36,972 bases of DNA, from positions 1 through 36,972 of IMG/VR virus record IMGVR_UViG_3300010371_000074. One strand, given 5' to 3'. Position numbers and translations under genes: made by a program. The notes under the pieces are model-generated. The model worked only from the letters and a program-made list of their open reading frames with translations. It was not told the origin of the DNA and searched no databases. This document shows, one piece after another, positions 1 to 36,972 of this stretch (the first letter of the stretch is position 1; each line of letters opens with the position of its first letter). The stretch is from a virus.

Positions 1-1
1 A

Positions 2-580
2 CATTTTTATCAATCTTTAATCATAAAAGCACCAGGAGGAACAGAATTAGGACAAGAAATTCGCCAACTATTATTCCATACAATCACTACCAAGAATATG
101 GTACCAGGTGTTGCTGATTTATTATTTTTAGCTGATAAAATACAATGGGATGAAACAGTAGTTAAACCAAATTTACAAAAGAAACTTTTACAAATTGCTG
201 ATCGGTGGGAATATTCTCAATATGCTTATTCCAGTATTCGTGGTATCAACCAAAGTATTCGTGATGCATGGTTAGGTAATCCATCTCCTGAACCTGATTT
301 AGTTTTCTTTCTTCATGGTAACCCAGAGATTCTTTTGGAACGTGCAAATAAACGTGGAGATAATAACCATCAAAATGGTAAGGCTTGGAATGATGTAGAA
401 AAACAACGAAGAATCCAACAAAAATATTTTGAAATGTTTTATGGATGGGATAAAGTTCATTATGTACCTGTTGATATAATCCAATCCACTCAAGATACAT
501 TAGAGGAACATTTACAAAAATTAGTTCAATGGTATATTCTTCCACATGTTGAACCGTTATTGAAAGATTTGATATATTAG
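2..580 (+). CDS. Thymidylate kinase (dTMP kinase), 5' end outside the window
   Basis: This enzyme phosphorylates dTMP to dTDP and so feeds dTTP synthesis. The frame is open from base 2, and codons before the first ATG (base 98) already encode the family motif APGGTELGQEIRQLL, so the gene starts upstream of the window and the ATG at 98 is internal. Further family signs are LLFLADK (like the family's LLF.ADR), the substrate-site DRW (usually DRY) followed by SQYAY, and PDLVFFLHGNPEILLERANKR, which matches the PDL.l.Ld.dPE..L.R..kR stretch before the lid. The Walker A P-loop must lie upstream. It ends in TAG, one of only four TAG stops noted here, and the next gene follows in the same frame after two codons. 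A broader dNMP kinase is the main alternative. Confidence 0.88.
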   Translation, partial: HFYQSLIIKAPGGTELGQEIRQLLFHTITTKNMVPGVADLLFLADKIQWDETVVKPNLQKKLLQIADRWEYSQYAYSSIRGINQSIRDAWLGNPSPEPDLVFFLHGNPEILLERANKRGDNNHQNGKAWNDVEKQRRIQQKYFEMFYGWDKVHYVPVDIIQSTQDTLEEHLQKLVQWYILPHVEPLLKDLIY

Positions 581-586
581 GTTAAT

Positions 587-1021
587 ATGAAAATTTCTAA
601 TGTTGAATTGGATAAAATGTTTGAAATGGCTGGAGTTCATAAACCATCCATGCATAAAGCTTTGATCCGAATGGGAAAAAATCTTTTGAAATCTAAAGAA
701 ATGAAGGAACAATGGTCACCCGATAATCCTACCAAAAATTATTGTTATGTAGTTTCTGAATTTGTTTATCGTTTCTTTAATCCAAATCAATTTGTACCAA
801 TGAAAGTTATGGTACCAGGTGATCCATATGGCCATCGTTATTTACAGAATCCATTTACTAAACAGGTAATTGATTTATCGGTAGACCAGTTTGATAATTA
901 TGAAGAGGTGAATTATTTTGAAGGAAAGAAAGCAAATTTCATGCCACCAAGTCCTTCCAAACGTACCAAAGTACTCCATGAATATTATATGGAAGAATTT
1001 CAGAAGGCTTTAAAAGAATGA
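587..1021 (+). CDS. YunG-like conserved protein
   Basis: The 144-residue product has the pattern of the small YunG-type family: NYCYVVSEFVYRFF near residue 45, then GHRYLQNP with a non-proteinaceous feel of 'lasts to IDLSVDQF' around residue 95, then an FMPPSPSKRTKVL segment. In family members these correspond to a GHCYVASEALYHLL-like segment, an ILDPTADQF-like segment and a PSKRAK-like end. No biochemical function is established to my knowledge. The conserved Cys, His and Asp could form an active site, but that is inference. The start lies 6 bases after the TAG of the thymidylate kinase and in the same frame; the stop overlaps the next gene in an ATGA arrangement. Confidence 0.6.
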   Translation: MKISNVELDKMFEMAGVHKPSMHKALIRMGKNLLKSKEMKEQWSPDNPTKNYCYVVSEFVYRFFNPNQFVPMKVMVPGDPYGHRYLQNPFTKQVIDLSVDQFDNYEEVNYFEGKKANFMPPSPSKRTKVLHEYYMEEFQKALKE

Positions 1022-1758
1022 TTGAAAATTGGGAAGATCCTAATCCGTTACCCTTACTGCAAACCTATGATGGTTTTGTTGTAGTTAGAGACGATTTATT
1101 ACCATCCGGATCAAAAACTAGATTTATTGATTATCTTATTAAAACCAGTCGGAAAAAAGAATGGGTATTTGGTTCATCACCACGATGGGGTTATGGACCG
1201 ATTTCAATGGCAGCAGTTTGTCAAAAATATGGTAAAAAATTTACCTTATTCTTAGCTGAAAGTAAAATCAAACATCCAAATTATTACAAAGTAATTAATT
1301 TTGGTGGTAATATAATTGAAGTCCCAATGGGATTTCTTGCTGTTACACAAAAACGTGCAAAAGATTATGTAAATGAAGATCCAGAAAATCGAGAATTGTT
1401 ACCACTTGGATTAGAGCATCCAACGGTATTGGAATCTATTGTAACAGTTTGTACCAAATATATGTTGTACAAACCAAAACGATTTTGGACAACAGGTTCA
1501 TCAGGTACGTTAAATCGTGGTTTACAAATGGCCTGGCCAGATGCGGAAGCACATGTATTATCTGTAGGTCATCAAATGTCTGAAAGAGAAATTGGTAGAG
1601 CAATTTTACATAAAACGCATTATAAATTTAATCAAATACCAAAGAAAAATGAATTACCTCCATTTCCATGCGTTCCAGAATATGAAGGTAAACTTTGGAA
1701 GTTAGTAAAGGAACAAGGTCAACCAGGAGATTTAATTTGGAATGTGGGAAAAAATTAA
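1018..1758 (+). CDS. PLP-dependent enzyme, fold type II (tryptophan synthase beta / ACC deaminase-like)
   Basis: The 246-residue protein looks like a compact fold-type II PLP enzyme. SGSKTRFIDYL near residue 32 matches the GNKTRKLEYLL segment of ACC deaminase and D-cysteine desulfhydrase, where the Lys binds PLP. WTTGSSGTLNRGL near residue 160 matches the Gly-rich loop (SGGTxAGL) that holds the cofactor phosphate. The usual GGIQSNH motif is replaced by GSSPRWGYGPIS, and the protein is shorter than the usual 320-340 residues, so the substrate is probably different. It overlaps both neighbours and sits before an oxygenase and two DNA methyltransferases. PLP enzymes act in thymidine hypermodification in some phages, so DNA modification is possible but unproven. 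Confidence 0.68.
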   Translation: MIENWEDPNPLPLLQTYDGFVVVRDDLLPSGSKTRFIDYLIKTSRKKEWVFGSSPRWGYGPISMAAVCQKYGKKFTLFLAESKIKHPNYYKVINFGGNIIEVPMGFLAVTQKRAKDYVNEDPENRELLPLGLEHPTVLESIVTVCTKYMLYKPKRFWTTGSSGTLNRGLQMAWPDAEAHVLSVGHQMSEREIGRAILHKTHYKFNQIPKKNELPPFPCVPEYEGKLWKLVKEQGQPGDLIWNVGKN

Positions 1759-2008
1759 AGATAAATTAAGTACAAGAGAAAAATTTACCTTTACATGGAT
1801 AGAAAAGTTAACTTTTGACGGTTATAGTTCAAAATTGTATTGCACTTGCAATGAAAATGGTAAAATTGTAGGAAGAATTGAACCAACCACCCTTTATTTT
1901 AATTGTTATTATTTAGAAAAGCAAATTGGTCCTTTTTGGAAACTTGATGATGCAAAACAACATCTGGAAAATAAAGTAAAATTTAGATACGGATACTTAG
2001 ACGAATGA
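1742..2008 (+). CDS. Small hypothetical protein
   Basis: This 88-residue protein is not recognised. It starts at an ATG inside the last codons of the PLP enzyme gene (17-base overlap) and its TGA overlaps the ATG of the next gene, so translation is probably coupled. It is rich in aromatic and charged residues (Trp, Tyr, Phe, Lys) with one CTC pair of cysteines near residue 35, and has no membrane segment or signal peptide. The overlaps on both sides are the main reason to take it as real. Confidence 0.6.
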   Translation: MWEKIKDKLSTREKFTFTWIEKLTFDGYSSKLYCTCNENGKIVGRIEPTTLYFNCYYLEKQIGPFWKLDDAKQHLENKVKFRYGYLDE

Positions 2009-3222
2009 AACCCTGGCAAAAAGGTTATGATTTAGGATATTTGGTAAATATTGAGCAAAGTTATTATAGTAAATATAATGAATTTGCTCTTTCTCCATTT
2101 GCAAAAATGAAGAAACATATTGTTGCTTCTTATCTATCAGATGGTACATTATATTCAATAAGATCATTTGAAGATGGTGATATTTTTGGATATTATCGTA
2201 TCCAACAAGCAAAAACTACATCCAATATTGTAATGTATCAAGATGTGGTAATTGGTGAAAAGCGAAAAGGTGATATTATTATTTCTTGTTTAGGAATTCT
2301 TCCATATAAATTTGAAGAATTTTATAAAGAATTTGTGGATATAATTAGAGGTTTTGACCAACAAGGGAAATTTGTTTGGTTTTATATTTTAGAAGAAGAT
2401 CCACTCCAAAAAGAAATTTTAAATCGTTTACCATTCATTAAAAAAGCTGGTGTAAAGATTGATACTTTTTCTTCAATTTATGGTGTATATTACCTAAGTT
2501 CTGAAGATATGTTTGGAAACAAACGGGAATATAGTCAATTAAGTAAATATGAAAAAATTGATATTTGCCCGTTATTGTTACCAAGATTTAATGTTTCTTC
2601 TATTAAAGAAAAATTATCAAGTTTAGACTTTGAAAATCATTATTCAAAATATAATAAAAGTAAATCATGGTCTGCTGTATCTTTGAGAGGATACCTTCCA
2701 GATCCTTTATTCATTACAAAACCATCTGAAATGAATGATAAATGGAATGAAGAAAATAAAGATAAAAAGTTTGAAATGCAATATACTACAGCATGGTATG
2801 AATTTACACATGATATTATGGATATTTTATATACATTAGGATATCCACCAACTATCAACAAATTTATGTGTTTTGATTATATTCATCGGATCCGATTTAT
2901 GAAATTAGTTCCAGGTGGTGGAGAACTGGAAAGACACACGGACCAAACGGATTCTGATTCTGGTATTGCTGATGGTAAACTAATGAGAATTCATATTCCT
3001 ATTATAACTAATCCTAAAGTGTTTTTTACAATGTGGAATTATGAAGGAAATAAAAGAGAATATCATTTTCCAGAAGGTCAATCATTTTATTTAGATACAA
3101 GAAAACCACATATGGCTGTAAACGGTGGAGATACTGAGAGAATACATTTGGTTTTGGATCTCCAGAGCACAGATTATTTACGTAATTTACTTGATTTATC
3201 TAAAAATAAATTGATAAAATAA
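2005..3222 (+). CDS. GNAT-like domain fused to aspartyl/asparaginyl hydroxylase-type 2OG-Fe(II) oxygenase
   Basis: The C-terminal part of this 405-residue protein carries the double-stranded beta-helix pattern of the Asp/Asn beta-hydroxylase family. It has an RIRFMKLVPGGG segment, HTD (about residues 311-313, two iron ligands), RIHIPIITNP, a second His in KPHMAVNGG (about residue 368), and ERIHLVLDL with the 2OG-binding Arg. The N-terminal ~175 residues, from YDLGYLVNIEQSYY to an end pattern of VKIDTFSSIYGVYYL, resemble an N-acetyltransferase (GNAT) fold, but this is by pattern only. The middle (~175-270) is unassigned. The substrate is unknown; it could be a protein or a DNA base, and the neighbouring PLP enzyme and methyltransferases make DNA worth testing. 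The tRNA follows by 8 bases. Confidence 0.72.
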   Translation: MKPWQKGYDLGYLVNIEQSYYSKYNEFALSPFAKMKKHIVASYLSDGTLYSIRSFEDGDIFGYYRIQQAKTTSNIVMYQDVVIGEKRKGDIIISCLGILPYKFEEFYKEFVDIIRGFDQQGKFVWFYILEEDPLQKEILNRLPFIKKAGVKIDTFSSIYGVYYLSSEDMFGNKREYSQLSKYEKIDICPLLLPRFNVSSIKEKLSSLDFENHYSKYNKSKSWSAVSLRGYLPDPLFITKPSEMNDKWNEENKDKKFEMQYTTAWYEFTHDIMDILYTLGYPPTINKFMCFDYIHRIRFMKLVPGGGELERHTDQTDSDSGIADGKLMRIHIPIITNPKVFFTMWNYEGNKREYHFPEGQSFYLDTRKPHMAVNGGDTERIHLVLDLQSTDYLRNLLDLSKNKLIK

Positions 3223-3230
3223 AAGTTAAG

Positions 3231-3307
<77 letters not shown>

Positions 3308-3353
3308 AAAGAATTTGTGAATTTATTATTATGATTAAAACAAATTATAACTA

Positions 3354-4961
3354 ATGAATCCACAACAAGAATATAGATTTTGGTCTAGAAATTCAGCAGT
3401 TTTAGATAATCCAAAAGTAAACCCTACTTTTAAGGAAGTACTTCATTATTCAGATGATGAATTGCGAGAATGGGTGAAACTTACTCGTAAAACCATTATC
3501 GAAGAATGGGATAACAACGGAACACCTCCTCTAAATGGTAAAGATTATGAAGGTTTAATTGAAGATTTTAAAAATCTTTCTAATTATCCGGTCCATAAAT
3601 TAGCTGCTATTGATGAATTAAATGGTAAAAAAGAAGCAATTGTATGTCCAATTTATTATGGAAATGGTGTAAATCAATGGTTTGAAAATATGATGAAAGC
3701 AAAAATCAATTACTCTACAAAAGGTAATGGTTTTTCAATTTATGATATTTTTAAGGATGATAAGTACTTTGAAAAGAATGTAAAGTATTGGACACGTCAG
3801 TTTCAACGAGATTCCTTATATCGGAATTCAATATCAGTAGAACAATTTAGTAAAATGGGACTGGTACCAGCAAAAGATGGTATTAGTTGGATTCGATTAT
3901 TTCATAATAAACCAACAACATTTAAAGGAACTGGTTTTTGGTTATCTACTTCATCAGATAATGATAAAGGAAGTGGTTATACTTCAGTAGATTCCACAAA
4001 GTACTTACGAGTAAATAAAGAAGAAATTCAAAATGGTATTAAAGAAGGATTAATATCTGTTGATAATTTTCCAAAGAAACAAATACCGAATGAATTAGAA
4101 GAATCTTATTTGATCCGATTTTTCTATAATGATACCAGAATATTTCCAGTTGGATTCACAGCCTTAAAAATATCTTTCTGCCAAATGGCTGTGAATTTTC
4201 CTCCATTAATTGCAAAGTATATTTACACCAAATATACAGAACATATCAAAAATCAAAAAATAATCAATATCTATGATCCATCTGCAGGTTGGGGTGGTAG
4301 GATTATTGGAGCGATGGCGACAAATGGAGATAGAAAAATTCATTATATTGGAACGGACCCAAATTCAGATAATTATTATGAGGATATTGGATTAACCAAA
4401 TATTCGTTGGCTGCTCAATTTTTTAATGATCATGTATTTACAGATAGTATTGATAATTTCTTTTCGGATGAACCACTGAATAATACCTTTGAAATTTATC
4501 GGTCAGGATCAGAAGTAATCCATAAAAATCGAATGTTTCAAAGATACTGTGGTAAATTAGATATGGTATTTACCAGTCCTCCTTATTTTTCGAAGGAAAA
4601 ATATTCAGAAGATGAAGAACAATCATGTATAAAATTTTCAGATTATACAAGTTGGCGGGATGGTTTTTTACGGCCTACTTTAGAAACTTGTGTGGAATAT
4701 CTAAGGAAGAATAGATATCTTTGTTGGAATATTGCTGATGTACATTATGATAATGGTACTGTATTTCCATTAGAACAGGATTCTATTGATATTTTAACAA
4801 ATCTTGGTATGGAATATGTCGAAACATTAAAAATGGTTCTTGCAAGTGCACCAGGTGCTAATCGAATGGGTGAAGATGGTAAACCAACATGCAAGAATTA
4901 TTGTAAAGTAGATAGTAAGTATTCCAAAATGGAACCAATTTTTGTTTTTAGAAAACCATAA
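3354..4961 (+). CDS. DNA methyltransferase (amino-MTase with TSPPY motif)
   Basis: The 535-residue protein has the SAM-binding motif I YDPSAGWGGRIIGA (near residue 308), a motif II-like IGTDPNSDNY, and catalytic motif IV FTSPPYF (near residue 406). TSPPY belongs to N6-adenine or N4-cytosine methyltransferases. Motif I comes before motif IV, the alpha/gamma order. The first ~280 residues are a long extra region without a recognised domain and may recognise the target. No Shine-Dalgarno sequence precedes the ATG; the 46 bases after the tRNA hold only AT-rich sequence. No restriction endonuclease lies beside it, so a protective or regulatory phage methylase is the likely role. Confidence 0.82.
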   Translation: MNPQQEYRFWSRNSAVLDNPKVNPTFKEVLHYSDDELREWVKLTRKTIIEEWDNNGTPPLNGKDYEGLIEDFKNLSNYPVHKLAAIDELNGKKEAIVCPIYYGNGVNQWFENMMKAKINYSTKGNGFSIYDIFKDDKYFEKNVKYWTRQFQRDSLYRNSISVEQFSKMGLVPAKDGISWIRLFHNKPTTFKGTGFWLSTSSDNDKGSGYTSVDSTKYLRVNKEEIQNGIKEGLISVDNFPKKQIPNELEESYLIRFFYNDTRIFPVGFTALKISFCQMAVNFPPLIAKYIYTKYTEHIKNQKIINIYDPSAGWGGRIIGAMATNGDRKIHYIGTDPNSDNYYEDIGLTKYSLAAQFFNDHVFTDSIDNFFSDEPLNNTFEIYRSGSEVIHKNRMFQRYCGKLDMVFTSPPYFSKEKYSEDEEQSCIKFSDYTSWRDGFLRPTLETCVEYLRKNRYLCWNIADVHYDNGTVFPLEQDSIDILTNLGMEYVETLKMVLASAPGANRMGEDGKPTCKNYCKVDSKYSKMEPIFVFRKP

Positions 4962-5003
4962 AATGTCTTATCAATTAATTCCAAAATAGAAACATATTTA
5001 CAA

Positions 5004-5762
5004 ATGTTACCAATTAATCAAATTTATAATATGGATTGTTTGGAAGGAATGAAACAATTGGATGATAAATCAGTGGATATGATTCTTTGTGATTTACCAT
5101 ATGGTACAACCCAAAATAAATGGGATTCAGTTATTCCTTTTGATTTATTATGGAAACAATATAATAGAATTTTAAAACCAAATAAAATGATTGTATTGAC
5201 AGGTTCTCAACCATTCACTTCAGCTTTAATATCTTCTAACTATAAATGGTTTAAATATGAATTAATTTGGGAAAAGAATAATGCTACAGGTTTTTTAGAT
5301 TCTAATAGGAAACCTTTAAAGTCTCATGAAAATATTTTGATTTTTTCAAATGGTAAACATCTATATAATCCTCAATTGGAATTAAATAAACCATATAAAA
5401 CTACATCTAAAGGATTAACTAATAATTATGGTAAATTTCAATTAAAAACAACTATTAGTAACGGATTTAGATTTCCGAAAACAATTTTAAAATTTGCAAA
5501 TTCTAATTTAACAGAAAAAGACCAATTTCATCCAACTCAAAAACCAGTTGCTCTTTTTGAATATTTAATCAGAACATATTCAAATGAAAATGATTTGGTA
5601 TTGGATAATTGTATGGGATCGGGTACTACTGCGGTAGCATCAATTCAATCTAAACGTAATTTTATTGGTTTTGAAATGAATAAGGAATATTATGATAAAG
5701 CGGTGGAAAGAATTAATTCTTACCAAATAAAAGAAAAATTGGCTATTGATCAATGGTTTTAA
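5004..5762 (+). CDS. Site-specific DNA N6-adenine methyltransferase, beta class
   Basis: The 252-residue protein is a compact beta-class amino-methyltransferase. It opens with the typical INQIYNMDCLEGMKQL, then motif IV DLPYGTT near residue 30 (a DPPY variant), an HPTQKP segment, and motif I DNCMGSGTTAVAS near residue 200 followed by GFEMNKEYY. The order IV then X-I defines the beta class, as in CcrM-like enzymes. The last residues are AIDQWF, close to the LDEWF tail of the DNA polymerase in this window, which suggests it may dock on the sliding clamp. It follows another methyltransferase of a different class, so two distinct sites are probably methylated. Confidence 0.9.
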   Translation: MLPINQIYNMDCLEGMKQLDDKSVDMILCDLPYGTTQNKWDSVIPFDLLWKQYNRILKPNKMIVLTGSQPFTSALISSNYKWFKYELIWEKNNATGFLDSNRKPLKSHENILIFSNGKHLYNPQLELNKPYKTTSKGLTNNYGKFQLKTTISNGFRFPKTILKFANSNLTEKDQFHPTQKPVALFEYLIRTYSNENDLVLDNCMGSGTTAVASIQSKRNFIGFEMNKEYYDKAVERINSYQIKEKLAIDQWF

Positions 5763-5765
5763 AAA

Positions 5766-6341
5766 ATGTCAACCAGAAATATCCGCGTTGGTTTTGAATT
5801 TGAATTTTTAACCTATAAAACATTCAAAGAAACAAGGGAATCTATTTCTCATGTACATGGATATGATGATTCTTGGATTATTGAAAGTGAAGGATTAGAA
5901 AAAGATTGGAATGCTCAAATACCAACAGAAGTAAAAACTTCGGTTTTTAATGGTAAAGTATATGGCAAAAGAGTAATACAATCTTTTTTAAGATATCTTA
6001 GGTATTGTTGCAGTACAAATGATAGCTGTTCCCTCCATATTAATTTATCATCGCAAGAAAATGGTTGGCAGTGGAATTTAAAGAGAAGAAAATTAATTCA
6101 AGAATCTAAACAGAAATATTGGTTGAGATATTTTGGTCGATCCGATAATGGCTATTGTTCCTCACAAGATTTAAACCATATTAAAAATGATAAATTTATG
6201 GCCATATCTTTTGATGATATTAACAGAGTAGAATTTAGAATCATTGGTGGAAAACATTATCAACGTAAGTCCGCGGCTATTTTAAAGGCTTATGATGATT
6301 TTGTAAATGCTTTTACAAACTCCTTGCAAAAGATTCAATAA
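5766..6341 (+). CDS. Amidoligase-like enzyme (COOH-NH2 ligase)
   Basis: The 191-residue product shows the marks of the putative amidoligase family, distant relatives of gamma-glutamylcysteine synthetase. It has VGFEFEF at residue 8 (ExE, metal/ATP site), CSLHINLS near residue 85, and RVEFRIIGG near residue 158. Family enzymes are thought to form amide bonds between carboxylates and amines, possibly on DNA, peptides or cell-surface molecules; the substrate here is unknown. It starts 3 bases after the upstream stop, so it is probably in the methyltransferase operon. Its 3' end overlaps the converging minus-strand gene by 29 bases. Confidence 0.75.
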   Translation: MSTRNIRVGFEFEFLTYKTFKETRESISHVHGYDDSWIIESEGLEKDWNAQIPTEVKTSVFNGKVYGKRVIQSFLRYLRYCCSTNDSCSLHINLSSQENGWQWNLKRRKLIQESKQKYWLRYFGRSDNGYCSSQDLNHIKNDKFMAISFDDINRVEFRIIGGKHYQRKSAAILKAYDDFVNAFTNSLQKIQ

Positions 6342-8148
6342 ATTTTGCAAGAAATAAAGTTTTCTTTTTAAATATTGCATTATTGCTTACCAAAATCTCA
6401 TTTAATTCATTTACATCCTCAATATGTTCTGATTCTATATTACGAGAATGTTGTTTAAAAGTATTTTGATCTACATAATAGAATTCATCATATCCAGATG
6501 ATGTAAGAGTAGTAAATCCAGTTTTTGCTATATTTGTTTTATGCACGCTATATTGTTTAATATCTATATTATTTCCACAAGCCATGGCCATGGAAATCTT
6601 ATCTGCACTACCAATATAAAATCCTAAAGATTTCATATGGTAAGTATCTTTTAAAAAATTGAGAAATGCTTGAGTTTTATTTTTATCATTATAAACTTTC
6701 CGAGTTTCTAAATTCCTTATCACTATATTTGAATCAATAACATCACCAGCGGCTCCATCTGTAATGGTTAAAAAGTTCATAATATCAATTGGATATTTTT
6801 CTTTAAATTTCTTAATAATAGTGTTCATTGTCATTAAAGCATGATTTAAAGGAGTTCCAGACATTTTATATCCAAGTGCCGTTGCATCATATTCTTCTTT
6901 TCCAATTTTAAGTAAAATTTCTAATCCTTTGTTATATTCCGAAAGGGTCATATTGGAACTTAAAAATTGGCATACGGTATTTACATCAGAAATTTCTACA
7001 TTTTTTGTGTAACCCATTCCACTCCATGGAAATTTTCCTGTTTTATTAAATCGAAATGTAAATCCATATACTTCAAATGGAATATTTTGTCTTTTACAGA
7101 ATTGTAAAATAGAAAATACTTGAAGAATTACATTTTTGATACAATTACACATAGATCCAGAAAAATCAATTAAAATGATTAATCCATGGTTTTTACCAAT
7201 AGGTTTAATTTCATTCGTAATAAAAATATCTTCAGAATATTTGTATTTAAATAATTTGGTAGGATTTAAAATACCATTTTTTGCAAATCTTGTTTTTTCG
7301 TAAGTATTGGCTGCTTTATATCGTTCAAATTGATTGCAAAGAAAATTAGATTCTTTTTTAAGTGTATTGAGAATTAATCCAACTGTTTTTCCATTAACAT
7401 TTTTAAAATCATCCAATATTCTTTTATACGGTCGGACTATTGTTTTTAATTGTTTATCTGAAACAATTGGTAAATTTTTATAATCCTGTTTGGCTTGTTT
7501 CGTATTACATTCTTTAGAAATAGCTTTATCAAAGGCTTCCTGAGTTAATGAGCCTTCACTAAGAATTCTTTTTTTCTTTTCATTATTAGATTTTTCCGCA
7601 TATTGTAATAATATTTTAGAATATTGGATAACTTCTTCCCATGTTTTAATATGTTCCAATTTATTGACAATTTCTTTTTCTTCTGGATTGGTAAAGATTA
7701 TTCCGGAATTAATACCACATTTAAAATAGAGATTAATCCGGTCTAAAAAATTAAAAGAATTTACATCTTTTCCTTTGGTAGCAAAGAAATCACCTTCGAG
7801 GAGTTTTTTATATCCAGTAACAAAAGATTTTCTAGCCCCAGGAAATTTGGTTTTAATTCTTTTTTCAATTCGTATATCTTCAACAATATTGAGAACATCA
7901 TGAGCGGTTTCTAATAACTCTGGTTTGTCTGTAACTAATTTACCAAAATGTTCTACAATTGGTGTATATAAAGCATGAGATATTTCATGAGTTACAAACA
8001 AATCTACTACATCTTCTCCAAGATTTTCGCTGTAAAGTGGTAAGGTTAATAATCTTTTTTGGACATCAAAAGATGCTGTATTTACTGGTTGGTGTTCTAC
8101 CAAAAGATTTTCAGTTGCCATCAATTTAGCTAAAATATCTTTATTCAT
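6313..8148 (-). CDS. HExxH peptidase-like plus VWA domain protein (CobT-like)
   Basis: This 611-residue protein is the only convincing minus-strand gene. Its N-terminus has a zinc-peptidase motif HEISH at residues 54-58, and its second half has a von Willebrand A domain with an intact MIDAS start DFSGSM near residue 330, followed by SGTPLNHAL and TDGAAGD segments. This architecture matches phage CobT-like proteins that partner with MoxR/CobS-type AAA ATPases, and such an ATPase lies 280 bases away in divergent orientation. By analogy the pair may remodel a protein or insert metal; no cobalamin genes are present. Transcription probably starts at the ATG itself from the extended -10 just upstream. 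Confidence 0.82.
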   Translation of the reverse strand: MNKDILAKLMATENLLVEHQPVNTASFDVQKRLLTLPLYSENLGEDVVDLFVTHEISHALYTPIVEHFGKLVTDKPELLETAHDVLNIVEDIRIEKRIKTKFPGARKSFVTGYKKLLEGDFFATKGKDVNSFNFLDRINLYFKCGINSGIIFTNPEEKEIVNKLEHIKTWEEVIQYSKILLQYAEKSNNEKKKRILSEGSLTQEAFDKAISKECNTKQAKQDYKNLPIVSDKQLKTIVRPYKRILDDFKNVNGKTVGLILNTLKKESNFLCNQFERYKAANTYEKTRFAKNGILNPTKLFKYKYSEDIFITNEIKPIGKNHGLIILIDFSGSMCNCIKNVILQVFSILQFCKRQNIPFEVYGFTFRFNKTGKFPWSGMGYTKNVEISDVNTVCQFLSSNMTLSEYNKGLEILLKIGKEEYDATALGYKMSGTPLNHALMTMNTIIKKFKEKYPIDIMNFLTITDGAAGDVIDSNIVIRNLETRKVYNDKNKTQAFLNFLKDTYHMKSLGFYIGSADKISMAMACGNNIDIKQYSVHKTNIAKTGFTTLTSSGYDEFYYVDQNTFKQHSRNIESEHIEDVNELNEILVSNNAIFKKKTLFLAKFIESFARSL

Positions 8149-8154
8149 AATTTA

Positions 8155-8163
8155 AGTATAGCA
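8155..8163 (-). promoter_or_regulatory. Extended -10 promoter for the VWA gene
   Basis: Read on the minus strand this is TGCTATACT, an extended -10 (TGn plus TATACT). No good -35 lies 17 bases upstream. The -10 ends 6 bases before the ATG at 8148, so the transcript would begin at or next to the start codon. Confidence 0.55.
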
Positions 8164-8166
8164 AAG

Positions 8167-8195
8167 TTGTATTTTCATATTTGATTTGATATAAT
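8167..8195 (+). promoter_or_regulatory. Sigma70-type promoter with extended -10 for the zinc-ribbon / AAA operon
   Basis: TTGTAT, a 17-base spacer and TATAAT, with TGA in front of the -10 (TGATATAAT). The -10 ends 9 bases before the ATG at 8205, leaving no room for a ribosome binding site. It is divergent from, and overlaps in space with, the VWA gene promoter. Confidence 0.75.
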
Positions 8196-8204
8196 TAAAA
8201 ACAT

Positions 8205-8417
8205 ATGAGTAGCTCCGCAAGATTTTCCGAAAAACATTCAGATAAATGGCCAAAACGTAACCAAAAAAGAAATGGTTCAAGAGCTAAAACAAGATATGGT
8301 GTAAATTACGTATCATTTTGTTCAGAATGTCCATCAAATAGTAGACCGATTAATATTGATCCAGGTCAAAGAATAGGCTCATGCCCACAAGGTCATAAAT
8401 TTGATTTGAGATGGTAA
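8205..8417 (+). CDS. Small basic zinc-ribbon-like protein
   Basis: The 70-residue product has a basic N-terminal half (many Lys, Arg and Ser) and a C-terminal half with CSEC at about residue 45 and CPQGHKFDL near the end, which could bind zinc through Cys3His. No family is recognised. The gene starts directly behind a strong extended -10 promoter and is followed 9 bases later by the AAA ATPase gene, so it probably leads that operon. A nucleic-acid-binding or adaptor role is a guess. Confidence 0.6.
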   Translation: MSSSARFSEKHSDKWPKRNQKRNGSRAKTRYGVNYVSFCSECPSNSRPINIDPGQRIGSCPQGHKFDLRW

Positions 8418-8426
8418 ACATTTTGA

Positions 8427-9536
8427 ATGCCTACAGCAAAAATGGTGAAAAAAGAATTAAATCGAATTGAAGATATAATTTTTGTACCAGAAATAGATCA
8501 AACCTTTATTGAATATGGTTTTTATAATGATATCAAAAAAGTAATCAATTCACAATTATTTCATCCAGTTTATTTGGTAGGACATAAAGGAACTGGTAAA
8601 TCTCTTTCAATTCGCCAGGCTTGTGCTGAATTAAAAAGAGAATACATTGAAGTACCAATTACAATCCAAACGGATGAAGATGATTTACTTGGTGGATTTA
8701 GATTAATTCAAGGTGAGACTAAGTGGTATGATGGTCCAGTGGTGGAAGCAATGCGTCGAGGAGCCATTTTAAATTTGGATGAAGTAGATAAGGCTTCTGA
8801 GAAATTAATGGTTTTACAACCAGTCTTAAATGGCCAAGGTATTTTTCTTAAAAAAATTGGTAAATATGTTGAACCTGCAGAAGGATTTAATGTCTTTGCA
8901 ACAGCTAATACCAAAGGAAAAGGTGATGATTCTGGTAAATATGTGACTTCCAGAATTTTAGATGATGCTTTCTTTGGTAGATTTGCTGAAATGTATGAGG
9001 CTGATTATCCTGATTTTGATTTATATAAAAAGATATTAATAAAGAATTTTCAAAAACAGAATATTGATTGTAATGATATCAATATTCAATTTGTGGAATG
9101 TTTATCAAATTGGTCTGTAATGGTAAATAAGACCTATATGGATGAAGGGGTTTCTGAAAATGTAGATATTCGAGCATTAACCCATATTGTAAAGTCTTTT
9201 AAAATTCATGGTACCAAAAGAAAAGCATTACAAGGATTTTGTACCAAATTTGATATTGATACTAATAAAGCTTTGATGGAATTATATGAAAAAATTGATA
9301 TTGAAATAGATGGACCTGTCCAAAAGGAAGAAATACCAGAATCAAAACCATCATCTATAGATGAGGATCCATTAGAAGTAGAATTTGAATCGGTTACTTT
9401 TAATAATAAGAAAAAGAAAGCAAAAAATACAAATCCTTGGGTTGCTACAGATTCTGCTAAAGAATCTGAAGAAGAAATTATTTCTGGTATTTTACCTGAA
9501 GGATTTACAGATTTTGATAAATTAAGACCATTTTAA
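8427..9536 (+). CDS. MoxR/CobS-like AAA ATPase
   Basis: The 369-residue protein has Walker A GHKGTGKS near residue 53, Walker B LNLDEVDKA near residue 115, and a VFATANTKGKGDDSG sensor-1 segment near residue 155, the pattern of CobS and MoxR AAA+ proteins. After residue ~290 the sequence becomes acidic and low in complexity, ending in a GFTDFDKLRPF tail. CobS-like ATPases are common in T4-like marine phages. In bacteria they act as hexamers with a VWA/MIDAS partner, here the divergent 611-residue protein. It ends just before the sliding clamp promoter. Confidence 0.86.
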   Translation: MPTAKMVKKELNRIEDIIFVPEIDQTFIEYGFYNDIKKVINSQLFHPVYLVGHKGTGKSLSIRQACAELKREYIEVPITIQTDEDDLLGGFRLIQGETKWYDGPVVEAMRRGAILNLDEVDKASEKLMVLQPVLNGQGIFLKKIGKYVEPAEGFNVFATANTKGKGDDSGKYVTSRILDDAFFGRFAEMYEADYPDFDLYKKILIKNFQKQNIDCNDINIQFVECLSNWSVMVNKTYMDEGVSENVDIRALTHIVKSFKIHGTKRKALQGFCTKFDIDTNKALMELYEKIDIEIDGPVQKEEIPESKPSSIDEDPLEVEFESVTFNNKKKKAKNTNPWVATDSAKESEEEIISGILPEGFTDFDKLRPF

Positions 9537-9545
9537 ACAAAATAA

Positions 9546-9574
9546 TTGATAAATGAATTTTATTATGTTATAAT
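9546..9574 (+). promoter_or_regulatory. Strong sigma70-type promoter for the sliding clamp operon
   Basis: TTGATA (9546-9551), a 17-base spacer and TATAAT (9569-9574), with TGT before the -10. A good ribosome binding site AGGAG at 9583-9587 lies 7 bases before the TTG start at 9595. Unlike other promoters here it leaves room for a short leader of about 14 bases. Confidence 0.85.
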
Positions 9575-9594
9575 CAAGAAATAGGAGAAAGAAT

Positions 9595-10302
9595 TTGAAA
9601 ATTAGTAAGAATACAATTAGTATTGTACAGAATTTTGCTCTTTTTAATGATATTTTGGAATTTCGGGATGATAAGAGGTTAATTACAAAGAGCAATGATA
9701 AAACTGTGGTAGCACGAGCCGAGATTGCGGAAACTTTTCCTCAAACATTTGGTATTGCTGATTTAAATAAGTTTCTATCAACAATTAAGTTGTTTGAAAA
9801 TCCAATTTTTGAAATTAATGAAAAATCATTAATTATTCAAGAAGATGGAAAGAAGTTTCGGGTGGAATATACCTATTGTCCTCATGATATCTTTGAAAAA
9901 TTAAATGTCCCAACAGAGTTTAAGAAGATTGATGGTACAGTAGAAAAAGGTGAAGTAAGTTTTACACTTTCAGATGAAATGGTAAAAAAGATTGTTAAGG
10001 TTGCATCTACCTTAGCTACTCCTGATATTGTTTTGGAAGCAAAGAATGGTTCTTTGTCATTACTAGCAACAGATACAAAGCAGGAAGTTCCAAGCGCCTC
10101 GTTTGAATTAGCAGAAAAGGGTTATTCGGAAGATTTTTATTTGGTTTTCAAGTTAGAAAATTTAAAATTATTGGAAGGTCCATATTCTGTTTTGGTTTCA
10201 TCAAAAGGTCCTACTCGGTGGACAAACAAAGATTATAAGGTAAATTATTATATTCCTTTACAATCAACTGTTTCTGTATTTGAAAAGGCGGCTACTGCTT
10301 AA
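9595..10302 (+). CDS. 45: Sliding clamp (DNA polymerase processivity factor, gp45)
   Basis: This 235-residue protein corresponds to T4 gp45 (228 residues), the trimeric ring that tethers DNA polymerase and activates late transcription. It starts MKISKNTISIVQNFA, matching the T4 start MKLSKDTTALLKNFA, which fixes the start at TTG 9595. AGGAG lies 7 bases upstream. The remaining pattern (FEINEKSLIIQEDGKKF, then a C-terminal YKVNYYIPLQ strand) fits the two-domain clamp. It heads the replisome operon, followed by a zinc protein, a small protein and the clamp loader. The rare TTG start may tune expression; in T4, RegA represses gp45 translation and a regA gene lies downstream. Confidence 0.9.
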   Translation: MKISKNTISIVQNFALFNDILEFRDDKRLITKSNDKTVVARAEIAETFPQTFGIADLNKFLSTIKLFENPIFEINEKSLIIQEDGKKFRVEYTYCPHDIFEKLNVPTEFKKIDGTVEKGEVSFTLSDEMVKKIVKVASTLATPDIVLEAKNGSLSLLATDTKQEVPSASFELAEKGYSEDFYLVFKLENLKLLEGPYSVLVSSKGPTRWTNKDYKVNYYIPLQSTVSVFEKAATA

Positions 10303-10308
10303 AATAGA

Positions 10309-10554
10309 ATGGACAGTAAAATCCATTGTCAACATTGTGGTAAGAAAAGATATATGCAATTGGGCTTTTCTTACCTCGATGAGGATCAAACAAATAAATT
10401 GCAGTATGTTAATGTAAGAAGTGTATTGAAAATGTCTCAAAATAATACATTACCAAGGAATTTTCCAAAAGAATTAATTGGTTTTTGTCCTACTTGTTTA
10501 AAGTCAGGATTTTATGAATTGAAACCAGGTAGAATTATTTTAAAGGAATTATAA
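10309..10554 (+). CDS. Small zinc-ribbon protein
   Basis: The 81-residue product has CQHCG at residue 7 and CPTCLKSG at about residue 62, a four-cysteine zinc ribbon. No specific family is recognised. It lies 6 bases after the clamp gene and its stop overlaps the next ATG by one base or abuts it (TAAATGG), so it is co-transcribed with the clamp and clamp loader. A nucleic-acid-binding accessory role is possible. Confidence 0.65.
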   Translation: MDSKIHCQHCGKKRYMQLGFSYLDEDQTNKLQYVNVRSVLKMSQNNTLPRNFPKELIGFCPTCLKSGFYELKPGRIILKEL

Positions 10555-10758
10555 ATGGAATCTAAAAATGAAAAGACTTTGAATAGTTTTGTGGAATATT
10601 GTAAGGAACATCCAGACTACCGATTTTGGCAAGCATTACGAAATTGGACTGGTTATAATTTCGTTTTATTAACAGATGAAAATAAATGGATTAATTGGAA
10701 AGAAAAATTTCTAAATGATACTTACTTTTGGGAAGGTAAAGGAGTGATTAAAGATTAA
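10555..10758 (+). CDS. Small conserved phage protein
   Basis: The 67-residue product contains EYCKEHPDYRFWQALRNW and a DTYFWEGK segment, a pattern I associate with small conserved phage and bacterial proteins of unknown function. It is rich in Trp and aromatic residues and has no membrane segment. Its ATG directly abuts the upstream stop and the clamp loader gene begins 6 bases after it. Confidence 0.6.
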   Translation: MESKNEKTLNSFVEYCKEHPDYRFWQALRNWTGYNFVLLTDENKWINWKEKFLNDTYFWEGKGVIKD

Positions 10759-10764
10759 AAAATT

Positions 10765-11715
10765 ATGTCAATTAGTAAAGAAGTGATTTGGGCTGAGAAA
10801 TATAGACCACGAAAAATTCAAGATTGTATTTTACCAAATGATTTAAAGATTAAATTTCAAGGTATTGTTGATTCTGGAACATTACCTAATATGATTTTTT
10901 CTGGAAGTTCAGGAACTGGAAAAACAACTGTATCACAAGCATTAGCAGAAGAATTACAATGTGATTTCTTAAAAATTAATGCTTCTGAAAATGGTAATAT
11001 TGATACATTAAGAACACAAATCCGAAATTTTGCTAGTACTTCTTCCATTGAATTTTTTGGTGCTAGAAAAGAAATTCTTTTGGATGAGGCAGATGGTTTA
11101 AATGCAACCTCGACACAACCAGCATTAAGAGCATTTATTGAGGAATTTTCATCAAATACTAGTTTTATTTTAACCGTAAATCATAAAAATAAAGTAATTC
11201 CAGCGTTACATTCTCGCTGTCCAGTTATTGATTTTAAATTTCCAAAGACTGAACGACCAACATTAGCTAAAGCATTTTTGAAAAGGTTAGAAGAAATTTT
11301 AACCATTGAAAAGGTATCCTATGATAAGAAAGTTTTGGTAGAGCTAATTTCTAAGCTATTTCCTGATTTTCGTTCTATTCTTGGTAAATGTCAAGAATAT
11401 TCATTAGCTGGCAAGATTGATATTGGATTAATTGCTAATTTAGCAGAAACTAAATTATCTGATTTAGTGAAACATTTGAAATCAAAAGATTACGGAGCAA
11501 TGAGAAAATGGGTTACTAATAATTTGGATTCTGATGTTACTCGATTGTTCCGATTATTGTATGACCAAATGTATGATTATTTGCAACCACAATCAATTCC
11601 ACATGCAAATATTATTATTGCAGATGGTATGCATAAATCCGCATTTTCAGTAGACCAAGAAATTTTATTAACAGCACAATTAACTATTTTAATGGATGAA
11701 TGTGAATTTGTATAG
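10765..11715 (+). CDS. 44: Clamp loader large subunit (gp44)
   Basis: The 316-residue AAA+ protein matches T4 gp44 (319 residues), which with gp62 opens gp45 and loads it on primed DNA. It begins WAEKYRPRKIQDCIL, has Walker A GSSGTGKTT near residue 47, Walker B ILLDEADG near residue 108, sensor 1 FILTVNHKNKV, and the clamp-loader SRC motif in HSRCPVIDF near residue 152. It ends in TAG, after which the same frame stays open for 43 more coding-like codons. Confidence 0.93.
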   Translation: MSISKEVIWAEKYRPRKIQDCILPNDLKIKFQGIVDSGTLPNMIFSGSSGTGKTTVSQALAEELQCDFLKINASENGNIDTLRTQIRNFASTSSIEFFGARKEILLDEADGLNATSTQPALRAFIEEFSSNTSFILTVNHKNKVIPALHSRCPVIDFKFPKTERPTLAKAFLKRLEEILTIEKVSYDKKVLVELISKLFPDFRSILGKCQEYSLAGKIDIGLIANLAETKLSDLVKHLKSKDYGAMRKWVTNNLDSDVTRLFRLLYDQMYDYLQPQSIPHANIIIADGMHKSAFSVDQEILLTAQLTILMDECEFV

Positions 11716-11847
11716 GAGCAAAGTAGATACAATTGGTATTTCTGGGTTTGGTTGGAATCTATTCAAGAATATGAAGACAACAAAGAATCTTTATTAAATG
11801 GGATTAGAGAAGAATTAGATAGTGGTGAACCATTGGATGTTGGTTAA
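11716..11847 (+). other. Open frame continuing the clamp loader past its TAG
   Basis: Directly after the TAG of the clamp loader gene, the same frame runs for 43 codons. It encodes a Trp-rich then acidic stretch (RYNWYFWVWLESIQEYEDNK, then REELDSGEPLDVG) that looks like real protein. A good AGGAG (11714-11718) overlaps the stop, but no ATG, GTG or TTG lies at a proper distance in this frame. The first in-frame TTG is at 11752, giving 31 residues. It may be a short gene with an odd start, an amber-readthrough tail of the clamp loader, or the remains of a gene that lost its start. Confidence 0.4.
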
Positions 11848-11986
11848 AATTGGTAGATTAGGTTATAAATTAAAATTTTTACGAGAACCAAAAGCCACAA
11901 TGGGTTATGTGGTAACAGAAGAAGGAAATAAACTTTTGAAGGAAGGAATTGTGGAAACAAAGATTTCCAAAAAAGGTTGTGCTTAA
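11837..11986 (+). CDS. Small hypothetical protein (49 residues)
   Basis: The ATG at 11837 opens a 49-residue frame, MLVKIGRLGYKLKFLREPK and on to KISKKGCA. It overlaps the end of the previous open frame by 11 bases, the style of this operon. It is basic, soluble and unrecognised. A VVTEEGNKLLKEGI segment looks like a normal amphipathic element. Confidence 0.5.
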   Translation: MLVKIGRLGYKLKFLREPKATMGYVVTEEGNKLLKEGIVETKISKKGCA

Positions 11987-12137
11987 TATTTTAAGCCTTT
12001 GTTTATCATTAATAATTGGAACAATAATTTTTTATATTACTGATTATAATTTGTGGATTACTGTTCCAATTTCAATACCTATTTCAATGTTATGTGGATA
12101 TTATGGAAGCAAAATATCAAGAAAAAAAACCATTTGA
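11949..12137 (+). CDS. Small two-pass membrane protein
   Basis: The product has two hydrophobic segments: about residues 11-28 (VVLNILSLCLSLIIGTII) and 34-52, followed by a basic tail SKISRKKTI. The start is uncertain. TTG 11949 has GGAAGGA immediately upstream, and GTG 11979 would give about 52 residues and a shorter overlap with the preceding small gene. It lies between clamp loader subunit genes, where a membrane protein is unexpected. No family is recognised. Confidence 0.5.
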   Translation: MWKQRFPKKVVLNILSLCLSLIIGTIIFYITDYNLWITVPISIPISMLCGYYGSKISRKKTI

Positions 12138-12360
12138 ATTATTGAATATTTTTCATGATAAGATTGTTTATTTCTTTAATGAATTTAAAACTAAATCATT
12201 AGAGGAACAAAAATTCTTAGATGAAATAAGGCATGGTTTATTGGATTATTTAGAATTGAGTAAATTAGGAGATCCAAGAAGAAGGATTTCAAATCCACCT
12301 AAAAAGGAATCCAAAAGAAAGAAAAAGATTATGTCTTCTAGTCTGGAAGATTTCCTATGA
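12103..12360 (+). CDS. Small basic protein, possible gp33-like late transcription co-activator
   Basis: The 85-residue product (from ATG 12103; GTG 12094 is an alternative) has a helical middle with EEQKFLDEIRHGLLDYLEL, a Lys/Arg-rich linker near residue 65, and the C-terminus SSSLEDFL. T4 gp33 is a small protein that bridges RNA polymerase and the sliding clamp and ends in a clamp-binding LDFLL-type tail. The similar size, tail and position beside the clamp loader genes suggest a gp33-like role. Overall sequence similarity was not shown, so this is an inference. The stop overlaps the gp62 start (ATGA). Confidence 0.45.
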   Translation: MEAKYQEKKPFELLNIFHDKIVYFFNEFKTKSLEEQKFLDEIRHGLLDYLELSKLGDPRRRISNPPKKESKRKKKIMSSSLEDFL

Positions 12361-12776
12361 GTTTTGAATTAAAAGATTATTTAAACGCTATTAATTTTGA
12401 TAAAACAAATATTATGGAAGAATCTGATGATCCACAATTTGCTGAAAATCAGTATAATCCATACATTGTAAATCGGATTTTAAGTTTTTTTCCAGATTGT
12501 ATTTTCTTTGTACAGGATATGAATGAATATCCGATGTTAGATAAGAGAATGCAATTTGATTATTACCTATATAGTATTAGGAAGAAAAAGCGATTTCATC
12601 CTTGGTTAAAAAAAGAAGAGGATGAAAATGTGAAAAATGTAGCAAAATATTTTGATATTTCATTGAGAATTGCTCAAGATTATGTTAAGTTATTAACTGA
12701 TAATCAATTAGAGGAAATAAAGAATTCTACCAGTGAAGGTGGAGTAGTTAAGAAAGTAAATAAAAGGAAAAAATAA
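12357..12776 (+). CDS. 62: Clamp loader small subunit (gp62)
   Basis: The 139-residue protein matches the gp62 pattern of T4-like phages. It has VNRILSFFPDCIFFVQDMN near residue 38 (T4: VENALSQFPECMPAVYAMN), FDYYLYSIRKKKRFHPWLK near residue 67 (T4: FNYLMAAVPRGKRYGKWAK), and an ending with YFDISLRIAQDYVKLLTDNQL. It is shorter than T4 gp62 (187 residues) but near the size of marine T4-like versions. One gp62 joins four gp44 in the loader. It sits between the candidate gp33-like gene and regA. Confidence 0.85.
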   Translation: MSFELKDYLNAINFDKTNIMEESDDPQFAENQYNPYIVNRILSFFPDCIFFVQDMNEYPMLDKRMQFDYYLYSIRKKKRFHPWLKKEEDENVKNVAKYFDISLRIAQDYVKLLTDNQLEEIKNSTSEGGVVKKVNKRKK

Positions 12777-12787
12777 TTAATTAATAT

Positions 12788-13219
12788 ATGTTAGATACAA
12801 TGGATATTTACCAAAATGTTGGGGTTGAGGTATTACTTAAGGACCAAGATAGTTTTTTGAAAGTGAAGGAAACATTGACTCGAATTGGTATTCCTTCATT
12901 CCAAAAAAAGACCTTGGTTCAAAGTTGCATTATTCTCCATAAGCGCGGACATTATCGTATTCTTGGTTTTAAAGAAGCTTTTCTTTTAGATGGAAAGGAA
13001 TCGACATTTACACAAGATGATAAAGCCCGCCGGAATCTAATTGTAAGTTTATTGGTAAGTTGGAAGCTGGTAACATTAGCAAATCCAAATGAAAAATTAG
13101 AACCGATTGCTCCTATTAATTCCGTAAAGATTCTATCTCATGGTGAAAAGGGTAATTGGCAATTAAAATCAAAATATCAAGTTGGTAAGAAACATCGAGT
13201 ATTTACAAAAGTAGCGTAA
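12788..13219 (+). CDS. regA: RegA translational repressor
   Basis: The 143-residue protein aligns well with T4 RegA (122 residues). It has SFLKVKETLTRIGI (T4 DFLKVKETLTRMGI), LVQSCIILHKRGHYRILGFKE (T4 LYQSCHILQKKGLYYIVHFKE), and a DDKARRNLIVSLLVSWKLV segment (T4 EDEVRRDSIAWLLEDWGLI). RegA binds the start regions of early phage mRNAs and blocks translation. An ATG at 12800 is an alternative start; the family begins only a few residues before the conserved VEVLLKD strand. Its place between 62 and 43 is as in T4. Confidence 0.95.
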   Translation: MLDTMDIYQNVGVEVLLKDQDSFLKVKETLTRIGIPSFQKKTLVQSCIILHKRGHYRILGFKEAFLLDGKESTFTQDDKARRNLIVSLLVSWKLVTLANPNEKLEPIAPINSVKILSHGEKGNWQLKSKYQVGKKHRVFTKVA

Positions 13220-14164
13220 ATGGAAAAACTACACGTAGTAACACCTGTTTTTAATTCTTGTAGGTATAAGTCCAGATACAAATTATATAATGATTTTGAA
13301 AATAGGTTATTAAAGAATCCAAATGTGGTGCTTCATACTATTGAAGCATCCTTTGGAGACCGGCCGCACGAAATTACTGATCCTTATCATCCAAATCATA
13401 TTCAGGTAATAACTAATCAAGAATTTTTTTGTAAAGAAAATCTAATTAATATTTGTATTTTAAGAAGTGTACCAAGTGAGGCTAATTATATTGCTTGGAT
13501 AGATGCAGATGTAAATTGGGTCCGTGATGATTGGGCTGAAGAAACCGTCCACCAATTACAGCATTTTGATGTGGTACAAATGTTTTCACAAGTTCATGAC
13601 TTAGGTCCAAATCATGAAATTATTCAAAAACATACTGGATTTGGATATGCTTATCAACATCATTTACCACATTCTCAATTTGACTTTAAATTTTTAAGTC
13701 CTTATAATTATGATAAGTCTTGTTTTTGGCATCCTGGTTTTGCTTGGGCCGCTCGGAGAAGTGCTTTAGATGTTACTGGAAACTTATTAGATTGGGCTAT
13801 TGTTGGTGCCGGCGATCATTTGATGGCATTAGCCTTTATTGGTGAAATTGATAAAGGATATCACGAAAATTGTAGTTATGGATTTAGAAAAGCCGCTACC
13901 GAATGGCAAAAGAAAGCTTTAAAATTACAAGGTAATATTGGTTATGTTGATGGAGCATTGATTCATCATTGGCATGGAAAAAAGAAAAATAGGCAATATC
14001 GTGAAAGATGGCAAATCTCTGTGGAACATAATTTTGATCCATATATGGACATTTCTCATAATTCATTTGGACTAATTACTTTGACAGATAAGAAACCACA
14101 GTTAAGATATGATATTCGAAATTATTTGCGGGTTAGAAATGAGGATTCTACAGATTTGGTGTAA
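13220..14164 (+). CDS. Glycosyltransferase, GT-A-like
   Basis: The 314-residue protein begins LHVVTPVFNSCRYKSR, a GT2-like nucleotide-sugar-binding strand, and has a DxD-type metal motif in YIAWIDADVNW near residue 93. Later it has FAWAARRSAL near residue 178, WAIVGAGDHLM near residue 193, and GALIHHWHGKK near residue 250, as in phage and bacterial glycosyltransferases that act on acceptor sugars or bases. It starts directly at the regA stop (TAAATGG). DNA glucosylation as in T4 or modification of a surface glycan are both possible; the sequence does not decide. Confidence 0.78.
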   Translation: MEKLHVVTPVFNSCRYKSRYKLYNDFENRLLKNPNVVLHTIEASFGDRPHEITDPYHPNHIQVITNQEFFCKENLINICILRSVPSEANYIAWIDADVNWVRDDWAEETVHQLQHFDVVQMFSQVHDLGPNHEIIQKHTGFGYAYQHHLPHSQFDFKFLSPYNYDKSCFWHPGFAWAARRSALDVTGNLLDWAIVGAGDHLMALAFIGEIDKGYHENCSYGFRKAATEWQKKALKLQGNIGYVDGALIHHWHGKKKNRQYRERWQISVEHNFDPYMDISHNSFGLITLTDKKPQLRYDIRNYLRVRNEDSTDLV

Positions 14165-14167
14165 GTG

Positions 14168-14362
14168 ATGGCAGGAACCAAAAAAGAATTGTACCATGAT
14201 AGATTATTAGAATTTGAGGATGAAAATATAGATTACCAATTTTTTGTATCCGAAGTTAAAAAAGTTTTACCAGATATAATTGGTAAATTATCGGGTATTG
14301 ATTCTCTTTTTGATTCTGTGTTACACTTAGAAAAGTTACTGGAAAAAGCAGATTTGTTATGA
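14168..14362 (+). CDS. Small hypothetical protein
   Basis: The 64-residue acidic product (ATG 14168; GTG 14165 also possible) is predicted helical, ending in SVLHLEKLLEKADLL, which could form a short coiled coil. It is unrecognised. Its TGA overlaps the ATG of the next small gene. Confidence 0.5.
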   Translation: MAGTKKELYHDRLLEFEDENIDYQFFVSEVKKVLPDIIGKLSGIDSLFDSVLHLEKLLEKADLL

Positions 14363-14511
14363 AACATAAAGTGGATGTTAACCAATTTGTAAAAGAGTTA
14401 TCTAGGGAAAGAATTGGTAATATAAAGCCAGGAAAAATAATTGCACTAAAAAAGGATAGAAAACCAAAATATGACAAAAAAGAATTTGAAAAAGAAGAAA
14501 ACGAAGATTAG
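14359..14511 (+). CDS. Small highly charged hypothetical protein
   Basis: The 50-residue frame starts at an ATGA overlap with the preceding gene. It is very rich in Lys, Arg, Glu and Asp (for example KIIALKKDRKPKYDKKEF) and ends EKEENED before a TAG. It overlaps the next gene by 41 bases, more than usual here, so it is less secure than its neighbours. Confidence 0.4.
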   Translation: MKHKVDVNQFVKELSRERIGNIKPGKIIALKKDRKPKYDKKEFEKEENED

Positions 14512-14704
14512 TGCATCCGAATATCTCCAGTTAATTGGTTTAAAAACACTGGCTAATAATCATTTAAAAATATTATATACAATTCAATCAGCAATGAATG
14601 ATTTGTTAGAATTAAAAGATAATGATTATGTAGGCGATTTGGTTTGGTATGAGTTTGAAAATATAGATGGTATTTTAGAAAAACTGAATATTGAAAAGGA
14701 ATAA
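14471..14704 (+). CDS. Small hypothetical protein
   Basis: The 77-residue product has a basic N-terminus (TKKNLKKKKTKISASEY) and a helical, acidic remainder ending IDGILEKLNIEKE. It is unrecognised and has no membrane segment. It could bind nucleic acid through the basic end, but nothing further supports that. Confidence 0.5.
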   Translation: MTKKNLKKKKTKISASEYLQLIGLKTLANNHLKILYTIQSAMNDLLELKDNDYVGDLVWYEFENIDGILEKLNIEKE

Positions 14705-14708
14705 ATTT

Positions 14709-15143
14709 ATGTTTGTTAATACTGATGAATTTGGTAAATTAAGAATTACTTTTACCCATGAACGAAATGATTTGCATACTTGGTTAGAACCTCTTGACAA
14801 TGGTTATAATCAGGTACATGTAGAGAAGATAAAATTGAATAAAAAAGAAATCAATTCTAATAAATCTCCGAGAGCACATACCATTTGTAAAATTTTTAAG
14901 TGTAATTTATTACCAGAAAAAAAAGAAGGTCAACGTTATTTTACAAATAGTGAAGAAATATTATCGGAAGGTGTAGCAACTTGCCATCCAAATGATAATT
15001 TTGATAAGAAAATTGGCAGAAAAAATTCTCTGTTATATGCATTAGCAGGTTTGAAATTTAAATTTAATGGTAATGTACGAAAGGAAACTATTCAACAAAT
15101 TGTAGATGAATATGTTTCATTTACAGGACATAAATTAGCATGA
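14709..15143 (+). CDS. Hypothetical protein
   Basis: The 144-residue product is not recognised. ATG 14709 is preferred because AAGGA lies 8 bases upstream (14696-14700); a TTG at 14691 would extend it by six residues. It contains MFVNTDEFGKLRITFTHE, then HTICKIFKCNLL with two cysteines, a GVATCHPNDNF segment, and SLLYALAGLKF. The last resembles the SLxxAL helix of phage proteins that process small ligands, but no family can be assigned. The stop overlaps the next start (ATGA). Confidence 0.6.
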   Translation: MFVNTDEFGKLRITFTHERNDLHTWLEPLDNGYNQVHVEKIKLNKKEINSNKSPRAHTICKIFKCNLLPEKKEGQRYFTNSEEILSEGVATCHPNDNFDKKIGRKNSLLYALAGLKFKFNGNVRKETIQQIVDEYVSFTGHKLA

Positions 15144-15394
15144 CTACAAATGAACAAATGGTAAAAATTCTTCAGGATTCTAATCCTGAAATCCAGATTC
15201 AATTAGATTTGAAGAAAATCATTTATGAAGAAATTGATTCTTTAATCCAGCGCGGAAAAGGATTAATTGTTTATCATTTCACCGCCGCGGTCGATCCAAA
15301 TACTATTTTGGAAGTATTACGTTATTATTCCAATTCCAAGTGGAATGCAAGAATCCGAGCAGAAGAAACAGAAATTAAATTAATTTTATCATAA
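15140..15394 (+). CDS. Small hypothetical protein
   Basis: The 84-residue product has an alpha/beta pattern, with a helix up to residue 38, a GLIVYHFTAAVDP strand-turn, then a helix ILEVLRYYSNS and a final strand EIKLILS. No family is recognised. It starts at an ATGA overlap and the zinc-ribbon gene follows 2 bases after its stop. Confidence 0.55.
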   Translation: MTTNEQMVKILQDSNPEIQIQLDLKKIIYEEIDSLIQRGKGLIVYHFTAAVDPNTILEVLRYYSNSKWNARIRAEETEIKLILS

Positions 15395-15396
15395 CT

Positions 15397-15591
15397 ATGC
15401 CATATTACCAATTTATTTGTAAAGAATGTGGTGAGGAATTGAATATTCAATTAAAAATGACAGAAAATTTACCAAAAAATCATGTACAATTTAAATCCAA
15501 ATGTAATGGTAAATTAGAACAAAAATTATCACCTCCTTTATTAAATTTTGTTGGTAGTGGTTTTTATGTGAATGATTATAAGAAGAAATGA
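15397..15591 (+). CDS. FmdB-like zinc-ribbon protein
   Basis: The 64-residue product begins YYQFICKECGEEL and later has CNGKLEQKLSPP and the ending NFVGSGFYVNDYKKK. This is the pattern of FmdB-family zinc ribbons (Y.F.C..CG at the start, GSGFY..DY at the end), though the second CxxC is reduced to a single Cys. Family members are small putative regulatory proteins of unknown target. It is cotranscribed with the neighbouring small genes. Confidence 0.72.
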   Translation: MPYYQFICKECGEELNIQLKMTENLPKNHVQFKSKCNGKLEQKLSPPLLNFVGSGFYVNDYKKK

Positions 15592-15938
15592 GATTAGAAT
15601 TTCTTTTTTACGATGCGGAATTGGTGGCTGTAAATAAAAAACCAAAAAATATTAATAAATTAATTAATAATTTAAAGTTACCAATTCCAATCTTTTTAGG
15701 ACTTCATCCACATAAAATAGGAGAAATTACTAAAATTCATTTTAAAGATGATAAAATATTAGCTGATGGGAATTGTAAATGTAATGAGGAAGCGGTAGAT
15801 ATTATTTCAGGAATTTTACAACATCATTCCAAAATTCAATTCCAATATACTAATATTCGGTTAACCAAAATTTTCTTAACATTTGGAAAATATATTAAAA
15901 CAAAATGGTCAGTGGGAGAAATTCAAAAATCTAAATGA
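15588..15938 (+). CDS. Hypothetical protein
   Basis: The 116-residue product contains PIFLGLHPHKIGEITKI, a KILADGNCKCNEEAVDI segment, and a basic C-terminal region. It has two cysteines (CKC) near residue 65. No family is recognised. It overlaps both neighbours by 4 bases. Confidence 0.55.
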   Translation: MRLEFLFYDAELVAVNKKPKNINKLINNLKLPIPIFLGLHPHKIGEITKIHFKDDKILADGNCKCNEEAVDIISGILQHHSKIQFQYTNIRLTKIFLTFGKYIKTKWSVGEIQKSK

Positions 15939-16222
15939 ATGGCTTAAATTGTAAGACTTTCCAATCAATTATTATTAATAACCAAAAAGTTAATGTTTTG
16001 TTTGGTTTAATCTCAGATTCAAATACAAGAAAGGCGATAGATTATCTTGTTTCATATTTCCGAAAAGAATTCTATTTTGTAGATGCGGATAATGAACAAG
16101 ATTTAGCGACCAAATATAATATTAGGATTATTCCAACTCTCTTAATGTTTGATAATGCACAGGTGATAAATTCAGTTGAAGGAACAGAATCCATTCGTGA
16201 TTACGTTATGCCAAAATCGTAA
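15935..16222 (+). CDS. Thioredoxin-fold protein without CxxC
   Basis: The 95-residue product follows the second half of a thioredoxin: a FYFVDADNEQDLATKYNI element, then RIIPTLLMFDNAQVI with the cis-proline, and a VEGTESI turn. The usual WCxPC site is replaced by GLISDSNTR, so it cannot act as a disulfide reductase. It may be a binding or scaffolding version; T7 DNA polymerase recruits host thioredoxin without redox chemistry, but nothing links this protein to the polymerase here. Confidence 0.65.
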   Translation: MNGLNCKTFQSIIINNQKVNVLFGLISDSNTRKAIDYLVSYFRKEFYFVDADNEQDLATKYNIRIIPTLLMFDNAQVINSVEGTESIRDYVMPKS

Positions 16223-16229
16223 TTAATGG

Positions 16230-16709
16230 ATGAAATTATTACAAATAGAAAATCAATCTTCGGTTTTAAATGAAGAAATTAAAAAAGTAATACCAATTTT
16301 ACAGTTACAAATTAATATCCATTTCTTTCCATATTGGATGAAACATTGTAAACTGAAATTACTGGAAGATAATGAAAGTTTTGATAATAGACATGGTTTG
16401 GTGATTTTAAGAGATGTAGATCCAACTTTATATGAATATAGGTATTGTTTAATTAAACCAGAAAATATTTCATATCCATTATCAATATGGGTTTTAGATT
16501 GGTTATTAAATGAATATAGAAATTTAGGTATTTTTTATACTGTACCAAATAGTAATAAAAGCACTTGGATTTCTCTTGTTGCTGCTACCAATCAATATTA
16601 TGATTTAAAAGGATATAAAGTAGCTGATTTCTTTTTACCAGCTTGGTATTCGGATGATGGTTATAGTAAATTAGAAAATACATATCTTGGTAATATAAGA
16701 CAAAAATGA
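16230..16709 (+). CDS. Hypothetical protein ending inside a tandem duplication
   Basis: The 159-residue product has HGLVILRDVDPTLYEYRYC near residue 56, a WVLDWLLNEYRNLGIFYTV segment, and ADFFLPAWYSDD near residue 133. No family is recognised. Its last 14 codons and stop lie in the first copy of an exact 83-base tandem duplication, so the end of this gene is repeated downstream without its body. The TGA overlaps an ATG that opens only a 28-residue chimeric frame. Confidence 0.6.
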   Translation: MKLLQIENQSSVLNEEIKKVIPILQLQINIHFFPYWMKHCKLKLLEDNESFDNRHGLVILRDVDPTLYEYRYCLIKPENISYPLSIWVLDWLLNEYRNLGIFYTVPNSNKSTWISLVAATNQYYDLKGYKVADFFLPAWYSDDGYSKLENTYLGNIRQK

Positions 16710-16834
16710 TAACAATTGTTTGTAAAAACTTGATGTATATTTCAATTGGTAAATTAGAAAATACATATCTTGGTAATATAAGACAAAAATGATAACAATT
16801 GTTTGTAAAAACTTGATGTATATTTCAATTGGTA
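16666..16834 (+). repeat. Exact 83-base tandem duplication spanning a gene junction
   Basis: Bases 16666-16751 and 16749-16834 are identical (86-base match, offset 83). Each copy holds the last codons of the upstream gene, its TGA, and the first 15 codons of the downstream gene. The upstream gene uses copy 1 for its end and the downstream gene uses copy 2 for its start, so both stay intact. Between them lies a 28-codon chimera (start-side residues MITIVCKNLMYISIG joined to end-side residues KLENTYLGNIRQK). Confidence 0.95.
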
Positions 16835-17481
16835 TATTTTTTATAATTGCATCCACTGTAATTTGGAAAATACCAAATGAAATTATATCATTTCGTGGTC
16901 ATACATTTCGGGAAATTCAACAAACAAGGGAACAAACTTTTACCAGAATTGATACAGCAACTAATAAATTAGATAAAAGAATTAATAGTATCCAAAGACA
17001 ATTATTTAAACAATTGGATAACGCAGAAAAGGATGCTAATAACCAATTAACACAAACAAATAATACTTTAAAATCGGTTGCTGATAATTACAATAAAATA
17101 CCAAATCAATTGGAATCAAGATTAGAAAAGATAGATCCATATTTGGATTGTAAAAATAATGCATATTGTTGGCAAGGTTTAACCACAGATACGTTGAGAG
17201 AAACTAGAAATACCATGCAATCTGTAAGACAAACAGCAAATGTGGTTAGTACTACATTACCAGAAGTGGAAAAAAATGTGGATTTAACAACTAAGAATTT
17301 TCAAGAAATTACTGCAAATATTAATAAAACATTACCCGTAATTACTCAAAACTCACAAGAAATTTCTAAAAATATTAATAGATTGACTCAAAAGCATTGG
17401 TATGATAGATTATTAGAAGTGGGAGTTTCGGGAAGTGCAATTTATTATAATTTATATAGGAGTTTATTATTAACAAAATGA
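16789..17481 (+). CDS. Membrane-anchored coiled-coil protein
   Basis: The 230-residue product has an N-terminal membrane segment (about residues 8-27, YISIGIFFIIASTVIW) and then a long helical region rich in Gln, Asn, Thr and Ile heptads from residue ~35 to ~205, resembling the signalling helices of chemoreceptors or the helical rods of MCE-type proteins. Two cysteines (LDCKNNAYCWQ) sit in the middle. No enzymatic motif is seen. The start lies in the second copy of the tandem duplication. The TGA overlaps the next ATG. Confidence 0.6.
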   Translation: MITIVCKNLMYISIGIFFIIASTVIWKIPNEIISFRGHTFREIQQTREQTFTRIDTATNKLDKRINSIQRQLFKQLDNAEKDANNQLTQTNNTLKSVADNYNKIPNQLESRLEKIDPYLDCKNNAYCWQGLTTDTLRETRNTMQSVRQTANVVSTTLPEVEKNVDLTTKNFQEITANINKTLPVITQNSQEISKNINRLTQKHWYDRLLEVGVSGSAIYYNLYRSLLLTK

Positions 17482-17984
17482 AATCAGTTTATATTGCCTC
17501 GCCATATGGTTTTTCTGAAGCAACAATATATTTTTATAAAAATATTATTTTACCATCTTTAAAAAATGAATTAGGACTTATCGTATTTGATCCTTGGGAT
17601 TTGGATCCCAAGCTTAAAATACGATTAAATCAACTACAAACGTCAGAATATCAAAATATTAATCAGTGGAAAGATTTTAATTATCTAGTTGCATTACAAA
17701 ATAGAATATCAATTCAACGGTGTGATTTTATGATTGCAATTTTGGATGGAACTGATGTTGATAGTGGAACCGCATCAGAAATTGGTTATGCTGTAGGTAT
17801 TGGTAAAAGAGTTTATGGATACCGCGGTGATTTTAGATTAATTTCCGATAATATTGGTAGTAAAGTAAATTTACAAGTGGAATCATTTTTGCAAAAGATA
17901 TATTTTGATTGGAATGAGTTAATAATTGATATGAAAAATTATCAATTGGTAGAAATTAAGGTAAAACAAGTTTGTAGAGATTAA
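17478..17984 (+). CDS. Nucleoside 2-deoxyribosyltransferase-like enzyme
   Basis: The 168-residue protein starts SVYIASPYGFSEA, the family's first strand and loop, and has FMIAILDGTDVDSGTASEIGYA near residue 84, where the family's Asp and the nucleophilic Glu (SEIGYA) sit, followed by GIGKRVYGYRGDFR. Such enzymes exchange the base of deoxynucleosides or hydrolyse dNMPs. In this phage it would work on nucleotide salvage with the dUTPase, deaminase and thymidylate kinase. Length fits the family (~150-170 residues). Confidence 0.85.
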   Translation: MKSVYIASPYGFSEATIYFYKNIILPSLKNELGLIVFDPWDLDPKLKIRLNQLQTSEYQNINQWKDFNYLVALQNRISIQRCDFMIAILDGTDVDSGTASEIGYAVGIGKRVYGYRGDFRLISDNIGSKVNLQVESFLQKIYFDWNELIIDMKNYQLVEIKVKQVCRD

Positions 17985-17991
17985 GGACAAA

Positions 17992-18342
17992 ATGAAAACA
18001 ATTATTCTATTATTTTTAAGTAGTATTTTAGTATTTGGTGCAGAAACAAAGAAGAGTCCTGCTCCAGAGAAATCAAAGGTATTGATCCAAACAGCCCAAA
18101 AGGTGGTAATTAAACCAGAAGATATTTTAAAGATTCGTAATTTACAAGTAAAATACTTAACTTTACTCCAAAGTGATATTGTTAAAAATTTTATCCAAAC
18201 ATCTTCTAACTTAAATGCAACAATTCAAGAGGTACAAAAACAATATAATTGTTCCGTTATGACTCCAACGGAAGATGGTTTTGATTGTATTTCTACTGGT
18301 AAAACAAATGTATTACCACAAAAAGAAAAAGTAAAGAAATGA
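17992..18342 (+). CDS. Exported small protein with signal peptide
   Basis: The 116-residue product begins MKTIILLFLSSILVFGAETK, a clear Sec signal peptide with likely cleavage after FGA. The mature part is helical and basic, with two cysteines (YNCSVM and FDCIST) that could pair in the periplasm, and ends in a Lys-rich tail. AAGGA lies just before the ATG. No family is recognised. An exported phage protein in an early cluster could act in superinfection exclusion or host-envelope change, but this is a guess. Confidence 0.68.
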   Translation: MKTIILLFLSSILVFGAETKKSPAPEKSKVLIQTAQKVVIKPEDILKIRNLQVKYLTLLQSDIVKNFIQTSSNLNATIQEVQKQYNCSVMTPTEDGFDCISTGKTNVLPQKEKVKK

Positions 18343-18878
18343 TTAATCCAGAATTTGTAAAAATACCAACTCTAAAATATTATAAGGAGGAAGGAGTTTC
18401 AGATATTAAATTTGGCACTTCCGAAGCGGCATGTTTTGATTTATCAGCATATTTTTATGTTAATAGGTTATTAACGTCTTATGATGAAAATAATATGAAA
18501 TCGGAAACATCACCTTTTACAACAATAAACAATACCGCATGTATCGATATTAGACCAAAAGAAAGGTTATTAATTCCAACTGGATTATGGTTTGATATTC
18601 CAAAGGGGTGGAGTTTACGAGTACATCCACGTTCTGGTAGATCCGTAAAAGATGGTTTAAATTTAATTAATTGTGAAGGTGTTATTGATTCGGATTATGT
18701 GGATGAAGTGATGATTACTTTATTTAATAATACTAAGGAAGTTCAATATATTACCAGTGGAGAACGATTAGCCCAAGCAGAATTAGTTCCAGTGTATACA
18801 TTTAATACCCAAATTTTGGGTAATAAACCTGATAAAAAAGGTGATCGGACTGGTGGTTTTGGAAGTACAGGTAATTAA
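18339..18878 (+). CDS. dut: dUTPase (trimeric, all-beta)
   Basis: All five dUTPase motifs are present in this 179-residue protein: ACFDLSA (I, near residue 31), HPRSGRSVKDG (II, near 98), NCEGVIDSDYVDEV (III, near 114), GERLAQAEL (IV, near 146) and DRTGGFGSTG (V, at the C-terminus). It hydrolyses dUTP to dUMP, keeping uracil out of DNA and feeding thymidylate synthesis. An insertion of roughly 25 residues after motif I (LLTSYDENNMKSETSP region) makes it longer than the usual ~150. A hairpin follows the gene. Confidence 0.95.
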   Translation: MINPEFVKIPTLKYYKEEGVSDIKFGTSEAACFDLSAYFYVNRLLTSYDENNMKSETSPFTTINNTACIDIRPKERLLIPTGLWFDIPKGWSLRVHPRSGRSVKDGLNLINCEGVIDSDYVDEVMITLFNNTKEVQYITSGERLAQAELVPVYTFNTQILGNKPDKKGDRTGGFGSTGN

Positions 18879-18891
18879 GTAACTAAATAGA

Positions 18892-18924
18892 TTTTGTAAG
18901 AATGCCTAATGGGTTCTTACAAAA
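18892..18924 (+). terminator. Hairpin after the dUTPase gene, likely terminator or processing site
   Basis: TTTTGTAAGAA (18892-18902) pairs perfectly with TTCTTACAAAA (18914-18924); the 11-base loop can add a CC/GG pair pair around TAAT. A T-rich but not pure T tract (ATTTAATTCTT) follows. It separates the accessory operon from the Hsp20 gene. Confidence 0.65.
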
Positions 18925-18959
18925 ATTTAATTCTTGCTAAAAAATAGGAGAAATAAAAA

Positions 18960-19526
18960 ATGTCAGAAAAGACTTTGACAGTAGGTAAAATTAATTTCAA
19001 TAATGATAGAAAATTTACCGATAATTTTAATAATTGTGTAAGTATTAGTCTACCTAATACATATTATGGGTGGGAAGATTGGATTTATGATAAATTATGG
19101 CCAACCGTGGTACCACAACCATGGAATGCTCAACCAGTTGTTTTTTATAATAATGTAGAGGACTCTAAATTTCCAAAATATGATGTGTATTATAATAATG
19201 ATAAAACTTTATTAATTTTTGATTTTGCTTTAGCTGGTTATCACAAATCAGAAATGCAGGTGGAATTTAAACCAGAAAATAGAGTTTTAACTATTGAGGT
19301 TGGAACATTTAAAGTTTCAGACTATGAAGCAGAAATTTCTTTACGTGATAATAAAAATCGAGAATATGTCACGAATGGTATTTCTAAGCGAGCATTTATT
19401 AAAACATTTAACATTGGATTGTATTTTGAACCAAAAGAAACAACTTTTAAAGATGGTTTATTAAAAATTGTTTTTGAAAAAATTTTACCAAGTGAAAAAC
19501 AACCTAAAATATTAGAAATAAAATAA
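18960..19526 (+). CDS. Small heat-shock protein Hsp20 family
   Basis: The 188-residue protein carries an alpha-crystallin-like domain from about residue 70: YDVYYNNDKTLLIFDFALAGYHKSEMQVEF, then a strand with RVLTIEVG, an RAFIKTFNIGL strand, and FKDGLLKIVFEKILP, the family's GxLxI-type end. Hsp20 genes are typical of T4-like cyanophages and related marine phages, where the product is thought to help virion or tail assembly. A good TAGGAG lies 9 bases before the ATG. It stands alone between two hairpins. Confidence 0.85.
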   Translation: MSEKTLTVGKINFNNDRKFTDNFNNCVSISLPNTYYGWEDWIYDKLWPTVVPQPWNAQPVVFYNNVEDSKFPKYDVYYNNDKTLLIFDFALAGYHKSEMQVEFKPENRVLTIEVGTFKVSDYEAEISLRDNKNREYVTNGISKRAFIKTFNIGLYFEPKETTFKDGLLKIVFEKILPSEKQPKILEIK

Positions 19527-19535
19527 ATTTTAGCA

Positions 19536-19541
19536 TATAAT
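19536..19541 (+). promoter_or_regulatory. Possible -10 box upstream of the candidate small RNA
   Basis: TATAAT lies 10 bases after the Hsp20 stop. The -35 is poor (TTAGAA at 19512-19517) and TGn is absent. It would start a transcript near 19547-19549 running into the 19632 terminator. A second TATAAT at 19609-19614 with TTGGTT 16 bases before it is also possible. Confidence 0.4.
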
Positions 19542-19545
19542 CTGG

Positions 19546-19666
19546 AGCAAATCTTTTGGATTTGTGGTGCTAAATCCACCAATAAATTGGTTTCCACCCA
19601 AGTGTGGATATAATCAAGAGGTTCAGAAATTAAATTCCTAGTAATTATTGAAATTACTAGGAATTT
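19546..19666 (+). ncRNA. Candidate small structured RNA before the polymerase gene
   Basis: The 158-base gap between Hsp20 and DNA polymerase has no ORF but several short hairpins in series: CAAATC/GATTTG (19548-19564), ACCAA/TTGGT around 19578-19592, and TCCAC/GTGGA around 19592-19608. They are followed by a strong 15-base-pair terminator. GGATTT (19558-19563) can instead pair with AAATCC (19572-19577), so two exclusive folds of the first part exist. No known RNA family is recognised. It could be an independent sRNA or the tail of the Hsp20 transcript. Confidence 0.4.
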
Positions 19667-19668
19667 TT
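19632..19668 (+). terminator. Rho-independent terminator upstream of DNA polymerase
   Basis: A 15-base-pair perfect hairpin (arms 19632-19646 and 19652-19666, loop ATTGA) is followed by T residues. It should end transcription coming from Hsp20 or the candidate small RNA. Its loop contains the -35 of the polymerase promoter. Confidence 0.8.
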
Positions 19669-19676
19669 GTTATAAT
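19648..19676 (+). promoter_or_regulatory. DNA polymerase promoter, extended -10, overlapping the terminator
   Basis: TTGAAA (19648-19653), 17-base spacer, TATAAT (19671-19676) preceded by TGT. The -35 lies in the terminator loop and the spacer in its 3' arm. The -10 ends 8 bases before the polymerase ATG, which predicts a leaderless mRNA. Confidence 0.75.
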
Positions 19677-19684
19677 TAGAGAGA

Positions 19685-22204
19685 ATGTCTTTTTATACAT
19701 CAGTTAACGTAATTGGTAATAATATATGTGTTAGAGAAATAAAAGACAATAAGAAAATTCAAAGAAGAATTCCATATAAACCTTCTCTATTTGTTCCTAC
19801 CAATAAGAAAACAAAATACCAAAGTTTATTTGAACAACCATTACAAAAGATAGATTTTGAAGATATTAAATCTGCTAAGGATTTCATTAGACAATACAAA
19901 GAAGTGGATAATTTTAAAATCCATGGTTACAGTAGCTTTGAATATCCATGGATTGCGGAAAATTATCCACAAGAAGATATTGTATATCAAAAAGATTTAC
20001 TTAGGATTTTCTTTTTAGATATTGAAACAGAAGCCGAACAAGCATTTCCTAAAGCTTTTGATCCTACCGAAAGAATTAACCTTATTACTATTAAGGTATT
20101 TGGTGGAAAATTTCATGTATTTGCTTTAGATGATTATGAAACCGAATATAAAGTCCATAGAAATGATGTAATTTATAAGGCTTTTTCAACAGAAGAAGAA
20201 ATGTTGGAAGCAGTCATAGAATTTTGGTCTAATGATTATCCTGATATTGTAACTCACTGGAATGGTGCACAATTTGACATTCCATATACATATAACCGAA
20301 CTTGTCTTTTATTAGGTGAAGATGTAGCAAAACGATTTAGTCCATGGAAAACGATTCGTAAAAAGACATTGAAAATTATGGGACAGGATATTGAATCTTA
20401 TAATTTTCTAGGAATTACTTCTTTAGATTATCTCCAATTATACAAGAAAAATATTTTAGAGCCAAGAGAGAGTTATACACTTGGTTATATTACTCAACAT
20501 GATTTAAGTATTACCAAAATTGATCATACTGAATATAAAACCTTTTCAGAATTTTATCATAAAGATTTTCAAAAATATACCGAATATAACATCCGAGATA
20601 CTGAACTTTTAGAATTATTGGATAACAAATGGCAATTGTTAGAACGTTCTATAACAGTTGGTTTCATGATGCATGTGAATTGGGAAGATACTTTAAGCCA
20701 GGTTAGGTGCTGGGAAAATTATATTTATTTTCATCTTGGAAAAAGAAACCAATATGTAGCCTTAAAAGAACCTTCGGATAAAGATGAAGAATTTGAAGGA
20801 GCATATGTAAAAGAACCAATTCCAGGACTTTATGATTGGGTATTTTCTGTTGATGTTTCCGGGCTATATCCGAATTTAATGGCATCTATTAATATATCAC
20901 CAGAAACAATTATTAATGAAATTCCAGAGAATATTAATGAACAAGATATTTTATCAGGTAAACAATATCCTTTTTTAAAAGAACATAATTATTCTGCCTC
21001 GGCCAATGGTTATCTATATAAAAGAGATAAACAAGGTATTATTCCAGAATTATTAACCCATGTTTTAAAACAAAAAGATTATTATGATGATTTGGCAGCA
21101 AAGGCTACCGATTCAATGGAAATTGCTCGATTTGGTATGAATAGGAGTGCCTATAAGGTCTCTGGTAATTCGGCATACGGCGCGATTGGCAACGAATTCT
21201 TTTCTTTGTATGATTTACGTACCGCTACATCGGTAACAATTAGTGGAAGAACTGGTATTCAGTTTGTTGCTAGGCGAATTAATGAATATTTGAATAAAAT
21301 ATTAAAAACAAATAATCGAGATTATGTGGTGATGATTGATACTGATTCGAATTATGTAGTATTAGATGATTTGGTAAAGAAAGTGTTACCGAATGAAACA
21401 GATAAATTGAAAATTGCTCGATTTGTAGATAAAGTATGTACTGAAAAGATTCAACCAATTATTAATCAAGCATTCCAAGATTTTGCAGAAACTTTGAATA
21501 TGTACAAAAATACATTTATTATGAAACGTGAAAAAATCATGGATGGTTTAATTTGTACAGCAAAGAAACGTTATGCGATGAGTGTGGTAATTGATGAAAA
21601 GAATAAGAAATATAATCCACCAAAAGTATCATTTAAAGGTTTGGAAGCTGTGAAAGCAAATAATCCTAAGTTTTGTCGAGATAAGATGAAAGAAGGTGTT
21701 AATCTTATATTTACTACCAGAGATAATGATAAAATTATTGAATTTATTGCTGATACTAAGAAAACTTTCATGCAATTACCACTTCAAGATATTGCCAAAC
21801 CAAGTGGTATTCATGAAATTGACAAATATATCAATAAAGATTCAAAAAACCAATTAAATTATTATTTTGAGGATATTGAAGGTTTGGTATTTTTAAAAGG
21901 AACTCCGTTTCATATTAAAGCTGCTCTATTGTTTAATTTTCTGATTCGAGAAAAGAAATTGGATAAGAAGTATCAAAAAATTAAGAAATCAGATAAAATT
22001 AAAATTTTGATGTTGAAAGAATTGAATCCAACCATGCAAGATGCTATTGGATATCTTGATACTTTTCCAAAGGAATTTGATTTAGATGGTTATATTGATA
22101 AAGAACAACAATGGGAAAAAACATTTCTAGAACCATTTACAATTATTTTGGATGCTATTTCTTATACCAATGAAAAAATTGATACTTTAGATGAATGGTT
22201 TTAA
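19685..22204 (+). CDS. 43: Family B DNA polymerase (gp43)
   Basis: This 839-residue replicative polymerase has the 3'-5' exonuclease motif FFLDIETE (D112, E114), a later THWNGAQFDIPY Exo II segment, polymerase motif A SVDVSGLYPNLMASIN near residue 388, motif B NRSAYKVSGNSAYGAIGN near residue 490, and motif C MIDTDSNYV near residue 552. It is slightly shorter than T4 gp43 (898). The C-terminus IDTLDEWF fits the clamp-binding tail known in T4 and RB69 polymerases. The start follows a strong promoter at 8 bases, so translation probably begins on a leaderless mRNA; GAGAG before the ATG would lie outside or at the very end of the transcript. Confidence 0.97.
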   Translation: MSFYTSVNVIGNNICVREIKDNKKIQRRIPYKPSLFVPTNKKTKYQSLFEQPLQKIDFEDIKSAKDFIRQYKEVDNFKIHGYSSFEYPWIAENYPQEDIVYQKDLLRIFFLDIETEAEQAFPKAFDPTERINLITIKVFGGKFHVFALDDYETEYKVHRNDVIYKAFSTEEEMLEAVIEFWSNDYPDIVTHWNGAQFDIPYTYNRTCLLLGEDVAKRFSPWKTIRKKTLKIMGQDIESYNFLGITSLDYLQLYKKNILEPRESYTLGYITQHDLSITKIDHTEYKTFSEFYHKDFQKYTEYNIRDTELLELLDNKWQLLERSITVGFMMHVNWEDTLSQVRCWENYIYFHLGKRNQYVALKEPSDKDEEFEGAYVKEPIPGLYDWVFSVDVSGLYPNLMASINISPETIINEIPENINEQDILSGKQYPFLKEHNYSASANGYLYKRDKQGIIPELLTHVLKQKDYYDDLAAKATDSMEIARFGMNRSAYKVSGNSAYGAIGNEFFSLYDLRTATSVTISGRTGIQFVARRINEYLNKILKTNNRDYVVMIDTDSNYVVLDDLVKKVLPNETDKLKIARFVDKVCTEKIQPIINQAFQDFAETLNMYKNTFIMKREKIMDGLICTAKKRYAMSVVIDEKNKKYNPPKVSFKGLEAVKANNPKFCRDKMKEGVNLIFTTRDNDKIIEFIADTKKTFMQLPLQDIAKPSGIHEIDKYINKDSKNQLNYYFEDIEGLVFLKGTPFHIKAALLFNFLIREKKLDKKYQKIKKSDKIKILMLKELNPTMQDAIGYLDTFPKEFDLDGYIDKEQQWEKTFLEPFTIILDAISYTNEKIDTLDEWF

Positions 22205-22501
22205 ATGACAAAAGTAGTGCATTGTAAAAAAGAAAAATATGATGTGCTTATAGATAGAAGTACAATTTATGGGAATCCTTATAGTCATAAAAAAGGAACA
22301 AAGGCCAAATTTATAACCAAATCAAGAAAAGAATCCATTAAATGTTTTAGAAAATGGATTTATACACAACCAGAATTAATAAAACAAGCTAAAAAAGAAT
22401 TGAAAGATAGAATATTAGGTTGTTGGTGTAAACCAAAGGCATGCCATGGTGATATTTGGGTAGAAATTTTAGATAATTCTTTTTTAGATGAATGGTTTTA
22501 A
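22205..22501 (+). CDS. DUF4326 protein
   Basis: The 98-residue product has the DUF4326 pattern: an IYGNPYSHKKGT segment near residue 24, KCFRKWIYTQPEL, and LGCWCKPKACHGDIWVEIL near residue 70. Family function is unknown; the Cys/His cluster CWCKPKACHGD is the conserved core. The gene abuts the polymerase stop (TAAATG), and its C-terminus SFLDEWF repeats the LDEWF tail of the polymerase, suggesting that it too binds the sliding clamp. Confidence 0.85.
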   Translation: MTKVVHCKKEKYDVLIDRSTIYGNPYSHKKGTKAKFITKSRKESIKCFRKWIYTQPELIKQAKKELKDRILGCWCKPKACHGDIWVEILDNSFLDEWF

Positions 22502-22507
22502 AAAATC

Positions 22508-22516
22508 TGATATAAT
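22508..22516 (+). promoter_or_regulatory. Extended -10 promoter for the HD-domain gene
   Basis: TGATATAAT ends 8 bases before the ATG at 22525. No good -35 is present, but the TGn extension can compensate. A transcript starting 7 bases downstream would be leaderless. Confidence 0.6.
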
Positions 22517-22524
22517 AAAAGAAT

Positions 22525-23115
22525 ATGGATAAAAGAACAAAAGAAAATTTACTTTATTTAAACGAACAACGTAAAAAAATTTCATACGATATTTTGGACG
22601 ATTGTTGTGAATATGTTTTAATTAGTGATAAATTTCCAAAATGGCCTGGAAGTTCCAATAAACATCATAATTATCCTGGTGGATTGGTAAACCATACTGC
22701 TGAGGTTATGAAATTTGCTTTGGCAATAGCAAAAGAATTTGATGAATTAGTAAATTGGGATGTTATTATTACTTCTGTAATTTTTCATGATTTTGCTAAA
22801 ATTTGGGATTATAACGTATTAGATACTGGTAAAATTGTTGACACCGAATATAAAAATTTGGTGAGGCATGTTGCTGGTTCTCATGCTGAATTTATAAGAG
22901 TTTATACTAATTTTGCTCAATTGGATTATAATTATAGTGCTTATCCTCCTATTGATATCATTAATAAAATCGAACATTGTATTTTAGCACATCATGGTAT
23001 TAAAGATTGGGGATCTCCAATAGAAGCAGGAGTAATTACGGAATCAAGAATTATCCATTATGCTGATATGCTTTCAGCAAAACATGGACCAACCTCGGAG
23101 TACTGGCCAGAATGA
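22525..23115 (+). CDS. HD-domain phosphohydrolase/exonuclease (YhaM-like)
   Basis: The 196-residue protein has HHNYPGGLVNHT near residue 50, VIFHDFAKIWDY near residue 90 (the HD pair), and LAHHGIKDWGSPIEA followed by IIHYADMLSAKHG near residue 155-185. This combination is that of the HD domain in YhaM/CBF1-type 3'-5' exoribonucleases, here without their OB domain. It may degrade RNA or single-stranded DNA or act on a nucleotide. Its stop overlaps the ATG of the next HD gene. Confidence 0.78.
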   Translation: MDKRTKENLLYLNEQRKKISYDILDDCCEYVLISDKFPKWPGSSNKHHNYPGGLVNHTAEVMKFALAIAKEFDELVNWDVIITSVIFHDFAKIWDYNVLDTGKIVDTEYKNLVRHVAGSHAEFIRVYTNFAQLDYNYSAYPPIDIINKIEHCILAHHGIKDWGSPIEAGVITESRIIHYADMLSAKHGPTSEYWPE

Positions 23116-24107
23116 ATACTGAAAATTTAAAATTGTTAATAGATGAATCTCATAAATGGAATGATGGAAATGGTGATGGAAAATATATTTATAAGGAATA
23201 TTTAATTTCTGAAAAAAATACCGATGATTATTTTATTCAAGACATTTACCACACAAGTGAATATGTAACATCTTTAGGAATAGTACAAGATAGTTATAAT
23301 GGTACACGTAAAAGAAAACAAAAGAAATATATTTGTATTGGGGGACCGAATGCCGGTTCCAAATTAACTTCTAAAGATGCTGGTAAAGATTATAAGGTAT
23401 TTAATAATTCTTATAATTATGGAAAAAAGCAGAAACAACCTAATTCAATTTTAGTTTATTTACCAACTGCATTAAAGGATGATCCAGAATTATTAACTTT
23501 AAATCAAATTCCTACCACAATGACCACAATGAGTGGTAAAAAAATTGATTTAGTAGATCCTGATCCTGCACAAATTGATATTTTTGATATTGCTTGGCAT
23601 TTATCTTTGATTAACCGATACAATGGTGCAACAAATCAACCCTATAATGTGGCACAACATTCTGTCCATGTTTATCAAATGCATTCCAAGTTAATTGAAG
23701 GAAAATTAACAAAGGTAAATCCAATTGAATTAAACCAAGAATCACTACTTCATGATGGTGCTGAATATCTTTTAGGTGATGTTATTCGACCAATGAAATA
23801 TTCACCTGGATTTAAAGAAGTTTATTCAGCTTTAGAATATAAAGTAAATAGAGCCATAGAAAAAGCATTACATTTACATTGTATTGATAAAACTGTGGAA
23901 GTAAACCAGTGTGATAATGATATTTTGATTGAGGAAAGAAAACTTTTAAAATCAAAATCATATCCTGGTGTAGAAAATAACATTTATGTAACAGAAGCAT
24001 GGGATTGGAAAAAATCTTATAACATTTTTATTAAAACATGGTTTGACCTGGAAGAAGAAATAGCAATAAAATTAGGATGTATTATTCCATTTTCACCAGC
24101 AGATTGA
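23112..24107 (+). CDS. YfbR-like HD phosphohydrolase with extra N-terminal domain
   Basis: The C-terminal two thirds of this 331-residue protein match HD phosphohydrolases of the 5'-deoxynucleotidase type: SGKKIDLVDPDPAQIDIFDI near residue 145, YNGATNQPYNVAQHSVHVY near residue 172, LLHDGAEYLLGDVIRPMKY near residue 214. Such enzymes remove phosphate from dNMPs. The first ~130 residues contain KYICIGGPNAGSKLTSKDAG and NSILVYLPTAL and are not part of that family; I do not recognise them. It continues the HD gene by an ATGA overlap, so two HD proteins are made together. Confidence 0.75.
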   Translation: MNTENLKLLIDESHKWNDGNGDGKYIYKEYLISEKNTDDYFIQDIYHTSEYVTSLGIVQDSYNGTRKRKQKKYICIGGPNAGSKLTSKDAGKDYKVFNNSYNYGKKQKQPNSILVYLPTALKDDPELLTLNQIPTTMTTMSGKKIDLVDPDPAQIDIFDIAWHLSLINRYNGATNQPYNVAQHSVHVYQMHSKLIEGKLTKVNPIELNQESLLHDGAEYLLGDVIRPMKYSPGFKEVYSALEYKVNRAIEKALHLHCIDKTVEVNQCDNDILIEERKLLKSKSYPGVENNIYVTEAWDWKKSYNIFIKTWFDLEEEIAIKLGCIIPFSPAD

Positions 24108-24117
24108 AATTAAATCA

Positions 24118-24441
24118 ATGAAACCAATAAATTTTGAATCACATGTAACCATTGAACCTGTATTTGATGAAAAATTTGAATTATTTGAGAAAATAGCGAA
24201 TACTTTCAAATTTAAACCTGCTCATTTGTTAATGATGAAATCCAGATCAGAAACATTAGAAAGATCCAATAAAGATTCATTTTGTACTGGTCATGCAAAG
24301 GATTTTGACATATTAAAAAATAGAACTGAAGAATTAGTTAAGTTATTGGAAGCCAATAATTTTAAAGTATGGAGATATAAAATTGAAGCTACCTTGTTAG
24401 ATATTAAAAAAGAGAGATTATACCAAATTGGGACGACCTAA
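24118..24441 (+). CDS. Hypothetical protein before UvsX
   Basis: The 107-residue product contains ESHVTIEPVFDEKFELF at the start, then DSFCTGHAKDFDILKNR near residue 58 and WRYKIEATLLDI near residue 86. I have a sense of a conserved bacterial/phage family with this H-x-T, K-D, R-Y-K-I-E pattern but cannot name its function. The HVT motif resembles one half of 2H phosphoesterases, but the second HxT is missing. It overlaps UvsX by 14 bases. Confidence 0.6.
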   Translation: MKPINFESHVTIEPVFDEKFELFEKIANTFKFKPAHLLMMKSRSETLERSNKDSFCTGHAKDFDILKNRTEELVKLLEANNFKVWRYKIEATLLDIKKERLYQIGTT

Positions 24442-25564
24442 GAGATCAGAAGAAAATAAAAAATCAGAAAAAATAGTAGATATTAAAACCTACCTTGGTG
24501 TACTTGAAAATGAATGGGCTACCGTAGCCGAAGATGGTATTCCATCAGCAGATATTACTGGATATATTGATACCGGTGCATATATGGTTAATGCATTGGT
24601 TTGTGGTTCAATTTTTGGTGGATTTCCAGATAATAAAATTACCATGCTAGCCGGTGATCCTGGGGTTGGTAAGACATTTACAATCATTTCGACTATTTTA
24701 GCTTGGCAAAAAGATCCTAATGCTATTGTGATTTTTTATGAATCAGAATCAGCTATTACCAAGAAAATGCTGGTTGAACGTGGTGTAGATACTAAACGTG
24801 TTCTTATTGCACCAATTGAAACCGCTCAAGAATTCCGTACACAATCTTTAAAATTTGTTGAAAAGCATCTATCAATACCAGAAAATAAACGTCTAAAGGT
24901 ATTGTTACTTTTTGATTCAATGGGTAACGTTTCCACTTCAAAGGAAATGACTGATTCGACAAGTGGTAAAGATACTCAAGATATGACAAGAGCAAAACTC
25001 TTTAAGTCTATCTTCCGTACCTTAACATTAAAACTTGGTAAAGCTAAAACAGCTTTAATTGTTACTAACCACACTTATGAAACTCAGGAAATGTTTTCCA
25101 AGAGAATTGCATCTGGTGGTAAAGGTGGACAATATGGATCATCAAATATTTTGTTTATTTCTAAAGCAAAAATGAAAGAAAAACAAGGTGGTAAAGATGT
25201 CCAAATTGGTGCGCTTATTCGATATACATTAGCAAAAGGTAGAGAAACAATTGAAGGAAAATCTGTTCAAGTTATTTTAAATTATAAGAAAGGATTAAAC
25301 CGATATTCTGGATTACTTGAATTTGCTGTAAATAAAGGTTTAATTTCAAGGGATGGTAATTCTTATGTTAAGGATGAAGAAAAATGGAGTTTAAAGGATG
25401 TTTATAAGGATCCTACCACATTTTTTGATCAAGAATTATTAAACAAAATTGACGTAGAAACTCGAAAAGAATTTAATTTTGGTGGTGTAATAGATAATGA
25501 GGAAGAAAATGATTTAGATACAATTGAAGAATCGGAAGAAACTGAGGATGAATCAGAAGAATAA
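24428..25564 (+). CDS. uvsX: UvsX recombinase (RecA-like)
   Basis: The 378-residue protein is a RecA-fold strand-exchange ATPase as in T4 (UvsX 391). It has Walker A AGDPGVGKTF near residue 75, Walker B KVLLLFDSMGNVS near residue 155, and a TALIVTNHTYET segment followed by GGKGGQYGSSNILFISKAK near residue 230. The C-terminus is strongly acidic (EESEETEDESEE), typical of UvsX/RecA. The start is taken as TTG 24428, since the next ATG would remove the first 50 residues; no strong Shine-Dalgarno is seen and coupling to the upstream gene is likely. Confidence 0.93.
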   Translation: MGRPKRSEENKKSEKIVDIKTYLGVLENEWATVAEDGIPSADITGYIDTGAYMVNALVCGSIFGGFPDNKITMLAGDPGVGKTFTIISTILAWQKDPNAIVIFYESESAITKKMLVERGVDTKRVLIAPIETAQEFRTQSLKFVEKHLSIPENKRLKVLLLFDSMGNVSTSKEMTDSTSGKDTQDMTRAKLFKSIFRTLTLKLGKAKTALIVTNHTYETQEMFSKRIASGGKGGQYGSSNILFISKAKMKEKQGGKDVQIGALIRYTLAKGRETIEGKSVQVILNYKKGLNRYSGLLEFAVNKGLISRDGNSYVKDEEKWSLKDVYKDPTTFFDQELLNKIDVETRKEFNFGGVIDNEEENDLDTIEESEETEDESEE

Positions 25565-25823
25565 ACCATTTAAGGTAGTAGAAAAACAAGTAAATAATGA
25601 AACTATCATAGGAATTATGATTACAGAAGGTTCCTATGATGGTTTGGTTGTTAATTTCCAAAATATTAAATTTGATTATGATCAAAAAATGGTTGAATAT
25701 GAATATCGAATTTTAGATAAACCAAATAAAATTCCAAATTCATCTTTATATTCTCCTGATTTGGATGAATTGCTAAAAACTATCATTCTTGATATGATTA
25801 AAACAGTGGCACAAACAGAGTAA
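25548..25823 (+). CDS. Hypothetical protein between uvsX and the helicase
   Basis: The 91-residue product (ATG 25548; a TTG at 25524 would give a longer form) contains GIMITEGSYDGLVVNFQNI and EYRILDKPNKIPNSSLYSP. In T4 this position holds gene 40 (a membrane protein), but there is no membrane segment here and no similarity was recognised. It overlaps the acidic tail of UvsX by 17 bases and abuts the helicase start. Confidence 0.55.
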   Translation: MNQKNKPFKVVEKQVNNETIIGIMITEGSYDGLVVNFQNIKFDYDQKMVEYEYRILDKPNKIPNSSLYSPDLDELLKTIILDMIKTVAQTE

Positions 25824-27326
25824 ATGGAACAAAATTTATCGGATATTATTATTCGTGAATTAATCCATAATGAACCATACAACAGAAAAGTTTTACCATT
25901 CTTAAAACAAGAATATTTTTCAGAGGAACATGCTGATGTATTTCAATTAATTGGTGATTTTGTAAACAAATACAATAAATTACCAACTATAGAAGTTATT
26001 AAAATAGAAGCATCTAATAAGGAATTTACCGAACAAAAAATGGATTCGGTAAATAACTTATTGGATTCATTCAAAAAGAAAGATAATGTTAATTTAGATT
26101 GGTTAGTTACAAATACTGAGAAATATTGCCAATCTGCTGCAATTGATAATGCATTAACAGAATCTATTTTAATTACTCAAGGCAAACATAAAACACTTGA
26201 TAAAGGATCTATACCAAAGATTCTGCAAGATGCTTTAGCGGTTTCTTTTGATTCAAAAATTGGTCATGATTATTTGGAAGATTATGAGGCGAGATATGAT
26301 TTGCTTCATTCACCAAAACAGAAGATACCATTTCATTTAACATTATTCAATAAAATTACTCGGGGAGGAGTTCAAAGAAAAACTTTAAATCTTGTTTCAG
26401 CGGCTTCTGGTGTTGGTAAAACAATTTTTCTTTGTGATTTAGCAGCACATTATTTGTCTATTGGTTATAACGTAATGTATTTTACGTTAGAAATGGCTGA
26501 AGAATTAATTGGTAATAGAATTGATGCTAATTTACTGGATATTTCTTTGGATCATTTAGATACATGGACTAAAGAAAAATATATGAAACGGATGCAGGAA
26601 ATTAAAAATAAATATCCTGCAAAGTTATTAATTAAAGAATTTCCACCATCTAGTGCTCATGTAGGACATTTTCGGCATGTAATCCATGAGGCAAAGATAA
26701 AAAAGAATTTTATACCAGATGTAATTATTTCGGATTATTTAGGTATTGCCTTATCAGCAAGATTAAAAAGTAGATATGCTTCCTCTTCTGAACGTTCGAT
26801 GATTTTAAAAGCTGTTGCCGAAGAATATAGGGGAATGGCAATTGAGTTAAATGTACCATTTTGGTCTGCTGTCCAATTTAAACGATCTGATGACATACCA
26901 TCTGGTAACGTTGATATGGATACAATTGGTGAAAGTGTTGGTATTCAACAAACAATGGATTTTGGAATTGGATTAGTAGAAAATGAAGCATTGGAAAAAT
27001 TAGGTCAAGTTTTAGGTATCCAATTAAAAAATAGATATAATTCAAAATCCAATCCACGAAAATTTCTAATTGGTTTAGAAAAACCAAAGATGAAATTTTA
27101 TGACATTGAAGAATCTGCTCAAAAATCTATAGAAAAGATTGTGGATCCAGAAATAGATGAGTATAATGAAATAGCAGATAAGATTGAAGAAGATGAAAAG
27201 GATATGAAAATTCGGATTTCAAAAGAAAAAGAAAGTGAATCTTATAAATCCGGTTATCATCATCAACATTTAAATGGTTTAAATAGAAAGGATAAAAAAT
27301 CTAAGTTTTCAGGATTAAAAGTTTAA
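25824..27326 (+). CDS. 41: Replicative DNA helicase (gp41, DnaB-like)
   Basis: The 500-residue protein has the DnaB/gp41 layout: a helical N-terminal domain to about residue 150, then RecA-fold motor with Walker A SAASGVGKTIF near residue 190, YFTLEMAEELIGNRIDA (DnaB motif H1a-like), Walker B DVIISDYLGIA near residue 300, and SAVQFKRSD near residue 350. It unwinds DNA ahead of gp43 as a hexamer. A charged low-complexity C-terminus (after residue ~440) follows. No primase (gp61) lies in this window. Confidence 0.93.
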   Translation: MEQNLSDIIIRELIHNEPYNRKVLPFLKQEYFSEEHADVFQLIGDFVNKYNKLPTIEVIKIEASNKEFTEQKMDSVNNLLDSFKKKDNVNLDWLVTNTEKYCQSAAIDNALTESILITQGKHKTLDKGSIPKILQDALAVSFDSKIGHDYLEDYEARYDLLHSPKQKIPFHLTLFNKITRGGVQRKTLNLVSAASGVGKTIFLCDLAAHYLSIGYNVMYFTLEMAEELIGNRIDANLLDISLDHLDTWTKEKYMKRMQEIKNKYPAKLLIKEFPPSSAHVGHFRHVIHEAKIKKNFIPDVIISDYLGIALSARLKSRYASSSERSMILKAVAEEYRGMAIELNVPFWSAVQFKRSDDIPSGNVDMDTIGESVGIQQTMDFGIGLVENEALEKLGQVLGIQLKNRYNSKSNPRKFLIGLEKPKMKFYDIEESAQKSIEKIVDPEIDEYNEIADKIEEDEKDMKIRISKEKESESYKSGYHHQHLNGLNRKDKKSKFSGLKV

Positions 27327-27329
27327 CAT

Positions 27330-27689
27330 ATGGTGTTTTTAATTTTAGGATTTGTTGTAGTTTTAGGATTGTCAATTTGGTGCGCTTATAATTTTGGTTT
27401 TGCTTTAGGGGAGACTAAATCTAAGGTGGTAAATGATGATTATAAAATTGTAGTTACACAAGGTAATAAAAAGCAAACTAGATTTGCTAGATTTGGTATC
27501 TATAAAAATGATAATTTAGTTTTCGATTGTAAACAAAGTAATATCTTACCACAATTCATTTTTAATATTCTGGGTGAAAAATATACTATTTTTCAATATG
27601 ATGGTGAAGATTTGCCATCATATTTTGAAGAATTTATTCATAAAACACCTGAAGTGGAATATGATGGAGGTCCGAGTGGTATTGAATAA
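27330..27689 (+). CDS. Single-pass membrane protein
   Basis: The 119-residue product has one N-terminal membrane segment (residues 2-25, VFLILGFVVVLGLSIWC) and then a soluble domain with KIVVTQGNKKQTRFARFGIYK and YTIFQYDGEDLPSYF. No family is recognised. It starts 3 bases after the helicase stop. Confidence 0.55.
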   Translation: MVFLILGFVVVLGLSIWCAYNFGFALGETKSKVVNDDYKIVVTQGNKKQTRFARFGIYKNDNLVFDCKQSNILPQFIFNILGEKYTIFQYDGEDLPSYFEEFIHKTPEVEYDGGPSGIE

Positions 27690-27692
27690 AAA

Positions 27693-28133
27693 ATGTCTCT
27701 AGATCCAAGTGACCCGAAACACCTACGATATATGGAATTCTTGGAAAATAAAATTAAATCAAATAGTTTTATCAATTCCAAGAATGCCCGGTTAGCATCA
27801 GCTTTGGTATATAAGGGTGATATTGTATCAACAGGATTTAATGAAAAACGGACACATCCATTTCAACAAAAATTTTCATCTACGATCCACAATATCTACT
27901 TACATGCCGAAACAAATGCTATCCGATTAGGTGTTAGGTTTTTGAGTGATAGGGAATTGGAAAAATCAATTCTTTATATTTGTCGATTATCGTATGAAGA
28001 TACGAATAAAAAGAAAATGTTTTGGAACTTAGCACATCCTTGTAATGGATGTATTCGATGTATTTCAAGTTTTGGTATTAGAAAAGTGGTTTATACCACA
28101 GGAAATAATTTACATCCTCTGGAGGTTTTATGA
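27693..28133 (+). CDS. Deoxycytidylate/cytidine deaminase-like protein
   Basis: The 146-residue protein shows the cytidine deaminase zinc site: LHAETNAI near residue 70 (HAE: zinc ligand and catalytic Glu) and HPCNGCIRCI near residue 114 (PCxxC: two zinc ligands). It would convert dCMP to dUMP, or act on free or tRNA/DNA cytosine; dCMP deaminase fits the dUTPase and thymidylate kinase here. It overlaps a small membrane protein gene by 4 bases. Confidence 0.83.
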   Translation: MSLDPSDPKHLRYMEFLENKIKSNSFINSKNARLASALVYKGDIVSTGFNEKRTHPFQQKFSSTIHNIYLHAETNAIRLGVRFLSDRELEKSILYICRLSYEDTNKKKMFWNLAHPCNGCIRCISSFGIRKVVYTTGNNLHPLEVL

Positions 28134-28282
28134 TTGAATGGAATATTGTTTGGTCATTTCTTATGGGTTTAGGAATTACATGTGGTATTATTTTTGTTAT
28201 TTGGTTAATATTTCAATTAATTTGTTTAATGGTTTTAGCTAAAGGTATTACAGGATCATTCTTTGGTTTCTTTAGAAAATAA
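28130..28282 (+). CDS. Small membrane protein (50 residues)
   Basis: An ATG inside the last codon of the deaminase opens a 50-residue frame that is mostly hydrophobic (for example GLGITCGIIFVIWLIFQLI), with one long or two short membrane segments and a short tail FFGFFRK. Its TAA shares one base with the next ATG (TAATG). Its precise fit between neighbours supports it. Holin-like action is conceivable but unsupported. Confidence 0.6.
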   Translation: MIEWNIVWSFLMGLGITCGIIFVIWLIFQLICLMVLAKGITGSFFGFFRK

Positions 28283-29403
28283 TGGCTCAGTTACGATCCA
28301 CAGGATTTGGTCGATTATCTAAATATAATTCTGGGATTATTGAAATTCTAAATCAATCTTTTGAAACTGGTTCACCAGTTTCATTTGGTCCAAATCAACA
28401 CATTGTAAAAAATAATCACTTTAATAAAAATCAATTAATACAATATGTTGATTTGGTTTCTTTAGGTAAAGAAAAAGAAGCATTAAAATTATTATTGGAG
28501 ATAGAAACTCCAAATAGACCTACCATTACATTTGGTTCATTATCAAAACCAAAAATTAATTATAATTTTGGTGATATTACAGAAGCAATTTTAGCTATTG
28601 CTTTATATTGTAGATTTTCATGTAAAAAAGAAATAGAGGAAAATGATGTATATGACCAATTAGAATTGATAGATTTGTGTCTTGGTTTAATCATTAAAAT
28701 TCCAGAATCTAGTTTAAATTTTTTGAAAGATGAAAAGAATCAAGAATTTTTAAAACCAATCATTACCTCTTGTATTAAATTTACTAATTTATTAAAAATT
28801 CCAAAAGGAGAGCATATTTGGGTAATTTGTGATGGAATTTCACATGCTAAAACTGCAAAAGAAGATGTAAGTGTTATTTGTGATGGAAAAACAATTCATA
28901 AATTTTCTGTAAAATATGGTGATGTAAAGCAATTCGGACAGGTCTCCGGATCAACGTTTCAAAAACAATGTGAATTATGGAAATCTTTATTGAATTTGGA
29001 TTTAGAATTTTTGGAATGTGTTTTTGATGATTCCGATATTTTAATGTCTACCAATTTGGTATATGCCTTTGTAGCACATACCTTTAATCAATTGGATTTA
29101 AAAAATAATTTAGGTAATGGTATCAATTATTTTATTTCAAGAAATGATTCCAGTATCCAATTAGTACAATTTAAATCTAAAAGAGAAATTTATTTCTTTG
29201 ATACCACAAAGATATATGATACACTGAAACTAGAAAATATATCATCACAATTTGATACGAATGATGATTTTAAACCAAAAGTAATGTTCGAGGATATTCT
29301 GACCGTAAGGATAAAAATGGAATCAACATTAAAAGGTTTATATATGAGAAATTATTTGGAAAAGGAAAAAGGATTTACTCAGTTATTTGGTAAACAAATT
29401 TAG
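28282..29403 (+). CDS. Phage protein with possible PD-(D/E)XK-like core
   Basis: The 373-residue protein is not securely recognised. Its clearest segment, near residues 183-225, has EDVSVICDGKTIHKFSVKYGDVKQFGQVSG. This resembles a nuclease core with Asp, then strand K-F-S-V-K, and I recall similar SxKxGxVKQFGQ segments in T4-like marine phage proteins. There is a YLEKEKGFTQLFGKQI end. A PD-(D/E)XK nuclease or a domain of different function are both possible. It stops at TAG, and the next gene follows in the same frame after two codons. Confidence 0.5.
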   Translation: MAQLRSTGFGRLSKYNSGIIEILNQSFETGSPVSFGPNQHIVKNNHFNKNQLIQYVDLVSLGKEKEALKLLLEIETPNRPTITFGSLSKPKINYNFGDITEAILAIALYCRFSCKKEIEENDVYDQLELIDLCLGLIIKIPESSLNFLKDEKNQEFLKPIITSCIKFTNLLKIPKGEHIWVICDGISHAKTAKEDVSVICDGKTIHKFSVKYGDVKQFGQVSGSTFQKQCELWKSLLNLDLEFLECVFDDSDILMSTNLVYAFVAHTFNQLDLKNNLGNGINYFISRNDSSIQLVQFKSKREIYFFDTTKIYDTLKLENISSQFDTNDDFKPKVMFEDILTVRIKMESTLKGLYMRNYLEKEKGFTQLFGKQI

Positions 29404-29409
29404 AAATTT

Positions 29410-29604
29410 ATGTCAGATTTTTCTAGTGGAAAACAACCTTGTCAAAATTTAAAAAGACAATTGGAAGAAAATGAATATGTCATTTGGCCAAATGTCCATA
29501 TTTGTTTAATTTGTGGTAAATTGGTTTCTTATTGCGAAAATTGTAGAAAAGATCATCATGTAGATGGTTATGAATCATGTATTCCTTTGGAGATTATAGA
29601 TTAA
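29410..29604 (+). CDS. Small zinc-binding protein
   Basis: The 64-residue product has CLICGK near residue 33 and CENCRKDHHVDGYESC, which give a CxxC...CxxC zinc site. It is reminiscent of small zinc-finger phage proteins; no function is known. Its ATG lies 6 bases after the TAG of the preceding gene, in frame with it. Confidence 0.6.
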   Translation: MSDFSSGKQPCQNLKRQLEENEYVIWPNVHICLICGKLVSYCENCRKDHHVDGYESCIPLEIID

Positions 29605-29838
29605 ATGGTATTCAAAACAAATAATTCTACATATGAAGTAGATGGAATGGAAATTAGGAGAATCTCTGGAACCAATCCACCTACTAACCATTTTTCGCCT
29701 GATGGCGAATGGAAAACATTTAAAGACATTAGTTCTATCCAAATTAATTATCCTGTTTGGATCTCCTGGCTAGATGGTAAATATACACAAACTTCTGTTG
29801 TACAATTTATTGAAATTCAGGATCCAATGAATGCATGA
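29605..29838 (+). CDS. Small hypothetical protein
   Basis: The 77-residue product abuts the upstream stop and overlaps the ligase-like gene by 8 bases. It has a beta-rich pattern, with GMEIRRISGTNPPTNHFSPDGEWKTF-like turns (split: GMEIRRISG, then HFSPDGEWKTF) and WISWLDGKYTQTS. No family is recognised. Confidence 0.5.
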   Translation: MVFKTNNSTYEVDGMEIRRISGTNPPTNHFSPDGEWKTFKDISSIQINYPVWISWLDGKYTQTSVVQFIEIQDPMNA

Positions 29839-30799
29839 TCATATTGAACATTTGGAAGATTTATTACTTACTGGTGAATTGAAAAAATTAACTGAGATTT
29901 TACAAGATATTATTCTTAATAGAGTCCAATATTCTATAAAATATGATGGTTCACCTGCTTTAGTTTTTGGTAAAGATCCAAATACACAAAAAATTTTTGT
30001 TGGAACTAAATCTGCTTTTAATAAAAAGAAAAAAATTAGATGTACTACACCAAATGAAATTGATGAACATTACCACAATAAACCATTTTGTGGTGCTTTA
30101 CAGTGTTTGTTAGAACATTTAAAACCATTTTCTTTAAATGAAATTATTCAATCTGATATGTTATGGTTTAAAGGATTAATCAATGAATATGAATTTACCA
30201 AGAATTTTTTACATTCAAAACCAAATACAATTGAATATATTTTACCAAAACCTGCGGAACAAATTTCTTTAATTATAGTTCCTCATTCTCAAACCAATCA
30301 TTTCTTAATTGATAATAATTATTTTCAACCAATTAATCAAATTACTTTAAATGAATTATTAATGTGTGGAATTGGTATTATAGATCCAAGAATTTTTTCT
30401 TTTAGTTTAAAAAATATCAAAAATATTACAGAAATAATTATTGATATTAAGGATGATGTAAGTTTTACTTATGATCCTGATGATAAAAAACTAGTTAATG
30501 ATTTATTAAGGAATGATGAATATTACAATTTTCCTGTATCCATGAAATGGAAATATTATCAAGACCTAATTAACATTAAAGAAAGTTTATATGATCAATT
30601 AAATCGGTTTGTATTATCAAGAAATATAATATCATTACCGTATCTAAATAATTTTGGTTATTATCACGAAGGATTTGTAGTTTCTAATAAAGATATTATA
30701 GTAAAAATTGTTGATCGTACCTTGTTTAGTAAACAAAATTTCTTGGAAAAAGATGCAATTTACAGAAAAAAATCTAAACCAATTTCTCAAGGAAGCTAA
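29831..30799 (+). CDS. Ligase-like nucleotidyltransferase (KxDG protein)
   Basis: The 322-residue protein has YSIKYDGSPALVFGKD with Lys37 in a KxDG motif I, as in the ATP-grasp of RNA and DNA ligases and related T4-like phage proteins (IKWDGSPA...). Later it has motif IV HEGFVVS and motif V DIIVKIVDR near residues 280-300. This combination suggests adenylation through Lys37, and it probably belongs to the conserved ligase-like family of T4-like marine phages, whose substrate is unknown. It overlaps the nucleotidyltransferase/Acb1-like gene by 47 bases, so the two probably work together. Confidence 0.72.
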   Translation: MHDHIEHLEDLLLTGELKKLTEILQDIILNRVQYSIKYDGSPALVFGKDPNTQKIFVGTKSAFNKKKKIRCTTPNEIDEHYHNKPFCGALQCLLEHLKPFSLNEIIQSDMLWFKGLINEYEFTKNFLHSKPNTIEYILPKPAEQISLIIVPHSQTNHFLIDNNYFQPINQITLNELLMCGIGIIDPRIFSFSLKNIKNITEIIIDIKDDVSFTYDPDDKKLVNDLLRNDEYYNFPVSMKWKYYQDLINIKESLYDQLNRFVLSRNIISLPYLNNFGYYHEGFVVSNKDIIVKIVDRTLFSKQNFLEKDAIYRKKSKPISQGS

Positions 30800-31823
30800 T
30801 GAAAATTACAAGTCCATTAGTTTTACATTCATGCGGGCAAATCCGCCTACAATTGGTCATCAAAAAGTACTTTCAAAATTAGATACTATTTCACGATCCT
30901 ATCATACAGAATCTAAAGTATACCTTTCTCATACACAAGATAAAAAGAAAAATCCATTAACATTTGAAGAAAAAGTCCATATTTTTGAAAAAGCTTTTCC
31001 GAAAATAAATATTGAAAAAGATTCAAATATTAGAACCATTTTTGATGTTTTGGAATCTTTAAATGAACAAGGTTATAAGAAAGTAAATTTGGTAGTTGGT
31101 AGTGATAGAAAAGCAGAATTTGATCATATTATTCCACCCTATCTAAAAGAATATAATTTTGATAAATTCCAAATCATTTCCGCTGGTAATAGAATTGTTG
31201 AAAGCTTTGATGATATTGATATGTCTGCTACCAAATTACGGGAATTTGCAATAAATGGTAATTTAGAGGCATTCAAGTCTGGTTGTTTTTTTAATCTTTC
31301 CGAAGAATTTAAAACCGTAATCTATTATAAAATCCGTGAAAGATTGATTAAAGAAGAGATATTTCAACATCCAAAGATGGGAACATATTCCTGTTTTAAA
31401 TTGGATGAAGAATCTTCTAATAATTTACATAAATGGTCCAAATCAAATGGTATTGAAAATATTTTGCAACCACACGAATATCATTCAACTGTAGTTTACT
31501 CTCCAACAGCAAATGTGGATGATGTTTATATCCCATATTCTAGTGAACCATTTCAAATTCATCCAAATACATATAAAATTGGTATTTTAGGTGAGGCATT
31601 AGTTTTACATTATGATCATGAAATACCAAGAAATCAATTTAAACATTCTATTGCAATTGGTGCTCATACCGAATTTCCTGATTACCAACCTCATATTTCT
31701 TTATCTTATAAATCTTCAGTAATTCCTGAAAATCCACCAAATTTTCCAATTACTTTACATCATGAAAAAGTAGAACCATTGAATCCAGAAGGATTTGATA
31801 CTTCCAAATATATTAAACAATAA
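30753..31823 (+). CDS. NMNAT-like nucleotidyltransferase fused to Acb1-like 2H phosphoesterase
   Basis: The N-terminal half of this 356-residue protein is a HxGH-type nucleotidyltransferase: FMRANPPTIGHQKVL at residues 26-40, and SATKLREFA near residue 158 (family ISSTxxR). Such domains make NAD or activate nucleotides. The C-terminal half has LHKWSKSNGI, HSTVVYS with His244/Thr246, and YQPHISLSY with His314/Ser316, the two HxT/S motifs and surrounding pattern of T4 Acb1, the anti-CBASS phosphodiesterase that cleaves cyclic nucleotide signals. ATG 30753 is preferred over TTG 30708; it follows a GGA-rich stretch. The gene overlaps the ligase-like gene by 47 bases. Confidence 0.78.
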   Translation: MQFTEKNLNQFLKEANENYKSISFTFMRANPPTIGHQKVLSKLDTISRSYHTESKVYLSHTQDKKKNPLTFEEKVHIFEKAFPKINIEKDSNIRTIFDVLESLNEQGYKKVNLVVGSDRKAEFDHIIPPYLKEYNFDKFQIISAGNRIVESFDDIDMSATKLREFAINGNLEAFKSGCFFNLSEEFKTVIYYKIRERLIKEEIFQHPKMGTYSCFKLDEESSNNLHKWSKSNGIENILQPHEYHSTVVYSPTANVDDVYIPYSSEPFQIHPNTYKIGILGEALVLHYDHEIPRNQFKHSIAIGAHTEFPDYQPHISLSYKSSVIPENPPNFPITLHHEKVEPLNPEGFDTSKYIKQ

Positions 31824-31836
31824 ATAAATCAGAGAA

Positions 31837-31992
31837 ATGGAATTAAAAGATTATTTCCCTGATTTGGATTCCAGTTTATTGGAAGATGTCCAAGAAGTGT
31901 TGGAAAAGAAAACTGAAGAACCAATAAAAAAGAAGAAAAAAGAGAAAATTACAATAAATCCTGATATTCCTAATATTGTAACTGCTCGGTAA
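31837..31992 (+). CDS. Small charged protein (51 residues)
   Basis: MELKDYFPDLDSSLLEDVQ begins a 51-residue frame that is acidic at first, then strongly basic (KKKKKEK near residue 35), ending NPDIPNIVTAR. GAGA-rich sequence precedes the ATG. It is unrecognised, and lies between the Acb1-like gene and the structural region. Confidence 0.5.
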   Translation: MELKDYFPDLDSSLLEDVQEVLEKKTEEPIKKKKKEKITINPDIPNIVTAR

Positions 31993-32048
31993 ATTTATGT
32001 TACAAATCATTTTTTTAAGAAACTAATAAGAGAAAAGAGAATAATTTT

Positions 32049-33206
32049 ATGCCACAATGGTCTAGAACGGTTGCCCCCAAATTTAATTACCTAACATCTA
32101 AAGGTAGAACTGCTGTTCCTGGTAAAGGTGGTTGGTATTCACCATCAGGTGAATTACTAATTGCAATGTCAACACCACCAACAATTAACACTACAACAGC
32201 ATCTACAGTAAAAGTAGCCTATGTTGGTAAAAGCAAACAATTAAGAACTGGTGATAAATTATTATTTTTTGTGGAATTTGATCAATCTGTTACGGTAACA
32301 GGATCTCCACAAATTGCATTTAGTTTAAATGGTAATGCAAAAAATGCTACCTATTCATTCGGTTCTGGTACAGCACAATTAATTTTTTCATATACCATTG
32401 TTGGTGGTGATAGTGCCACTGCGGGTCAGGTCACAATTACAGAACCAGCAAAAGCAACCCATACATTTGGTGCTGGTAATTCAGCTATTACAATTACAGC
32501 AAATGCCAACGGAACTGGTGGAAATAGTATTACAGTAGCATTTGTAAATACTGCCGGATCAGAAGCATTATCGGTTGGTGTTTCAGGAAATGCCATTACA
32601 GTGACATTAGCAACCGATGGTAGTGATGTTGTAACTTCTACGGTAGATGATGTAATTACAGCAATTAATAACAATACAAATGCAAATGCCTTAGTAACAG
32701 CAAGTACCGCAGGTGATGGAACTGGTTTAGTTGCCGCAGCAACCGCTACCGCACTTGCTGGTGGTGTAGCTGGGTCATCCATTTCATTAAATTCTGGTAC
32801 AATTAAAAATACATTAGGAGTAAGTGCTAGCCATACATTTGGTTCAGCAAATGCCGCTGTTACATTTACTTCGGTTGTTGATGGTACTTCTGGAAATTCT
32901 TTGAATGTTGTTTTAGCTGTAGCTGGTAACAGTACACCATTATCATTAAGTTATAATTCTGGTACCAAAACTCTAACCGTAAATTTGGCAACAAATTCTG
33001 GTGGAACTGCAACATCTAATGTATCGGATGTAATTTCATTAGTAAATAATAGCAATTTAGTAAATGGAATATTTAAAGTTTCAACAGCAGGTGATGGAAC
33101 TGGAACCGTAGGTTCAGCAACATCTACCGCACTTGCTGGTGGTACAAATACCGCAGTTACCCTAGCCTTACCGAATATTGATTTAAGCCAAGTTGCTGTT
33201 AACTAA
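32049..33206 (+). CDS. Ig-like and adhesin-repeat structural protein
   Basis: The 385-residue Ser/Thr/Gly-rich protein is probably a virion surface or decoration protein. Residues ~53-135 resemble a bacterial Ig-like (SwmB-type) domain: SKQLRTGDKLLFFVEFDQSV, GSPQIAFSLNGNAKNATY, GSGTAQLIFSYTIVGGD. Then two repeats of about 105 residues follow (from ATHTFGAGNSAIT and from ASHTFGSANAAVT), each ending STAGDGTG...ATALAGG or similar. This repeat is common in tail, sheath and decoration proteins. It begins MPQWSRTVAPKFN, a terminus of a type seen in T4-like structural proteins. Base use is less AT-rich than in neighbours because of Ala/Gly/Thr content. Confidence 0.72.
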   Translation: MPQWSRTVAPKFNYLTSKGRTAVPGKGGWYSPSGELLIAMSTPPTINTTTASTVKVAYVGKSKQLRTGDKLLFFVEFDQSVTVTGSPQIAFSLNGNAKNATYSFGSGTAQLIFSYTIVGGDSATAGQVTITEPAKATHTFGAGNSAITITANANGTGGNSITVAFVNTAGSEALSVGVSGNAITVTLATDGSDVVTSTVDDVITAINNNTNANALVTASTAGDGTGLVAAATATALAGGVAGSSISLNSGTIKNTLGVSASHTFGSANAAVTFTSVVDGTSGNSLNVVLAVAGNSTPLSLSYNSGTKTLTVNLATNSGGTATSNVSDVISLVNNSNLVNGIFKVSTAGDGTGTVGSATSTALAGGTNTAVTLALPNIDLSQVAVN

Positions 33207-33219
33207 GTATTGGAGAACC

Positions 33220-34185
33220 ATGGATATCAATAAAAAATTTACAGAATTGGTGGAAGGAGATAATAGTTATGCGACTATTGGATTTCCACCACAAAATAAA
33301 GTAATTGAAGATGATCCAAATAAAGCTGTGGATCATATCAATGCACATTTGGTAGTAATTTCTGGTACTCCAACAATCAATCCATATTCCTTTCTAAATA
33401 AAGTCCAACAATGTTTATTAGAATATGGATTTCAATTTGATCCCATTACACCAGGTGCTTTTGTTGGTGAAAGTGGATTGCTTGAATTACCATTAACATT
33501 ATTTGGTGGTAGAACTGGATTTTTAACAACCGGATCTAATGTAGTATCATCAGATGATGGTATTTCTCATTTAATTGGAAATGGATTGATTTTAAAATTG
33601 GTTTGGATCAAAATGCGAGGATTGTATACGTGTGATGCACAAATTGTTCCAGTTCCTCCAATTTCTCTTCCAAATATCAGCGAAACTACTTTAAATCTTT
33701 CAAATCCAAAACCACAAGAATATTTGAAAACTCTTGGATTTAAGAAGGATAAACAACCACTTGCATTCAAAAAAGATAATGAAACATATGTACATCCTAC
33801 ACATGGAAGTGTTACATTTAATAAAGATGGGATGTGGCACCACCATACAACTTTGAAGAAACCATCTGACATATTCAAACTCCATAAATCTGGTACTGGA
33901 TTTGATGAATTACATAAACATTTTAAAAGTTTAAATGAATCACTTGACAACAATACCAATTTGAGTGATAATATGGATATGAATGAAAGTGAAAATTTAC
34001 GGAATAACGTAATTGATAAGGGAAAGAAGATCGGAATAGACTCGTTCGGCATGGGCACCCACTATATGAGCCATGAAGGAAATGTTTATGCTGTTCATTC
34101 AGATGGCAAATTATCAAATCATGGTCCAGAAAATGAATTCCGAGATAAAGTAAAAAATGGTAAAATTAGAGCAAAATTAACTTAA
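33220..34185 (+). CDS. Structural-region protein containing a duplicated SLDNN peptide
   Basis: The start ATG 33220 (after GGAGA) gives 321 residues; an upstream TTG at 33193 in the previous gene is unlikely. Residues 1-~165 look like a virion protein without a known family (HLVVISGTPTINPYSF, LFGGRTGFLTTGSN). Residues ~165-240 hold HPTHGSVTFNKDGMWHHH and FDELHKHFKSLNE, a small alpha/beta unit. SLDNNTNLSDNMDMNE follows, identical to residues in the 35668 gene. LNE before it fits the L/I-x-E cleavage consensus of the T4 prohead protease, so processing there is possible. The last ~65 residues form a separate basic segment. Confidence 0.6.
   Translation: MDINKKFTELVEGDNSYATIGFPPQNKVIEDDPNKAVDHINAHLVVISGTPTINPYSFLNKVQQCLLEYGFQFDPITPGAFVGESGLLELPLTLFGGRTGFLTTGSNVVSSDDGISHLIGNGLILKLVWIKMRGLYTCDAQIVPVPPISLPNISETTLNLSNPKPQEYLKTLGFKKDKQPLAFKKDNETYVHPTHGSVTFNKDGMWHHHTTLKKPSDIFKLHKSGTGFDELHKHFKSLNESLDNNTNLSDNMDMNESENLRNNVIDKGKKIGIDSFGMGTHYMSHEGNVYAVHSDGKLSNHGPENEFRDKVKNGKIRAKLT
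33943..33987 (+). repeat. 45-base direct repeat, copy 1
   Basis: Identical to 35701-35745. Adding the GAATC just before gives 51 bases with one mismatch. It contains TTGACA (33944-33949), 17 bases, GATAAT (33967-33972). Confidence 0.95.
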
Positions 34186-34199
34186 TTAAATATCCATGA

Positions 34200-34562
34200 A
34201 TGGATATCACGGATTCTAACTTATTATTATTAGCCTCAAAGGTTTATGATAATCCAGGTTGTTATTCGTATGATGAATTTTTACAAGATTTGAACCGAAC
34301 AACCGCTATAAAGCGGTTTTTCTTACGTTATATTAGAAGTGGTGATGTAGAAAGTTTAAAAATACGCCAATCTCTTAACCATATTATTATTTTTACAAAT
34401 TGTTTTCCCAAAATTGGAGTTCAGATTCTATTCTTTAAATTAGATTCTGGACTCCATTATATTTTAAAAACGTTTTTGTTATTTCTCAATTTGATTACAT
34501 ATGAAGATTATCCGGAAATAAATGTGGATTTGGAATTAGCAAAGGAATTAAGAAAAATCTAA
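34200..34562 (+). CDS. Conserved T4-like structural-region protein
   Basis: The 120-residue protein contains YDEFLQDLNRTTAIKRFFLRY, LKIRQSLNHIIIFTNCF and LHYILKTFLLFLNLI. I recall the same order (DLNR..K.IKRL..RY, ERLILNHIIVLYN.F, LK.FLL.LN) in small conserved T4-like cyanophage proteins near neck and head genes; the function is unknown. A terminator-like hairpin lies inside the gene near codon 35. The TAA shares a base with the next ATG. Confidence 0.65.
   Translation: MDITDSNLLLLASKVYDNPGCYSYDEFLQDLNRTTAIKRFFLRYIRSGDVESLKIRQSLNHIIIFTNCFPKIGVQILFFKLDSGLHYILKTFLLFLNLITYEDYPEINVDLELAKELRKI
34301..34324 (+). terminator. Terminator-like hairpin inside a coding region
   Basis: AACCGCT (34301-34307) pairs with AGCGGTT (34312-34318) around loop ATAA, followed by TTTCTT. 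The GC-rich stem stands out in this AT-rich DNA. It lies within codons of the 120-residue gene. Confidence 0.5.
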
Positions 34563-35257
34563 TGAATACCGCCGCGGAATTGTACTTCCTGTACAAAATT
34601 ATTAAAGGTCTTACCACACCATTTAACCAAACGCAGGCATATAAGCTTGGTATTATCGATGCAAATGGTAGACTTTTAAAAAATTCTTCACAATTCCGAA
34701 CCAAAGCTGAATCCGATGCCTTTACTTTATTTGATAGATTCATTTTTAATCTCAAGAGGCTATTAGCTAAGATTCCTGGTGGATCCTCAAAATTAGCATC
34801 TTATTTGGCGGTTGCTTATCTTTTGAAAGAAAATTTTGATGATGAAGAGGAAAATACTAGTAAAAATATTGGTACAAGCGTAGATGCTATTTTTGAATCT
34901 ATTGTTTATGATGATTCCACTTTGGAAAAAGGTAATTATGAACTATTAGAAACAGCTTTCGATACAGATGGAAATACCGTATTACCTGGGGAAACTTTAG
35001 TACTGTTAGAGAGGTCACATCCTTTTCTAAATATATGTGGAACACAGGTTTATCAATTATTATCAGCAAAAACTGGAAATCTTGTAATTACTACCAAAAA
35101 TGCTCTTTTAGAGGATGGTGGAATTCCTGCAAATAATGTTGGATCTGCTCATATAGCGGGTTTAGGTGTTGGTGATAAAAAATTTGCAGAGCCTGGTATT
35201 CCCGTTAAAAAGAAACGTAAAACAGATATTTTTAAAAGGAAACCACCAGTACTCTAA
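34562..35257 (+). CDS. Conserved T4-like virion-region protein
   Basis: The 231-residue protein has LYKIIKGLTTPFNQTQAYKLGIIDANGRLL at the start (here broken: LYKIIKGLTTPFNQ, then AYKLGIIDANG), AFTLFDRFIFNLKRLLAKIPGG near residue 53, then an acidic linker. Near residue 190 it has NNVGSAHIAGLGVGDKKFAEPG. Both the LT.PF...AYKLGIID.NG..L and the IAGLG.G..GEPG motifs are familiar from T4-like marine phage proteins of the structural cluster. The function is unknown. The C-terminal tail is very basic (KKKRKTDIFKRK). Confidence 0.65.
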   Translation: MNTAAELYFLYKIIKGLTTPFNQTQAYKLGIIDANGRLLKNSSQFRTKAESDAFTLFDRFIFNLKRLLAKIPGGSSKLASYLAVAYLLKENFDDEEENTSKNIGTSVDAIFESIVYDDSTLEKGNYELLETAFDTDGNTVLPGETLVLLERSHPFLNICGTQVYQLLSAKTGNLVITTKNALLEDGGIPANNVGSAHIAGLGVGDKKFAEPGIPVKKKRKTDIFKRKPPVL

Positions 35258-35658
35258 TGGACGATTTGTCAAAAATTAAAACAGATGTTGCTTTAGTCCA
35301 ACAGCAAATTGCAGGATTTGATAAACTTTTTACCAAATTGGATACTACAATTGATAAAATTTCTAACCTTATGGAAACTACAAATCGAATGTTAGTTTTA
35401 CATGAAGAAAGAATTTCTAATCAAATTAAAGAAAATACGGTAATTCATGATTTGATCGAAACAAACAAAAAAGAAAATGAACATTGTATAGAAGAAATGA
35501 AAAAAGAATTTGGAGAAAAATTTACCACTTTCAATACTCGAATCCAAAAATTGGAATTAGTACGATACGGTGCAATGTTGCTAATTGTAATTTTGGGTAC
35601 ATTCGCTGGACCGTTTCTGACAGCATATTTTGAACATTTCATGGCTGTAATAAAATAA
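35257..35658 (+). CDS. Coiled-coil protein with C-terminal membrane segment
   Basis: The 133-residue product has a long amphipathic, coiled-coil-like region (residues 1-100, IKTDVALVQQQIAGFDKLF and on) and a single C-terminal membrane segment (about residues 104-125, YGAMLLIVILGTFAGPFLT). Similar proteins in T4-like phage structural clusters are of unknown role; a holin/spanin-like or anchoring function is possible. It starts at a TAATG junction. Confidence 0.62.
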   Translation: MDDLSKIKTDVALVQQQIAGFDKLFTKLDTTIDKISNLMETTNRMLVLHEERISNQIKENTVIHDLIETNKKENEHCIEEMKKEFGEKFTTFNTRIQKLELVRYGAMLLIVILGTFAGPFLTAYFEHFMAVIK

Positions 35659-35667
35659 GGAAACCTA

Positions 35668-36126
35668 ATGAAAACATTAAAACAATTTATCATAGAATCT
35701 CTTGACAACAATACCAATTTGAGTGATAATATGGATATGAATGAAGCAACAAAAGAAGATTTCCATAAGGCTTTTGTTCCTACGGTTAAGACTCATGAGG
35801 ATTTTAAGGATCATACCAAAAATCCATATCATAAAATTTTAACGAATCATGGATTTAGCCATGTTTCCACAGAACATAAACACAATAGTCTCGCACCTAA
35901 CAATCCAAAGGGTGATTATACAGAACATAAGTATACAAAATCAAACAGTCATGGATCTAATCCACATGTGGTTAATGTATGGCAACATCATTATGTGAAA
36001 CCAAAGGATAAACCAACTACTTGGACTCTTTATTATCGACAGCATAATGGTATTACTGCTCCATCCCAAGGCGATACAAAACCGCAAATGGATAAAGCAT
36101 TAACTCATTTGAGCGGTAAATATTAA
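35668..36126 (+). CDS. Candidate internal head protein with capsid-targeting sequence
   Basis: The 152-residue product begins MKTLKQFIIE, very close to the T4 capsid-targeting sequence MKTYQEFIAE of internal proteins, with IIE fitting the L/I-x-E site cut by the gp21 prohead protease. SLDNNTNLSDNMDMNE follows, identical to residues in the 33220 gene. The remainder is His/Lys/Asn-rich with a NHGFSHVST segment and a WTLYYRQHNGITAPSQGDTKPQMDKAL end, a small alpha/beta fold. AAGGA lies 8 bases before the ATG. Such proteins are packed with DNA and can be ejected into the host. Confidence 0.6.
   Translation: MKTLKQFIIESLDNNTNLSDNMDMNEATKEDFHKAFVPTVKTHEDFKDHTKNPYHKILTNHGFSHVSTEHKHNSLAPNNPKGDYTEHKYTKSNSHGSNPHVVNVWQHHYVKPKDKPTTWTLYYRQHNGITAPSQGDTKPQMDKALTHLSGKY
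35701..35745 (+). repeat. 45-base direct repeat, copy 2
   Basis: Identical to 33943-33987. Contains TTGACA (35702-35707), 17 bases, GATAAT (35725-35730), which is promoter-like, and encodes the LDNNTNLSDNMDMNE peptide. Confidence 0.95.
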
Positions 36127-36131
36127 AAATC

Positions 36132-36160
36132 TTGACATCCTAAACCAAATTTGATATATT
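36132..36160 (+). promoter_or_regulatory. Consensus sigma70 promoter with extended -10
   Basis: TTGACA (36132-36137), 17-base spacer, TATATT (36155-36160) preceded by TGA. This is one of the strongest promoter matches in the window. The -10 ends 7 bases before the ATG at 36168, again predicting a leaderless mRNA. Confidence 0.85.
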
Positions 36161-36167
36161 TTGATTT

Positions 36168-36404
36168 ATGAAACTCAAATTGAACAAATATCAACAAAAA
36201 CGGTTTGAAAATGAAGTTTTGGCTTTAGAACTGGAAGGAAAAACCAGAGAAGAAGCGGAACAAATTGTGACCGAGAAAACAAAGAAACGGTTAGTAAAAA
36301 ACGCGAAACAAAGAGAAACACGCCATGCTTTTGATGAAGCGATAAAATCTCTTGGATTGACCAAGGTTTATGGTTCAGTTTCTCGGAAAGTATATTGGGA
36401 GTAA
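36168..36404 (+). CDS. Small basic conserved phage protein
   Basis: The 78-residue product is rich in Lys, Arg and Glu and helical over residues 6-60 (for example KRFENEVLALELEGKTREEA), ending SLGLTKVYGSVSRKVYWE. Its end recalls small phage proteins with a GavSgktYWE pattern; no function is known. It stands directly behind a consensus promoter and starts a new transcript. Confidence 0.6.
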   Translation: MKLKLNKYQQKRFENEVLALELEGKTREEAEQIVTEKTKKRLVKNAKQRETRHAFDEAIKSLGLTKVYGSVSRKVYWE

Positions 36405-36411
36405 AAATATT

Positions 36412-36615
36412 ATGTTATTTGGAAAATCAAAAAAGAAATTTATTGTTGCTGATTATGGTTCAGGAATACCATTGAATCCGGCTATTACATTTCAATCCAA
36501 AAAAGAATATAAAGATTATTTGGCAGAATTGTTGGAAAAAGATCAATTAGAATGGTCTGCTCATTTTGTATATAAAATTAAAGGCCAACCCATCTACCAA
36601 TTAAAAGAAGGTTAA
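36412..36615 (+). CDS. Small hypothetical protein
   Basis: ATG 36412 gives a 67-residue product; the longer open frame from 36370 uses TTG/other codons inside the previous gene and is unlikely. It contains FIVADYGSGIPLNPAITF and an AELLEKDQLEW helix. No family is recognised. Confidence 0.5.
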   Translation: MLFGKSKKKFIVADYGSGIPLNPAITFQSKKEYKDYLAELLEKDQLEWSAHFVYKIKGQPIYQLKEG

Positions 36616-36619
36616 AATT

Positions 36620-36937
36620 ATGAGTGCTAATAATTGGGCTCTTTGCCCACAATGTTTGAGAACCAATGATGTGAATTGGGAAAAATACCAAGAAAAAGTC
36701 CGCGATTCATATGGTAAAATTCCACCTGATGAATATTTAAAGATGGTAAACAAAACAAAACCAATAATGGATGAAACATTACAGGAAGATTATACCATCC
36801 AAACTTCATCAGATGGAGAATTTTATGTATCTTATTCATGCCGTTGTAATGAATGTGGATTTAGTTACAATTTTAAACATGAAGAACAATTGGTAATTGT
36901 GGTGAATAATGAAAAGCCTAAGCGTAAAACAAGTTAA
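36620..36937 (+). CDS. Zinc-ribbon protein
   Basis: The 105-residue protein has CPQCLRTNDV at residue 9 and CRCNECGFSYNFKHE near residue 75, a four-Cys zinc ribbon split by about 60 residues containing KIPPDEYLKMVNK. It may bind nucleic acid or serve as a small regulator; no family is recognised. It starts 4 bases after its neighbour's stop. Confidence 0.65.
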   Translation: MSANNWALCPQCLRTNDVNWEKYQEKVRDSYGKIPPDEYLKMVNKTKPIMDETLQEDYTIQTSSDGEFYVSYSCRCNECGFSYNFKHEEQLVIVVNNEKPKRKTS

Positions 36938-36972
36938 CAAATTAATCCAAAAAAGATTAGGTATGAATTATA
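36909..36972 (+). CDS. Start of a further gene, cut by the window edge
   Basis: An ATG at 36909, 29 bases before the end of the zinc-ribbon gene, opens a frame that runs to the edge: MKSLSVKQVNKLIQKRLGMN. The stretch is basic and helical and looks coding. Nothing more can be said. Confidence 0.45.
   Translation, partial: MKSLSVKQVNKLIQKRLGMNY

Follow-up and report, generated by a model that had tools for sequence, protein, structure and literature searches.

An Acb1-family domain fused to a cyanophage-type nucleotidyltransferase in a distant T4-like phage

We analyzed a 36,972-nt metagenome fragment (hereafter the window). It carries genes for a clamp, a clamp loader, a DNA polymerase, UvsX, gp41, a dUTPase, Hsp20 and a dCMP deaminase, and its polymerase is 38% identical to those of Synechococcus phages. 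Judged by these genes, the window is from a T4-like phage that is a distant relative of the cyanophages. Adjoining the replication genes are two overlapping ORFs, the second of which joins a nucleotidyltransferase (NTase) to an Acb1 domain. The features are as follows.

29831 to 30799, plus strand: DUF6267 protein (PF19782), putative RNA-ligase-type adenylyltransferase, 322 aa
30753 to 31823, plus strand: NTase-Acb1 fusion protein (P0001), 356 aa, frame open from the ATG at 30753 to the stop at 31823
30804 to 31361, plus strand: N-terminal HxGH-type NTase domain, approximately residues 18-203, with PPTIGH at 31-36 and SATKLR at 158-163
31380 to 31787, plus strand: C-terminal Acb1 2H phosphoesterase domain, residues 210-345, with catalytic H244, T246, H314 and S316
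Within the Acb1 domain: base-stacking residues Y212, F267 and F308, and also E341 (residue mapping against PMC9117128)

The gene order UvsX - gp41 - DUF6267 - NTase - T4-GC198 homologue is common to the window and cyanophage S-SZBM1; S-BM3 has the same order except for DUF6267, which did not turn up in the stretch examined. In the window, a gene for a 373-aa protein (28282-29403, phrog_3560) lies upstream of DUF6267, and directly downstream of the fusion is one for a 385-aa Ala/Thr/Gly-rich protein that weakly matches virion structural proteins (32049-33206). The sole long minus-strand gene codes for a 611-aa peptidase-family protein (6313-8148, phrog_459). No T4-type late promoter (TATAAATA) was found near the fusion gene, and over the window (1-36972) this core was observed once, when compared with 10.8 expected.

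The C-terminal half was assigned by profile, by sequence and by predicted structure. Pfam PF23474 (Acb1) matched residues 210-345 with 81.7 bits (E 5.8e-23; curated cut-off 27 bits), and no other 2H family was matched in P0001 up to E = 1. The Acb1 of phage FBB1 (7t26) was the sole significant PDB sequence match (phmmer, E 1.5e-8). With VIA-align the predicted structure superposed on 7t26 over 131 residues at 1.8 Å (Z 18.3), the next 2H protein being a Burkholderia phage BCSR5 phosphodiesterase (Z 14.1), and with Foldseek E. coli LigT was a weaker match than Acb1 (E 3.6e-5 vs. 8e-10). In PHROGs, residues 208-345 correspond to phrog_755, labelled 'RNA ligase', a label frequent on T4 57B homologues. 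The matches of both halves lie well outside chance, and we are nearly certain that the C-terminal domain is a true member of the Acb1 family and not of another 2H family. An earlier sequence-only reading had proposed an Acb1-like domain fused to an NMNAT-like nucleotidyltransferase. The 2H motifs lie where it had placed them (H244/T246 in HST, H314/S316 in HIS), the structural comparison that it advised gave the superposition on a solved Acb1, and the better fit to another 2H family that would have spoken against it did not appear by Pfam, VIA-align or Foldseek. It erred in taking LHKWSKSNGI for a T4-like stretch: T4-type 57B has LEELQRSLRV there, and the closest counterpart comes from other Acb1 proteins that stand alone (L171, with KLHDWLETNKI).

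T4 Acb1 contacts its substrate through Y12, W74, F107, E141 and W147 (PMC9117128). By residue mapping, the first four positions correspond to Y212, F267, F308 and E341 of the window protein, and the lid W147 to Gly347, with Phe348 one residue off. The last catalytic position is Ser316, not Thr; Ser is also found there in stand-alone Acb1s (e.g., L171 and L177). The domain is likely to be enzymatically active.

The AlphaFold2 model of the fusion (17-row alignment) reached a mean pLDDT of 86 and a pTM of 0.59, suggesting two well-predicted domains whose mutual placing is uncertain. Folding relied on a smaller set that aligned well (alignment A8); a mixed set that pooled numerous NTase-only and Acb1-only fragments came out misaligned and was discarded. 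PADLOC defence-system models gave 0 matches for P0001, the DUF6267 protein, L109 (a fused relative, see below) and the ORF at 28282. The VIA lists named no further family, an absence that carries no weight.

In the N-terminal half, both nucleotidyltransferase motifs (T33-I-G-H36 and S158-A-T-K-L-R163) and an HxGH fold are present in alignment and predicted structure, and invariant NTase columns were seen across 14 relatives. Residues 4-206 match phrog_3041 (E 4e-45) and phrog_395 (E 3e-39), 'cytidyltransferase', and residues 20-178 share 39% identity with SSZBM1_140 of S-SZBM1. By homology and by its identical genome position, the domain belongs to the cyanophage 'cytidylyltransferase' family (T4-GC190). 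The fold scores of CoaD (Z 14.3), NadM (13.8) and archaeal NMNAT (13.5) tie (VIA-align), so that the model points to no single substrate. The best NadD profile score was 18.1 bits vs. an equivalog cut-off of 167, and the RDPD stretch common in the family reads RIVE in the window. Of the NMNAT-like half proposed earlier, the nucleotidyltransferase motifs and the HxGH fold hold, but the NMNAT specificity is unsupported, given the equal scores of CoaD and NadM and the low NadD score.

The phage NTase domain (alignment A9; L037, L031, L008 and others) is elsewhere fused to DUF5824 (18/55), to Zeta-toxin/AAA_33 kinases (9/55) and to RimK ATP-grasp enzymes (3/55). This points to the NTase as a hub with swappable C-terminal enzymes (Acb1, kinases, ATP-grasp).

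The ORF upstream, which the sequence-only reading overlooked while describing the fusion ORF itself correctly, belongs to the same module. DUF6267 (PF19782, E 2.2e-43) and the fusion ORF share 47 nt, read in different frames. Of the 230 distinct NTase domains, 8 are joined to DUF6267 in one chain; a further 61 lie within 100 nt after a DUF6267, 55 at 101-600 nt and 43 at 601-3000 nt, and 52 are without DUF6267 in the fetched locus DNA. Twelve positions are invariant in 36 DUF6267 sequences (H7, K37, D39, K60, Q107, P131, Y136, H152, E280, G281, V283 and K292). ATP-dependent ligases have KxDG as motif I, EGxV as motif IV and K as motif V, and in the window these occur in order as K37-Y-D39-G40, E280-G-F-V283 and K292. 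Compared with the PDB, the predicted structure (pLDDT 82) matched ligases of DNA or RNA almost exclusively, although the Foldseek E-values were weak (best 0.06). With VIA, all 50 rows were ligases, the best being Naegleria RNA ligase (Z 9.2), the Trl1 ligase domain (8.4), T4 Rnl1 (7.9) and Rnl2 (7.8). Because of the ordered motifs and the fold matches, we read DUF6267 as probably a ligase-type adenylyltransferase.

At the junction of the two ORFs, 95 nt are open in both frames and include a run of seven A. A programmed +1 frameshift joining DUF6267 and NTase was entertained because relatives carry both in one chain. The predicted RNA structure is unremarkable (z -0.34) and an ATG is present, which makes ordinary overlapping genes the simpler account.

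Across 50,697 phage records, neither the fusion protein nor the three-domain protein described below was covered to 80% at any one place, and an IMG/VR scan with the Acb1 half as a single sequence found nothing. With alignments as queries, which were needed to find fused relatives in IMG/VR, eight contigs with three distinct sequences were recovered (L109, L282-L286, L306 and L311), and the last alignment scan returned the same eight and no more. They are ∼30% identical to the window over NTase and Acb1; L109 and others match residues 16-346 of the fusion ORF. All eight carry DUF6267-NTase-Acb1 in one chain, of ∼760-780 residues where the ORF is complete. An assembly artefact is ruled out by the presence of the fusion in eight other contigs. 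The fusion proposed earlier is therefore real and recurs in other viruses, and the search in other phages that had been suggested found it in these IMG/VR contigs and not in the phage records. Among the fetched loci, chosen by similarity and so not a census, four distinct sequences are fused out of 230 distinct NTase and 122 distinct Acb1 domains, which makes the fusion rare in this sample. The concern that the two halves might be separate genes in relatives applies in part: the NTase is without Acb1 in most relatives and T4 Acb1 stands alone, but the second fused lineage keeps one chain. The sequence-only reading knew of no described fusion of this kind, and neither the papers searched nor the annotated phage records yielded one.

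The three-domain fusion is followed immediately, on the opposite strand, by an ORF of 266-270 aa (L109:3298-4098, L311:3830-4642 and L306:7107-7919, all minus strand). The L109 copy has a pol-beta-like NTase motif (GSVGKKPSSGDLDIAVD), and the L306 and L311 copies gave no PHROG match.

Many prophages of Alphaproteobacteria and Pseudomonas (L085 phiPSA1, L083 Ssp-JY40, L251-L276) also carry an Acb1-type domain, there as the C-terminal tail of the portal protein. In the Acb1 tree, both fused lineages group with stand-alone Acb1s, including the T4 type, apart from the portal tails (SH-aLRT 100). A single clade for both fused lineages was neither established nor rejected (p-AU 0.189 for Acb1 and 0.844 for NTase). 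The four catalytic positions (HxT and HxS) are kept in the window and in the second fused lineage, whose Acb1 domain scored 56-57 bits with PF23474. That lineage has Ile or Val in place of the Tyr12 equivalent, and its substrate may therefore differ. Its dN was 0.18-0.21 for Acb1, 0.07-0.12 for NTase and 0.10-0.21 for DUF6267, with dS >1 and partly saturated (1.4 or more for Acb1). The low dN relative to dS shows that all three domains are held by purifying selection.

The earlier account named the domains and missed the virion link of the NTase family. T4-GC190 was detected by mass spectrometry in S-SM1 virions (PMC3037559), and SSZBM1_140, the homologue at the position of the window NTase, in those of S-SZBM1 (PMC9146016). 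NMNAT- or cytidylyltransferase-like proteins were found in virions of S-CREM2 (ORF154) and S-SCSM1 (an NMNAT-like protein), and both papers allow for carry-over of abundant protein (PMC10665884, PMC9602691). The virion-detected homologues are all without Acb1. The three-domain fusions adjoin virion structural and baseplate-wedge genes. By analogy with these homologues, the window fusion protein may be present in the particle and may enter the cell; the position of its gene beside the replication genes counts against this.

We favor, with a probability of roughly 0.6, the reading that a working Acb1 nuclease is tethered to a virion-associated NTase, which may allow CBASS signals to be removed at an early stage of infection. 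The ORF at 30753-31823 is the positional orthologue of T4-GC190 with a catalytically complete Acb1 appended at its C-terminus. Its Acb1 domain would most likely hydrolyze the cyclic di- and trinucleotide signals of CBASS by the known two-step, metal-free HxT/HxS reaction, and this hydrolysis would block abortive infection. The NTase domain would work with the DUF6267 protein, a probable ligase-type adenylyltransferase, and probably anchors Acb1 inside or close to the particle; destruction of the signal may then start once the particle contents enter the cell. Computation shows the two domains and their recurrent fusion, the catalytic residues and, by mapping, most contact residues, the purifying selection in the second lineage and the partnership with DUF6267; we infer the activity, the CBASS target, the presence of the fusion protein in the particle and its passage into the cell. 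In T4, Acb1 is known as a free protein that is produced in the course of infection, and fusion to a family found in particles suggests delivery at entry. A broader proposal, which we offer tentatively as a possibility, is that T4-like phages bring a pre-made anti-CBASS nuclease into the cell within the particle through this fusion with its ligase-like partner, acting before phage gene expression, and that ligase, NTase and 2H together form a new complex for nucleotide processing. The DUF6267-NTase pair is widespread and unstudied in marine T4-like phages.

The main alternative is that the same module serves RNA-end repair. The fungal tRNA ligase Trl1 has a ligase-kinase-2H arrangement, and here DUF6267 would be the RNA ligase, the 2H domain would open the 2′,3′-cyclic phosphates of RNA broken by host ribonucleases, and the NTase would help to activate or modify the ends. 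The ligase motifs and RNA-ligase fold matches of DUF6267 fit this account, as does the fusion of 9/55 NTase relatives to P-loop kinases, which places ligase, kinase and 2H modules all around one hub. The Foldseek E-values of DUF6267 are weak, however, kinase and 2H were together in no relative found, and the 2H domain has the specific features of Acb1, including most substrate-contact residues by mapping, and not those of CPDase or LigT. Moreover, the product of T4 Acb1 keeps its 3′-phosphate (GpAp[3']; PMC9117128), which is unusable for Trl1-type ligation, and we regard end repair as rather unlikely. If the 2H domain acts merely by binding, as a sponge or structural appendage, the many Acb1-type portal tails, for which a structural role is possible, would offer a parallel, and the second lineage, which lacks the Tyr12 equivalent, would fit. 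This is very unlikely with all four catalytic positions intact in both lineages and the Acb1 domain under purifying selection in the second.

A double counter-defence, the idea of the earlier reading, was also considered, in which Acb1 removes CBASS signals and an N-terminal NMN/NaMN adenylyltransferase restores the NAD lost to defence effectors. The HxGH-type fold, whose matches include NadD, NadM and NMNAT, the weak NadD profile match and the annotation of cyanophage homologues as NMNAT (PMC9602691) are in its favor, and in phage the separate, unrelated proteins RyDEP and NARP1 pair signal cleavage with NAD synthesis (PMC13232231). CoaD, however, matches as well as NMNAT, the NadD score falls far below its cut-off (18 bits vs. 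167) and the family RDPD stretch is altered to RIVE. The usual partner of the NTase is ligase-like and not an NAD-salvage enzyme, and its other fused partners (ATP-grasp, kinase, DUF5824) are not NAD-specific pointers. We consider this scenario unlikely; an NAD-making N-terminal half is possible but unsupported. The other idea of the earlier reading, in which one domain would process what the other makes, is likewise unsupported.

Compared with known systems, the tethered nuclease that we favor combines parts that are each familiar: Acb1 and the cyanophage NTase have each been described on their own, and their fusion is new as far as searched. The window domain has in common with T4 Acb1 (gene 57B; PDB 7t26/7t27, PMC9117128) the fold, the HxT/HxS pairs and, by residue mapping, most substrate contacts, with T115 replaced by Ser and W74 by Phe. 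T4 Acb1 is a free 152-aa protein encoded beside gp1 and gp57A, whereas the window Acb1 makes up the C-terminal portion of a 356-aa fusion encoded in a different part of the genome. The cyanophage T4-GC190 proteins (SSZBM1_140 and SBM3_00121 of S-BM3) occupy the same slot as the window NTase, with UvsX and gp41 ahead of it and the T4-GC198 homologue behind, and with DUF6267 upstream in S-SZBM1 as in the window, but their C-terminal part differs and is without an Acb1 domain. DUF6267 and the RNA ligases (Naegleria, the Trl1 ligase domain, T4 Rnl1/Rnl2) have in common the motif order KxDG, EGxV, K and appear alike in predicted fold, but share 8-13% sequence identity, and the partner of DUF6267 is an HxGH NTase. 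RyDEP with NARP1 (PMC13232231), like the fusion, couples removal of a nucleotide alarm to a nucleotide-transfer pathway in a phage, but with other enzyme folds, another signal (cADPR) and separate genes. The tailed portal proteins (gp44 of phiPSA1 and those of prophages) likewise place an Acb1-family domain on a virion protein, in a clade of their own and with the portal, not an NTase, as the carrier.
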